Below are positions 1 through 41,427 of a stretch of 41,427 bases of DNA, piece after piece. Position numbers and translations under genes: made by a program. The stretch comes from Bacteroidales bacterium (GTDB lineage: Bacteria > Bacteroidota > Bacteroidia > Bacteroidales > JAIOZK01): positions 1 through 41,427 of the forward strand of contig JAIOZK010000032.1 of the NCBI GenBank assembly GCA_021740625.1. The letters are read 5' to 3'. Position 1 is the first letter of the stretch. Each line of letters begins with the position of its first letter. The notes under the pieces are model-generated. The model was not told the origin of the DNA, did no database searches, and saw only the letters and a list, made by a program, of their open reading frames with translations.

Positions 1-5
1 GTCTT

Positions 6-87
6 GCAGCATAAATTTGTATTTGAAAACACATGGTTAAATTACTAAATGTTAACGATTTAACCAATAATTTATGCTGCTTTTTTT
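6..87 (+). terminator. Nested inverted repeat followed by a T-run
   Basis: A perfect 12-bp arm GCAGCATAAATT (6-17) pairs with AATTTATGCTGC (69-80). A second 8-bp pair, GGTTAAAT (35-42) and ATTTAACC (58-65), is nested inside it. Seven T residues follow (81-87). This could be a Rho-independent terminator for a plus-strand gene lying left of the window, or a small palindromic intergenic element. It faces the end of the membrane protein at 108-728. Confidence 0.4.
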
Positions 88-107
88 AACCCTTTTTTGT
101 TGATAAA

Positions 108-728
108 TCAGGCGTTTCGGTGGTGCGAAACTTTAGTAATAAATATATAACCCAGAATAGCAGGAAACAAAACCTGATTCAACAGGAAATGCTGTTTTTG
201 TTTATTTTCAACTTCCTTGTAGTACAAGTTCGCTGTATAGAAGATTTTTTTTGTTGACCTGTAACCCAGATAAAAAAGGATCAGGAATGCAACAACAGCA
301 ATGATGACCCGGAAAACCATCCCCAGTTCCAAGGTTTCAAAAGCTACACCCGGACCGAAATAAAAGAAAGCACCGATGATCATATTCCCAAAAAACCAGG
401 TGTATGAAATAATATAAACCCAAAGGAAAAATAATTTTGTCCTGCTTTGATCTTCTTTACTTTTACTATAAAATATTTCAAATACAATACCGCTCAGTAA
501 TGTAATAAATGGCCCGACGAAATAAACGGTAAAAATGGAACGCTTACCCCAATCCCCGATTACTTCAAATCCGTAGTAATATAAAGTCGCATCAAATCCC
601 ATAACCAGGGCCAGGAAAATGGAAAAAAGGTTGTTGAGATAAATGACAAAAAAGTATGACAAGAGAAAAAAGATCAGAGAGTTAACAACTATGGTCGCAC
701 TGCTTTTAGACTTTACTTCTGTCGACAT
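108..728 (-). CDS. Unknown multi-pass membrane protein (206 aa)
   Basis: I do not recognise the family. The protein has about five hydrophobic segments (roughly residues 13-42, 66-86, 100-122, 133-157 and 184-199). A short charged loop after the second segment is rich in Ser, Lys and Asp (about residues 87-97), and the C-terminus is basic. There is no signal peptidase site, catalytic motif or metal-binding cluster that I can see. It starts at an ATG, and an AT-rich 166-bp gap separates it from the next gene upstream on the same strand. The context gives no functional hint. Its composition matches neighbouring genes, so it is probably a genuine integral membrane protein of the inner membrane. 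Confidence 0.7.
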   Translation of the reverse strand: MSTEVKSKSSATIVVNSLIFFLLSYFFVIYLNNLFSIFLALVMGFDATLYYYGFEVIGDWGKRSIFTVYFVGPFITLLSGIVFEIFYSKSKEDQSRTKLFFLWVYIISYTWFFGNMIIGAFFYFGPGVAFETLELGMVFRVIIAVVAFLILFYLGYRSTKKIFYTANLYYKEVENKQKQHFLLNQVLFPAILGYIFITKVSHHRNA

Positions 729-894
729 GTTTTAAAATGTTAAATTTTTACTGCTGAAACCTGAATGATTCCTCAAAACTTAAATTCAATAAGATAGAAA
801 TATGACAACCAATTTACATCATTTTTTTTCTGTAAACAAATTTTTAACAATTAAATAAAACTTCAATATTAAATAAGAGAAAATAAAAAGAATA

Positions 895-3870
895 TCATGC
901 TTTGTATACGATACCGATTTTTTTCTTTCCATCGATTTCGATCAGTATGTTTTTATCAAATCTGATATGCCTGATATGATCGTCCTCGTAAACAGCCGGT
1001 ATTTTACTCAAATACTGATCATCAAAATGTCCCTGCTTCACATGTGGGTTTACAGTAAGATAACCCACTCTGAAGGAGGTCAGGTTCTGAAAAAAGTGGG
1101 TTCCCTGGCTCGGATCAATATGATAGCCTTCCATTCCGGACTCAACGATTACGCGTGCCATGCTGATTTGTGCCCAACGCACCGGAATCCCCAGCCAGTG
1201 ATCTGCGGAGCCCCATCTTCCCGGTCCAATCAATACGAAATTTTTCTGATCATCGATAAATTTCTCATTCAGTTCACCAATCTGATCAGCGATTTCCGGG
1301 CTTTTTGCAGGATCAAAATTATCGGGCTTAACATATACAACATCATGTATCCCTTTGATGATTCCGTTGCCCAGTGCAGTTTCAGAATATACGATACATT
1401 TTTTCGGGGATACCTTGGTCAGGTCTTTATTGATCGTCTGGTTGTTTTCAACAATGGGCCTGATCTGTAATAAATTAAATATTCTCGGCTCCGATTTTTT
1501 CCGGTTCAGCTCAACGGCAAACTCAATTTCCACGGGTTTGGCCATCTCCTGCTGCCCGATCCTGAGCACATTGCTGATGATCTCAGCCAGGGGAAAAGTA
1601 TTGTGCTTGAGTATATTCGAGAAAGTTACAAGCCTTTTACCTTCATAATTTATACTATCGCGCAATACATCATTCTGGTAATCGTAGGTTGAAGCAATGA
1701 ATCTAAGGGATCCATCCTGGTCCGCATCTTTCACACGCAGTTTTAGCAAATTAACACCATCATCGGTATTAGGAGAAAAGGAGCCTGTATCGAGATCAAG
1801 TGCGAAGAATTTCCGCTGTGTTTCCTTCAGTGCAAGGGCCGGAGATGATGTCTGCAGTACTTTTTTCGGAAACTTTGGTGAAAAGCGCAGGGTAACACCC
1901 CCATCAACAATGTATTTCCCAAGTCCCATGGCAATGTTTGCGATACCATCCTCTGATTTTTCCGGTTCGATCGGGTAAAAGTTAACGGATCGGGCCACGC
2001 CGGAAAAAGTAGGGTAAAACCGGTTTTCGTATTTCTTACCACATACTTCCTGCAGTACAATGGCCATTTTTTCCTCATCGATCACATTGGCTGTAGCAGC
2101 CATGTATGCCTTGCTTTCCCTGAAAAAAGCGGATGCATATACACTCTTGATGGCGTTGCTCAGGTTCTCGATCATCCGTCGCTCATCATCCGGTATGTTG
2201 GGGATCATATAGGTGGAGTAAATCCCTGCAAATGGCTGATAATGACTGTCTTCGAGCAGACTTGAAGAACGGATAGCAATGGGATTCCGAACTACCGAGA
2301 CAAAGGTGTAGAGATCTTCATGTATCCTGAAGGGCAGTCGGGCCTCGGTGAATTTTTGCAGGATCTCATTGTCGGTCATATCAGAGAGAGCAACTTTATA
2401 AAGATTGTTATCCTCCATGAATTCATCAAATACATCCGTACAGAGTACTACCGTCCTGGGAATTGTAATGTGCACATTCTCATATTTGTCGAAAAGCCGG
2501 TTCCTTTTGATCAATGAATCCAGGAAAGCCAGTCCACGGGCTTTACCCCCGATAGAGCCATCTCCTATCCTGGAAAAAGTAAAATATTCATCAAATCTTT
2601 CCCGGTTGAACTCTGCGATCACACCCCTTGCTTTGTTCAACCTGAAACTGGCGATGGCATCAAACAAAAAGCGCTTGATCTCATCCAGGTCGGAGAAGTC
2701 ATCCGGCGTGAGCCCCTTGAACATTTCGGCAAGTGGGAAAAGGGCTCTTGCCCTGAGCCATTTGGAAAAATGATTTCGAACTATATGATATTGCAGGGAA
2801 GTATCCGGTATTTGAAAGATCATTTCCTGAAGGGTCTTCAGATCTTCAGCGCGCGCGATCTCTTTGCCGGTTTCAGGATTTTGGAAAATAAAATCCCCGA
2901 ATGCAAAATATTCCCTGATGAAGTTCCGCAGTTCGATCGACAAAGTTTTGGAGTTCTTGTTGATAAAACCGACTCCCAGTTTCTTGGCGAGTTTCGCATT
3001 TTCGGTATCAGAAGATTGCAGCAAGACTGGCATCCATTTATCATCCATCTTAATGCGCTGCGCCAGTTTATAACCGGCCAGTTTATCTTTCTTGTCATTT
3101 CTTTTATACGACAGGTCCGAAATAACACCCAGCAAATTTTTCTTGTACTTTTCATAAAAACCGATGGCTTCCTCATAATTGGTCGCCAGCATGATTTTGG
3201 GTCTTCCACGCATCCTGAGCATTTTCTGGTGTTCATTCAGGCCTTCTGTCATGAAAGTCTTACTCTGCTTGAAAATGATCTTGTACATATTGGGCAGATA
3301 GCTGGAATAAAAGCGGATGGAGTCTTCGACCAGGATGATGACCTGCACACCCACTTCCCTTACATCGAACTCCACATTCATCTTGTCTTCAATCAACTTG
3401 ATTATGGCAAGCAGAATATCAGCATTTCCCAGCCAACTAAAGATATAATCTATCGCGCTGAAATCTTCCTGGCTTACTTTCACGGAGACCTCCCTGGAAA
3501 AAGGCGTAAGAACCACAATGGGTATATCCGAATACCGGGCCTTGATATTTTTCGCCAGGTCGAAAGTATCCTTTTCATCCGCACTGAGCATGGTAATTAC
3601 CAGATCGATATTCCCTTCCTCCAGCATTTCAAAGGCTTTTTCTTCGGAGTGGGCGATCATGAACTGAGGCGGATACCTCAGGTTGAGGGAAACATATTCG
3701 TTGAATATCTGTTCATCAATTCGCCCGTCATCTTCTAGTGTAAAGGCATCATAAGCACTTGAGATCAGCAAAACATGATATATCCTTTTCTTCATCAGGA
3801 TATTGAACGAGGTATCATTGAAGTAGAATTTTTTCGCATCAATTGAAAACTTCTTTTTTACTTGCTCCAT
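895..3870 (-). CDS. PEP/pyruvate-binding (PPDK-type ATP-grasp) protein with two receiver-like domains
   Basis: A 991-residue protein. Residues ~30-165 and ~175-320 look like two response-regulator receiver folds; the second opens with ILVEDS and has an acidic residue at D252 (GVISDLSY). Residues ~435-800 match the nucleotide-binding domain of pyruvate phosphate dikinase/PEP synthase, with GGKARG (441-446), an IAIRSSSLLED stretch (531-541) and MAIVLQEV (from 602). The swivelling phosphohistidine domain (GGxTSHxA motif) and the PEP/pyruvate TIM barrel are not present, so it cannot be a complete PEP synthase. The C-terminus holds a conserved-looking GPGRWGS stretch. It is probably a signal-responsive ATP-dependent phosphotransfer protein; the substrate is unknown. 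The start is an ATG and a TAnnTTTG promoter element lies just upstream. Confidence 0.8.
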   Translation of the reverse strand: MEQVKKKFSIDAKKFYFNDTSFNILMKKRIYHVLLISSAYDAFTLEDDGRIDEQIFNEYVSLNLRYPPQFMIAHSEEKAFEMLEEGNIDLVITMLSADEKDTFDLAKNIKARYSDIPIVVLTPFSREVSVKVSQEDFSAIDYIFSWLGNADILLAIIKLIEDKMNVEFDVREVGVQVIILVEDSIRFYSSYLPNMYKIIFKQSKTFMTEGLNEHQKMLRMRGRPKIMLATNYEEAIGFYEKYKKNLLGVISDLSYKRNDKKDKLAGYKLAQRIKMDDKWMPVLLQSSDTENAKLAKKLGVGFINKNSKTLSIELRNFIREYFAFGDFIFQNPETGKEIARAEDLKTLQEMIFQIPDTSLQYHIVRNHFSKWLRARALFPLAEMFKGLTPDDFSDLDEIKRFLFDAIASFRLNKARGVIAEFNRERFDEYFTFSRIGDGSIGGKARGLAFLDSLIKRNRLFDKYENVHITIPRTVVLCTDVFDEFMEDNNLYKVALSDMTDNEILQKFTEARLPFRIHEDLYTFVSVVRNPIAIRSSSLLEDSHYQPFAGIYSTYMIPNIPDDERRMIENLSNAIKSVYASAFFRESKAYMAATANVIDEEKMAIVLQEVCGKKYENRFYPTFSGVARSVNFYPIEPEKSEDGIANIAMGLGKYIVDGGVTLRFSPKFPKKVLQTSSPALALKETQRKFFALDLDTGSFSPNTDDGVNLLKLRVKDADQDGSLRFIASTYDYQNDVLRDSINYEGKRLVTFSNILKHNTFPLAEIISNVLRIGQQEMAKPVEIEFAVELNRKKSEPRIFNLLQIRPIVENNQTINKDLTKVSPKKCIVYSETALGNGIIKGIHDVVYVKPDNFDPAKSPEIADQIGELNEKFIDDQKNFVLIGPGRWGSADHWLGIPVRWAQISMARVIVESGMEGYHIDPSQGTHFFQNLTSFRVGYLTVNPHVKQGHFDDQYLSKIPAVYEDDHIRHIRFDKNILIEIDGKKKIGIVYKA

Positions 3871-3887
3871 AGGCTGAAAATATATTA

Positions 3888-3895
3888 CAAAGGTA
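3888..3895 (-). promoter_or_regulatory. Bacteroidota -7 element TACCTTTG
   Basis: Reading the minus strand, TACCTTTG fits the Bacteroidota housekeeping -7 consensus TAnnTTTG. It lies about 17 nt before the ATG of the PPDK-type protein, leaving a very short leader. A matching -33 TTG at standard spacing is not obvious. Confidence 0.5.
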
Positions 3896-3976
3896 CTGAT
3901 TTGCCCATAAGCACTGAAAGCAATTTAGCGATAGTCGTGGGAGAAGCATTACAAGTAACAAATTCTTCATCAGACA

Positions 3977-4180
3977 TTGTTTAGTCTGATTTTAAATTAT
4001 TCACTACAAACTATTTATGACAAAACATCGTTTATATTACACTACTTATTCAAACTAGGTTTTTATACTAGAATTGCTACAGTAGTACTCATAATTTTAG
4101 GAGTGGTTGTTCTCGCTGGAAGTGTCTTTCTCGGACAAACCAATAACAATGCTCCGGTGGTTGATGAATTTGATGAATAA
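3977..4180 (+). CDS. Possible small single-pass membrane protein (67 aa, TTG start)
   Basis: The frame has no ATG; the first start is TTG at 3977. The peptide has one clear transmembrane helix (about residues 33-52, rich in V, I, L and G), then a short hydrophilic tail ending in acidic residues (VDEFDE). That layout is typical of small bacterial membrane peptides. It is divergent from the PPDK-type gene and ends 43 nt before a strong bidirectional hairpin terminator, which supports plus-strand transcription here. I do not recognise the family. The true start may lie elsewhere in the frame. Confidence 0.4.
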   Translation: MFSLILNYSLQTIYDKTSFILHYLFKLGFYTRIATVVLIILGVVVLAGSVFLGQTNNNAPVVDEFDE

Positions 4181-4221
4181 AGCCGGACAGAAGAGAATAA
4201 TCATAAGTTTTAGGTAAACAC

Positions 4222-4256
4222 AAAAACGCCTCTTTAGACACTAAAGGGGCGTTTTG
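4222..4256. terminator. Bidirectional hairpin terminator
   Basis: Near-perfect 14-bp arms (4223-4236 and 4242-4255, one mismatch; loop of 5 nt) are flanked by A-tract on the left and T-tract on the right. It sits between two converging genes, the small membrane ORF and the NuoG-GltD fusion, and can serve both directions. Confidence 0.75.
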
Positions 4257-4328
4257 TTATTTTTGCAACAAAACAGCATTGGACTATTGAAGGTTTCACA
4301 CGGAGTGAGGCTTTCACTATTTGGTCAC

Positions 4329-7300
4329 TTAATGCTTCATCCGCTCTGAAAACTCCTTCTCAAAATAACCGTTTACACTGTCGCAACCACAGTCAAACAT
4401 GCGGTTGTTGTTATCATTCCTTGTGTATTCAAAAACATAGGAAATATCTTTGTCTCTTCCATCAAGCAGTGAAAAGACTTCCATGCGGATATCAGCCAGG
4501 TCATTCTTTTCTTTTGAACCCAGCTTTTTCAGAATATTGGTAATTTGTTGATAATTCAGATCTTTAACTGCTGGTTCGAAAACAGGCTCAAACTCCTGGA
4601 TTACCTGCAGGGTATTGGAATAGCTTCCACCCGACTCGAAAGGCAACGAGGCCGGCAGTATCAGATCAGCCATTTTAGCTGTTTCTGTCAGGAAGTAATC
4701 CTGCACCACAACAAAATCAGCCACAGACAGCCATCCACTTACCTGTACCTTGTTACTGGCGGTTCCCATGGGATCCTCCCCGAAAATTAAAATATTTTTC
4801 AACTTCCCTTTTTCCAGCAAGCTGTAAATATTCTCATTGACTTTATCCGGAAGCTGATCAACCTGCCAGGTTTTCTTGACCTTTTCGACAAAACCCTGAT
4901 CTGTCATATTTTGCAGTCCGACACCATATTGAGGATCAATGCCCATATCAAACAAACCCTGGGAATTATTCTTTTCCTTCATTGCAATCAATCCACTGGA
5001 AGTCTTCCCGATCTTCCCGGTGATCATGCATAAATTAAATAATTCATCGGAAGCATTGCTGGATATTTCTTTTTCTGAAAAAAGGATAATGGCGTTCATC
5101 TCATGGTTGTATCGCTTTGCAAACTCAATGACCTGGTCCATAAAAGGAACACCTGATTTTTCCACCAGTTCGACAAAATTCTCTTTCATCAGGTTTTCCT
5201 TGTATTCTTCGTAACCACGACATTTATCCTTGATGAATAAAGCATTGTGAAAATTGTTGGCCACCAGGTAGTAGTTTACAGCTTTGATAAAATGATAATA
5301 GGATTTTACGGGCAACACCTTGTCGACCTTGTGTTTCATCGTACTATCATCATGTTCTGTAACCAGTTCAACAGGAATATCTTTTTTATACTGGGCATTG
5401 TTGACCATATAGCCCACCACGGGGTTGTCCATGTTGATCTCTGATCCAAGCAGGAAGATCCTGGAGGCACCGTTTATCTGCTCGAAAGGCATGTTTGATT
5501 TTGCATTCAAAGCATAACCATTGCCCCTGTTCAGATAATGGAAACTGGCCACATTGTTTGTATGCACACTGCCGCGCGCCAGTTTTTGTATCAGGTACAT
5601 TTCCTCGTTGGTAAGCCTTGCCCCTGCAAAAAAACCATTTTCATCAGCCTCTGTTTTGCTGATCTTTTCAGCAATAAGTTCATAGGCTTTTTTAAAGGAT
5701 ATTTCGGAAAATTTGCCATTGGTTTTCAGCAGTGGTTTTGTAAGCCTTGAAGTATCATTCAGGTAATTGTAACCGAATTTGGGATATTTGCAAATATTGC
5801 CATCCTTGTTGATCCTGCCGTTCTTTCCGGTTACCCTGTGTATAAACTGAGTTTTATGGTTCAGTGTAATTTCACATCCTATCGAACAATAATTGCAGAT
5901 TGTATCTGCCTGATCGAGTTTGACAGGTCCGGGTTTGAAGATCACATTTTCTGTTATGGCACCAGTTGGACAGGTTGAGATACAAAGGCCGCAGGTTTCG
6001 CAGCTTGTATCCAGCAGGCTTTCACCCATGCTGGGTGCGACGAAAGTATCAAATCCCCTGTTAACCAGTCCGAGAGCATTGGCACCCACCACTTCATTAC
6101 AAATTCTCACACATCTTGCACAAAGAATACATTTGTTGTTGTCGATTTCTATATATGGATGTCTGAAATCAACATTGTATTCTTTGTATTCTCCCGCCTG
6201 GGCTATTTGATCGGCATGATATTCTGTAGAATATTTTTTCAGGTCACAGCTAAACAATTCAGAACACCCACATTCCAGACAGCGCTGTGTTTCATGCTTC
6301 GCGACTTCTTCACTTGCATAACCCAGTTCTACCTCCTTGAAATTCACGCGTTTTTTAGGATCGAGTGTGGGCATTTCTTCCCGTTTCTGCGTTGCGAAGA
6401 AACCTTTGTAATCTTCCTGTAGCTGCTCCTTGAAGCTTGCTTTTTTGCTAAGAAATTCCCTGGGCATGGGTTGCATTTCTTTTCCATTGAGAAAAAGATT
6501 ACAACTATGAGAGGCCACCCTTGCCTGTCCGATCGCCTGGATCAAAGTAGCAGGCCCGGTAACGCCGTCACCACAGGCAAAGACTGAATCCACACCGGTT
6601 TGCAGGGTTTCTTCTTTGGCATCAATATCACCCCATCGGTTGAGTTTCAATTCTCCCTTATCGGTAAATTTATTCACATTTTCGACAAACTCAGCCTGGG
6701 TTTTTTGCCCGATGGCAGCCAGGATGTAATCCACTTCCAGATCAAATTCGGAACCTTCAATGGGCACGGGACGTCTTCTTCCGGATGCATCGGGTTCCCC
6801 GAGCTCCATTTTCAGGCAGGTCACGGATTTTACTTTACCGTCTTCATCTTTATTAACCCTGGAGGGATTGGTAAGAAATAAATAGGCTACCCCTTCCAGT
6901 TTGGATTCATGAATCTCAATGGGATTGGCCGGCATCTCCTTTTCAGTGCGCCGGTAGATTACGTAAACCTTTTCTGCACCACAGCGCATGGAAGTCCTAC
7001 AGCAATCCATCGCTGTATTTCCACCACCCACAACAGCAACCTTCTTTTTGGAAAAATCCATGGGTTTACCCGAAAGCTGCATTTCTTTGAGGAAATCGAT
7101 ACCGGAGAAAACATTATCTGCATCATCACCTTCGCAACCGATCAGGGTGCCTTTCTGGGAACCAATGGCCAGGATCGTAGCATCGTACTTTTCCGAAATA
7201 TCTTTATAAGAAATGTCTTTCCCAAATTTGCTGTTGTAAGTAATGTTAACCCCCATTTCGGTGATATTATCAACTTCTTTCTGCAGTATATCATTTGGGA

Positions 7301-8030
7301 GTCGGTATTCCGGAATACCATACCTGAGCCAGCCACCTGCAAGAGGTGCAGCCTCAAAAATATCTACCTGGTGTCCTTCTTTTTGCAGGAAGAAAGCTGA
7401 AGACAAGCCACCGGGACCTGCACCTATCACAGCCACTTTTTTACCTGTTTTGGGTTTAATTTCAGGTTTCCATTTGTTTTTGGACTGGAGGTCGTAATCT
7501 GCGGCAAATCTCTTAAGATAGTCGATACCAACCGGGGCACCTTCATCCAGCAGGTTCCTGCGACAAGCCACTTCGCAAGGCCTGACACAAACCCTTCCGC
7601 AAATGGCGGGCAGGGGATTGGTTTCCTTGATCAGGGCAACAGCTTCGTGATACAGGCCTTTGTCGATCAGGGAAATATATCCTTGCACATCCACACCGGC
7701 CGGACAGGTTTCTTTGCAGGGGCCAATGCAATCCGCATAGTGGTTGCTGACCAGCAAGTCGAGTGCTGTTTTCCTCGCCTTGGCCACCCTGTCGTTGTGT
7801 GTCTCGATCTTCATCCCTTCCATAACTTTTGTGGAACAGGAAGGCTGAAGACCCTTCATCCCTTCCACTTCCACCACACAAACAAAGCATGATGTGTAAG
7901 GTTCCAAACGCGGGTCATCACATAGTGTTGGAATTTCTATATCGTTCCGGCGGCACAAAGCCAGAATGGTTTCGCCTTTATATGCCTGGGTAATTTTACC
8001 GTTTAATATTACATTCAGTCTTTCGCTCAT
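4329..8030 (-). CDS. StnC-like NuoG/GltD fusion with a degenerate molybdopterin-oxidoreductase C-terminus
   Basis: 1233 residues in five blocks. (1) NuoG-type [2Fe-2S] domain (C37, C48, C51, C65). (2) GltD/NfnB-like flavoprotein at ~95-515 with N-terminal Fe-S cysteines (C101, C105, C109; C144, C148, C152, C156), FAD motif GAGPGG (203-208) and NADPH motif GGGNTAMD (335-342). (3) A Cys-rich linker (C584-C595). (4) Two [4Fe-4S] ferredoxin clusters (C634-C644, C677-C687). (5) A formate-dehydrogenase-like domain from ~705 with a [4Fe-4S] site (C712, C715, C719, C747). At the place where formate dehydrogenases carry the Mo-ligating Cys/Sec and His (ARxC/U-H), this protein reads NNVASFHYLN (825-834), so it should not bind catalytic Mo. 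With the two genes upstream it matches the Stn transhydrogenase layout (StnC = NuoG-like + GltD-like NADPH site). Expected role: cytoplasmic electron exchange between NADPH and NADH/ferredoxin. Database labels such as 'formate dehydrogenase alpha' would mislead here. Confidence 0.75.
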   Translation of the reverse strand: MSERLNVILNGKITQAYKGETILALCRRNDIEIPTLCDDPRLEPYTSCFVCVVEVEGMKGLQPSCSTKVMEGMKIETHNDRVAKARKTALDLLVSNHYADCIGPCKETCPAGVDVQGYISLIDKGLYHEAVALIKETNPLPAICGRVCVRPCEVACRRNLLDEGAPVGIDYLKRFAADYDLQSKNKWKPEIKPKTGKKVAVIGAGPGGLSSAFFLQKEGHQVDIFEAAPLAGGWLRYGIPEYRLPNDILQKEVDNITEMGVNITYNSKFGKDISYKDISEKYDATILAIGSQKGTLIGCEGDDADNVFSGIDFLKEMQLSGKPMDFSKKKVAVVGGGNTAMDCCRTSMRCGAEKVYVIYRRTEKEMPANPIEIHESKLEGVAYLFLTNPSRVNKDEDGKVKSVTCLKMELGEPDASGRRRPVPIEGSEFDLEVDYILAAIGQKTQAEFVENVNKFTDKGELKLNRWGDIDAKEETLQTGVDSVFACGDGVTGPATLIQAIGQARVASHSCNLFLNGKEMQPMPREFLSKKASFKEQLQEDYKGFFATQKREEMPTLDPKKRVNFKEVELGYASEEVAKHETQRCLECGCSELFSCDLKKYSTEYHADQIAQAGEYKEYNVDFRHPYIEIDNNKCILCARCVRICNEVVGANALGLVNRGFDTFVAPSMGESLLDTSCETCGLCISTCPTGAITENVIFKPGPVKLDQADTICNYCSIGCEITLNHKTQFIHRVTGKNGRINKDGNICKYPKFGYNYLNDTSRLTKPLLKTNGKFSEISFKKAYELIAEKISKTEADENGFFAGARLTNEEMYLIQKLARGSVHTNNVASFHYLNRGNGYALNAKSNMPFEQINGASRIFLLGSEINMDNPVVGYMVNNAQYKKDIPVELVTEHDDSTMKHKVDKVLPVKSYYHFIKAVNYYLVANNFHNALFIKDKCRGYEEYKENLMKENFVELVEKSGVPFMDQVIEFAKRYNHEMNAIILFSEKEISSNASDELFNLCMITGKIGKTSSGLIAMKEKNNSQGLFDMGIDPQYGVGLQNMTDQGFVEKVKKTWQVDQLPDKVNENIYSLLEKGKLKNILIFGEDPMGTASNKVQVSGWLSVADFVVVQDYFLTETAKMADLILPASLPFESGGSYSNTLQVIQEFEPVFEPAVKDLNYQQITNILKKLGSKEKNDLADIRMEVFSLLDGRDKDISYVFEYTRNDNNNRMFDCGCDSVNGYFEKEFSERMKH

Positions 8031-8054
8031 TCCTCAAATCCTTTTAAATTATTA

Positions 8055-9833
8055 TTACGAAAGCTTAATTGCATCGAATTTACATTTGCTATAGCAGGTG
8101 CCGCACTTTATGCATTCTTCCTGATGGATGAAGTGCACTTCCTTGCGTTCTCCCTCTATACAGTTTGTGGGGCAGTTCTTAGCACAAACTGTACATCCTG
8201 TACATTTTTCAGGATCAATTTCATAAGTCAGCAATTTTTTACAAACCAGCGCCGGACATTTCTTGTCACGGATATGTGCCTCGTATTCATCGCGGAAATA
8301 TTTAATCGTTGTCAGAACAGGGTTTGGGGCTGTTTGTCCGAGTCCGCAAAGAGAGTTATCCTTGATCTGGTAAGAAAGTTCTTCCAGTTTTTCAATGTCA
8401 CCTTCACGGCCTTCTCCTTCGGTAATGCGGGTCAGGATCTCTAACATACGTTTGGTGCCAATGCGGCAGAAAGTACATTTTCCGCATGATTCTTTCTGTG
8501 TAAAATCCAGGAAGAATTTGGCCACATCAATCATACAGGTGGTTTCGTCCATCACCACCATACCCCCTGAACCCATGATAGCGCCGGTAGCATTCACCGA
8601 ATCATAATCTACAATTGTATCTGCCAGGTAGGCAGGGATGGTACCTCCTGAAGGCCCCCCCATCTGAACAGCCTTGAATTCCTTATTATCTTTGATACCT
8701 CCGCCGAGTTTGAAGATCACATCCCGTATGCTCATGCCCATGGGTACTTCCACCAGGCCGGATCGTTTGATCTTACCTGCCAGTGCAAAGACCTTTGTAC
8801 CACGGCTTTTATCTGTCCCATATTTGCGATAGTCTTCGGCACCATGCTGAATGATCCATGGGATATTGGCGAGGGTTTCCACATTGTTGATGTTGGTGGG
8901 TTTTCTCCACAAACCGGATGAGGCCGGGAAAGGAGGACGTTTACGGGGCATACCGCGCTGTCCTTCCACCGAAGCAATCAGGGCAGTTTCCTCACCACAA
9001 ACAAATGCACCTGCACCTTCTTTGATGTAGATGTCGAAATTAAATCCATCGATGCCTAAGATATTTTCTCCCATGTAACCTTTGGCCCTTGCCTGTTCGA
9101 TGGCAATATTCAAACGTTTGATGGCAAGCGGATATTCTGCACGGCAATAGATTACACCACCGGTGGCTTCTATAGCATAAGCACCGATGATCATGCCTTC
9201 CAGCACAGCATGCGGATCACCTTCCAGGACGGAACGGTCCATGAATGCTCCAGGGTCTCCCTCATCCGCATTGCAGATAATGTATTTTTCATCCGACTTA
9301 TTGTTGTTGGCAAACTTCCACTTGAGCCCGGTGGGGAACCCGCCTCCACCGCGGCCTCTCAATCCTGAATTCAGGACACTCTGGATCACATCCAGGCGCG
9401 ACATCTGTTGCCCGGCGATCATGCGAATGGCCCGGTAACCTCCACGCCCCTCGTATTCCTCTATCTTTTCCGGATCAATGTACCCGCAATTACGCAAAGC
9501 GATCTTTACCTGATCTTCGTTATAGGTGTCATCCTCGGTTTGCACGAGATCGGACTTAACAATATATTCCTTAACCGGATTGTGCTGGTTGATGTGCTTG
9601 TCGAGCACCTCGATTACCCTTTCTTCATCGATATCCCCGTAAAGATACGAACCATTCTCGTCGATGATCTCCACCAGTGGTTCACGATAGCACATGCCAA
9701 TACACGAAGTCTTCTTCAGTTCAATATCGAGATTCTCGACTTTTTTCAAAGCCTGAATCTTGTCAAAAACTTTTGCAGCTCCGGCTGCGATTCCGCAGCT
9801 TCCCAATCCGACGATTACTTTTGGCGTTTCCAT
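8055..9833 (-). CDS. NuoF/HydB-like flavoprotein subunit (StnB-like)
   Basis: 592 residues from the ATG at 9833. An upstream in-frame TTG would add 8 residues encoded in repeat DNA and is unlikely. The protein has an N-terminal thioredoxin-like [2Fe-2S] domain (C13, C44, C48). A NuoF core follows, with a glycine-rich FMN/NADH loop (157-171, GLRGRGGGGFPTG), ICNADEGDP (186-194) and a [4Fe-4S] site (C450, C453, C456, C496). The C-terminal ferredoxin domain carries two clusters (C544-C554, C574-C584). This is the HydB architecture of bifurcating HydABC and Stn complexes, where FMN oxidises or reduces NADH and the clusters connect to ferredoxin. It lies 24 nt before the NuoG-GltD gene and downstream of the NuoE-like gene. 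No [FeFe]-hydrogenase gene is nearby, which argues for a transhydrogenase rather than a hydrogenase. Confidence 0.85.
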   Translation of the reverse strand: METPKVIVGLGSCGIAAGAAKVFDKIQALKKVENLDIELKKTSCIGMCYREPLVEIIDENGSYLYGDIDEERVIEVLDKHINQHNPVKEYIVKSDLVQTEDDTYNEDQVKIALRNCGYIDPEKIEEYEGRGGYRAIRMIAGQQMSRLDVIQSVLNSGLRGRGGGGFPTGLKWKFANNNKSDEKYIICNADEGDPGAFMDRSVLEGDPHAVLEGMIIGAYAIEATGGVIYCRAEYPLAIKRLNIAIEQARAKGYMGENILGIDGFNFDIYIKEGAGAFVCGEETALIASVEGQRGMPRKRPPFPASSGLWRKPTNINNVETLANIPWIIQHGAEDYRKYGTDKSRGTKVFALAGKIKRSGLVEVPMGMSIRDVIFKLGGGIKDNKEFKAVQMGGPSGGTIPAYLADTIVDYDSVNATGAIMGSGGMVVMDETTCMIDVAKFFLDFTQKESCGKCTFCRIGTKRMLEILTRITEGEGREGDIEKLEELSYQIKDNSLCGLGQTAPNPVLTTIKYFRDEYEAHIRDKKCPALVCKKLLTYEIDPEKCTGCTVCAKNCPTNCIEGERKEVHFIHQEECIKCGTCYSKCKFDAIKLS

Positions 9834-9843
9834 AAATAAATAT

Positions 9844-9917
9844 GTTGCAGGTTGCAAGTTGCAGGTTACAGGTTTTGTTCGCTGTTTGGCTAGTAAGCTG
9901 TAACTTAAACTTGCAAC
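9844..9917. repeat. GTTGCAG heptamer repeat forming an imperfect hairpin
   Basis: Four heptamers (GTTGCAG, GTTGCAA, GTTGCAG, GTTACAG; 9844-9871) are followed by a roughly complementary arm at 9898-9917. The element fills the spacer between the NuoE-like and NuoF-like genes and would fold in the mRNA. Confidence 0.6.
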
Positions 9918-9922
9918 AAGTT

Positions 9923-10441
9923 TTAATTGTTTTCTTTAATTCTTATATTCTTCACGATTTTCACCGCCTGCTTGCCATCGAGCTTCCCGTAAGTCTCATC
10001 ACCGATCATCATAACAGGGGCCAGTGAGCAACACCCAAGACAAGCAACAGATTCAAGGGTAAATAAACCATCTTCAGTGGTTTCTCCGTCCTTAACTTTC
10101 AGGGCTTCTTCCAGTGCTTCGGTGACTTCATTTGCATTTTGCACATGACAAGCCGTGCCATGGCATACTTTCACGATATATTTCCCAACGGGATTGAGTC
10201 GAAATTGTGCATAAAAGGTCGCTACTCCATATATTTCACTGAGTTTTAATCCCGTTTCTTTGGATATCTTCTCAAAAGCACCCCGGGGAATATATCCGAA
10301 AATATCCTGTGTGCCTTGAAGCAGGGGGATCAGATTACCCTTTTTTGATTTGTATTTTTCGATAAGTTCGTCCAGCAAACTGAGATCGACTTCAGCATCC
10401 TGGACAACTTCCTGTTTCTTACTGATTCTTGCAATACGCAT
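9923..10441 (-). CDS. NuoE/HydC-like [2Fe-2S] subunit (StnA-like)
   Basis: 172 residues, thioredoxin-like [2Fe-2S] ferredoxin fold. The four ligands are C93 and C98 (VCHGTACHV) plus C134 and C138 (ACLGCC), the standard NuoE spacing. The helical N-terminus contains the conserved GTQDIFGYIP and EIYGVATFY stretches. It starts at an ATG and is the first gene of the three-gene minus-strand operon. Its role is to pass electrons to or from the FMN of the NuoF-like partner. Other NuoE-like proteins (HydC, NuoE of complex I) look the same in sequence. The choice of the Stn family rests on the neighbouring NuoG-GltD fusion. Confidence 0.87.
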   Translation of the reverse strand: MRIARISKKQEVVQDAEVDLSLLDELIEKYKSKKGNLIPLLQGTQDIFGYIPRGAFEKISKETGLKLSEIYGVATFYAQFRLNPVGKYIVKVCHGTACHVQNANEVTEALEEALKVKDGETTEDGLFTLESVACLGCCSLAPVMMIGDETYGKLDGKQAVKIVKNIRIKENN

Positions 10442-10626
10442 CGTTCAACACATTAAATTTGAGTGGATAAAATTATAAAATGTTTCATTGGTAAGCTGTT
10501 GTTTTAATAATTTAAAAGATGTCTAAATAGCGTAATTATCAAGGAATTAAGACCTGTGATACAGCTTATTGTGAATGAAGTAACAATGAGATGGTTAGGA
10601 AGCTGCCTCAGGCCTAAAAAATTCTC

Positions 10627-10634
10627 TAAATTTG
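10627..10634 (+). promoter_or_regulatory. Candidate -7 element TAAATTTG for the kinase/ABC/STAS operon
   Basis: TAAATTTG fits TAnnTTTG and lies about 98 nt upstream of the ATG at 10732. A second identical match is at 10454-10461. Neither has a clear -33 partner, so which one is used, if either, is uncertain. The 290-bp gap 10442-10731 holds no other feature that I can support. Confidence 0.3.
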
Positions 10635-10731
10635 TTTCAGAGGCAAACAAAGTTTAGCTCGAATAACTGAATTTCCCTGGTCAGATATTCTATAATGATA
10701 AAATATCCTGCTAACAGATAATTAGTTAGGA

Positions 10732-11157
10732 ATGGCAGATAAGCAGATTGAAATAAAAAAGATCCGGTTATCAAATCAGATGGATGCGTTGCAAAAGATC
10801 AACCGGAAACTTGAAGAATTGGGAAACAAATGGGAGCTTCCTGATCCTTTCGTAATGAAAATTAACCTTGTTCTGGAAGAGGCATTCACAAATATAGTAA
10901 AACATGCTTACAGGGATCAGCAAGCGCACACCATACTGTTAGCCTTCGAAAAGCATGAAAATCGGCTCATAATTACATTTGAAGATGACGGCATTGCATA
11001 TGACCCGACGAAAGCTTCAGACCCGGATATCAGCCTGGATGCAAAAGACAGGGAGGTAGGTGGACTTGGAATTTTTCTGATAAGACAAATGATGGATGAG
11101 GTAAGGTATGAGCGAAGAGAAAATACAAATATTTTGCGCATGGGAAAAAGCTATTGA
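10732..11157 (+). CDS. RsbW/SpoIIAB-type serine kinase / anti-sigma regulatory factor
   Basis: 141 residues, single GHKL ATPase domain (HATPase_c_2 type). The N-box is LEEAFTNIVKHAY with E50 and N54, the E-x3-N arrangement of kinases in partner switching. The G1 box is EDDGIAYDP (84-92) and the G2 box is GGLGIFLIRQMMDE (110-123). All look intact, so ATP binding and serine kinase activity toward a STAS protein are expected. It has no membrane segment. It starts at an ATG and lies 40 nt before the triple substrate-binding gene, first in an operon that also carries a STAS protein with a phosphorylatable Ser. No sigma factor or PP2C phosphatase is adjacent, so the target could be the STAS protein of the transporter operon or a distant sigma factor. 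Confidence 0.87.
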   Translation: MADKQIEIKKIRLSNQMDALQKINRKLEELGNKWELPDPFVMKINLVLEEAFTNIVKHAYRDQQAHTILLAFEKHENRLIITFEDDGIAYDPTKASDPDISLDAKDREVGGLGIFLIRQMMDEVRYERRENTNILRMGKSY

Positions 11158-11197
11158 TCCCGGCAAATCCATTTGACATATCGATAAAACATAGACA

Positions 11198-14086
11198 ATG
11201 AAAAATATCATCAAAGATCTCTGGCTGGCTGTAACGCTGATCCTGGCTACATCGGCCATTCTGCTGCTATCCGACCTGGAACAAAGAAAGTCTTCCAGAT
11301 CCATTTCTAAGGCAGCCTATCCAGGTATCGCCATCATGCAAATATCTTCTACTTCTCTGCTCGACAATCATGTGAAGGGTGTTGTCGACGGACTTCAATC
11401 CGCAGGCTTTGTGGCCCCTGGCCAGGATAACATTAGAATTTTTAATCCCCAGGCAGATCTCTCCACAGCCAGTGCAATTGCAAAAGATATTGTACACGGT
11501 CCTTATGAAATGATAATTACTTCCAGTACTGTGGCCATGCAAACCATTGCCAATGCAAATAAGAGCAGCAGAAAGACGCATATTTTCGGTGCCGTTACAG
11601 ATCCTTACGGAGCAGGTGTTGGAATTTCCGGACCGGGAGCAGATCAACATCCTTCCTACATGGCCGGGGTTGGCACTTTCCAGCCCGTAGCCGAAGCATT
11701 CCGCATGCTCAGAAAATTAAACCCGGGTATCAAAAAGGTGGGCGTGGTCTGGAATCCCGGTGAACAATGTTCCGAAGCCTGCATGCGGGAAGCGCGTAAA
11801 ATCTGTGATAAACTGGATATAGAGCTTATGGAAGCCACCGCAACCAATACCTCGGAAGTATCCGAAGCAGCAAGATCTTTGCTGGCAAAAGGCGTGGAAG
11901 CCATCTGGATCGGTGGTGATACCATTGCCACTTCATCGGCCGACATGATCATCAAAATTGCGGAAGAAAGACAGCTTCCTGTTTTTACCAATGATCCGAC
12001 TGATGTAAAAAAAGGAGCCCTTTTCGGACTTGGCGCCGACTATTATAGCGTGGGCAGATATACAGCAGATGTTGCTGCAGATGTGCTGGATGGGAAAGAT
12101 CCTGCCGAATTCCGCATTGAGAATCTTGTACCCCAATTGCTTGCTGTGAACGATGAGGTTATGAAACGCCTGGCGAAACCCTGGGAAATGACACAGGAAG
12201 TCCGCGATCTCTTATTGCAACAGGAACAGAAAGGTGGTCTGATAAAAAGCATTGACTTCTCATCCCTTAATTATCAAAAAAAACCGCCGGAAATTGAAAG
12301 CCTGATAGCCGCAGACCAATTCCTGCACCTGCATCAGTACAGAGGCAAAACCATGAAAATCGCATTGATCAATCTGGTGGAAAACCTGGCCCTGGAGAAT
12401 TCTATCGCAGGAGTAGAAAAGGGATTGCAGGAAAGTGGTCTGGTGGAAGGAAAAGATTATACCCTCAGGATTTATTGTGCCCAGGGCGAGATCGGACAGC
12501 TCCCTCAGATCCTCACGGCAGCCCTGCAGGAAAAGCCTGACCTTGTGATCACAGTTACAACCCCTGCATTTGTTGCAGCAACACAAAGAGTCAGGGAAAC
12601 ACCTTTGCTTTTTACCATCGCAAGCAATCCTTTTAAGATCAAAGTTTTTGAAGAAGGTGCACTGCCTGAAAACATATGTGGTATCCATGACGACCCCCCT
12701 GTTGCCGGAGTACTGGATATGGCCATCCGGTATCACGAAGGTTTGAAAAAAGTAGGTATCATTTACGATGCCGCCCAACCCAATTCCCTGATATCAGTGG
12801 AGAAATTAAGAAAGGCAGGTACCGAAAGGAACATTCATGTGCTGGAAGCGACAGCCTCCACGGCCTCAGAACTGAGCATGGCAGCACAATCACTTGTTCA
12901 GCGGGGAGCACAGGTATTTATCCTTTCAGCAGATAATCTTGCCTACACCGGATTTCCAGCCATCCTCAAAGTGGCCGAATCTGCTTCTATTCCCATCTAT
13001 ACCACGGAGAAAGAACTGGTCGAGCAGGGAGCTTCCGGAGCCATCGGTGATGATTTTCATCACTGGGGCCTGGAATCGGGAAAAATGGCGGCCAAAGTGC
13101 TGGCAGGTGTTCCGCCTGAAAAACTGGGCATCAGGCCGACAAGCAAACTTGTACGCATTGAACCCGGTCAGAAAGAGATGAGAAAAGACCATCCATCCAA
13201 GCTCAGGATTGTTCATTACAGCGAAACCGAATTCGCAGAGAGATGCCACGAGGGCCTGGTCGACGGACTTATCAATGCAGGTTTGGAAGAAGGCAGGGAT
13301 TATATCTTAAAAACTTATAACGCCCAGGGCGATATGTCGACATTATCGAGCATCATGACCACCATCAAAGCCGATCATGTGGACCTGCTGATGGTCATTT
13401 CAACACCAACACTTCAGGCTGCTCTTCGCCAGGCAGGCCCCGAAACAAAGATCGTTTTTACCGGTGTGGGGGATGGTGTGAAAGCCGGTGCCGGCAAATC
13501 AGAAACCGACCATCTGCCAAATGTCACGGGCATATCCACCCGTTCGCCTTTCAGGGGCATGGCAAGACTGATCAACGAAATGATGCCCGGAACCCACAAG
13601 GTAGGGACTTTGTTTACCCCTGCCGAGATCAACAGTGTGCTTTACAAGGACTGGTTCAAAGCCGCACTTGAGAAACATCATATAGAACTCGTAGCCATTC
13701 CGGTAAGTTCCAGTGCGGAGGTTTCCCAGGCAGCATCTGAATTATGCAGGCATGACATCCAGGCCGTTGCCCAGATCGTGGATAACCTGACACGCCCGGG
13801 CTTTGCACTGATCGCAAGGAAAGCCGGAGATAATAACCTTCCTGTGTTTTCCTTCGACAGTGATCAGATGGAGGAAGGAGCCTGTATTTGCCTGGCCAGA
13901 GACTATTACGATGCCGGGCTGGAAGCTGCTGTAAAAGCAGTCAGGGTGCTGCGGGGCGAGAACCCTGGAGACATCCCTTTTAACAATACACAATCAGAAA
14001 AACTGATCTATAATGAGACTTTGCTCGAAAGATTCAGGCTTTCCATTCCTGATTCTTTCAGAGAAAAAGCGGAAAAAAGACAATAA
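11198..14086 (+). CDS. Membrane-anchored ABC substrate-binding protein with three tandem binding domains
   Basis: 962 residues. An N-terminal hydrophobic segment (~7-25) has no obvious cleavage site and probably anchors the protein outside the cytoplasmic membrane. Three copies of an ABC_sub_bind (TrpX/COG2984-like) periplasmic domain follow at ~40-320, ~385-655 and ~668-940. Each has the same landmarks: an opening I(A/V)xx beta strand, a helix like GVxxGLxxAG(L/F), an (N/A)AQG(E/D)-like stretch, a KKVG(V/I) strand starting the second lobe, and an ATAxxxxEVxxAAxSL helix. The family is normally one such domain per protein, so a triple fusion is unusual. It sits in front of the STAS, permease and ATPase genes, so it should deliver ligand to that transporter. 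The ligand is unknown; some relatives take up tryptophan or other aromatic amino acids. Confidence 0.85.
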   Translation: MKNIIKDLWLAVTLILATSAILLLSDLEQRKSSRSISKAAYPGIAIMQISSTSLLDNHVKGVVDGLQSAGFVAPGQDNIRIFNPQADLSTASAIAKDIVHGPYEMIITSSTVAMQTIANANKSSRKTHIFGAVTDPYGAGVGISGPGADQHPSYMAGVGTFQPVAEAFRMLRKLNPGIKKVGVVWNPGEQCSEACMREARKICDKLDIELMEATATNTSEVSEAARSLLAKGVEAIWIGGDTIATSSADMIIKIAEERQLPVFTNDPTDVKKGALFGLGADYYSVGRYTADVAADVLDGKDPAEFRIENLVPQLLAVNDEVMKRLAKPWEMTQEVRDLLLQQEQKGGLIKSIDFSSLNYQKKPPEIESLIAADQFLHLHQYRGKTMKIALINLVENLALENSIAGVEKGLQESGLVEGKDYTLRIYCAQGEIGQLPQILTAALQEKPDLVITVTTPAFVAATQRVRETPLLFTIASNPFKIKVFEEGALPENICGIHDDPPVAGVLDMAIRYHEGLKKVGIIYDAAQPNSLISVEKLRKAGTERNIHVLEATASTASELSMAAQSLVQRGAQVFILSADNLAYTGFPAILKVAESASIPIYTTEKELVEQGASGAIGDDFHHWGLESGKMAAKVLAGVPPEKLGIRPTSKLVRIEPGQKEMRKDHPSKLRIVHYSETEFAERCHEGLVDGLINAGLEEGRDYILKTYNAQGDMSTLSSIMTTIKADHVDLLMVISTPTLQAALRQAGPETKIVFTGVGDGVKAGAGKSETDHLPNVTGISTRSPFRGMARLINEMMPGTHKVGTLFTPAEINSVLYKDWFKAALEKHHIELVAIPVSSSAEVSQAASELCRHDIQAVAQIVDNLTRPGFALIARKAGDNNLPVFSFDSDQMEEGACICLARDYYDAGLEAAVKAVRVLRGENPGDIPFNNTQSEKLIYNETLLERFRLSIPDSFREKAEKRQ

Positions 14087-14089
14087 TTC

Positions 14090-15310
14090 ATGGAACTCAA
14101 AACCAGAAAAACAGGCCAAATCATGATCATTTCCGCCAGTGGCAGACTGGATGCCAACTGGTCGGATTATTTCACAGAATCTTTCCTTGGATTTATACGC
14201 AAAGGTGAACATGAACTGGTGATTGATGCCGGGCAACTGGCTTTTCTCAGCTCGGCAGGCATACGTTCCCTGATCATGATCAGCAAAGAACTGGCCAAGG
14301 TAAAGGGGAAATTCACCATCGTCAATGCAAATGATTTCGTGAGCAATACCCTGCAGACCACAGGCCTTGGAACCTGGCTCTCTGATGCCAACATGCCGGG
14401 CATAAGAACAAAAGATGAAGAAATTGCAGAAGATACCATTCCGCAAGATCACTTCACATTAAAAGAAGTTGCATCGATGAGCTTATCGGTGCACAGTGGA
14501 TGGAAACCCTGGGAAGAAATTCAAAAGGATCGGATCAGGAAAGTAAGTTTTCCTCCGGATTCATACGCCCTGGGGATTGGCAGTCCGCTCAGCGGGGAAA
14601 GGACGCATGATAGAAAATTCGGTGAGTTCCTTGCAATATGCGGGAATCTGGCCTACCAGCCCCCCGAAGATAAAAGCCATCCGGATTACCTGATGGCCAT
14701 GGAGAATTACACCCCGGAGATGCTCAGCATACAGAATCTGTATTGCCGGGGAGAAATGGCACATCTGCTGAGATTCTGGCCAGGAGAGCAGAAAACCTCC
14801 ACCGGAATCAGTGAACTTGCCAACCGTGCACTGGAACTTTGTCATTCGGACGGAGTAGCTCTTGCCGTGCTGGGCGAGATCGACGGACTGGTCGGGGCTT
14901 TTATGATCAAATCACCCACAGAGAAAGAAACAGGGGAAAGCATTGATTATCCCGGGATCAGGGATTGGGTGTCATTTTGCGGAGAACGCATGTTTACAGG
15001 CGAGCAAGCATTAATCTTCGGGATTGCTTTCAGAAAAAACAAGCCCAGGTCTGCAAGCTTGCTCAGCAGGCTCCCTTCCAATCCAGAGCTTGCAGCGCAC
15101 ATGCATGCCGTTGTTTTTCCACACCAGCCATTGCAAAACGGTTTGCTTGACCTGAAAAAACAAACCGAAAAGTTTTTTAACGGTCCGCCACCGAAAGCGA
15201 TGATCCATCTCCTTGAAGATAACAGACCGGCCAGGGGACTCGGCGAAAGTTCACTCATTCGGGGAGCCATGTGGTGCTCCCCCATTAAAAATATGGAGGA
15301 AACATTATGA
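14090..15310 (+). CDS. STAS-domain protein fused to an unrecognised ~270-residue domain
   Basis: 406 residues, no membrane segments. Residues 1-~105 are a STAS (anti-sigma factor antagonist) domain; the phospho-acceptor region is AFLSSAGIRS, with S55 in the position of SpoIIAA Ser58. The remaining part (~125-400) has no family that I recognise. It contains a hydrophobic core near ALAVLGEIDGLVGAF and a C-terminal stretch GESSLIRGAMWCSP. It starts 3 nt after the substrate-binding gene, and its stop overlaps the permease ATG by 4 nt, so translation is probably coupled to the transporter. By analogy with MlaB, a STAS subunit bound to an ABC ATPase, it could sit on the ATPase encoded two genes downstream. 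The kinase gene at the front of the operon could phosphorylate it. Both ideas are inference. Confidence 0.8.
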   Translation: MELKTRKTGQIMIISASGRLDANWSDYFTESFLGFIRKGEHELVIDAGQLAFLSSAGIRSLIMISKELAKVKGKFTIVNANDFVSNTLQTTGLGTWLSDANMPGIRTKDEEIAEDTIPQDHFTLKEVASMSLSVHSGWKPWEEIQKDRIRKVSFPPDSYALGIGSPLSGERTHDRKFGEFLAICGNLAYQPPEDKSHPDYLMAMENYTPEMLSIQNLYCRGEMAHLLRFWPGEQKTSTGISELANRALELCHSDGVALAVLGEIDGLVGAFMIKSPTEKETGESIDYPGIRDWVSFCGERMFTGEQALIFGIAFRKNKPRSASLLSRLPSNPELAAHMHAVVFPHQPLQNGLLDLKKQTEKFFNGPPPKAMIHLLEDNRPARGLGESSLIRGAMWCSPIKNMEETL

Positions 15311-16248
15311 ACCTGATCATCGGTGCATTTACGATCGGCCTGATACTATCCCTGCTCTCAATGGGAATGCTTATCAGTTTCAGGATGATAAAATTTACAG
15401 ATATCACAGTAGATGGATCCTTCACACTGGGCGCATCGATAACCGCAATGCTGATCATTTCGGGCTGGTCGCCCTGGCTGGCCAGCCTGGTAGCATTCCT
15501 CTGCGGAATGCTTGCCGGATCGCTAACCGGGATACTCTACACCCGTTTTAAAATCCAGGAAATCCTGGCAGGCATTCTGATGATGACTGCTCTTTATTCC
15601 GTCAACCTGCGCATCATGGGAAGAAGCAACATCCCACTGCTGGATACCTCAACGGTCTCAGAATTTCCTGAGCGAGTGCTTGTAAACCTTTCGGATGGTG
15701 GGTCAAAGCTTTCTATTTTCGGATGGTCTGTTTCCATGATGGACCTGGCGGTATTTATCAGCAGCATCATCATTTGCTCCCTGATCGCGTGGCTGCTATT
15801 CCGTTTCCTGCTCACCCATTTCGGAACGGCTTTGCGGGCTACCGGAAACAACCGGCAGATGGTCAGGGCCCAGGGGGTGAACAACAATGCCATGGTGATC
15901 TTCAGCCTGGGCCTTTCGAACGGCCTGGTCGCCCTTTCGGGAGCCCTGCTGGCCCAGTACCAGGGATTTGCGGATGTACAGATGGGGATTGGCATGATGG
16001 TATGGGGGCTGGCAAGCATTATCATTGGGGAAGCCCTGGTCGGCAAAAGCAGCCTGGGCATTACCATTACCGGCGTCATTCTCGGAACCATACTCTTCAG
16101 ACTGCTGATCGCCATTGCCCTGCGCTGGGGACTGAACCCGAATGACCTGAAGCTGGTCACGGCCATATTCGTTTTCGCTGCACTGGTGGCACCAAAGTTT
16201 TTCAGAACCATGCATAAAAAATTCTTTAAATCCTCTTATCATGCTTAA
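15307..16248 (+). CDS. ABC transporter permease (COG4120/TrpY-like)
   Basis: 313 residues, about eight transmembrane helices spread along the whole length. It resembles the permeases paired with TrpX-like binding proteins: KFTDITVDGSFTLGA near the N-terminus, KIQEILAGILMM, LRATGNN(R)QMVRAQG near the middle (the cytoplasmic coupling region) and LSGALLAQYQGFADVQMGIGMMVWGLASIIIGE afterwards (given here as family landmarks read off in pieces). It starts at an ATG overlapping the previous stop, and its own end overlaps the ATPase start by 8 nt. It forms the membrane channel of the transporter encoded by this operon. Confidence 0.88.
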   Translation: MNLIIGAFTIGLILSLLSMGMLISFRMIKFTDITVDGSFTLGASITAMLIISGWSPWLASLVAFLCGMLAGSLTGILYTRFKIQEILAGILMMTALYSVNLRIMGRSNIPLLDTSTVSEFPERVLVNLSDGGSKLSIFGWSVSMMDLAVFISSIIICSLIAWLLFRFLLTHFGTALRATGNNRQMVRAQGVNNNAMVIFSLGLSNGLVALSGALLAQYQGFADVQMGIGMMVWGLASIIIGEALVGKSSLGITITGVILGTILFRLLIAIALRWGLNPNDLKLVTAIFVFAALVAPKFFRTMHKKFFKSSYHA

Positions 16249-17053
16249 TGTAAATGGAATTTCCAAGACCTTCTTCCCCAATACACCCAATGAGGTGAGG
16301 GCCCTGAGAAACATCAGCCTGCAAATAGAAGAGGGTAGCTTTACCGGTATCATCGGTACCAATGGGTCGGGAAAGAGTACTCTGTTGAATGCCATTGCGG
16401 GAACCTTTATTCCCGACGGTGGCAGCATATTCATTGATGAATATGAAATAAGTCACTGGTCGGAGTACCGCAGGGCCAGACTGATCGGCAGGGTGTTCCA
16501 AAATCCTTTTGCGGGAACGGCAGCCGAGATGAGCATAGCCGAAAATATCGTAATGGCCATGCGCCGCGGAAAGACAAGGCCTCTGACCCGGGCTGTCAGC
16601 CATAAGATGAAAGCAGAGATCGCTGAAAAGGTAGGCATGCTGAACATGGGACTGGAAAACCGACTGGATAATCCCATAGGTACACTCTCGGGTGGACAGC
16701 GGCAGGCACTCACCCTGCTGATGGCCACCTGGCTCAAACCCCGGCTTTTGCTCCTGGATGAGCATACAGCAGCACTGGATCCCAAAAGTGCAGCCAAAGT
16801 TGCAGAACTAACCAGCAGAATCATTCGTGAAGAAAAACTAACGGCCATGATGGTAACCCATTCCATGCAGCAAGCCATCGACCTCCCCGACCGCATTGTG
16901 ATGATGCACCGGGGACAGATCGTAGAAGATTATGGGAAAGAAGAAAAAAAGCGAGTGCGTGTAGCAGACTTACTCAATACCTTCGACCGGGTTCAAAAAA
17001 GGGAGTTGTTCGATGAGTCAGTTTCAGAACTTATAAAGGAACAGTATCTTTAA
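16241..17053 (+). CDS. ABC transporter ATP-binding protein (COG1101/TrpZ-like)
   Basis: 270 residues, complete ABC ATPase: Walker A GTNGSGKST (39-47), Q-loop Q87, signature LSGGQ (149-153), Walker B LLLLDEHTA with D173/E174, and H-loop H207. The DEHTAALDP form of Walker B is typical of the ATPase that goes with COG2984/COG4120 systems. It probably works as a homodimer on the cytoplasmic side of the permease. It is the last gene of the operon. The following 249 bp contain no gene and no convincing terminator, only an AT-rich stretch with a weak GCAATAAT/ATTATTGC inverted repeat (17153-17185). Confidence 0.92.
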   Translation: MLNVNGISKTFFPNTPNEVRALRNISLQIEEGSFTGIIGTNGSGKSTLLNAIAGTFIPDGGSIFIDEYEISHWSEYRRARLIGRVFQNPFAGTAAEMSIAENIVMAMRRGKTRPLTRAVSHKMKAEIAEKVGMLNMGLENRLDNPIGTLSGGQRQALTLLMATWLKPRLLLLDEHTAALDPKSAAKVAELTSRIIREEKLTAMMVTHSMQQAIDLPDRIVMMHRGQIVEDYGKEEKKRVRVADLLNTFDRVQKRELFDESVSELIKEQYL

Positions 17054-17302
17054 TTTAATCTTCTGCCTAGAATCCTGAGAATGATATAATATTATACCGG
17101 CAATAACAGGCTGTTTTCGATCAGGGAACCCAAAAACATGCGTACAGCATATGCAATAATATCTACACAAAGGGTAAATTATTGCTCAAGCACATCAGCA
17201 ACAAAACCGAATATTTATTGTATGCTGCATCGCATCATAGTTTGGGTTTTGTGGAATAGTTGTTGGCATCCAATAGATTGAAATCCACAGATTTTGACTT
17301 TT

Positions 17303-18697
17303 ATGGACCCCTTGTATAAAATTATTTTTTACTATCCGGCCCTCGAAAAAGAAAACAAAGGCACAGAGTTTTTGTACAGTCCACTGTCACTGGCCTATTT
17401 ATCAGCACACACCCCGGATTATTACCGGAAAGAAATGTATGATGAATATGTTGGAGAGGATATCGCTCCACACAGCCTAAATGCTGATATTGTGGCCATG
17501 TCACCATTAACTTCGGGAATAAATCGGGCCTACCAGGTAGCGGATATCTTAAGAAAAAGAAGCATTGTCTGCGTTGTTGGCGGAGCCCATGCTTCGGCCA
17601 TGCCTGAGGAAGCTCTTGAACATTTTGATGCTGTGATCATAGGTGAAGGGGAACAGCCATGGAAAAACTTTCTGAATGACTTTGAGAACAAGCGTATAAG
17701 TAAAACCTATTTCGGACGAATGGATGTTAATCTGGATAAGTTGGGCGTTCCCGACAGGAAGATGGTACATCCCAATTATCATTATCCTTCAATCAATACA
17801 TCCAGGGGATGCCCTTACAGTTGTTCGTTTTGTTATCTGACGGTTTATAAAAACCGACGTTACAGAACAATTCCGCACGAAACCGTATTGCAGGATATGG
17901 AAGATCTTCGCGGAGAACAATTGGTGGTAGTTACGGATGAAAACTTTATCGGTTACAGCCATCAGGATCATAAAGATAGAAAAGACCTATTGAAAAAAAT
18001 GATCAAAAAGGATTTTGGATTTTACTGGGGTTGCCAGACATCATTAAATCTTGCGGAAGACCCTGAACTGATGGATCTCATGTATGAATCAGGATGTCGT
18101 GCTGTCTTTATCGGTTTTGAGTCTACCAATCCCGGGGATTTACAAGAGATCAGGAAAAATCACAATGCCAATATCGATTACAAGCAGATCGTAGAAGAAA
18201 TTCATTCTCATAAGCTGGCAGTAATAGCATCATGCATTTTGGGCCTCGACAACCAGGATAAAAACTATCACAAACAACTCATCAGGGATTTAAAATCCAT
18301 GAAAGTAGATTTTGTCAGGGTTTTTCTAATGACCTCCTGGCCGGGAACACCGTTAAATAATAGACTAAAGAAAGAAGGCAGACTGATTGAGGACTGGGAC
18401 AGGACGAGAAAGGACATACCGAATATCCGCTATAAAAACTATACCCACGAGGAAATTCTGCAAGCCAGAAAAGAAGTGATGGACTCATTCTTCACCTTTT
18501 TCAATACCTTAAAAACGATCCTTAGATGGATCTTTACAGAGCGGTCACTCATCAAATTATTCATAAAGATGTCCTTCCGCAACCGCATTTCCGAACCTAT
18601 CAGAAACAAAAGGGCCTTACAATTCATCCTTCAAAAAGCTTATACTACCAAAACAACAGTGAATAAGGAAGCTGAAGTGATGGCTCCATCCCCATAA
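17303..18697 (+). CDS. B12-binding-domain radical SAM protein
   Basis: 464 residues from the ATG at 17303 (a TTG 9 nt upstream is less likely). Residues ~25-130 resemble a cobalamin-binding Rossmann domain, with VVGGAHASAMPEEAL and IIGEGE. The radical SAM core begins with the Fe-S motif GCPYSCSFCY (C170, C174, C177). A C-terminal extension (~400-464) is basic. Members of this superfamily use adenosylmethionine, and often cobalamin, for methylations or ring chemistry on lipids, tetrapyrroles or natural products; the substrate here cannot be read from sequence. It stands alone between the ABC operon and the converging Nfn operon, so the context does not help. Confidence 0.85.
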   Translation: MDPLYKIIFYYPALEKENKGTEFLYSPLSLAYLSAHTPDYYRKEMYDEYVGEDIAPHSLNADIVAMSPLTSGINRAYQVADILRKRSIVCVVGGAHASAMPEEALEHFDAVIIGEGEQPWKNFLNDFENKRISKTYFGRMDVNLDKLGVPDRKMVHPNYHYPSINTSRGCPYSCSFCYLTVYKNRRYRTIPHETVLQDMEDLRGEQLVVVTDENFIGYSHQDHKDRKDLLKKMIKKDFGFYWGCQTSLNLAEDPELMDLMYESGCRAVFIGFESTNPGDLQEIRKNHNANIDYKQIVEEIHSHKLAVIASCILGLDNQDKNYHKQLIRDLKSMKVDFVRVFLMTSWPGTPLNNRLKKEGRLIEDWDRTRKDIPNIRYKNYTHEEILQARKEVMDSFFTFFNTLKTILRWIFTERSLIKLFIKMSFRNRISEPIRNKRALQFILQKAYTTKTTVNKEAEVMAPSP

Positions 18698-18802
18698 TTT
18701 CTGGTTTTTCAGGGTCTCGATTTTAAAACAAAATCAATATCGAACGAAAGAAAATGGCAAGAAAATAAATCAAACTTTGATAACAAAATTCAAAACTCAA
18801 AA

Positions 18803-20632
18803 CTAATTAACCTTCACTTTTTTCCTGGGTTCTTTTTTCTTTTTCGGTTTTGCTTTTCCACTGAGTTTTTCATGCATGGCATTGGCGGCGATCCTACCGG
18901 CACCCATGGCTTCGATAACCGTTGCAGAGCCTGTTACGATATCCCCGCCTGCATAAACAAATTTCTTGGAGGTCTCGTTGGTCGTTGGGTCCACTTCGAT
19001 GTAACCCCATTTGTTTCGTTTGAGATCGGGTGTGGTACTAAAAAGGATGGGATTGGGACCTGTGCCGATGGCAACGATCGCCATATCGCATTCAATCACA
19101 AAATTGGAATCTTTTATCGGGACGGGTCTTCTTCTGCCGGAATTATCGGGTTCACCCAATTCCATGCGAATACATTCTACTGCCTTTACTTTGTTATTAT
19201 CCGTACCTATGTAGCGGACCGGATTTGTGAGCAATCTGAACTTGATGCCTTCTTCTTCGGCATGATGCACTTCTTCTTCCCGGGCCGGAAGTTCATGACG
19301 GGAGCGCCGGTACACAATTGTCACATCAGCACCTGTTCTGAGTGCTGTGCGCGCTGAGTCCATGGCAACATTGCCCCCGCCAATGACCACCACTTTATTT
19401 GCTTTGGGCATGGGAGTATCATATTCGGGGAATTTATATGCCTTCATCAGGTTCATCCTGGTAAGGTATTCGTTTGAACTGAAAACATTGCCAAGGCTTT
19501 CTCCCTCAACACCCATGAAGGTGGGGAGACCGGCACCCACGCCGATAAAAACAGCATCGAAATGTTCCAGCAATTCGTCAATTGTTAAGATATTGCCGAT
19601 GACATGGTTCATTTCCACACGGCAGCCCATCTCTTTCAGGTAGTTGATCTCGAACTGCACAATGGATTTGGGCAACCTGAACTCCGGGATTCCGTATGTC
19701 AGCACACCTCCCGTTTCGTGCAATGCCTCATAAACGGTAACAGCGTAGCCATGTTGCCGCATATCGGAGGCTACGGTTAATCCGGCCGGTCCGGAGCCAA
19801 TCACTGCAACTTTCTTCCTGGTATCCCTGGTAATCACAGGTACTTTTACCAGTTCCATTTTTCTTTCGTAATCGGCAACAAAACGCTCCAGCCGGCCAAT
19901 TGCCACGGGTTTGTCTTTATATCCGAGAATACACCTGGATTCGCACTGGCTTTCTTGCGGGCAAACCCTGCCGCAAATGGCGGGCAATACGTTTCTCTCT
20001 TTGATTTTCTTGGCAGCATCATCAAACTTCTCATCAGCAATTAATGCGATAAAGGCAGGAATATCAATATTCACCGGGCAACCTTCAACACATTGAGGAT
20101 TTTTACATTGCAGGCAGCGACCGGCTTCCAGCAATGCCAGCTCGGTGGTGTAGCCATAAGGTACTTCCTGATAATTGTGTACCCTCAATTTCTGATCCTG
20201 TTCAGGCATGTCCTGGCGGGGGATCTTCAGTTTGATCCTTCTCTCATCTGCCTTCGTAAGTCCGTGCCATTCGCAACCATAGCGGGTACATATGAAAAAA
20301 GGTATTAACCTGGAAGCTGCCGATATCAAAACCTCTCCCACTTCCGAACCACACTCGCCACATTTGACTTCTTTGTTGATCAGGCTTTTTGAACATTTCG
20401 GACACAGCAGGTCATCTACAGAATCTCCCTTGTCAATGGTTTCCGAGCTTTCTACTTCAAAAACATCAAGATAGGGGCTCAGCCTGAGATCGATCTCATT
20501 ACCCTTGTAAATAGCTTTGAAGTCAATGCTTTTCTCATCTTTCTTCTCTACATTGAAACTATTGTGACAATTCGGGCAATAAGTGTTGAGATAAGTTTTA
20601 AATTTTAAATACTTAACATCGTGGTCGAGCAT
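18803..20632 (-). CDS. NfnB/GltD-like flavoprotein with an N-terminal eight-cysteine module
   Basis: 609 residues. Residues 1-~137 hold a Cys-rich module (C19, C22, C77, C80, C91, C94, C115, C120) that is not part of ordinary GltD or NfnB. The rest is a GltD-like NADPH oxidoreductase: N-terminal [4Fe-4S] cysteines (C173, C176, C181, C185 and C220, C224, C230, C234), FAD motif GSGPAG (279-284), NADPH motif GGGNVAMD (418-425) and a C-terminal AGGDIVTGSATVIEAMGAGR segment. The tail is very basic (KPKKKKEPRKKVKVN). It lies 11 nt after the NfnA-like gene. Together they should form an NADH-dependent ferredoxin:NADP+ oxidoreductase that bifurcates or confurcates electrons. Glutamate synthase small subunit is the main alternative, but no large subunit is present. 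Confidence 0.85.
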   Translation of the reverse strand: MLDHDVKYLKFKTYLNTYCPNCHNSFNVEKKDEKSIDFKAIYKGNEIDLRLSPYLDVFEVESSETIDKGDSVDDLLCPKCSKSLINKEVKCGECGSEVGEVLISAASRLIPFFICTRYGCEWHGLTKADERRIKLKIPRQDMPEQDQKLRVHNYQEVPYGYTTELALLEAGRCLQCKNPQCVEGCPVNIDIPAFIALIADEKFDDAAKKIKERNVLPAICGRVCPQESQCESRCILGYKDKPVAIGRLERFVADYERKMELVKVPVITRDTRKKVAVIGSGPAGLTVASDMRQHGYAVTVYEALHETGGVLTYGIPEFRLPKSIVQFEINYLKEMGCRVEMNHVIGNILTIDELLEHFDAVFIGVGAGLPTFMGVEGESLGNVFSSNEYLTRMNLMKAYKFPEYDTPMPKANKVVVIGGGNVAMDSARTALRTGADVTIVYRRSRHELPAREEEVHHAEEEGIKFRLLTNPVRYIGTDNNKVKAVECIRMELGEPDNSGRRRPVPIKDSNFVIECDMAIVAIGTGPNPILFSTTPDLKRNKWGYIEVDPTTNETSKKFVYAGGDIVTGSATVIEAMGAGRIAANAMHEKLSGKAKPKKKKEPRKKVKVN

Positions 20633-20643
20633 AGTGCAATAAT

Positions 20644-21468
20644 TTATCTGATTGAGAACAACAATGAATCTTTTTCTTCTTTCAGGTAAAGCTGATTCCG
20701 GTTCATCAATTCATCAAAATCCACATCGTCACCGTCGAAATCAGGTCCGTCCACACAACAAAAACGGGTTTCTCCTTTTACTTTCACACGACATCCACCG
20801 CACATCCCCGTACCGTCGATCATGATCGGATTGAGGCTTACCATGGTTTTTACCTTGTATTGTTTTGTAAGCTTGCAAACAAATTTCATCATGATGATGG
20901 GGCCAATGGCATAAGCAAGTTTGATATCGTATCTTTCTTCCAAGTATTTTTTCAGGGGATCCGTGACAAAACCCTGTTGCCCGTAACTTCCGTCATCCGT
21001 AGTTATCACCAATTCATCACAAATATTTTTCATTTCATTTTCCAGGATCAGCAACTCCTTGTTTTGTGCACCGATGATTCCTATTACGTAATTCCCTGCT
21101 TCCTTAAACGCCTTGGCAACATGATGAAGGATGGCCACACCCGTTCCGCCACCAATCATCACAACAGTTCCGATCTTCTCAATTTCTGCAGGTTTGCCCA
21201 GTGGGCCTACCACATCTTTGATCATATCCCCCGAATTGAGCGATCTCATCAGGGCAGTGGTTTTGCCCACCACCTGAAAAATGATGGTAATGATCCCGGC
21301 AAACTCATCTTTATCCGCCACCGTTAGCGGAATTCGTTCGCCGGTTTCGTTCACCCGGATGATGACAAACTGTCCAGCTTTGGCTTTTTTGGCGATCTTG
21401 GGGGCATTGATATCAAATCGAATGATGGTACCCCGTGCCATTTCCTGTTTTCTAACGATCTGGAACAT
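20644..21468 (-). CDS. NfnA-like ferredoxin-NADP reductase subunit
   Basis: 274 residues. N-terminal FAD-binding barrel with RIPLTVAD (45-52), then an NAD-binding lobe with VVMIGGGTGVAILHHVA (102-118). The C-terminal [2Fe-2S] site is GMCGGCRV...RFCCVDGPDFDG (C223, C226, C238). This is the PyrK/SudB/NfnA fold. It pairs with the NfnB-like gene that follows. In NfnAB this subunit binds NAD(H) and the [2Fe-2S] cluster, while the B subunit holds the bifurcating FAD. It starts at an ATG, 27 nt after the cysteine-rich gene. Confidence 0.87.
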   Translation of the reverse strand: MFQIVRKQEMARGTIIRFDINAPKIAKKAKAGQFVIIRVNETGERIPLTVADKDEFAGIITIIFQVVGKTTALMRSLNSGDMIKDVVGPLGKPAEIEKIGTVVMIGGGTGVAILHHVAKAFKEAGNYVIGIIGAQNKELLILENEMKNICDELVITTDDGSYGQQGFVTDPLKKYLEERYDIKLAYAIGPIIMMKFVCKLTKQYKVKTMVSLNPIMIDGTGMCGGCRVKVKGETRFCCVDGPDFDGDDVDFDELMNRNQLYLKEEKDSLLFSIR

Positions 21469-21495
21469 AATTGAAGTAGTTTTTTAATCTATATG

Positions 21496-22368
21496 CTACC
21501 ATTCCAAACTATCTTCAAGCCGGATATCGAAATAATCCTGCTTGCTCAGTCCGTGCCAGCGGCAACCCTTTCTTGTGCAAATGTAAAAGTCGAGCAGCTT
21601 GGTCCTGGCACCAACAGATATCTTTGCCACCGGTGAGCCACACTTCTCACAATGCTGGTCTTTCTCTATCAAACTGGTATCACAGTGATAACAGCTCAAA
21701 TCCGTTACAACTTTATCTTCGGGCAGGTATATGGTTGATTTAGAAGTAAAAACATTTAAATAAGGACTTAAAAGCAGGTATCCTGTTTCTCCGTTTGTGA
21801 TCTTGAGTTTCAGCATATCTTTCTCGATGAGGCCCCTTTTACAATGCGGACAATAAGCATGTAGAAAGGTACCCGTACCTATCACTTCCTTTTCCTCGGC
21901 TTCTCTTTTTTCCTTCTCCGTTTTTTCCCTGGGTTCCTTTATTGCATCCCTTTTCTGGGCTTTGCCGCTGTAACCGTATTCCTGGTAAAACTTACTCAAT
22001 GCGATTGACAGGTCTTCAAACTCAGCTTTGTGGTTTTTGCATCCGCTCCTGGAGCAGAAGCTTACCTTTCCCCCGGTATCCAGGTACAGGGGGATCATGG
22101 GTGCATCGCAGGAAAGACAATTCTGATCGGAAGTAATGTGAGCACTGCAATGCGGGCAATTGAATTCCGCAATTTCGTTTTTGTTGATCTCGATATCGGT
22201 GGTATAGTTATAACTACCGTAGATCGAACTCAGGTTGATTGTTCCTTTTTGGCCTCCTGCCGTGATCTTTAACCTGATACTTGGTTCATTATCCACCAGT
22301 CTTTGATGATCCATCAGAGAAGCTCCGCATACGGGGCATTTCAATTTTAATGACATTAAATCGTACAT
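21496..22368 (-). CDS. Cysteine-rich protein with two copies of an eight-cysteine module
   Basis: 290 residues from the ATG at 22368 (a GTG one codon upstream is possible). Copy 1 has C11, C14, C71, C74, C84, C87, C105 and C110; copy 2 has C173, C176, C226, C229, C240, C243, C264 and C269. A charged, probably helical linker joins them (~135-162, many Glu/Lys). The spacing CxxC - ~50-56 - CxxC - 9-10 - CxxC - 17-20 - Cx4C is the same as in the N-terminus of the NfnB-like protein, and parts are near-identical (ICTRxGCxWHGL in copy 2). The module looks like paired zinc ribbons or a rubredoxin-like metal site. It is the first gene of the Nfn operon, so it may dock to the complex or carry electrons. 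I know no named family for it. Confidence 0.75.
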   Translation of the reverse strand: MYDLMSLKLKCPVCGASLMDHQRLVDNEPSIRLKITAGGQKGTINLSSIYGSYNYTTDIEINKNEIAEFNCPHCSAHITSDQNCLSCDAPMIPLYLDTGGKVSFCSRSGCKNHKAEFEDLSIALSKFYQEYGYSGKAQKRDAIKEPREKTEKEKREAEEKEVIGTGTFLHAYCPHCKRGLIEKDMLKLKITNGETGYLLLSPYLNVFTSKSTIYLPEDKVVTDLSCYHCDTSLIEKDQHCEKCGSPVAKISVGARTKLLDFYICTRKGCRWHGLSKQDYFDIRLEDSLEW

Positions 22369-22742
22369 CACTTACGGCTTTAGAAATTAGACAATTACTG
22401 ATTTTCCTATTATCATATACAATGATAAGAAAAAAAAGAAATGAATTGAACCCAAAACTTTATTGGAAAGGCGAACCTTCTGTTAATCAAATAACAAAAG
22501 AACTATATCTCACAAAAAATGAATTGTTTAAACGCTACTTTTCGCGCAATTTAAAAGGTTTATAAATTACCGATGGACTTGATTTTCAGAAATAAAATAT
22601 TAAGAGCGGAATAGAGAATCCTAAGGGTAGAGTAGAAGTCGGGAAAAGGAATGCTTTTCCCAGGATATTGCATTTATTTACGCACATTTATCATTTTTTA
22701 CTGAAGAACTCGGCCCTTCTTGCCCCTGCCTTTTCTCCATAC
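22369..22742. other. Intergenic region between the Nfn operon and glutamine synthetase
   Basis: This 374-bp stretch has no convincing gene. A 47-codon plus-strand frame (22422-22565, ATG, very basic peptide) is possible but unsupported. An 8-bp hairpin GGGAAAAG/CTTTTCCC (22641-22661) lies about 80 nt past the glutamine synthetase stop, without a clear U-tract. No TAnnTTTG element was found ahead of the Nfn operon. Confidence 0.5.
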
Positions 22743-24260
22743 TTATCCGCAATGGAAAAAGCGATTCACCAGCTCCATCAGCTTTTCTTCATTATCACCG
22801 ATCTCCTCCCGGATGTTTTGATCGTTGTATTTTCTCAGGTATTCGATGATCCAGTTGAGCATACCCTCGGTAAAGACCCCGTATTTTGTATAAATGGACT
22901 TTTGTTTTTCAAGTTGCTCAGCCGATTCCCAGCAGGATGTCGGCAAACCGGAAAGTTCCGAAAGTTTTTGCTTGTCCTTGAAAATATCTACATCCACATA
23001 GGTCTTTTTGGCAAATGCCAGGGGATCCTGCATTTCAAAACCATGACGGGCAGCCACGACAAGGCCTGCCATGAGCAAATGCAGATCGGCAGAACCATCC
23101 GGACAACGGAATTCTACCGTTTGCTTGTCGCTGAAGTCCTCATTTAAAGCCTTTTCTTTCGGATTGGCATGTGAAATCATGTCTTTCTTGGCTGACCATC
23201 CCAAAGGTACTCTCACCAGTACAGAACGATTCCTGTCGCCCCAACAGATGTTGGTAGGCGCTTCCTGGTGCGGCACAAGCCTGAAATATGACGTGGGATT
23301 TGTATTTCCGAAAGCCGTTAAAGAAGGAGCACAATCCAGGAATCCGGCAATGGCCGTTTTCGCCACATCACTCAATCCATGTTCATCGATCATCACGTTT
23401 TTGCCATCCTTCATCAAACGGGTATGTATGTGCAATCCGCTGCCTGCTTTACCTACAGTGATCTTGGGAGCAAAAGTAACCGTAAGACCATACTCATAGG
23501 CCAGGGACCTGATGATCCATTTGGCAATGAGCAACTGATCGGCGGCATCTTCCACATCAACGGGCAAAAATTCAATTTCATTCTGTTCATAGATCTTATC
23601 ACCCATACTGAAGTTCCCTACTTCCGAGTGACCATATTTGATATTTCCACCTGTTTGAGCGATCATGCGCATCGCTTCTTTGCGGAACATTCCCCACTTG
23701 CTGAAAGGAGTTGATTCATGATAACCCTTCTGATCTATGGCAGGGAAAATATCTTCTTTCTCGCTGATTACATAATATTCCAGCTCTCCCATGGCCTGGA
23801 AGCTGTATCCGGTTGTTTTTTTAAGGCTTTCGTGTGCTTTTCGCAGTATATATTCAGGCGAGCTTTCGAGGGGATCACCGTCTTTGGTATAATAGGAACA
23901 AAGGATATTCAGCGTAGGAATCTCACTGAAAGGATCCAGGAAGGCTGTTTTGTACCTTGGCACAACATACAAGTCGCTAGAACCGGCTTCAATAAAAGAG
24001 AACAGACTGGAGCCATCCACCCGCTCCCCGGCAGTTAATATTGAATCCAGGTGTTTTCTACCGCTGATGATGAAATTGAGGGTTTTCAACCTCAGATCCC
24101 AGCCCATGTAGCGGAAGTTAATCATTTCAATGTTGTTGTCTTCGATGTAGCGCATCAGGTCTGCCTTGGTGAAATCCTGAGGCATCTTGTTCAGGTACTG
24201 AACGAGCGGATTGGGGTGCATTTCAATGTCTTCTTTCATAATACAGCTTTTTCTGTTCAT
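22743..24260 (-). CDS. glnA: Glutamine synthetase (type I fold)
   Basis: 505 residues from the ATG at 24260; the longer frame would start at TTG, and a further ATG at 24239 is also possible. It makes glutamine from glutamate, ammonia and ATP in the cytoplasm. Catalytic-domain landmarks are MGELEYYV (metal-binding Glu), NEIEFLPVD, GSGLHIHTRL with the active-site His, NPTSYFRLVPHQEAP, NRSVLVRVPLG and TVEFRCPDGSADLHLLMAGL. The motifs follow GS-I with divergences; for example VPHQEAP replaces the usual VPGYEAP. I see no adenylylation-type NLYDLP loop. It stands next to the Nfn genes, but is separated from them by 374 bp, so joint transcription is unlikely. Confidence 0.88.
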   Translation of the reverse strand: MNRKSCIMKEDIEMHPNPLVQYLNKMPQDFTKADLMRYIEDNNIEMINFRYMGWDLRLKTLNFIISGRKHLDSILTAGERVDGSSLFSFIEAGSSDLYVVPRYKTAFLDPFSEIPTLNILCSYYTKDGDPLESSPEYILRKAHESLKKTTGYSFQAMGELEYYVISEKEDIFPAIDQKGYHESTPFSKWGMFRKEAMRMIAQTGGNIKYGHSEVGNFSMGDKIYEQNEIEFLPVDVEDAADQLLIAKWIIRSLAYEYGLTVTFAPKITVGKAGSGLHIHTRLMKDGKNVMIDEHGLSDVAKTAIAGFLDCAPSLTAFGNTNPTSYFRLVPHQEAPTNICWGDRNRSVLVRVPLGWSAKKDMISHANPKEKALNEDFSDKQTVEFRCPDGSADLHLLMAGLVVAARHGFEMQDPLAFAKKTYVDVDIFKDKQKLSELSGLPTSCWESAEQLEKQKSIYTKYGVFTEGMLNWIIEYLRKYNDQNIREEIGDNEEKLMELVNRFFHCG

Positions 24261-24278
24261 CAATTATAAAAAGGGATG

Positions 24279-24286
24279 CAAAGATA
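24279..24286 (-). promoter_or_regulatory. Bacteroidota -7 element TATCTTTG upstream of glnA
   Basis: On the minus strand TATCTTTG matches TAnnTTTG and lies about 18 nt before the glnA ATG at 24260. This supports that start rather than the TTG just upstream. Confidence 0.55.
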
Positions 24287-24368
24287 AAAAAAAGCCAGGA
24301 CTGTTAAAACATTAACAGGCAAAATGACGCTGAATACCTCATTAACAAAAAATGAAATATATCTTTCT

Positions 24369-24376
24369 TAATTTTG
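24369..24376 (+). promoter_or_regulatory. Bacteroidota -7 element TAATTTTG upstream of terC-like gene
   Basis: TAATTTTG fits TAnnTTTG and lies 26 nt before the ATG at 24403. It falls inside the frame extended to the ATG at 24352, which argues that the shorter start is the true one. Confidence 0.5.
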
Positions 24377-24402
24377 CACTCTGCTATGGGGAAAGGATGT
24401 GT

Positions 24403-25476
24403 ATGAACTGGAATGAAATTATCTTTTTCGGGGCTTTTTTGGTTTTTGTCATTATCATGCTCGTTATTGACCTGGGTGTATTCAACAAAAAAGCCCATGT
24501 AATCAGTTTCAAGGAGGCCATTAGTTGGTCAATCATCTGGGTAGGGATTTCAATTGCTTTTTATTTTTTTCTTACCAAACATGGGGAGCTGTTGCATGGA
24601 CCACAGAACATTGATGAAATCCGGCATCTGGTTGACAAATACCAGCATGCCATAAAAATTGAAACCAGCGATTATGAGGCTGCTCTGGTTCTTTACCGGA
24701 ATAATCTCGGACTTGAATATATCACAGGCTTCCTGATCGAAAAAGCACTATCGATCGATAACATTTTCGTGATCATCATGATCTTTATTTCTTTTGGTGT
24801 GGATCAAAAGTATTATCACCGGATTTTATTCTGGGGAATTCTTGGGGCCATTGTTATGCGTTTTATCTTCATCTTCCTGAGTGCTGCACTGATACAACAA
24901 TTTGCATGGATACTTTATATTTTCGGGGGATTGCTGATCTTTACCGGTCTTAAAATGTTTATCTCCAGAAACAAAGAAGAGAAGATCGATACGGAAAACC
25001 ATTATATCGTGCGGCTGGCTTCGAAATATTTCAGGGTGGACCGCAACTACAAGGGAAAAAACTTTTTTACCCGTATCGAAGGGAAAAAATATTTAACACC
25101 CTTGTTCATTGTTTTGCTTGTGATAGAATTTTCAGATGTAATATTCGCAGTAGATTCTGTTCCGGCTATTTTTGCGGTGACCAAAGATCCTTATATCGTA
25201 TTTTTTAGTAATATTTTTGCTATCATCGGGTTGAGGGCCCTCTTTTTTGTATTGAGCAACATCATCAATTATTTCCAATACCTGAAAATAGGCCTTTCTG
25301 TTTTACTCGTATTCATCGGCATTAAAATGCTGATTCACGACTGGTTAAAGGGAATCGGATTTGAGACAATTCATTCCCTGTATGTAGTAGGTGGTATTTT
25401 GATCATCAGCATGTTGGCTTCGGTTTTAAAACCCCGCAAGAAGGAGATTATTGATCCTGAGGAAGATTTTCAGTAG
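24403..25476 (+). CDS. TerC-family integral membrane protein
   Basis: 357 residues from the ATG at 24403. The longer frame (ATG 24352) would carry a promoter element inside it, and TerC proteins usually open directly with the first helix, as this start gives. There are about nine hydrophobic helices. Family landmarks are DLGVFNKKAHVISFKEAI near the start, TGFLIEKALSIDNIFVI, and VVIEFSDVIFAVDSVPAIFAVT-type acidic helix sequences (here LLVIEFSDVIFAVDSVPAI), with Asp residues in the membrane. The family includes Alx of E. coli and TerC of tellurite clusters, with roles in manganese export and metal loading of secreted enzymes. No ter genes are nearby, so a general Mn2+/metal role is more likely than tellurite resistance. 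It converges with sdhB (42-nt gap). Confidence 0.88.
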   Translation: MNWNEIIFFGAFLVFVIIMLVIDLGVFNKKAHVISFKEAISWSIIWVGISIAFYFFLTKHGELLHGPQNIDEIRHLVDKYQHAIKIETSDYEAALVLYRNNLGLEYITGFLIEKALSIDNIFVIIMIFISFGVDQKYYHRILFWGILGAIVMRFIFIFLSAALIQQFAWILYIFGGLLIFTGLKMFISRNKEEKIDTENHYIVRLASKYFRVDRNYKGKNFFTRIEGKKYLTPLFIVLLVIEFSDVIFAVDSVPAIFAVTKDPYIVFFSNIFAIIGLRALFFVLSNIINYFQYLKIGLSVLLVFIGIKMLIHDWLKGIGFETIHSLYVVGGILIISMLASVLKPRKKEIIDPEEDFQ

Positions 25477-25518
25477 AACAGTTGGAAATACTTAGTGTCA
25501 GGGAATGGAAACCCTCAT

Positions 25519-26277
25519 TTACTTTTCCTTTTTATTTCCGCCAATCTTGGCTCCCAGGAATTCACGGTTCATGCGGGCAATATTCTCAACCGATATTTCC
25601 TTCGGACATTCTGCTTCACAGGCATAGGTATTGGTGCAATTCCCAAAACCCAATTCATCCATTTTGGCCACCATTTTTTGCACCCTTCTCTTTGCTTCTG
25701 TCTTGCCCTGTGGCAGGAGAGCAAGCTGTGATACTTTTGCTGAAACAAACAGCATAGCTGATGCGTTTTTACAGGCTGCCACGCAGGCGCCGCAACCTAT
25801 GCATGATGCTGCATCCATTGAAAGATCGGCTTTTTCTTTGGGAACCGGAATAGCGTTGGCATCCGGAACCCCGCCAGTATTGACAGAAATATAACCTCCT
25901 GCCTGGATGATCTTGTCAAAGGCATAGCGGTCGACGATCAGGTCCTTGATTACCGGAAAGGGTTTTGCCCGCCAGGGTTCTATGACGATGGTGTCCCCGT
26001 CTTTAAATTTCCGCATATGCAACTGGCAGGTAGTAACGGCCTCATCGGGTCCGTGCGGACGGCCGTTGATATAAAGACTGCATGTACCGCAAATCCCCTC
26101 CCGGCAATCATGATCGAAGGCCACCGGTTCTTCATCTTTCTCGACCAATTGCTCATTCAGAATATCGAGCATTTCAAGAAAAGAGCAATCGGGTGAAATA
26201 TCATTGATCTTGTAGGTAACAAATTTACCCTTTGCTTTTGCGTCTTTCTGCCGCCAGATCTTTAATGTAAGATTCAT
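25519..26277 (-). CDS. sdhB: Succinate dehydrogenase/fumarate reductase iron-sulfur subunit
   Basis: 252 residues. N-terminal [2Fe-2S] ferredoxin domain (C58, C63, C66, C84) and C-terminal domain with a [4Fe-4S] cluster (C159, C162, C165, with C224 expected to join) and a [3Fe-4S] set (C169, C214, C220). It carries electrons between the flavoprotein and the heme/quinone subunit of complex II. It is the last gene of sdhCAB and starts at an ATG 273 nt after the sdhA stop. That is an unusually long gap for this operon, because repeat arrays fill it. Confidence 0.93.
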
Positions 26278-26351
26278 TTTATATCTGTATTTAATTCGCT
26301 ATTTTCTTCCTGTTACAATAAAACATTGTTAATATGCTTATTTGCTTACTG

Positions 26352-26399
26352 TTCAATTGCTCTATTGTTTCATTGTTTCATTGTTCAATTGTTCAATTG
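26352..26399. repeat. TTCAATTG-type octamer tandem repeat (six units)
   Basis: Six contiguous 8-mers ending in ATTG (TTCAATTG, CTCTATTG, TTTCATTG twice, TTCAATTG twice). They lie in the sdhA-sdhB spacer. The same word family recurs at 30720-30743 and 40361-40392. Confidence 0.75.
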
Positions 26400-26433
26400 T
26401 TATGCCTGCTCTACCTACTTCTTCCTACTCATC

Positions 26434-26552
26434 ATTCACTATTCACTATTCACTATTCACTATTCACTACTCACCATTCACTATTCACTATTCACTATTC
26501 ACTATTCACTATTCACCACTCACCATTCACCACTCACCACTCACTACTCACT
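26434..26552. repeat. ATTCACT heptamer tandem array (17 units)
   Basis: Seventeen contiguous heptamers: mostly ATTCACT, with ACTCACC, ATTCACC and ACTCACT variants grouped toward the right. The right edge overlaps the sdhA stop codon (minus-strand TAG at 26551-26553). In the mRNA the complement would be AGTGAAT repeats, poor in structure. Confidence 0.9.
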
Positions 26553-28491
26553 ACTTATAACTCCTCTGCTTCACCTCTACAAACTCAAAATTCAGGTCTT
26601 CTTTATGCAATTCGGGTTTCTCTCCATCACCTTTGTATTCCCATGCTGAAACATAGGTAAACTCTTTATCGTTGCGGAGGGCTTCTCCCTCTCCTGTCTG
26701 GTATTCCTCTCGGAAATGACCACCACAGGATTCTTCCCTTTGCAGGGCATCGTAAGCCATCAGTTCTGCCAGATCAATATAATCGGCAACACGCAGGCCT
26801 TTTTCCAGCTCCGTATTCATTCCTGTTATATCACCAGTAATCTTAACATCTTTCCAGAATTCCTCCCGGATCTCCCGGATCATACCAATGGCCTTTTCCA
26901 GTCCTTCTTTATTACGGCTCATTCCGATATACTCCCATACGATCAAACCAAGTTTTTTGTGGAAAGTATCCACACTGGTTTTGCCTTTCACAGCCATGAT
27001 GCGGTCTATTCTTTCCTGTGATTCTTTCTCAGCTTTCTCAAATGCTTCATGATCCGTAGAAATCCGTTTCACACCGATCTGGTCGGCCAGGTAATTCTGC
27101 ATGGTGTAGGGGATCACAAAATAACCGTCACTCAGCCCCTGCATCAAAGCAGAAGCTCCCAGCCGGTTTGCACCATGGTCTGAAAAATTTGCTTCACCGG
27201 CTGCAAAAAGGCCGGTGATGGTAGTTTGCAGTTCATAATCCACCCAAAGTCCGCCCATGGTATAGTGCACCGCGGGATAGATCATCATGGGTGTTGTATA
27301 GGGATCTTCATCTACAATTTTCTCATACATCTGAAAAAGATTACCATATTTGGCTTCTATGGCATCCCTGCCAAGCCGGTTGATGGCATCCTCGAAATCC
27401 AGGTAAACGGCCAGCCCGGTAGGGCCTACACCATAACCTGCATCGCATCTTTCCTTGGCTGCCCTGGATGCAACATCGCGGGGTACAAGGTTACCAAAAG
27501 CCGGGTATCTTCTTTCGAGGTAGTAATCCCGGTCTTCCTCAGCAATTTCCGTGGGCTTCAATTCACCTTTCTGGATTTTTTCAGCATCTTCCTTATTTTT
27601 GGGTACCCAGATCCTTCCATCATTCCGCAGGCTTTCGCTCATCAGTGTCAGTTTTGACTGGTAATCACCATGCACCGGAATACAGGTGGGGTGAATCTGT
27701 GTAAAGCAGGGATTTCCAAAAAGGGCACCTTTTTTATAAGCCCTGAATATTGCGCTTCCATTGGAATTCATTGCATTGGTAGAAAGGAAAAACACATTTC
27801 CATATCCACCTGTAGCCAGCACAACAGCATGTCCGAAATGTCTTTCCAGTTCCCCTGTTATAATGTTCCTGGCAATGATTCCCCTGGCACGGTCCTCGAT
27901 GATGACAATATCCTGCATTTCGTGCCGGGTGTACATTTCTACAGAGCCTTTTTCTATTTCCTTACTCAGGGCTCCGTATGCTCCCAGCAACAGTTGCTGT
28001 CCGGTCTGCCCCCTTGCATAAAAGGTCCTGGAAACAAGCGCTCCGCCAAAAGACCTGTTGTCGAGCAGTCCGCCATATTCGCGTGCAAAAGGAACGCCCT
28101 GGGCCACGCATTGATCGATGATGTTGTTGCTCACTTCAGCCAGACGATAGACATTGGCTTCACGGGCACGGTAGTCACCACCTTTGATCGTATCATAAAA
28201 CAGACGATATATGCTGTCTCCATCATTGGGATAGTTCTTGGCAGCATTGATCCCCCCCTGGGCGGCGATGCTATGGGCACGCCTCGGACTGTCCTGAATG
28301 CAAAAAACTTTTACGTTAAAACCAAGCTCAGCGAAGCTTGCAGCCGCTGCAGCACCAGCCAGCCCTGTACCAATAACAATGATGTCAAGTTTACGCTTGT
28401 TGGCAGGATTGACCAGATTCTGATTGGAACGGTAATTTCTCCATTTCTCAGCTAAGGGACCTTCAGGGGTTTTCGAATTCAGTTTCGTCAT
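26551..28491 (-). CDS. sdhA: Succinate dehydrogenase/fumarate reductase flavoprotein subunit
   Basis: 646 residues from the ATG at 28491 (the frame extends three codons to a TTG). Dinucleotide-binding motif GTGLAG (41-46) and the FAD-linking His in [14 protein letters not shown] (H73). Substrate-site stretches include [18 protein letters not shown] and the [18 protein letters not shown] region near the catalytic Arg. The long form (~650 residues) and the pairing with a five-helix diheme cytochrome match the B. subtilis SdhA / Wolinella FrdA type. In Bacteroidota it can run as quinol:fumarate reductase during fermentation or anaerobic respiration. The C-terminus stops directly at the heptamer array. 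Confidence 0.93.
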
Positions 28492-28517
28492 AATATGCAA
28501 TTCCTTATGATTATCAA

Positions 28518-29213
28518 TTAATAATTACCAAAATAAATGACCAGCGGGATGATCATAAATCCAAGGGGTAAGATGATGGAAATGATCAAACTGATCGTTT
28601 TCAATACCGGCATATACCTGGGGTGATTCAGTCCAAGAGATTGAAAAACAGACTGAAAGGCATGATGCAAATGAAAACCAAGGAAGATCAATATCACAAC
28701 ATAGAAAATTACAAACCCCAGATGCTGGAACTTATCGATTACCAGCAATCCCAGGTCATGGTAATGTTTTCCATCATAAATTACCTCCTTTACATCACCA
28801 TATATCTTGGCTTTGAAGTAGAAATCAAACAGGTGTATGATCAGGAAAATAAAGATAATGATCCCGGTATGGATCATGAATTTGGAAAAAGGGGAAGTAA
28901 AGGAAAAATTTTCCTTTTTGTATCGTTTGGGCCGTGCCATCCAGTTTTGGATCTGTAAAACAAAACCATAAATGATATGGATGATAAATCCACCAAACAA
29001 TACTACTTCGAAGATCTTGATCAAAACGTTCGTCCCCATGAAATGGGCCGCAATGTTAAACAGCTCGCGGGCTTCATAATTTGCTGATCCTTTGCAAAGC
29101 ACAAGCAGGTTAATGCCCAGATGCACGAAAAGAAATGTAATCAGGAACAATCCCGCCAGTGCCATTACATATTTCTTGGTTAAAGAAGATTGGTAAAATC
29201 CTGTCCTTGCCAT
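28518..29213 (-). CDS. sdhC: Succinate dehydrogenase cytochrome b subunit (b558 type)
   Basis: 231 residues with five transmembrane helices (about 13-33, 58-84, 108-128, 155-180, 201-226). His residues in the helices (for example H37, H52, H115, and the HLHHAFQS stretch in helix IV) are suited to two b hemes, as in Wolinella FrdC and B. subtilis SdhC. It anchors sdhA/sdhB to the membrane and handles the quinone. It is first in the operon, with sdhA starting 26 nt later. Confidence 0.9.
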
Positions 29214-29296
29214 ATTTTAGGTTTTTGACTTAAATAATCTGCCGGTTCTCTATGAAATCTTGGATAAAATGCCGTTTTTTGTACCAAATAAAGAGG

Positions 29297-29304
29297 CAAA
29301 TTTA
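29297..29304 (-). promoter_or_regulatory. Candidate -7 element TAAATTTG for sdhCAB
   Basis: On the minus strand TAAATTTG fits TAnnTTTG, about 84 nt upstream of the sdhC ATG. No -33 element at good spacing was found. Confidence 0.4.
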
Positions 29305-29385
29305 TGGTTTTGTTCCAATAGAACGAATCTAATTATTTGATTTTGCTAAATTTTGAATCATTTTAAATAAATCAGAATTCGGGAC

Positions 29386-30669
29386 ATGGCGTTTTCAGAA
29401 GCATTTTATATTAACAACCGGAAAAAACTTACAGCCAATTTAAAAGCCAATTCGGTCGTCATTGTCCATTCTAATGATGAAATGCCCCGCAATGGTGATC
29501 AGTATTTCCCTTTCAGGCAAAACTCCGATCTGCTTTATTTATGTGGAATAGAACAGGAAAAGTCAATCCTTTTGCTTTTTCCCGATCATCCCGTTAAAAA
29601 GAACAGGGAAATGCTTTTTATCCTGAAGCCGGATCAGAAGCTCGAAACTTATTATGGTAAAAAACTGAACCAAGAAGAAGCCAAAAGAATATCAGGTGTT
29701 CAGAATATCCAGTATCTTGAATCATACGAATCAATACTGGATGAGATGCTGTCATATGCAAAGTGTATTTATCTCAATTCAAACGACTACCCCAAATTCA
29801 AACCGGATGTGGCAAGCCGTGATCTCCGCTTTGCCATTAAAATGAAGCAGGCATATCCCACGCATCAGTATGAAAGATTGCAACCCCTGATCACAGATCT
29901 CCGCCTGAAAAAACACCATGAAGAAATTGAAGCGATGAAAAAGGCCTGCACTATCACGGCAAAAGCATTTGACAGGATTTTAAAATTTACCGCTCCCGGC
30001 CTGAAAGAATACCAGGTGGAAGCTGAAATCCAGCATGCTTTTCTTTCGGAAGGGGCTAAAGGTGCAGCTTATCCACCCATCGTTGCCAGTGGGATCAATG
30101 CCTGTACACTGCACTATATAGAAAGAAAAAGTGAATGTAAGGATGGAGAATTGCTTTTGATGGACTTCGGGGCGGAATATGACTATTATGCTGCCGACTG
30201 CACCCGGACCATCCCCGTGAATGGAAAATTCACCCCACGACAAAAAGAATACTACAATGCAGTATTGCGTGTGCAAAGAGAAATCACACAGCATTTTGTT
30301 GTGGGCAATACCATCGAAAAAATAAACAAGGAAGTGATCAGGTTGATGGAAAAAGAGTTGTTAAATCTTGGCCTGATCACCGAACAGCAGATCAAAGAAG
30401 CAGGTTCAGCCAAACCACTGGTTTTAAAATACCTGGTTCATGGTATTGCGCATTTCATCGGACTGGATGTGCATGATGTGGGATCCCGTTTCGTGAAACT
30501 GGAAGCAGGCATGGTGCTGACCTGCGAGCCGGGTCTGTATATTCCCGGAGAAAAAACCGGGATCAGGATCGAAAACGACATCCTGATCACCCAAGAGGGA
30601 CCGGTAAACCTGATGGAAGAAATCCCGGTTGAGGTGGAGGAGATTGAAAAATTGATGCGTAGATCATAA
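29386..30669 (+). CDS. Xaa-Pro aminopeptidase (M24B), paralogue 1
   Basis: 427 residues, about the length of E. coli PepP (441). It has an N-terminal creatinase-like domain (~1-170) and a C-terminal pita-bread metallopeptidase domain. All five metal ligands are present: D260, D271, H356, E381 and E396, in the stretches LMDFGAEYD, ADCTRTIP, AHFIGLDVHD, CEPGLYIP and IRIEND. It removes N-terminal residues ahead of proline from peptides in the cytoplasm. It starts at an ATG; a near-consensus -7 (TAAATTTTG) lies upstream. A second family member follows after 148 bp. Confidence 0.9.
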   Translation: MAFSEAFYINNRKKLTANLKANSVVIVHSNDEMPRNGDQYFPFRQNSDLLYLCGIEQEKSILLLFPDHPVKKNREMLFILKPDQKLETYYGKKLNQEEAKRISGVQNIQYLESYESILDEMLSYAKCIYLNSNDYPKFKPDVASRDLRFAIKMKQAYPTHQYERLQPLITDLRLKKHHEEIEAMKKACTITAKAFDRILKFTAPGLKEYQVEAEIQHAFLSEGAKGAAYPPIVASGINACTLHYIERKSECKDGELLLMDFGAEYDYYAADCTRTIPVNGKFTPRQKEYYNAVLRVQREITQHFVVGNTIEKINKEVIRLMEKELLNLGLITEQQIKEAGSAKPLVLKYLVHGIAHFIGLDVHDVGSRFVKLEAGMVLTCEPGLYIPGEKTGIRIENDILITQEGPVNLMEEIPVEVEEIEKLMRRS

Positions 30670-30719
30670 AAGTTTTGAGTTTTTAATTTTGAATTAGGAT
30701 CAATTTCAAATCTGTAAAA

Positions 30720-30743
30720 CAATCGAACAATCGAACAATTGAG
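30720..30743. repeat. Octamer repeat CAATCGAA (three units)
   Basis: CAATCGAA twice, then CAATTGAG. This is the reverse complement of the TTCAATTG/TTCGATTG word family seen at 26352-26399 and 40361-40392. Confidence 0.6.
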
Positions 30744-30770
30744 CCTGCCTTCGCCGAAGCTTCGGCAGGC
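30743..30770. repeat. Palindromic element GCCTGCC...GGCAGGC
   Basis: GCCTGCC (30743-30749) pairs with GGCAGGC (30764-30770) and encloses the palindrome GAAGCTTC (30756-30763). A degraded relative appears around 39092-39115. It lies between the two aminopeptidase genes and may limit read-through, though no U-tract follows. Confidence 0.6.
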
Positions 30771-30817
30771 GTTGCAAGAAGTAAAAAGTATTATTTAAAT
30801 AACAAAAATAAAAAACT

Positions 30818-32209
30818 ATGTTTCCAAAAGAAGTTTATATTGACAGAAGAAGCCGTTTAAAAAACTTGATGAATTCAGGCCTGGTATTGTTTATGGGCAA
30901 CAACGAGGCCCCGATGAATTATCCCTCCAATGGTTATCATTTCAGACAGGATAGCAATTACCTGTATTTTTTCGGACTGGATCATGATAACCTGGCAGGT
31001 GTTATCGACATTGACAACAATCTCGACATCATTTTCGGCAACGACCTGAGCATGGATGATATCATCTGGATGGGTCCACAGCCTACCATGAAAGAAAGAG
31101 CCGCCGAGGTGGGTGTTGAAAAAACACTGCCCATGGACAAGCTGGCCGAATTCCTGCAGGGAGAAATTGCCAAAGGCCGCAAAGTACATTTTGCTCCACC
31201 TTACCGCGGAGAACATGTATTACAAATGTCAAAACTGCTGGGCATCCGCTGGGGAAGTGTCAGCAATTATGTTTCGGAAGAACTGATCCGGGCCATCGTA
31301 CAATTGCGTTCCATCAAAGACAAATACGAGATCGAGGAAATCGAAAAGGCGGTCGATATTGCATACGAAATGCACACCACCGCAATGCGCATGGCAAAGC
31401 CCGGTGTAATCGAAAGGGAAATTGCCGGAACCATCGAGGGGATCTCCCTGGCCAAAGGTGGTCCTGTTTCTTTTCCCATCATACTTAGTATTCACGGTGA
31501 AACATTGCACAATCATTACCATGGCAATACCCTGGCTGAAGGCAGGATGATGGTAACGGATGCTGGTGCGGAGACCCCCATGCATTATGCCAGCGACATC
31601 ACCCGCACTACTCCTGTCGGAGGTAAATTCAATGCCAGGCAGAAAGACATTTATGAGATCGTACTGAAAGCCAACATGGAATGTATAGAAGCCAACAAGC
31701 CCGGCGTGCTGAACAGGGACATCCACCTGCAGGCAGGCAATATCATTGCCAGCGGATTGCGCGACCTGGGAATCATGAAAGGCGATATTGCAGAAGCCGT
31801 CAGGCAGGGAGCACACGCACTGTTCATGCCCCACGGACTGGGCCATATGATGGGACTTGATGTTCACGACATGGAAGGCCTGGGTGAAGATTATGTCGGC
31901 TATGATGAAAAAACAAAACGCAGCAGCCAGTTCGGTACGGCATTCCTGCGACTGGGCCGTGAATTGCAAAGTGGTTTTGTCCTGACCGTGGAACCCGGTT
32001 GTTACTTCATCCCCGCCCTGATCGACCAATGGAAAGGCGAAGGCAAATTCACCGATTTCATCAATTATGATAAACTGGAAGATTACAAGGATTTCGGCGG
32101 GATCAGAATCGAGGACGATGTGCTGATCACCGATACCGGCCACAGGGTGCTGGGTAAACCCATCCCGAAAAGCGTAGCCGAAATGGAAGAAGCAGCCGGG
32201 AAAGAATAA
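30818..32209 (+). CDS. Xaa-Pro aminopeptidase family protein (M24B), paralogue 2
   Basis: 463 residues. Same two-domain layout as the previous gene but clearly divergent. The five metal ligands are D248, D260, H343, E392 and E432 (TDAGAETP, SDITRTTP, GHMMGLDVHD, VEPGCYFIP, IRIEDD). An insert of about 30 residues between the His and first Glu ligands (DMEGLGEDYVGYDE and following), and a second one before the last Glu, distinguish it. It is likely a cytoplasmic peptidase for proline-containing peptides. It starts at an ATG without an evident ribosome-binding site, and is followed by repeat DNA. Confidence 0.88.
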   Translation: MFPKEVYIDRRSRLKNLMNSGLVLFMGNNEAPMNYPSNGYHFRQDSNYLYFFGLDHDNLAGVIDIDNNLDIIFGNDLSMDDIIWMGPQPTMKERAAEVGVEKTLPMDKLAEFLQGEIAKGRKVHFAPPYRGEHVLQMSKLLGIRWGSVSNYVSEELIRAIVQLRSIKDKYEIEEIEKAVDIAYEMHTTAMRMAKPGVIEREIAGTIEGISLAKGGPVSFPIILSIHGETLHNHYHGNTLAEGRMMVTDAGAETPMHYASDITRTTPVGGKFNARQKDIYEIVLKANMECIEANKPGVLNRDIHLQAGNIIASGLRDLGIMKGDIAEAVRQGAHALFMPHGLGHMMGLDVHDMEGLGEDYVGYDEKTKRSSQFGTAFLRLGRELQSGFVLTVEPGCYFIPALIDQWKGEGKFTDFINYDKLEDYKDFGGIRIEDDVLITDTGHRVLGKPIPKSVAEMEEAAGKE

Positions 32210-32252
32210 ATTTTAGCATATTGTGCGGTTTGATTGCATACGGATATTGGGT

Positions 32253-32357
32253 GTCAGTTTGAACGGTGTCCGTTTGAACGGTGTCCGTTTGAACGGTGTC
32301 CGTTTGAACGGTGTCAGTCTGAGCGATGTCAGTCTGAGCGATGTCAGTCTGAGCGAA
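32253..32357. repeat. 15-bp tandem repeat (seven units)
   Basis: Seven contiguous 15-mers. The first four are GTC(A/C)GTTTGAACGGT; the last three are GTCAGTCTGAGCGA(T/A). The last unit runs into the left arm of the hairpin at 32349-32394. The 314-bp gap 32210-32523 contains this array and hairpin and no gene. Confidence 0.9.
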
Positions 32358-32394
32358 GTCGAAGACTGGACCGTCATACTTCGACTTCGCTCAG
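32349..32394. repeat. Perfect 16-bp inverted repeat CTGAGCGAAGTCGAAG
   Basis: Left arm 32349-32364, right arm 32379-32394, loop 14 nt. This CTTCGACTTCGCTCAG type of hairpin is a familiar intergenic element in Bacteroidota genomes. Its left arm appears to be the seed of the 15-bp tandem array beside it. Confidence 0.85.
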
Positions 32395-32523
32395 TATGAA
32401 TTGATTTACAGCTATTTTCATAAAAATCGCACAACTCGCTTTTATACTTTTTCTTTCTTTGTGTAGTCACGGTTTACTGGGTTTATGTCTTAATAGCAAT
32501 TTCTTTTATATTGTTGTTTAAGA

Positions 32524-33048
32524 ATGAATCAATCGATGGAAAAGAATACTTTTATCCAGGACAAAAAAATTCATTACACACTGGCAGGGATTTGCCTGTT
32601 CCATTCCCATGCAGCAGCCGATGATGAGGTAGGCAGAAAGAATCGCGATCGAAGCATTCGTATTGTGGAACAGGGAAAAAAGGACTTCATCCACAACTTT
32701 TTCCCTTCACTTTTTGCTGAAGAGCATGCAGGGAAGTTTGAGAGTGAAATTGCGAAGATTCGTGAGTTTGCCAGGGGATTCACTGCTGATGGAATCATTG
32801 CAGCGCTACGGGGCATGCGGGATAGAAAAAGTTATTACACCCTTTTACCGGAGTTTGAAAAACCGTTGCAATTTGTCATCGGGAAGAAGGATCAAAAAAT
32901 CCCTTACGACAAGATTATGGCACAGTCTACCCATTGCAGGCATTCTCATATTATTTTCCTGCGGGAGACCGGACATATGGGTCTGATAGAAGAACAAGAA
33001 CTCACAATCCATGCGCTGAGTTCTTTTGCAAAGAAATGTTTCGGTTAA
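32524..33048 (+). pseudogene. Alpha/beta hydrolase remnant with in-frame internal deletion
   Basis: 174 residues, about 60-90 shorter than alpha/beta hydrolases of this type. The N-terminus (DKKIHYTLAG) is the usual first strand. The sequence then jumps directly to ICLFHSHAAADDE at residue 23, which normally follows the nucleophile elbow. The HGFxES, DxPGHG and GHSMGG (nucleophile Ser) segments are missing. The C-terminal half looks normal, including the GKKDQKIP acid region and the catalytic-His-like RETGHMGLIEE. The reading frame stays open across the junction (about 32586-32592). The product should be inactive as a hydrolase. A separate short functional protein is possible but less likely. 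Confidence 0.6.
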
Positions 33049-33057
33049 TTTTTTTCG

Positions 33058-33065
33058 TAGATTTG
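33058..33065 (+). promoter_or_regulatory. Bacteroidota -7 element TAGATTTG
   Basis: TAGATTTG fits TAnnTTTG and lies 18 nt before the ATG at 33084. This fixes the start of the TPR membrane protein and excludes the 50-codon upstream extension that overlaps the hydrolase remnant. Confidence 0.5.
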
Positions 33066-33083
33066 TCGCGCAGTAATTCTATT

Positions 33084-35099
33084 ATGGCAAAAGCAAAATC
33101 GGCAAAGAAAAAGCGAAAACCTGATTTCCTCACAGCTTCCGGAACCACAAAACAATACCGGGTCTTCGCATTCATCATCGTTTTGTTATGCATTGGCTTG
33201 TACTTCAATACCTACTTCAATTATTTCAGCCTGGATGATTATTTTGTAACGGAAAACAATGAACAGACCAGCCAGGGCTTCAGTGCCATCCCTGAGATTT
33301 TCACCACTGTCTACGGTTCCAACCAGGAAGACCAATACGGATACCGCCCATTAGTCAGGGTTTCTTTTACCATCGATTATGAACTGTGGAACGGGAATCC
33401 CGCATACAGCCACATGTTCAACCTGCTGCTATACATCATCAATATCCTGATCTTATTCAGCCTTTTGAGGAGATTGCTGAGAAATTACAATGTCTTCTTT
33501 CCCTTCATCATCGTATTGATATACCTGGCACATCCGGTATTTACCGAAGTGGTGGCCAGTTTAAAAAACCGGGATATCCTGCTGAGTACCCTATTCGGAT
33601 TGCTGTCAACTATGCAGTTTATCAAATGGATCGACCGGGACAAAGTAAAATACCTGCTCTTCGGTATTTTGTTGTACATATTTGCCATACTTTCAAAAGA
33701 AACCGCATTTGCATTTGCTTTCCTGTTTCCACTTATACTCTACTTCTTTACGGATATATCAAAAAAAAGGATCTGGTATTTCATCGGATCTGTTTTTGTA
33801 TTGACATTGGTTTTTGTACTGGGGCCCCGCTTGTTCCTTGAAGATATTGGAAGAAATTACCGCTTTTACGAAAACCCGCTGGTGGAAGAGAACATTTTCA
33901 CCAGATTTACAACCGGCATGTATGTTTTGTTGCTTTACCTTAAAAAACTAATATTCCCCTATCCCCTGCTGTATTACTATGGTTACGATGTGATACCGGT
34001 AAAAGGCTTGCTGGATGGCTGGGTACTCCTGTCCATTTTGATCCACGGCGCCCTGTTTGTTTATGCCGTTTATCATTTTAAAAGGAAAAGCCTGTCTTCG
34101 TTTGTGATCCTTTTCTACCTGATCAACATGGGCATGATATCGAATATTGTTTCACCCGTTCCGGGCATCATGGCCGAAAGGTTCCTGTTTCTTCCGGGTA
34201 TTGCTTTTGCCATTATGATAGGGTATATTGTTTTCAGGATCTTTGGTTACGATCCCAAAAAGGCTTTTGTGAAAAAGGGCAATGCGGTAAATGTTTTGCT
34301 GTTAACCCTTGTCATCCTGATCCCCTATTCTGTATACACCCACAACCGGAACAAGAACTGGCGTACCAAGTACACCCTGTATTCTCACGACATCAAGCAC
34401 CTGGAGAATTCAGTAAAAGCACATGATCTGTTGGCAACGGAGCTGGTTGATCAATTGATGAGTATTTTTAACAACCCGGATCCCGGAAAAATCCCGCCAC
34501 CTGTCAAATCTCAGAGACGTCCCATTGAAACAGCACTCAGGCATTATAAAAGGATTATTGAAATTTATCCGAAGCATCATAATGCCTGGAATAATATTGG
34601 CACGATCCAATATAAGATCAAGAAAAAACCTGAACTGGCCATACCTTATTATAAAAAAACCATCAAACTGAAGCCCGATTTCCCCAACCCTTACGTTAAC
34701 CTGGCTGAAATCTATGCCGAACAAGGCAAAACGGACACAGCCATCAGTCTTTACAGCAAAGTCTTTACATTGGATTCCAGCAATATGTCGCCCCTTTCAC
34801 GGATTGCGAATATTCATGCCCGTTCTGGAGAAATTGAAAAAGCAAAACAGGTCAATCGTAAAATCATGGAACTGGATCCCGGATCCTACCTGCCTTACCT
34901 GAACCTGGGGTATTATGCAACCCGGGAAGGAGACAGTGCACAGGCCCGGCAATATTTTGAAGGCGCCATTGAAAAGGGATTTGAAGGTAATGTTTACGAC
35001 ATCATGGCGCAAATCTACAAAAGCATGGGGGATAATGTAAAAGCTTATGAATACGACAGAATGGCAAGAGAATACGACCGAAACAGGAAGCAAAAATGA
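33084..35099 (+). CDS. TMTC-like multi-pass membrane protein with C-terminal TPRs
   Basis: 671 residues from the ATG at 33084. A short very basic N-terminus (MAKAKSAKKKRK) precedes about ten transmembrane helices. The first outer loop holds the acidic pair FSLDDYF, and a later one has HPVFTEVVASLKNRDILLS, like the HPIHTEAV motif of TMTC/GT-C glycosyltransferases. From ~477 on there are about five tetratricopeptide repeats (for example NAWNNIGTIQYKIKKKPELAIPYYKK). GT-C enzymes transfer sugars from polyprenyl-phosphate donors outside the membrane, so surface-protein or glycan glycosylation is likely. The substrate is unknown. Its stop overlaps the FabH-like gene by 4 nt. Confidence 0.78.
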   Translation: MAKAKSAKKKRKPDFLTASGTTKQYRVFAFIIVLLCIGLYFNTYFNYFSLDDYFVTENNEQTSQGFSAIPEIFTTVYGSNQEDQYGYRPLVRVSFTIDYELWNGNPAYSHMFNLLLYIINILILFSLLRRLLRNYNVFFPFIIVLIYLAHPVFTEVVASLKNRDILLSTLFGLLSTMQFIKWIDRDKVKYLLFGILLYIFAILSKETAFAFAFLFPLILYFFTDISKKRIWYFIGSVFVLTLVFVLGPRLFLEDIGRNYRFYENPLVEENIFTRFTTGMYVLLLYLKKLIFPYPLLYYYGYDVIPVKGLLDGWVLLSILIHGALFVYAVYHFKRKSLSSFVILFYLINMGMISNIVSPVPGIMAERFLFLPGIAFAIMIGYIVFRIFGYDPKKAFVKKGNAVNVLLLTLVILIPYSVYTHNRNKNWRTKYTLYSHDIKHLENSVKAHDLLATELVDQLMSIFNNPDPGKIPPPVKSQRRPIETALRHYKRIIEIYPKHHNAWNNIGTIQYKIKKKPELAIPYYKKTIKLKPDFPNPYVNLAEIYAEQGKTDTAISLYSKVFTLDSSNMSPLSRIANIHARSGEIEKAKQVNRKIMELDPGSYLPYLNLGYYATREGDSAQARQYFEGAIEKGFEGNVYDIMAQIYKSMGDNVKAYEYDRMAREYDRNRKQK

Positions 35100-36106
35100 A
35101 AAGCATTATCAAAGCCATAGAATATTATCTTCCTGAAAAGGTTTTACGGAATGAAGATATTGCGCAAAAATTCCCGGATTTAAAGATTGATGACCTGACC
35201 CGCCTCACCGGTGTGTATGAAAGGCATGTGGCCGATAAAGATCAAACGGCAGGCGACCTGGCCATTCAGGCTGCGGAGAAGCTTTTCACAAAAAACAAGC
35301 TCAACAGAAAAAAGATTGACTTTCTGATCCTTTGTACAAGCCTTGGTGATTACATCACACCGGCTACCTCCAACATCTTGCAGGACAAGCTGGCTTTGCC
35401 GAATCATTGCGGAACTTTTGATTTTAACCAGGGTTGCACAGGTTACACCTATGGCCTCAGTCTTGCCAAAGGACTTATTGAATCGGGGCAGGCTGCCAAT
35501 GTATTGCTGATCACTTCGGAAACCATTTCCAAAAAGATCCACCCCAAAGACAAGAGCAACATGGCCATTTTCGGTGATGGTGCCGCTGCAACATGGATCA
35601 CAGTTTCAAACAAAAAAGAAGGCATCGGCCAGTTTGTTTTCGGCACGGATGGCAGCCGGTACGAGACCATTCACATCAAGGATGGCGGTGCCCGTTTTCC
35701 TTATCCGGGAACCATCTCCAAAGATTACCAGGATGATTTTGGCAATGTAAGAAATGATGGATGCTTTTACATGAATGGTTCTGAAGTCTTCACTTTTTCA
35801 CTCAACACTGCACCAGTCATGATCGGAGAGATTCTGCAGAAACACAGTCTGACAAAAGATGACATCAAACTATTTGTTTTGCACCAGGCCAACCGCATCA
35901 TCCTGGAAAGCATCTTTAAAAAACTGAAGATCCGCAAAGACCAGGAATTCTACTGCCTTGAAAAATGGGGCAATACGGTACAATCGACCATTCCGATTGC
36001 ATTAAAAGAAGCGCAGGATCAGGGATTGATCACAAGTGGAGATAAGGTGATTGCTGCCGGTTTCGGGGTCGGAATGAGCTGGTCCGGGACACTGCTCCAA
36101 TTTTAA
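35096..36106 (+). CDS. 3-oxoacyl-ACP synthase III (FabH-like) ketosynthase
   Basis: 336 residues, thiolase fold. The catalytic triad is C114 (NQGCTGYTYG), H263 (LHQANR) and N293 (WGNTVQST). It starts at an ATG overlapping the previous stop. Classic FabH elongates acetyl-CoA with malonyl-ACP to begin fatty acid synthesis. Divergent copies in surface-polysaccharide regions make or transfer special acyl chains. With a fatty acyl-AMP ligase, an acyl carrier protein and an amino-sugar enzyme nearby, the second reading is more likely. Confidence 0.87.
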   Translation: MKSIIKAIEYYLPEKVLRNEDIAQKFPDLKIDDLTRLTGVYERHVADKDQTAGDLAIQAAEKLFTKNKLNRKKIDFLILCTSLGDYITPATSNILQDKLALPNHCGTFDFNQGCTGYTYGLSLAKGLIESGQAANVLLITSETISKKIHPKDKSNMAIFGDGAAATWITVSNKKEGIGQFVFGTDGSRYETIHIKDGGARFPYPGTISKDYQDDFGNVRNDGCFYMNGSEVFTFSLNTAPVMIGEILQKHSLTKDDIKLFVLHQANRIILESIFKKLKIRKDQEFYCLEKWGNTVQSTIPIALKEAQDQGLITSGDKVIAAGFGVGMSWSGTLLQF

Positions 36107-36121
36107 AATGCCTGAAATTTA

Positions 36122-36295
36122 ATAATTAGAGTCTGTCCATAAACTCGCCCTCCTTCGCAAACCCCTCTAACTCTCCGCCTGAGGCGGAGAGAACCATCCA
36201 ACCCCTTGGTTGTGTGGGGGATTTCACCTTCAGGGGACTAAGGGGGTGCGGAGGGTGGTGGTAAAATTGAGACTTTATGGACAGACTCTAATTAT
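36122..36295. mobile_element. MITE-like element with 22-bp perfect terminal inverted repeats
   Basis: Terminal arms 36122-36143 and 36274-36295 are perfect inverted repeats containing AGAGTCTGTCCATAAA. The 130-bp interior has its own hairpin (CTCTCCGCCTGAGGCGGAGAG, arms about 36171-36179 and 36183-36191) and further imperfect complementarity, so the whole 174 bp could fold into one long stem. It encodes no protein. The right arm overlaps the stop codon of the lipoprotein gene (TAG at 36288-36290). Confidence 0.75.
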
Positions 36296-36782
36296 GGTAT
36301 TGTTTTAAAGTAGTGTCGACTTCTTCAATAAAATTCACCTTAAACTCACCCCATTTAACTTCGATCTTTTCGCCCTCATCGTTAAAAACACTGAATTCAA
36401 AAGTCCCTTTTACATGTTGATCATTCATGTTGATGATTTCCAGTTCACCACTACCTTTTTCGAGATTGTCATAGATGTCTGTCATGTCTTTGGTATACGT
36501 GACAAAATTCCCAGAATCATTGACCAGTTTGTAATGTAGGGATGTTGTGTCTTTTAGTTGAATCGCGGCAGACCACTGATTCTCTATGCTACCCATTATA
36601 TGCAACTGGCTATCCACCCTGCTGGCATATTGAATCACTGCTTCTACATATTCACCATTGAGGTTCATGGTAAAGTAGGTAACGTCTCTGTCATTGTCTT
36701 CATCATCCTTATTGCATGTTGTCAAGGTTAATATGGAAAATGCAATCAGGAAAATCAAAAATGAATGAAAATATTTCTTCAT
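36288..36782 (-). CDS. Small predicted lipoprotein
   Basis: 164 residues. Signal sequence (1-22) with a lipobox ending LTTC, so C23 is the lipidated residue, followed by an acidic stretch (NKDDEDNDRD) that favours export to the outer membrane in Bacteroidota. The rest is beta-rich, with FTMNLNGEYVEAVIQYA and GTFEFSVFNDEGE. Such layouts are common in small Bacteroidota lipoproteins of unknown function. It lies on the minus strand after the acyl-AMP ligase gene, and its end is bounded by the MITE-like element. Confidence 0.75.
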   Translation of the reverse strand: MKKYFHSFLIFLIAFSILTLTTCNKDDEDNDRDVTYFTMNLNGEYVEAVIQYASRVDSQLHIMGSIENQWSAAIQLKDTTSLHYKLVNDSGNFVTYTKDMTDIYDNLEKGSGELEIINMNDQHVKGTFEFSVFNDEGEKIEVKWGEFKVNFIEEVDTTLKQYHN

Positions 36783-36837
36783 GTTGTGCAGTTATGGTTG
36801 ATTTTTAAAGAATAAAAGTAATTGAATTTTATCAATT

Positions 36838-38898
36838 TTATGGCTTTGCTGCTCTTTTTTGAATCATCATAAAAGCATTTTTGGCCAGGTGGTTGATGCG
36901 GTTGTCTTCCAGGAAATCAGGCAGTGACCACTCGATATCAAAAATTTCTTTGGCTTCCCGTTCCAGTTCAACAGCGGCAATACTGTCCATACCGTATGAA
37001 AACATGGATCTTTCCGGGTCGATGCTCTCGGGTGAAATTCTTACTTTACGGCTGAGCCAGTGGATGAGCCATTCACGCAAGTCGTTCTCGGCCAGGTTTT
37101 CAGGATCAACATCCGATGCATCATATTCTGCTTCCAGGTTCAGTTCCCATGAAGCCAGGTTCTTCAATTCCTTTTCCAGGAAGGCCAGTTTGCAGGCACG
37201 TCGCTGGATTTTTCCGCTGGTGGTTTTGGAAATGCTAGCGGTGCGTATCAGTTCAATGGCATACACCTGCAATTCGAACTCACGGGCAATGCTTTCCCGG
37301 ATGGCCGTAAAAACTTCTTCTTCCGGTAAACTCCTGATAAAAGTCCTTTCAATTTCCGCCACAATAACCAGCCTTTCTTCACTGGCTTTGTTGATTGAAA
37401 AAGCAGCCACAGCATAATCCCGGATGGCTTCATGAGAATTCTCAACAATTCTTTCCACATCCTGTGGATAATAGTTTTGTCCCCGGATGATGATCATATC
37501 CTTTAAACGACCGCTGATGTATAATTGTCCATGGTGGATAAATCCCAGGTCACCGGTACGCAGGTAGGTTTTACCATCCTCGTTTCTGAGCTTTGCACGA
37601 AATACTTCCTCGCTAGCCTTTTGGTTGTTCCAGTATCCTTTACAAACCGAAGGGCCACTTGTCCAGATTTCTCCGATTTCCCCCTCCCTTGCAGGCAGTA
37701 ATTCCACGGGATCGGCAATTAAAACCTCGTTGCCAAGCCATGAAAATCCGCATGCTGCAATTTCTTTGGCATTTTCTGCATCGGTTGCTTCGCGAATGCG
37801 GTTCTCAGCTTCCAGGAGTTTTGCATCTGCCGGGAAGAAATCGGGCTTTTTGCGGTAATCCCCACCACTTACCATCAATGTAGCCTCGGCCAGCCCATAA
37901 GTTGGGTAAAACATTTCTTCACGGAAACCACAGCTTTTGAATTCCCTGGCAAAGCGATCAAAAGTTTCTTTGTGTATGGGTTCGGCCCCACAGAAGAAAA
38001 CCCGCACGGATGAAAGATCGATTTCCTTTTTATTTGCCTCTGTTATTTTATCACAACAATAATCCAGGCCGAAATTTGGACAGCCGATGGTCTGGGCTTT
38101 ATATTTTGTCACAGATTGCATCCATGCTGCCGGATCCTTGATAAATGCCTGGGGAGAAATGATGTAACTCGTACCACCTTTGAACAGGGTTTGAAGGCTT
38201 GTACCGAACAAACCCATATCATGGTAATTGGGCAGCCAGTTTACCCCAACCAGGGTTTCATCGTGATGAAAGGACTCGCTGACAACGGAAAAGTTATTCA
38301 GGATATTCCGGTGCGTCGCCATAACCCCCCGTGGTTCTCCGGTGGAGCCTGAAGTGTATTGGAGGATGGCAATATCATCCTGCCTGGAAGAGGGATTGAT
38401 CCAATCTTCAGATTCCCCTCGCGTTTCATTGAGATGAAAGACATGGTTGATATCGATGCGTTCATCATCACCGAAATGTTTCTGCAGCTCATTTTTATTG
38501 TCTCCGCTAGCCAGGATGAGTGCGGCCCCAGAATCTTCAAGGATTGACCAGAAACGTTCCGAATTCCTGTTTCGCCTTGGCGGATAAGCGGGGACTGCGA
38601 TCAATCCCGCCATTATGCTGGCCAGCAACGCAATGATAAAATCGATCCCACTGGGATAAAGCAAAAGACAGCGATCTCCACGCTTATAATTTTTTTGCAG
38701 GAAAGCGGCAACAGATTTAGATTTCCTTCCCAACTCGGCAAAGGTGATCTGCTCTTTTTCATGAAGACCGTCTTTGAGGAAAACATAGGCCGTCCTGGAA
38801 CCGAAATGTTGAGATTGCTTTTCGACAATTTCTGTCAGATTCCGGAATTTGGATATATATTTTTCAACTACGGGTTTTAAATATTGAAGCTGTTCCAT
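36838..38898 (-). CDS. Fatty acyl-AMP ligase fused to an acyl carrier domain
   Basis: 686 residues from the ATG at 38898 (a GTG 72 nt upstream lies across a promoter element). Adenylate-forming domain with phosphate loop YTSGSTGEPRG (181-191), the PTYGLAEATLMVSGG region and YLRTGDLGFIHHGQLYISGR. The C-terminal ~80 residues are a carrier domain with GMDSIAAVEL, whose S639 would take phosphopantetheine. Fatty acyl-AMP ligases activate an acyl chain as adenylate and load it directly onto a carrier protein rather than CoA. Here the carrier is on the same chain. It probably feeds acyl groups to a lipid, peptide or glycan assembly involving the FabH-like enzyme. Confidence 0.88.
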   Translation of the reverse strand: MEQLQYLKPVVEKYISKFRNLTEIVEKQSQHFGSRTAYVFLKDGLHEKEQITFAELGRKSKSVAAFLQKNYKRGDRCLLLYPSGIDFIIALLASIMAGLIAVPAYPPRRNRNSERFWSILEDSGAALILASGDNKNELQKHFGDDERIDINHVFHLNETRGESEDWINPSSRQDDIAILQYTSGSTGEPRGVMATHRNILNNFSVVSESFHHDETLVGVNWLPNYHDMGLFGTSLQTLFKGGTSYIISPQAFIKDPAAWMQSVTKYKAQTIGCPNFGLDYCCDKITEANKKEIDLSSVRVFFCGAEPIHKETFDRFAREFKSCGFREEMFYPTYGLAEATLMVSGGDYRKKPDFFPADAKLLEAENRIREATDAENAKEIAACGFSWLGNEVLIADPVELLPAREGEIGEIWTSGPSVCKGYWNNQKASEEVFRAKLRNEDGKTYLRTGDLGFIHHGQLYISGRLKDMIIIRGQNYYPQDVERIVENSHEAIRDYAVAAFSINKASEERLVIVAEIERTFIRSLPEEEVFTAIRESIAREFELQVYAIELIRTASISKTTSGKIQRRACKLAFLEKELKNLASWELNLEAEYDASDVDPENLAENDLREWLIHWLSRKVRISPESIDPERSMFSYGMDSIAAVELEREAKEIFDIEWSLPDFLEDNRINHLAKNAFMMIQKRAAKP

Positions 38899-38932
38899 AG
38901 CATGATAAATTATCAGATTGCTGCGAGAAAAA

Positions 38933-38940
38933 CAAAGATA
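38933..38940 (-). promoter_or_regulatory. Bacteroidota -7 element TATCTTTG upstream of the acyl-AMP ligase
   Basis: On the minus strand TATCTTTG matches TAnnTTTG, 34 nt before the ATG at 38898. It places the longer GTG start upstream of the promoter, so the shorter start is preferred. Confidence 0.55.
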
Positions 38941-38977
38941 AACTTTAAAAATGGTAAAAATGCAATTCACAAGTTAC

Positions 38978-39049
38978 GAGTCTGTCTAAAAGGTACGATA
39001 TCTCGTCAGGTTGAGCCAGGCAACTGGAAGATACTTTTTGGACAGCCTC
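38978..39049. mobile_element. Short MITE-like element or remnant
   Basis: Left end GAGTCTGTCTAAAAGGT (38978-38994) and right end ACTTTTTGGACAGCCTC (39033-39049) are imperfect inverted repeats. They share the GAGTCTGTC core with the ends of the element at 36122-36295. No coding capacity. It lies in the 319-bp gap between the divergent acyl-AMP ligase and aminotransferase genes; a GC-rich palindrome remnant (39092-39115) follows. Confidence 0.5.
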
Positions 39050-39134
39050 ATGACTGTATAACAACTGCCAAGGACCTTCGACAAGCCCGGTTTCCCCGCC
39101 TTCGCCGCATTTCGGCTGGCAGGAGTCCGCCTCA

Positions 39135-39167
39135 TTGATTTCAGTTCACGATCATAACTGAAATCAA
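39135..39167 (+). promoter_or_regulatory. 12-bp perfect dyad upstream of the aminotransferase promoter
   Basis: TTGATTTCAGTT (39135-39146) and AACTGAAATCAA (39156-39167), spacer 9 nt, ending 18 nt before the -7 element. It covers the -33 region, so it could be an operator. A terminator is less likely because no plus-strand gene ends here. Confidence 0.4.
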
Positions 39168-39185
39168 AATCTCACTGAATTAGTG

Positions 39186-39193
39186 TAATTTTG
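39186..39193 (+). promoter_or_regulatory. Bacteroidota -7 element TAATTTTG
   Basis: TAATTTTG fits TAnnTTTG and lies 24 nt before the ATG at 39218. It contains the TTG that would otherwise be an upstream start, which rules that start out. Confidence 0.55.
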
Positions 39194-39217
39194 GCAAATA
39201 AAAAGAGAAAAGCAAAA

Positions 39218-40345
39218 ATGAAGGTTTATTTCAACCAGCCCTATATGGCAGGGAATGAAAAGGACTTTGTGATCGACGGTACCATGACCGGGCATATCTC
39301 AGGACATGGGAAATACACAAGACTCTGTCATCAGTGGTTTGAAAAGAACTACAAAATCAAAAAGTCCCTGCTTACAACTTCTTGCTCCGATGCCCTGGAA
39401 ATGGCTGCACTTTTGCTGGAAATCCAGTCCGGCGATGAGGTGATCATGCCTTCCTTTACTTTCGTTTCCACAGCCAATGCTTTTGTGTTGCGGGGGGCGA
39501 AGATTGTTTTTGCCGACGTACGTGAAGATATTCCTATCATCGATGCAGATTCTCTGGAAGAGCTCATCACAGAGAAAACCAGGGCCATTCTCCCGGTGCA
39601 TTATGCAGGTATTGCCTGCGAAATGAATAAGATCATGGACCTGGCAAAAAAGTATAAATTGCACGTGGTGGAAGATGCTGCCCATGCCATTCATTCAACT
39701 TATGGCGGAAAACAGTTGGGGACAATTGGCACACTCGGTACCTTCTCCTTTCATGAAACCAAAAATGTGATTTGCGGGGAAGGAGGCATGATCGCAGTGA
39801 ATGACAAAAAATATGAAAAGCGATCCGAGATCCTCTGGGAAAAAGGCACCGACCGTGCTGCCTTTCACCGGGGAGAAGTGAAAAAATACCAGTGGGTGGA
39901 TGTGGGCTCCTCTTACCTGCCATCCGATCTGATTGCTGCTGTTCTTTACGGCCAGTTGCAAAAGATCGAAGAAATCCAGAAAATGAGAATCGCCATCTGG
40001 CACAAGTATTATGAGCGCTTAAAACCCCTTGAAATTGAAGGAAAGGTAAAATTACCTGTCATTCCGGATTGGGCCACCAACAACGGGCATATGTTTTACC
40101 TGGTAACAAATACTCCCGCTGAGCGGGACAAACTCCTGAAACATCTAAACAAAAAAGGTGTGATGGCCGTAATCCATTACCTCCCACTGCATTCAAGCAA
40201 ATATTACCGGAACAAATACGATGGCCCAAAACTTCCGAACACGGAAATGTTTTCCTCTTGTTTGCTGCGACTACCATTTTACAATCTTTTAAATGATGAG
40301 CAGATTGATTATGTTGTGGGGCAGGTGAGGAAATTCTATCAGTAA
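39218..40345 (+). CDS. wecE: WecE/RffA-like dTDP-4-amino-4,6-dideoxygalactose transaminase
   Basis: 375 residues from the ATG at 39218. DegT/DnrJ/EryC1/StrS family, PLP-dependent fold type I. PLP lysine K182 (SFHETKN) and the pyridine-N-binding D153 (VEDAAHA). Long stretches match E. coli WecE, for example GDEVIMPSFTFVSTANAFVL, PVHYAGIACEM and VDVGSSYLPSDLIAA (read here in pieces). WecE converts dTDP-4-keto-6-deoxyglucose to dTDP-4-amino-4,6-dideoxygalactose (Fuc4N) for surface glycans. The neighbouring ligase and carrier protein suggest that the amino group may be acylated later, which is inference. Confidence 0.87.
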   Translation: MKVYFNQPYMAGNEKDFVIDGTMTGHISGHGKYTRLCHQWFEKNYKIKKSLLTTSCSDALEMAALLLEIQSGDEVIMPSFTFVSTANAFVLRGAKIVFADVREDIPIIDADSLEELITEKTRAILPVHYAGIACEMNKIMDLAKKYKLHVVEDAAHAIHSTYGGKQLGTIGTLGTFSFHETKNVICGEGGMIAVNDKKYEKRSEILWEKGTDRAAFHRGEVKKYQWVDVGSSYLPSDLIAAVLYGQLQKIEEIQKMRIAIWHKYYERLKPLEIEGKVKLPVIPDWATNNGHMFYLVTNTPAERDKLLKHLNKKGVMAVIHYLPLHSSKYYRNKYDGPKLPNTEMFSSCLLRLPFYNLLNDEQIDYVVGQVRKFYQ

Positions 40346-40797
40346 ATAATGGTGCCATTGTTTAATTGTTCAATTGTTCGATTGTTTCATTGCTTAGTCT
40401 GCTGTGGATCTTCAGAGACGAAATCCCTCTCTAAATCACTCCCCTGGTGGTGAGGGACTTTTGGGGCTGCCTGATTGCTAACAGAAAATGAAATACCCCA
40501 CCGGTGGAGCAGCAGGGTATCAAAAGGAAAAACTTGTCCGCCTACTGGCGGATTAAATAGCGCCCCAAGGGGCGGGGGACCTGACTGGCCGTCAGGCAAG
40601 TTAAACCCTTGTCCGCCTAATGGCGGATTAAAAAATAACGATTTGTACTGTATTATTTGTTATCAGGCATCCCAGGGCTTCTCCCCCTGGAGGTGGAGAA
40701 GGGGGAGGGGGTAATAGAGTCCTGAAAACAATAATCTCCCCACCCAATTGTTATTAAAAAAGAACTAACTTTGCAGCACGAATAAACAATTCATACG
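40346..40797. other. Intergenic region with octamer repeats and palindromic elements
   Basis: No gene seen. It holds TTTAATTG/TTCAATTG/TTCGATTG/TTTCATTG octamers (40361-40392). Two copies of a 25-bp element contain the hairpin TCCGCC-TAMT-GGCGGA (40533-40557 and 40608-40632). A GC-rich hairpin GCGCCCCAAGGGGCG lies around 40560-40574, and a CTCCCCCTGGAGGTGGAG-rich stretch around 40681-40698. It looks like layered remnants of small intergenic elements. Confidence 0.6.
40766..40773 (+). promoter_or_regulatory. Bacteroidota -7 element TAACTTTG
   Basis: TAACTTTG fits TAnnTTTG, 24 nt before the ATG of the acyl carrier protein gene. A TTG at 40748-40750 is a possible but closely spaced -33. Confidence 0.5.
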
Positions 40798-41034
40798 ATG
40801 AAGGTTGAAGATTTTATCGCTAAAATAGAGGAAGAATTTGACGATGTCGAATCCGGTGTCCTGAAACCGGAAAGCAACTTCAGGGAACATTTCGAGTGGA
40901 ACTCCATCAATGCCCTGATCCTGATCGCCCTGGTGAAAACAGAATACGATGTCAGCATCAATGCCGAAGACATCCGCAATGCCAAAACCATCCGTGATCT
41001 TTTCGGGATTATTGAAAAGAGAGTGGCTGCCTAA
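40798..41034 (+). CDS. Acyl carrier protein
   Basis: 78 residues, four-helix carrier protein. The attachment Ser is S36 in EWNSINAL; the usual Asp before it (DSL) is Asn here. This variant is seen in dedicated carrier proteins of surface-glycan or natural-product loci rather than the housekeeping fatty acid ACP. It has its own promoter element. It likely receives acyl chains from the acyl-AMP ligase or interacts with the FabH-like enzyme; more genes of the system may lie beyond the window. Confidence 0.85.
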   Translation: MKVEDFIAKIEEEFDDVESGVLKPESNFREHFEWNSINALILIALVKTEYDVSINAEDIRNAKTIRDLFGIIEKRVAA

Positions 41035-41070
41035 CCAGGTATTTATATCCATATTGATTTTTTAGAAATT

Positions 41071-41427
41071 ACCAATATCCAACGCTCAATATCCAATATC
41101 CAGCGTGTGTCCCATCAAATAGATATTGATTATTGGGTGTTGATTATTGGATATTAAAAAAATTCAAAAATTACCAATATCCAACACTCAATATCCAATA
41201 TCCAGCGTTTGCCCCATCAAATAGATATTGATTATTGGATGTTGATTATTGGATGTTGATTTTGGATATTAAAAAAAATCAAAAATAACCAATATCCAAC
41301 GCTCAATATCCAATATCCAGCGTGTGTCCCATCTAATAGATATTGATTATTGGATGTTGATTATTGGATATTAAAAAATTCATAAACAACCAATATCCAA
41401 CGCTCAATATCCAATATCCAGCGTCTG
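41071..41427. repeat. ~100-115-bp tandem repeat, three and a half units, open at the window edge
   Basis: Units start at 41071, 41173, 41288 and 41389 (lengths 102, 115, 101 and a partial). Each begins ACCAATATCCAAC, contains CAATATCCAATATCCAGCG, and ends with TTGATTATTGGATATTA-type sequence complementary to the start, so each unit can fold on itself. Unit 2 to 3 is longer by an extra GGATGTTGATTTT-like word. No ORF. Confidence 0.9.

Follow-up and report, generated by a model that had tools for sequence, protein, structure and literature searches.

A STAS protein with a second, predicted decarboxylase-like domain is encoded within an ABC importer operon and linked to partner-switching genes

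Results

We describe a five-gene operon in which a STAS protein is encoded together with an ABC importer and an RsbW-type kinase, and we lean towards the reading that this STAS protein serves the importer as a subunit, with phosphorylation of Ser55 (S55) as its switch, both phosphorylation and binding being inferred. The operon lies in the window, a 41,427-nt stretch of DNA from a Bacteroidales bacterium, and STASX is the name coined here for its two-domain STAS protein. Co-encoding of a STAS protein with an ABC importer is found in many phyla, often beside genes for RsbW-type kinases and SpoIIE-type phosphatases. It lends itself to asking whether cells use phosphorylation to turn such importers on and off, would carry partner switching beyond transcription and into transport, and adds a family of domains with a predicted acetolactate-decarboxylase (ALDC)-like fold, for which no Pfam match was found.

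In the model that we prefer, the operon would encode a TrpXYZ-type ABC importer with STASX as an added cytoplasmic regulatory subunit. The RsbW-type kinase would phosphorylate S55 of the STAS domain, and a SpoIIE-type phosphatase acting in trans would remove the phosphate, the best candidate being a dCache-HAMP-SpoIIE protein encoded on another contig (C28). The dephosphorylated STAS domain would dock on the ATPase, probably via the extra C-terminal tail of the latter, and license or tune transport as MlaB does for MlaF; phosphorylation would presumably break this contact. The ALDC-like domain may supply a second input by binding, and perhaps converting, a cytoplasmic metabolite, conceivably the imported compound. 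More tentatively, the locus might represent an undescribed, widespread class of importers, in which a dCache- or receiver-driven SpoIIE/RsbW switch controls transport through phosphorylation of a subunit that is a STAS-ALDC metalloprotein. Such a subunit might integrate an outside signal, transporter state and a metabolite that it possibly also converts.

An importer operon with an extended ATPase

An earlier note on this DNA had placed five genes here, and all five were found as intact ORFs on the + strand (Table 1). The kinase and substrate-binding protein (SBP) genes are separated by 40 nt and the SBP and STASX genes by 3 nt; STASX and permease genes overlap by 4 nt, and permease and ATPase genes by 8 nt, as expected from that note's three junctions with 3-nt gaps or overlaps. 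Its permease and ATPase were recovered by Pfam matches, and its triple binding protein by three ABC_sub_bind domains in the SBP. We infer that the divergent intergenic region is the likely promoter of the five-gene operon. Scans of the window with Rfam (gathering thresholds) and for tRNAs returned none.

Table 1. Features of the operon, in window positions
Feature	Position	Strand	Remarks
Divergent intergenic region, likely operon promoter	10442-10731	.	between ORF 9923-10441 (- strand) and kinase
Kinase, RsbW/SpoIIAB-type serine kinase	10732-11157	+	141 aa
Triple TrpX-type substrate-binding protein (SBP)	11198-14086	+	962 aa
ABC_sub_bind domains of SBP	11327-12172, 12356-13132, 13244-14077	+	
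STASX, STAS + ALDC-like two-domain protein	14090-15310	+	406 aa
STAS domain of STASX, residues 1-107	14090-14410	+	RsbV 6m36_B Z 17.3
Codon of predicted phospho-acceptor S55	14252-14254	+	invariant in 27/27 STASX sequences
ALDC-like domain of STASX, residues ~116-406	14435-15307	+	predicted fold
Importer permease (BPD_transp_2)	15307-16248	+	313 aa; PF02653 E 8.6e-29
Importer ATPase	16241-17053	+	270 aa; ABC_tran E 3.4e-29
C-terminal tail of STASX-type ATPases	17006-17050	+	alignment

SBP, permease and ATPase fall in the TrpXYZ importer families, to which the tryptophan importer of Streptococcus belongs; that system has been described as having a single binding protein, a single permease and a single ATPase (PMC9382623). 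The window SBP scored 441 bits against NF041285 (cut-off 390) as a sum over its three domains; taken singly, each of them presumably lies below the cut-off. Its N-terminus is hydrophobic and, judged by eye, has no lipobox cysteine. To our knowledge, the Streptococcus TrpXYZ system has no STASX, kinase or ATPase tail.

The tail distinguishes ATPases from operons with STASX. Position 269 is Tyr in 88 of 90 STASX-type ATPases (a few of them from duplicate contigs) and position 262 is Ala in 78 of the 90, the window having S262; both positions are gaps in all eight relatives from operons without STASX. Plasmid-borne relatives likewise have no STASX, kinase or tail: all seven annotated ATPase relatives lie in plain SBP-permease-ATPase operons without STASX (eight examined among 25 listed, of at least 5000 records; one without annotation). 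A search for STASX itself on plasmids gave short STAS matches only, in three records. The tail is suggestive, and only suggestive, of a contact between STASX and the transporter, and could be a mark of the clade.

STASX combines a STAS domain with a predicted ALDC-like domain

STASX carries a Pfam STAS domain (E 1.5e-14) and passes the anti-anti-sigma profile TIGR00377 ant_ant_sig (56.8 bits versus 53.45). The full-length AF2 model is of high confidence (pLDDT 90.7, pTM 0.88), and the modelled STAS domain superimposes on RsbV 6m36_B with an rmsd of 1.4 over 97 aligned residues. STASX therefore resembles RsbV/SpoIIAA in predicted STAS fold and in profile, but is not a single-domain protein, having 406 aa and a second domain.

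In 27 STASX sequences gathered without the SSAG pattern, via the C-terminal domain alone or a full-length search, S54, S55 and G57 are each invariant (27/27); residue 56, by contrast, is A in 20 of them, L in 5, T in 1 and P in 1. This sustains the acceptor S55 of the earlier note, which had overlooked the second domain and taken STASX for a plain STAS protein. A genome scan that yielded 80 loci used the pattern [YF][IL]SSAGI[RG][SIV][LF]; because this pattern itself spells S55, the presence of S55 in these loci proves nothing. Single STAS proteins adjoining such kinases also carry an SS[SA]G motif (five sequences read), so S55 alone marks no special role.

Residues ~116-406 are predicted, from modelled structure only, to adopt an acetolactate-decarboxylase-like fold. 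Modelled alone (pLDDT 91.8), this domain matched 5yho_A in Foldseek (E 6.2e-6) and 6j92_B with Z 17.9 (rmsd 2.9, 202 aligned), unrelated rows in the same structure comparison scoring Z 3.1 and below. Such noise rows in this and the other PDB listings played no part in the assignment. H337, H339 and H373 are invariant in alignments of 9 and 70 STASX rows (the latter, A4, made up of the window protein plus 69 of 77 others; alignment A8 has 53 rows) and in 26/26 complete rows of the second set, where E179 is kept in 27/27.

Homology to ALDC at the sequence level was looked for by Pfam, PDB profile and hhalign searches, none of which showed it. No Pfam match was found for the domain; PF03306 (ALDC) matched none of 15 STASX members at E up to 10, a search whose HMMER filters discard the majority of very weak matches; comparison by hhalign with an alignment of 13 ALDC sequences gave a non-significant probability of 0.7-1.0%; and the PDB profile search returned one unrelated match (E 0.46). 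A PHROGs search gave a single match at chance level (E 0.12).

These observations bear on the idea that STASX is mainly an enzyme, an ALDC-like metal-dependent decarboxylase or lyase acting on the imported compound, with the STAS domain as a tether. The predicted fold and the invariant histidines and E179 speak for it, as does related human PTD012, reported to be a decarboxylase whose zinc is bound by three His (PMC12435205). Over residues 127-406, STASX appears to share its fold with this ALDC/PTD012 superfamily, but differs in having no significant profile match, in its fusion to STAS and in histidine spacing, the third His lying 34 residues after H339 as opposed to 11 in ALDC. The missing profile match and the spacing count against such a role, and a shared fold shows no function; we consider a mainly enzymatic role distinctly unlikely.

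The kinase gene and its linkage to STASX loci

The window kinase matches HATPase_c_2 (PF13581, E 2.5e-26; 92.6 bits versus a cut-off of 27.4) and RsbW chain 6m36_A (E 5.4e-9). E50, N54, D85, G110, G111, L112 and G113 are invariant among 17 aligned kinases including that of the window; these residues we take to be the N, G1 and G2 boxes. By sequence, the protein is a member of the RsbW/SpoIIAB kinase superfamily, and the intact RsbW-type kinase of the earlier note, with its E50/N54 and G boxes, holds good. It scored below the cut-offs of the sigma-B RsbW equivalogs (NF003144, 60.3 versus 145 bits; TIGR01924, 53.1 versus 155.05).

STASX lies directly between SBP and permease at 62 of the 80 scan loci, from many phyla, and at 21 of 27 loci of the second set, which shares five contigs with the first. 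An RsbW-type kinase was found within 8 kb at 20 of 34 full-flank loci, compared with 0.22 expected under a uniform-placement model. Together, the placement of STASX and the kinase linkage indicate an association of kinase, STAS protein and importer beyond chance. Gene tables of these loci are mechanical ORFs labelled with our own sequences and profiles rather than annotation, and the alignments leave out three of the 80 scan loci, in which no one frame spans the match. Kinase hits above 260 aa and STAS hits above 200 aa were excluded from single-domain counts; the kinases counted include a 54-aa fragment from the end of a contig (L085) and four kinase-STAS fusions (L117, L121, L122, L124).

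SpoIIE-type phosphatases are linked to STASX loci as often as kinases and directly precede STASX at L092, L205 and L206. The same-strand order kinase-SBP-STASX-permease-ATPase recurs at L083, L115, L143 and L154, and L093 departs from it only in that the ATPase lies 4.3 kb further on. L143 belongs to a named strain, Methylovulum miyakonense HT12, with STASX, importer, kinase and phosphatase genes in one run; phospho-control of an ABC transporter via a STAS subunit is therefore directly testable. Conservation of the neighbourhood, which the earlier note had proposed as a check, has two sides: the five-gene order is found at these four other loci, but in a same-genus genome (G001) S55 is kept and no kinase lies beside the operon. 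In the scan set, 37 of 80 loci showed neither kinase nor phosphatase within 10 kb, and in the second set 12 of 27; for loci with 8-kb flanks on both sides, the counts within 8 kb were 11 of 34 and 3 of 12. Kinase and STASX trees correlate in a mirror-tree test (0.53; partial correlation 0.36 given the permease; 32 loci, 5 duplicate contigs left out).

In the window's taxonomic order, an RsbW-type kinase domain occurs in 25/25 genomes with STASX and in 73/368 others, as counted with a query built from operon-linked kinases and a Fisher test that ignores relatedness. In G001, G395 and G640, the best kinase domain sits in an ~800-aa frame and not in a single-domain gene; G667, a further one of the 25, is in fragments and was left out of locus retrieval. 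With the 20 of 34 linked loci, this co-occurrence bears out the claim that the kinase/STAS pair belongs to the ABC operon.

The window genome (95% complete) encodes two STAS proteins, two single-domain RsbW kinases and two SpoIIE phosphatases. The dCache-HAMP-SpoIIE gene lies on contig C28, which has no PF13581 or PF01740 match. Its product is most similar to the phosphatase of L105 among nine compared (49%), and the window kinase is also most similar to that of L105 among the linked kinases compared (49%). The earlier note had found the kinase and STAS parts of a switch and missed the phosphatase half.

Contig C1 of this genome carries a complete SpoIIE/RsbW/STAS module, and the window kinase might serve the STAS protein of that module, its place before the importer reflecting shared expression only. 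The missing adjacent kinase in G001 would fit such an arrangement. The C1 module, however, has its own RsbW; across phyla, kinases are linked far more often than the background model expects; and at L083, L093, L115 and L143 no STAS protein but STASX was found within 10 kb (L083 having just 2.7 kb on one side). We regard this explanation as very unlikely.

Sigma factors and known systems

Among loci with a kinase, 25 of 34 in the scan set and 9 of 10 in the second set also have a single STAS protein within 10 kb, and such a neighbour could itself be the true substrate of the kinase. The scan-set neighbours also speak for another, in our view unlikely, reading, in which the transporter is the sensor: ligand flux or binding would alter the hold of STASX on the kinase, and the kinase would relay the signal elsewhere, either to a sigma factor or to a different partner. 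RsbW kinases are classically bound by STAS proteins, the STAS domain of STASX is close to RsbV in its model (Z 17.3), and its TIGR00377 score lies above the cut-off. But a SigB/F/G-type sigma factor scored over the TIGR02980 cut-off in none of 60 relatives, this genome (G000) included, in a test in which one of 14 controls passed and whose scope is this sigma type and no other. The sigma branch is therefore left without its usual target, which counts against the earlier note's suggestion that the transporter signals to a sigma factor; moreover, the tail of STASX-operon ATPases points to a transporter contact and not to a kinase contact only.

Our preferred model of a phospho-switched importer subunit has relatives among described systems. 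RsbU/RsbW/RsbV and SpoIIE/SpoIIAB/SpoIIAA share the kinase, STAS and phosphatase families and the acceptor Ser with the window system, which differs from them in its linked importer and in the sigma-factor result above. SypE/SypA of Vibrio fischeri is likewise reported to be a Gram-negative kinase/STAS pair with a mechanism as yet unknown, but governs biofilm, unlike the importer-linked pair of the window. We know of no ABC importer or ALDC-like domain in SypE/SypA. In literature searches, with weak coverage for the term ABC_sub_bind, we found no published description of the gene set, in keeping with the earlier note's view of it as undescribed.

The closest parallel is MlaFEDB, as presented by Kolich et al. 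2020 (PMC7367683). Here, too, a STAS protein is encoded with an ABC transporter and has Ser/Thr at the acceptor position, and the ATPase has its own C-terminal extension. Residue T52 of MlaB is located at the interface with MlaF, and binding is weaker in the T52E variant; the authors treated regulation of active MlaB as an open question, raised phosphorylation as a possibility, and found no further structure in the PDB that combines STAS and ABC domains. MlaB, as described there, is a single minimal STAS domain in a lipid transporter of the MCE type, and its phosphorylation is without experimental support. The window has instead a TrpXYZ-type importer (BPD_transp_2 and ABC_sub_bind, with no Mla-type permease or MCE protein in the operon), a predicted ALDC-like domain on the STAS protein, and linked kinase/phosphatase genes. 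The tail of STASX-type ATPases recalls that of MlaF, which is in contact with MlaB.

A STAS protein fused to a predicted ALDC-like domain is encoded within a widespread importer operon

The ORFs and family matches confirmed and enlarged the five-gene arrangement reported in the earlier note. The window spans one entire contig (G000:C4) of a 4.0-Mb genome (95% complete), in which the genes are separated by gaps of 40 nt and 3 nt or overlap by 4 and 8 nt. The product described there as a STAS protein does carry a STAS domain, the only domain detected by Pfam, but its second, acetolactate decarboxylase (ALDC)-like domain had been missed. In an AlphaFold2 model of this 406-residue protein, hereafter STASX (70 sequences; mean pLDDT 90.7), residues 1–98 matched RsbV (6m36_B; Z 17.3, rmsd 1.4, 97 aligned) and residues 130–406 matched ALDC (6j92_B; Z 17.8, rmsd 2.9, 202 aligned). 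Modelled alone (53 sequences; pLDDT 91.8), the second domain was linked to ALDC by Foldseek (E 6.2e-6), with Z scores of 17.9 for ALDC, 15.0 for PTD012, 7–9 for four PPC/AF0104-like proteins and at most 3.1 for unrelated proteins. No Pfam match was found for this domain, and sequence profiles showed no link between the two families.

Features of the window and of related loci
Feature	Location	Strand
Five co-directional ORFs: RsbW-type kinase, triple substrate-binding protein, STAS protein, permease, ATPase	window 10732–17053	+
STASX gene	window 14090–15310	+
ORF adjoining the operon, diverging	window 9923–10441	-
Cluster that we take, from translations, to resemble NAD-linked NuoE/NuoF-type and formate-dehydrogenase-like subunits	window 4329–10441	-
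Presumably Radical-SAM-like protein, B12-binding-like N terminus, 240 nt past the ATPase gene	window 17294–18697	+
504-aa protein of the C1 module (own genome)	L073:5513–7027	-
STAS/PF03306 neighbours in g107	G119:C30 (L030, L209)	
STAS/PF03306 neighbours in g107	G134:C1 (L031, L210)	
STAS/PF03306 neighbours in g107	G153:C34 (L211)	

A genome scan with six STASX queries gave 456 pattern matches and 340 relatives, from which 80 loci were kept; a second set of 27 loci came from full-length or C-terminal-domain searches, with five contigs common to both. H337, H339 and H373 were invariant in 70 aligned STASX sequences and in 26/26 complete rows of the second set, in which E179 was kept in 27/27. 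The three histidines form a putative metal site. Whereas in ALDC the third histidine follows the conserved HxH by 11 residues, in STASX it lies 34 residues later, past a helix.

The scan loci came from Bacteroidetes, Acidobacteria, Verrucomicrobia, planctomycetes, Methylococcaceae, a Geobacter sp., Nitrospiraceae, Armatimonadetes, Elusimicrobia and others. Within 10 kb of STASX, the permease was found in 80/80, the ATPase in 77/80 and the binding protein in 72/80; binding protein, STASX and permease directly adjoined in this order in 62/80, and the same order occurred in 21/27 second-set loci. In distant members (L070, L071, L072, L205, L206), the permease carried the binding-protein domains fused at its C terminus (945–1247 aa). 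A single additional binding-protein gene followed the ATPase at L078, L079, L081, L082, L084, L085 and L088. As all seven annotated plasmid-borne ATPase relatives that we opened lay in plain SBP-permease-ATPase operons, STASX has been added to an importer whose type was already known.

Partner-switching genes are linked to the importer

The earlier note placed an RsbW-type kinase and STAS pair in the importer operon. A single-domain RsbW-type kinase (counted up to 260 aa) was present within 10 kb in 34/80 scan loci, a SpoIIE phosphatase in 36/80 and either or both in 43/80 (second set: 10/27, 14/27 and 15/27). Both flanks covered 8 kb at 34 scan loci; 20 of these had a kinase within that distance, compared with 0.22 expected under uniform placement (70 kinase matches in total, 34 genomes). 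The one-strand order kinase-binding protein-STASX-permease-ATPase recurred at L083, L115, L143 and L154, and at L093 with the ATPase 4.3 kb further on. At L143 (Methylovulum miyakonense HT12) a SpoIIE phosphatase gene preceded the kinase; neither L115 nor the window had a phosphatase within 10 kb. Scanned phosphatases were of dCache-HAMP-SpoIIE, receiver-SpoIIE or receiver-PAS-SpoIIE architecture, and Pfam confirmed natural phosphatase-kinase (L131) and kinase-STAS (L117) fusions. Counting matches to our own profiles, kinase-STAS fusions (~250 aa) also lay by STASX operons at L121, L122 and L124, and SpoIIE phosphatase-kinase fusions (~810 aa) at L147 and L149 besides L131.

The interpretation in the earlier note is supported in part. 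Neither kinase nor phosphatase lay within 8 kb in 11/34 scan and 3/12 second-set loci whose two flanks covered that distance. The same-genus relative G001 retained the core, with a STASX 57% identical to the window's, but no kinase adjoined its operon; its two strongest HATPase_c_2 matches sat in a module on its contig C55, which also encodes a 505-aa counterpart of the C1 protein described below. Across the window's taxonomic order, where STASX was present in 25/393 genomes, a kinase domain of the RsbW type (E 1e-20 or better) occurred in 25/25 STASX genomes vs 73/368 others (Fisher 6e-17, uncorrected for relatedness).

The window's own genome encodes two each of STAS proteins, single-domain RsbW kinases and SpoIIE phosphatases, plus a 504-aa protein that contains a kinase-like domain. 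One partner-switch module lies on contig C1, leaving outside it the window kinase, STASX and a phosphatase on contig C28. The window kinase best matched that of L105 (49%) among the linked kinases compared, as did the C28 phosphatase the L105 phosphatase (49%) among nine others; at L105 both genes lie 4.6–7 kb after STASX. We infer that the three proteins left outside the C1 module work together. The 504-aa C1 protein combines an N-terminal HATPase_c_2 domain with a long C-terminal part without Pfam match.

STASX phosphorylation may control engagement with the ATPase

STASX-type ATPases were exactly 270 aa long in 58/90 cases, with Tyr at position 269 in 88/90 and Ala at 262 in 78/90; both positions were gaps in 8/8 relatives without STASX. 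Further differences between the two groups lay at positions 43, 88 and 90, presumably around Walker A and the Q-loop. Judged from sequence, these peculiarities may be signs of contact between STASX and the ATPase, or could instead mark a clade. Kolich et al. (PMC7367683) report that the C-terminal extension of MlaF contacts MlaB, that the MlaB acceptor-site residue T52 lies at the MlaF interface and that T52E binds more weakly; they leave MlaB regulation open.

The most likely reading, which we favour by a little over even chances, is that phosphorylation of the predicted acceptor S55 controls STASX engagement with the importer ATPase. At kinase-bearing loci that also have a single STAS protein (25/34 scan, 9/10 second set), that protein may be the actual kinase substrate; five single STAS proteins that we inspected have a motif similar to the one around S55 of STASX. 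Alternatively, the importer might report its state to another target. We consider this less likely, including the earlier suggestion of a sigma factor, as a SigB/F/G-type factor, the types covered, passed the cut-off in 0/60 relatives.

A literature search, with most subscription journals outside its scope, found no published description of the kinase/STASX/importer combination, and novelty is unproven; the main text of the review PMC8256260 contains neither 'MlaB' nor 'ABC'. We regard the system as a new combination, through the ALDC-like domain, of partner switching with STAS-regulated ABC transport, each already known. In three genomes of one genus (g107), ~0.76–0.88 kb separates a plain STAS gene from a bona fide acetolactate decarboxylase gene (PF03306); this arrangement may echo the domain fusion in STASX or be due to chance.
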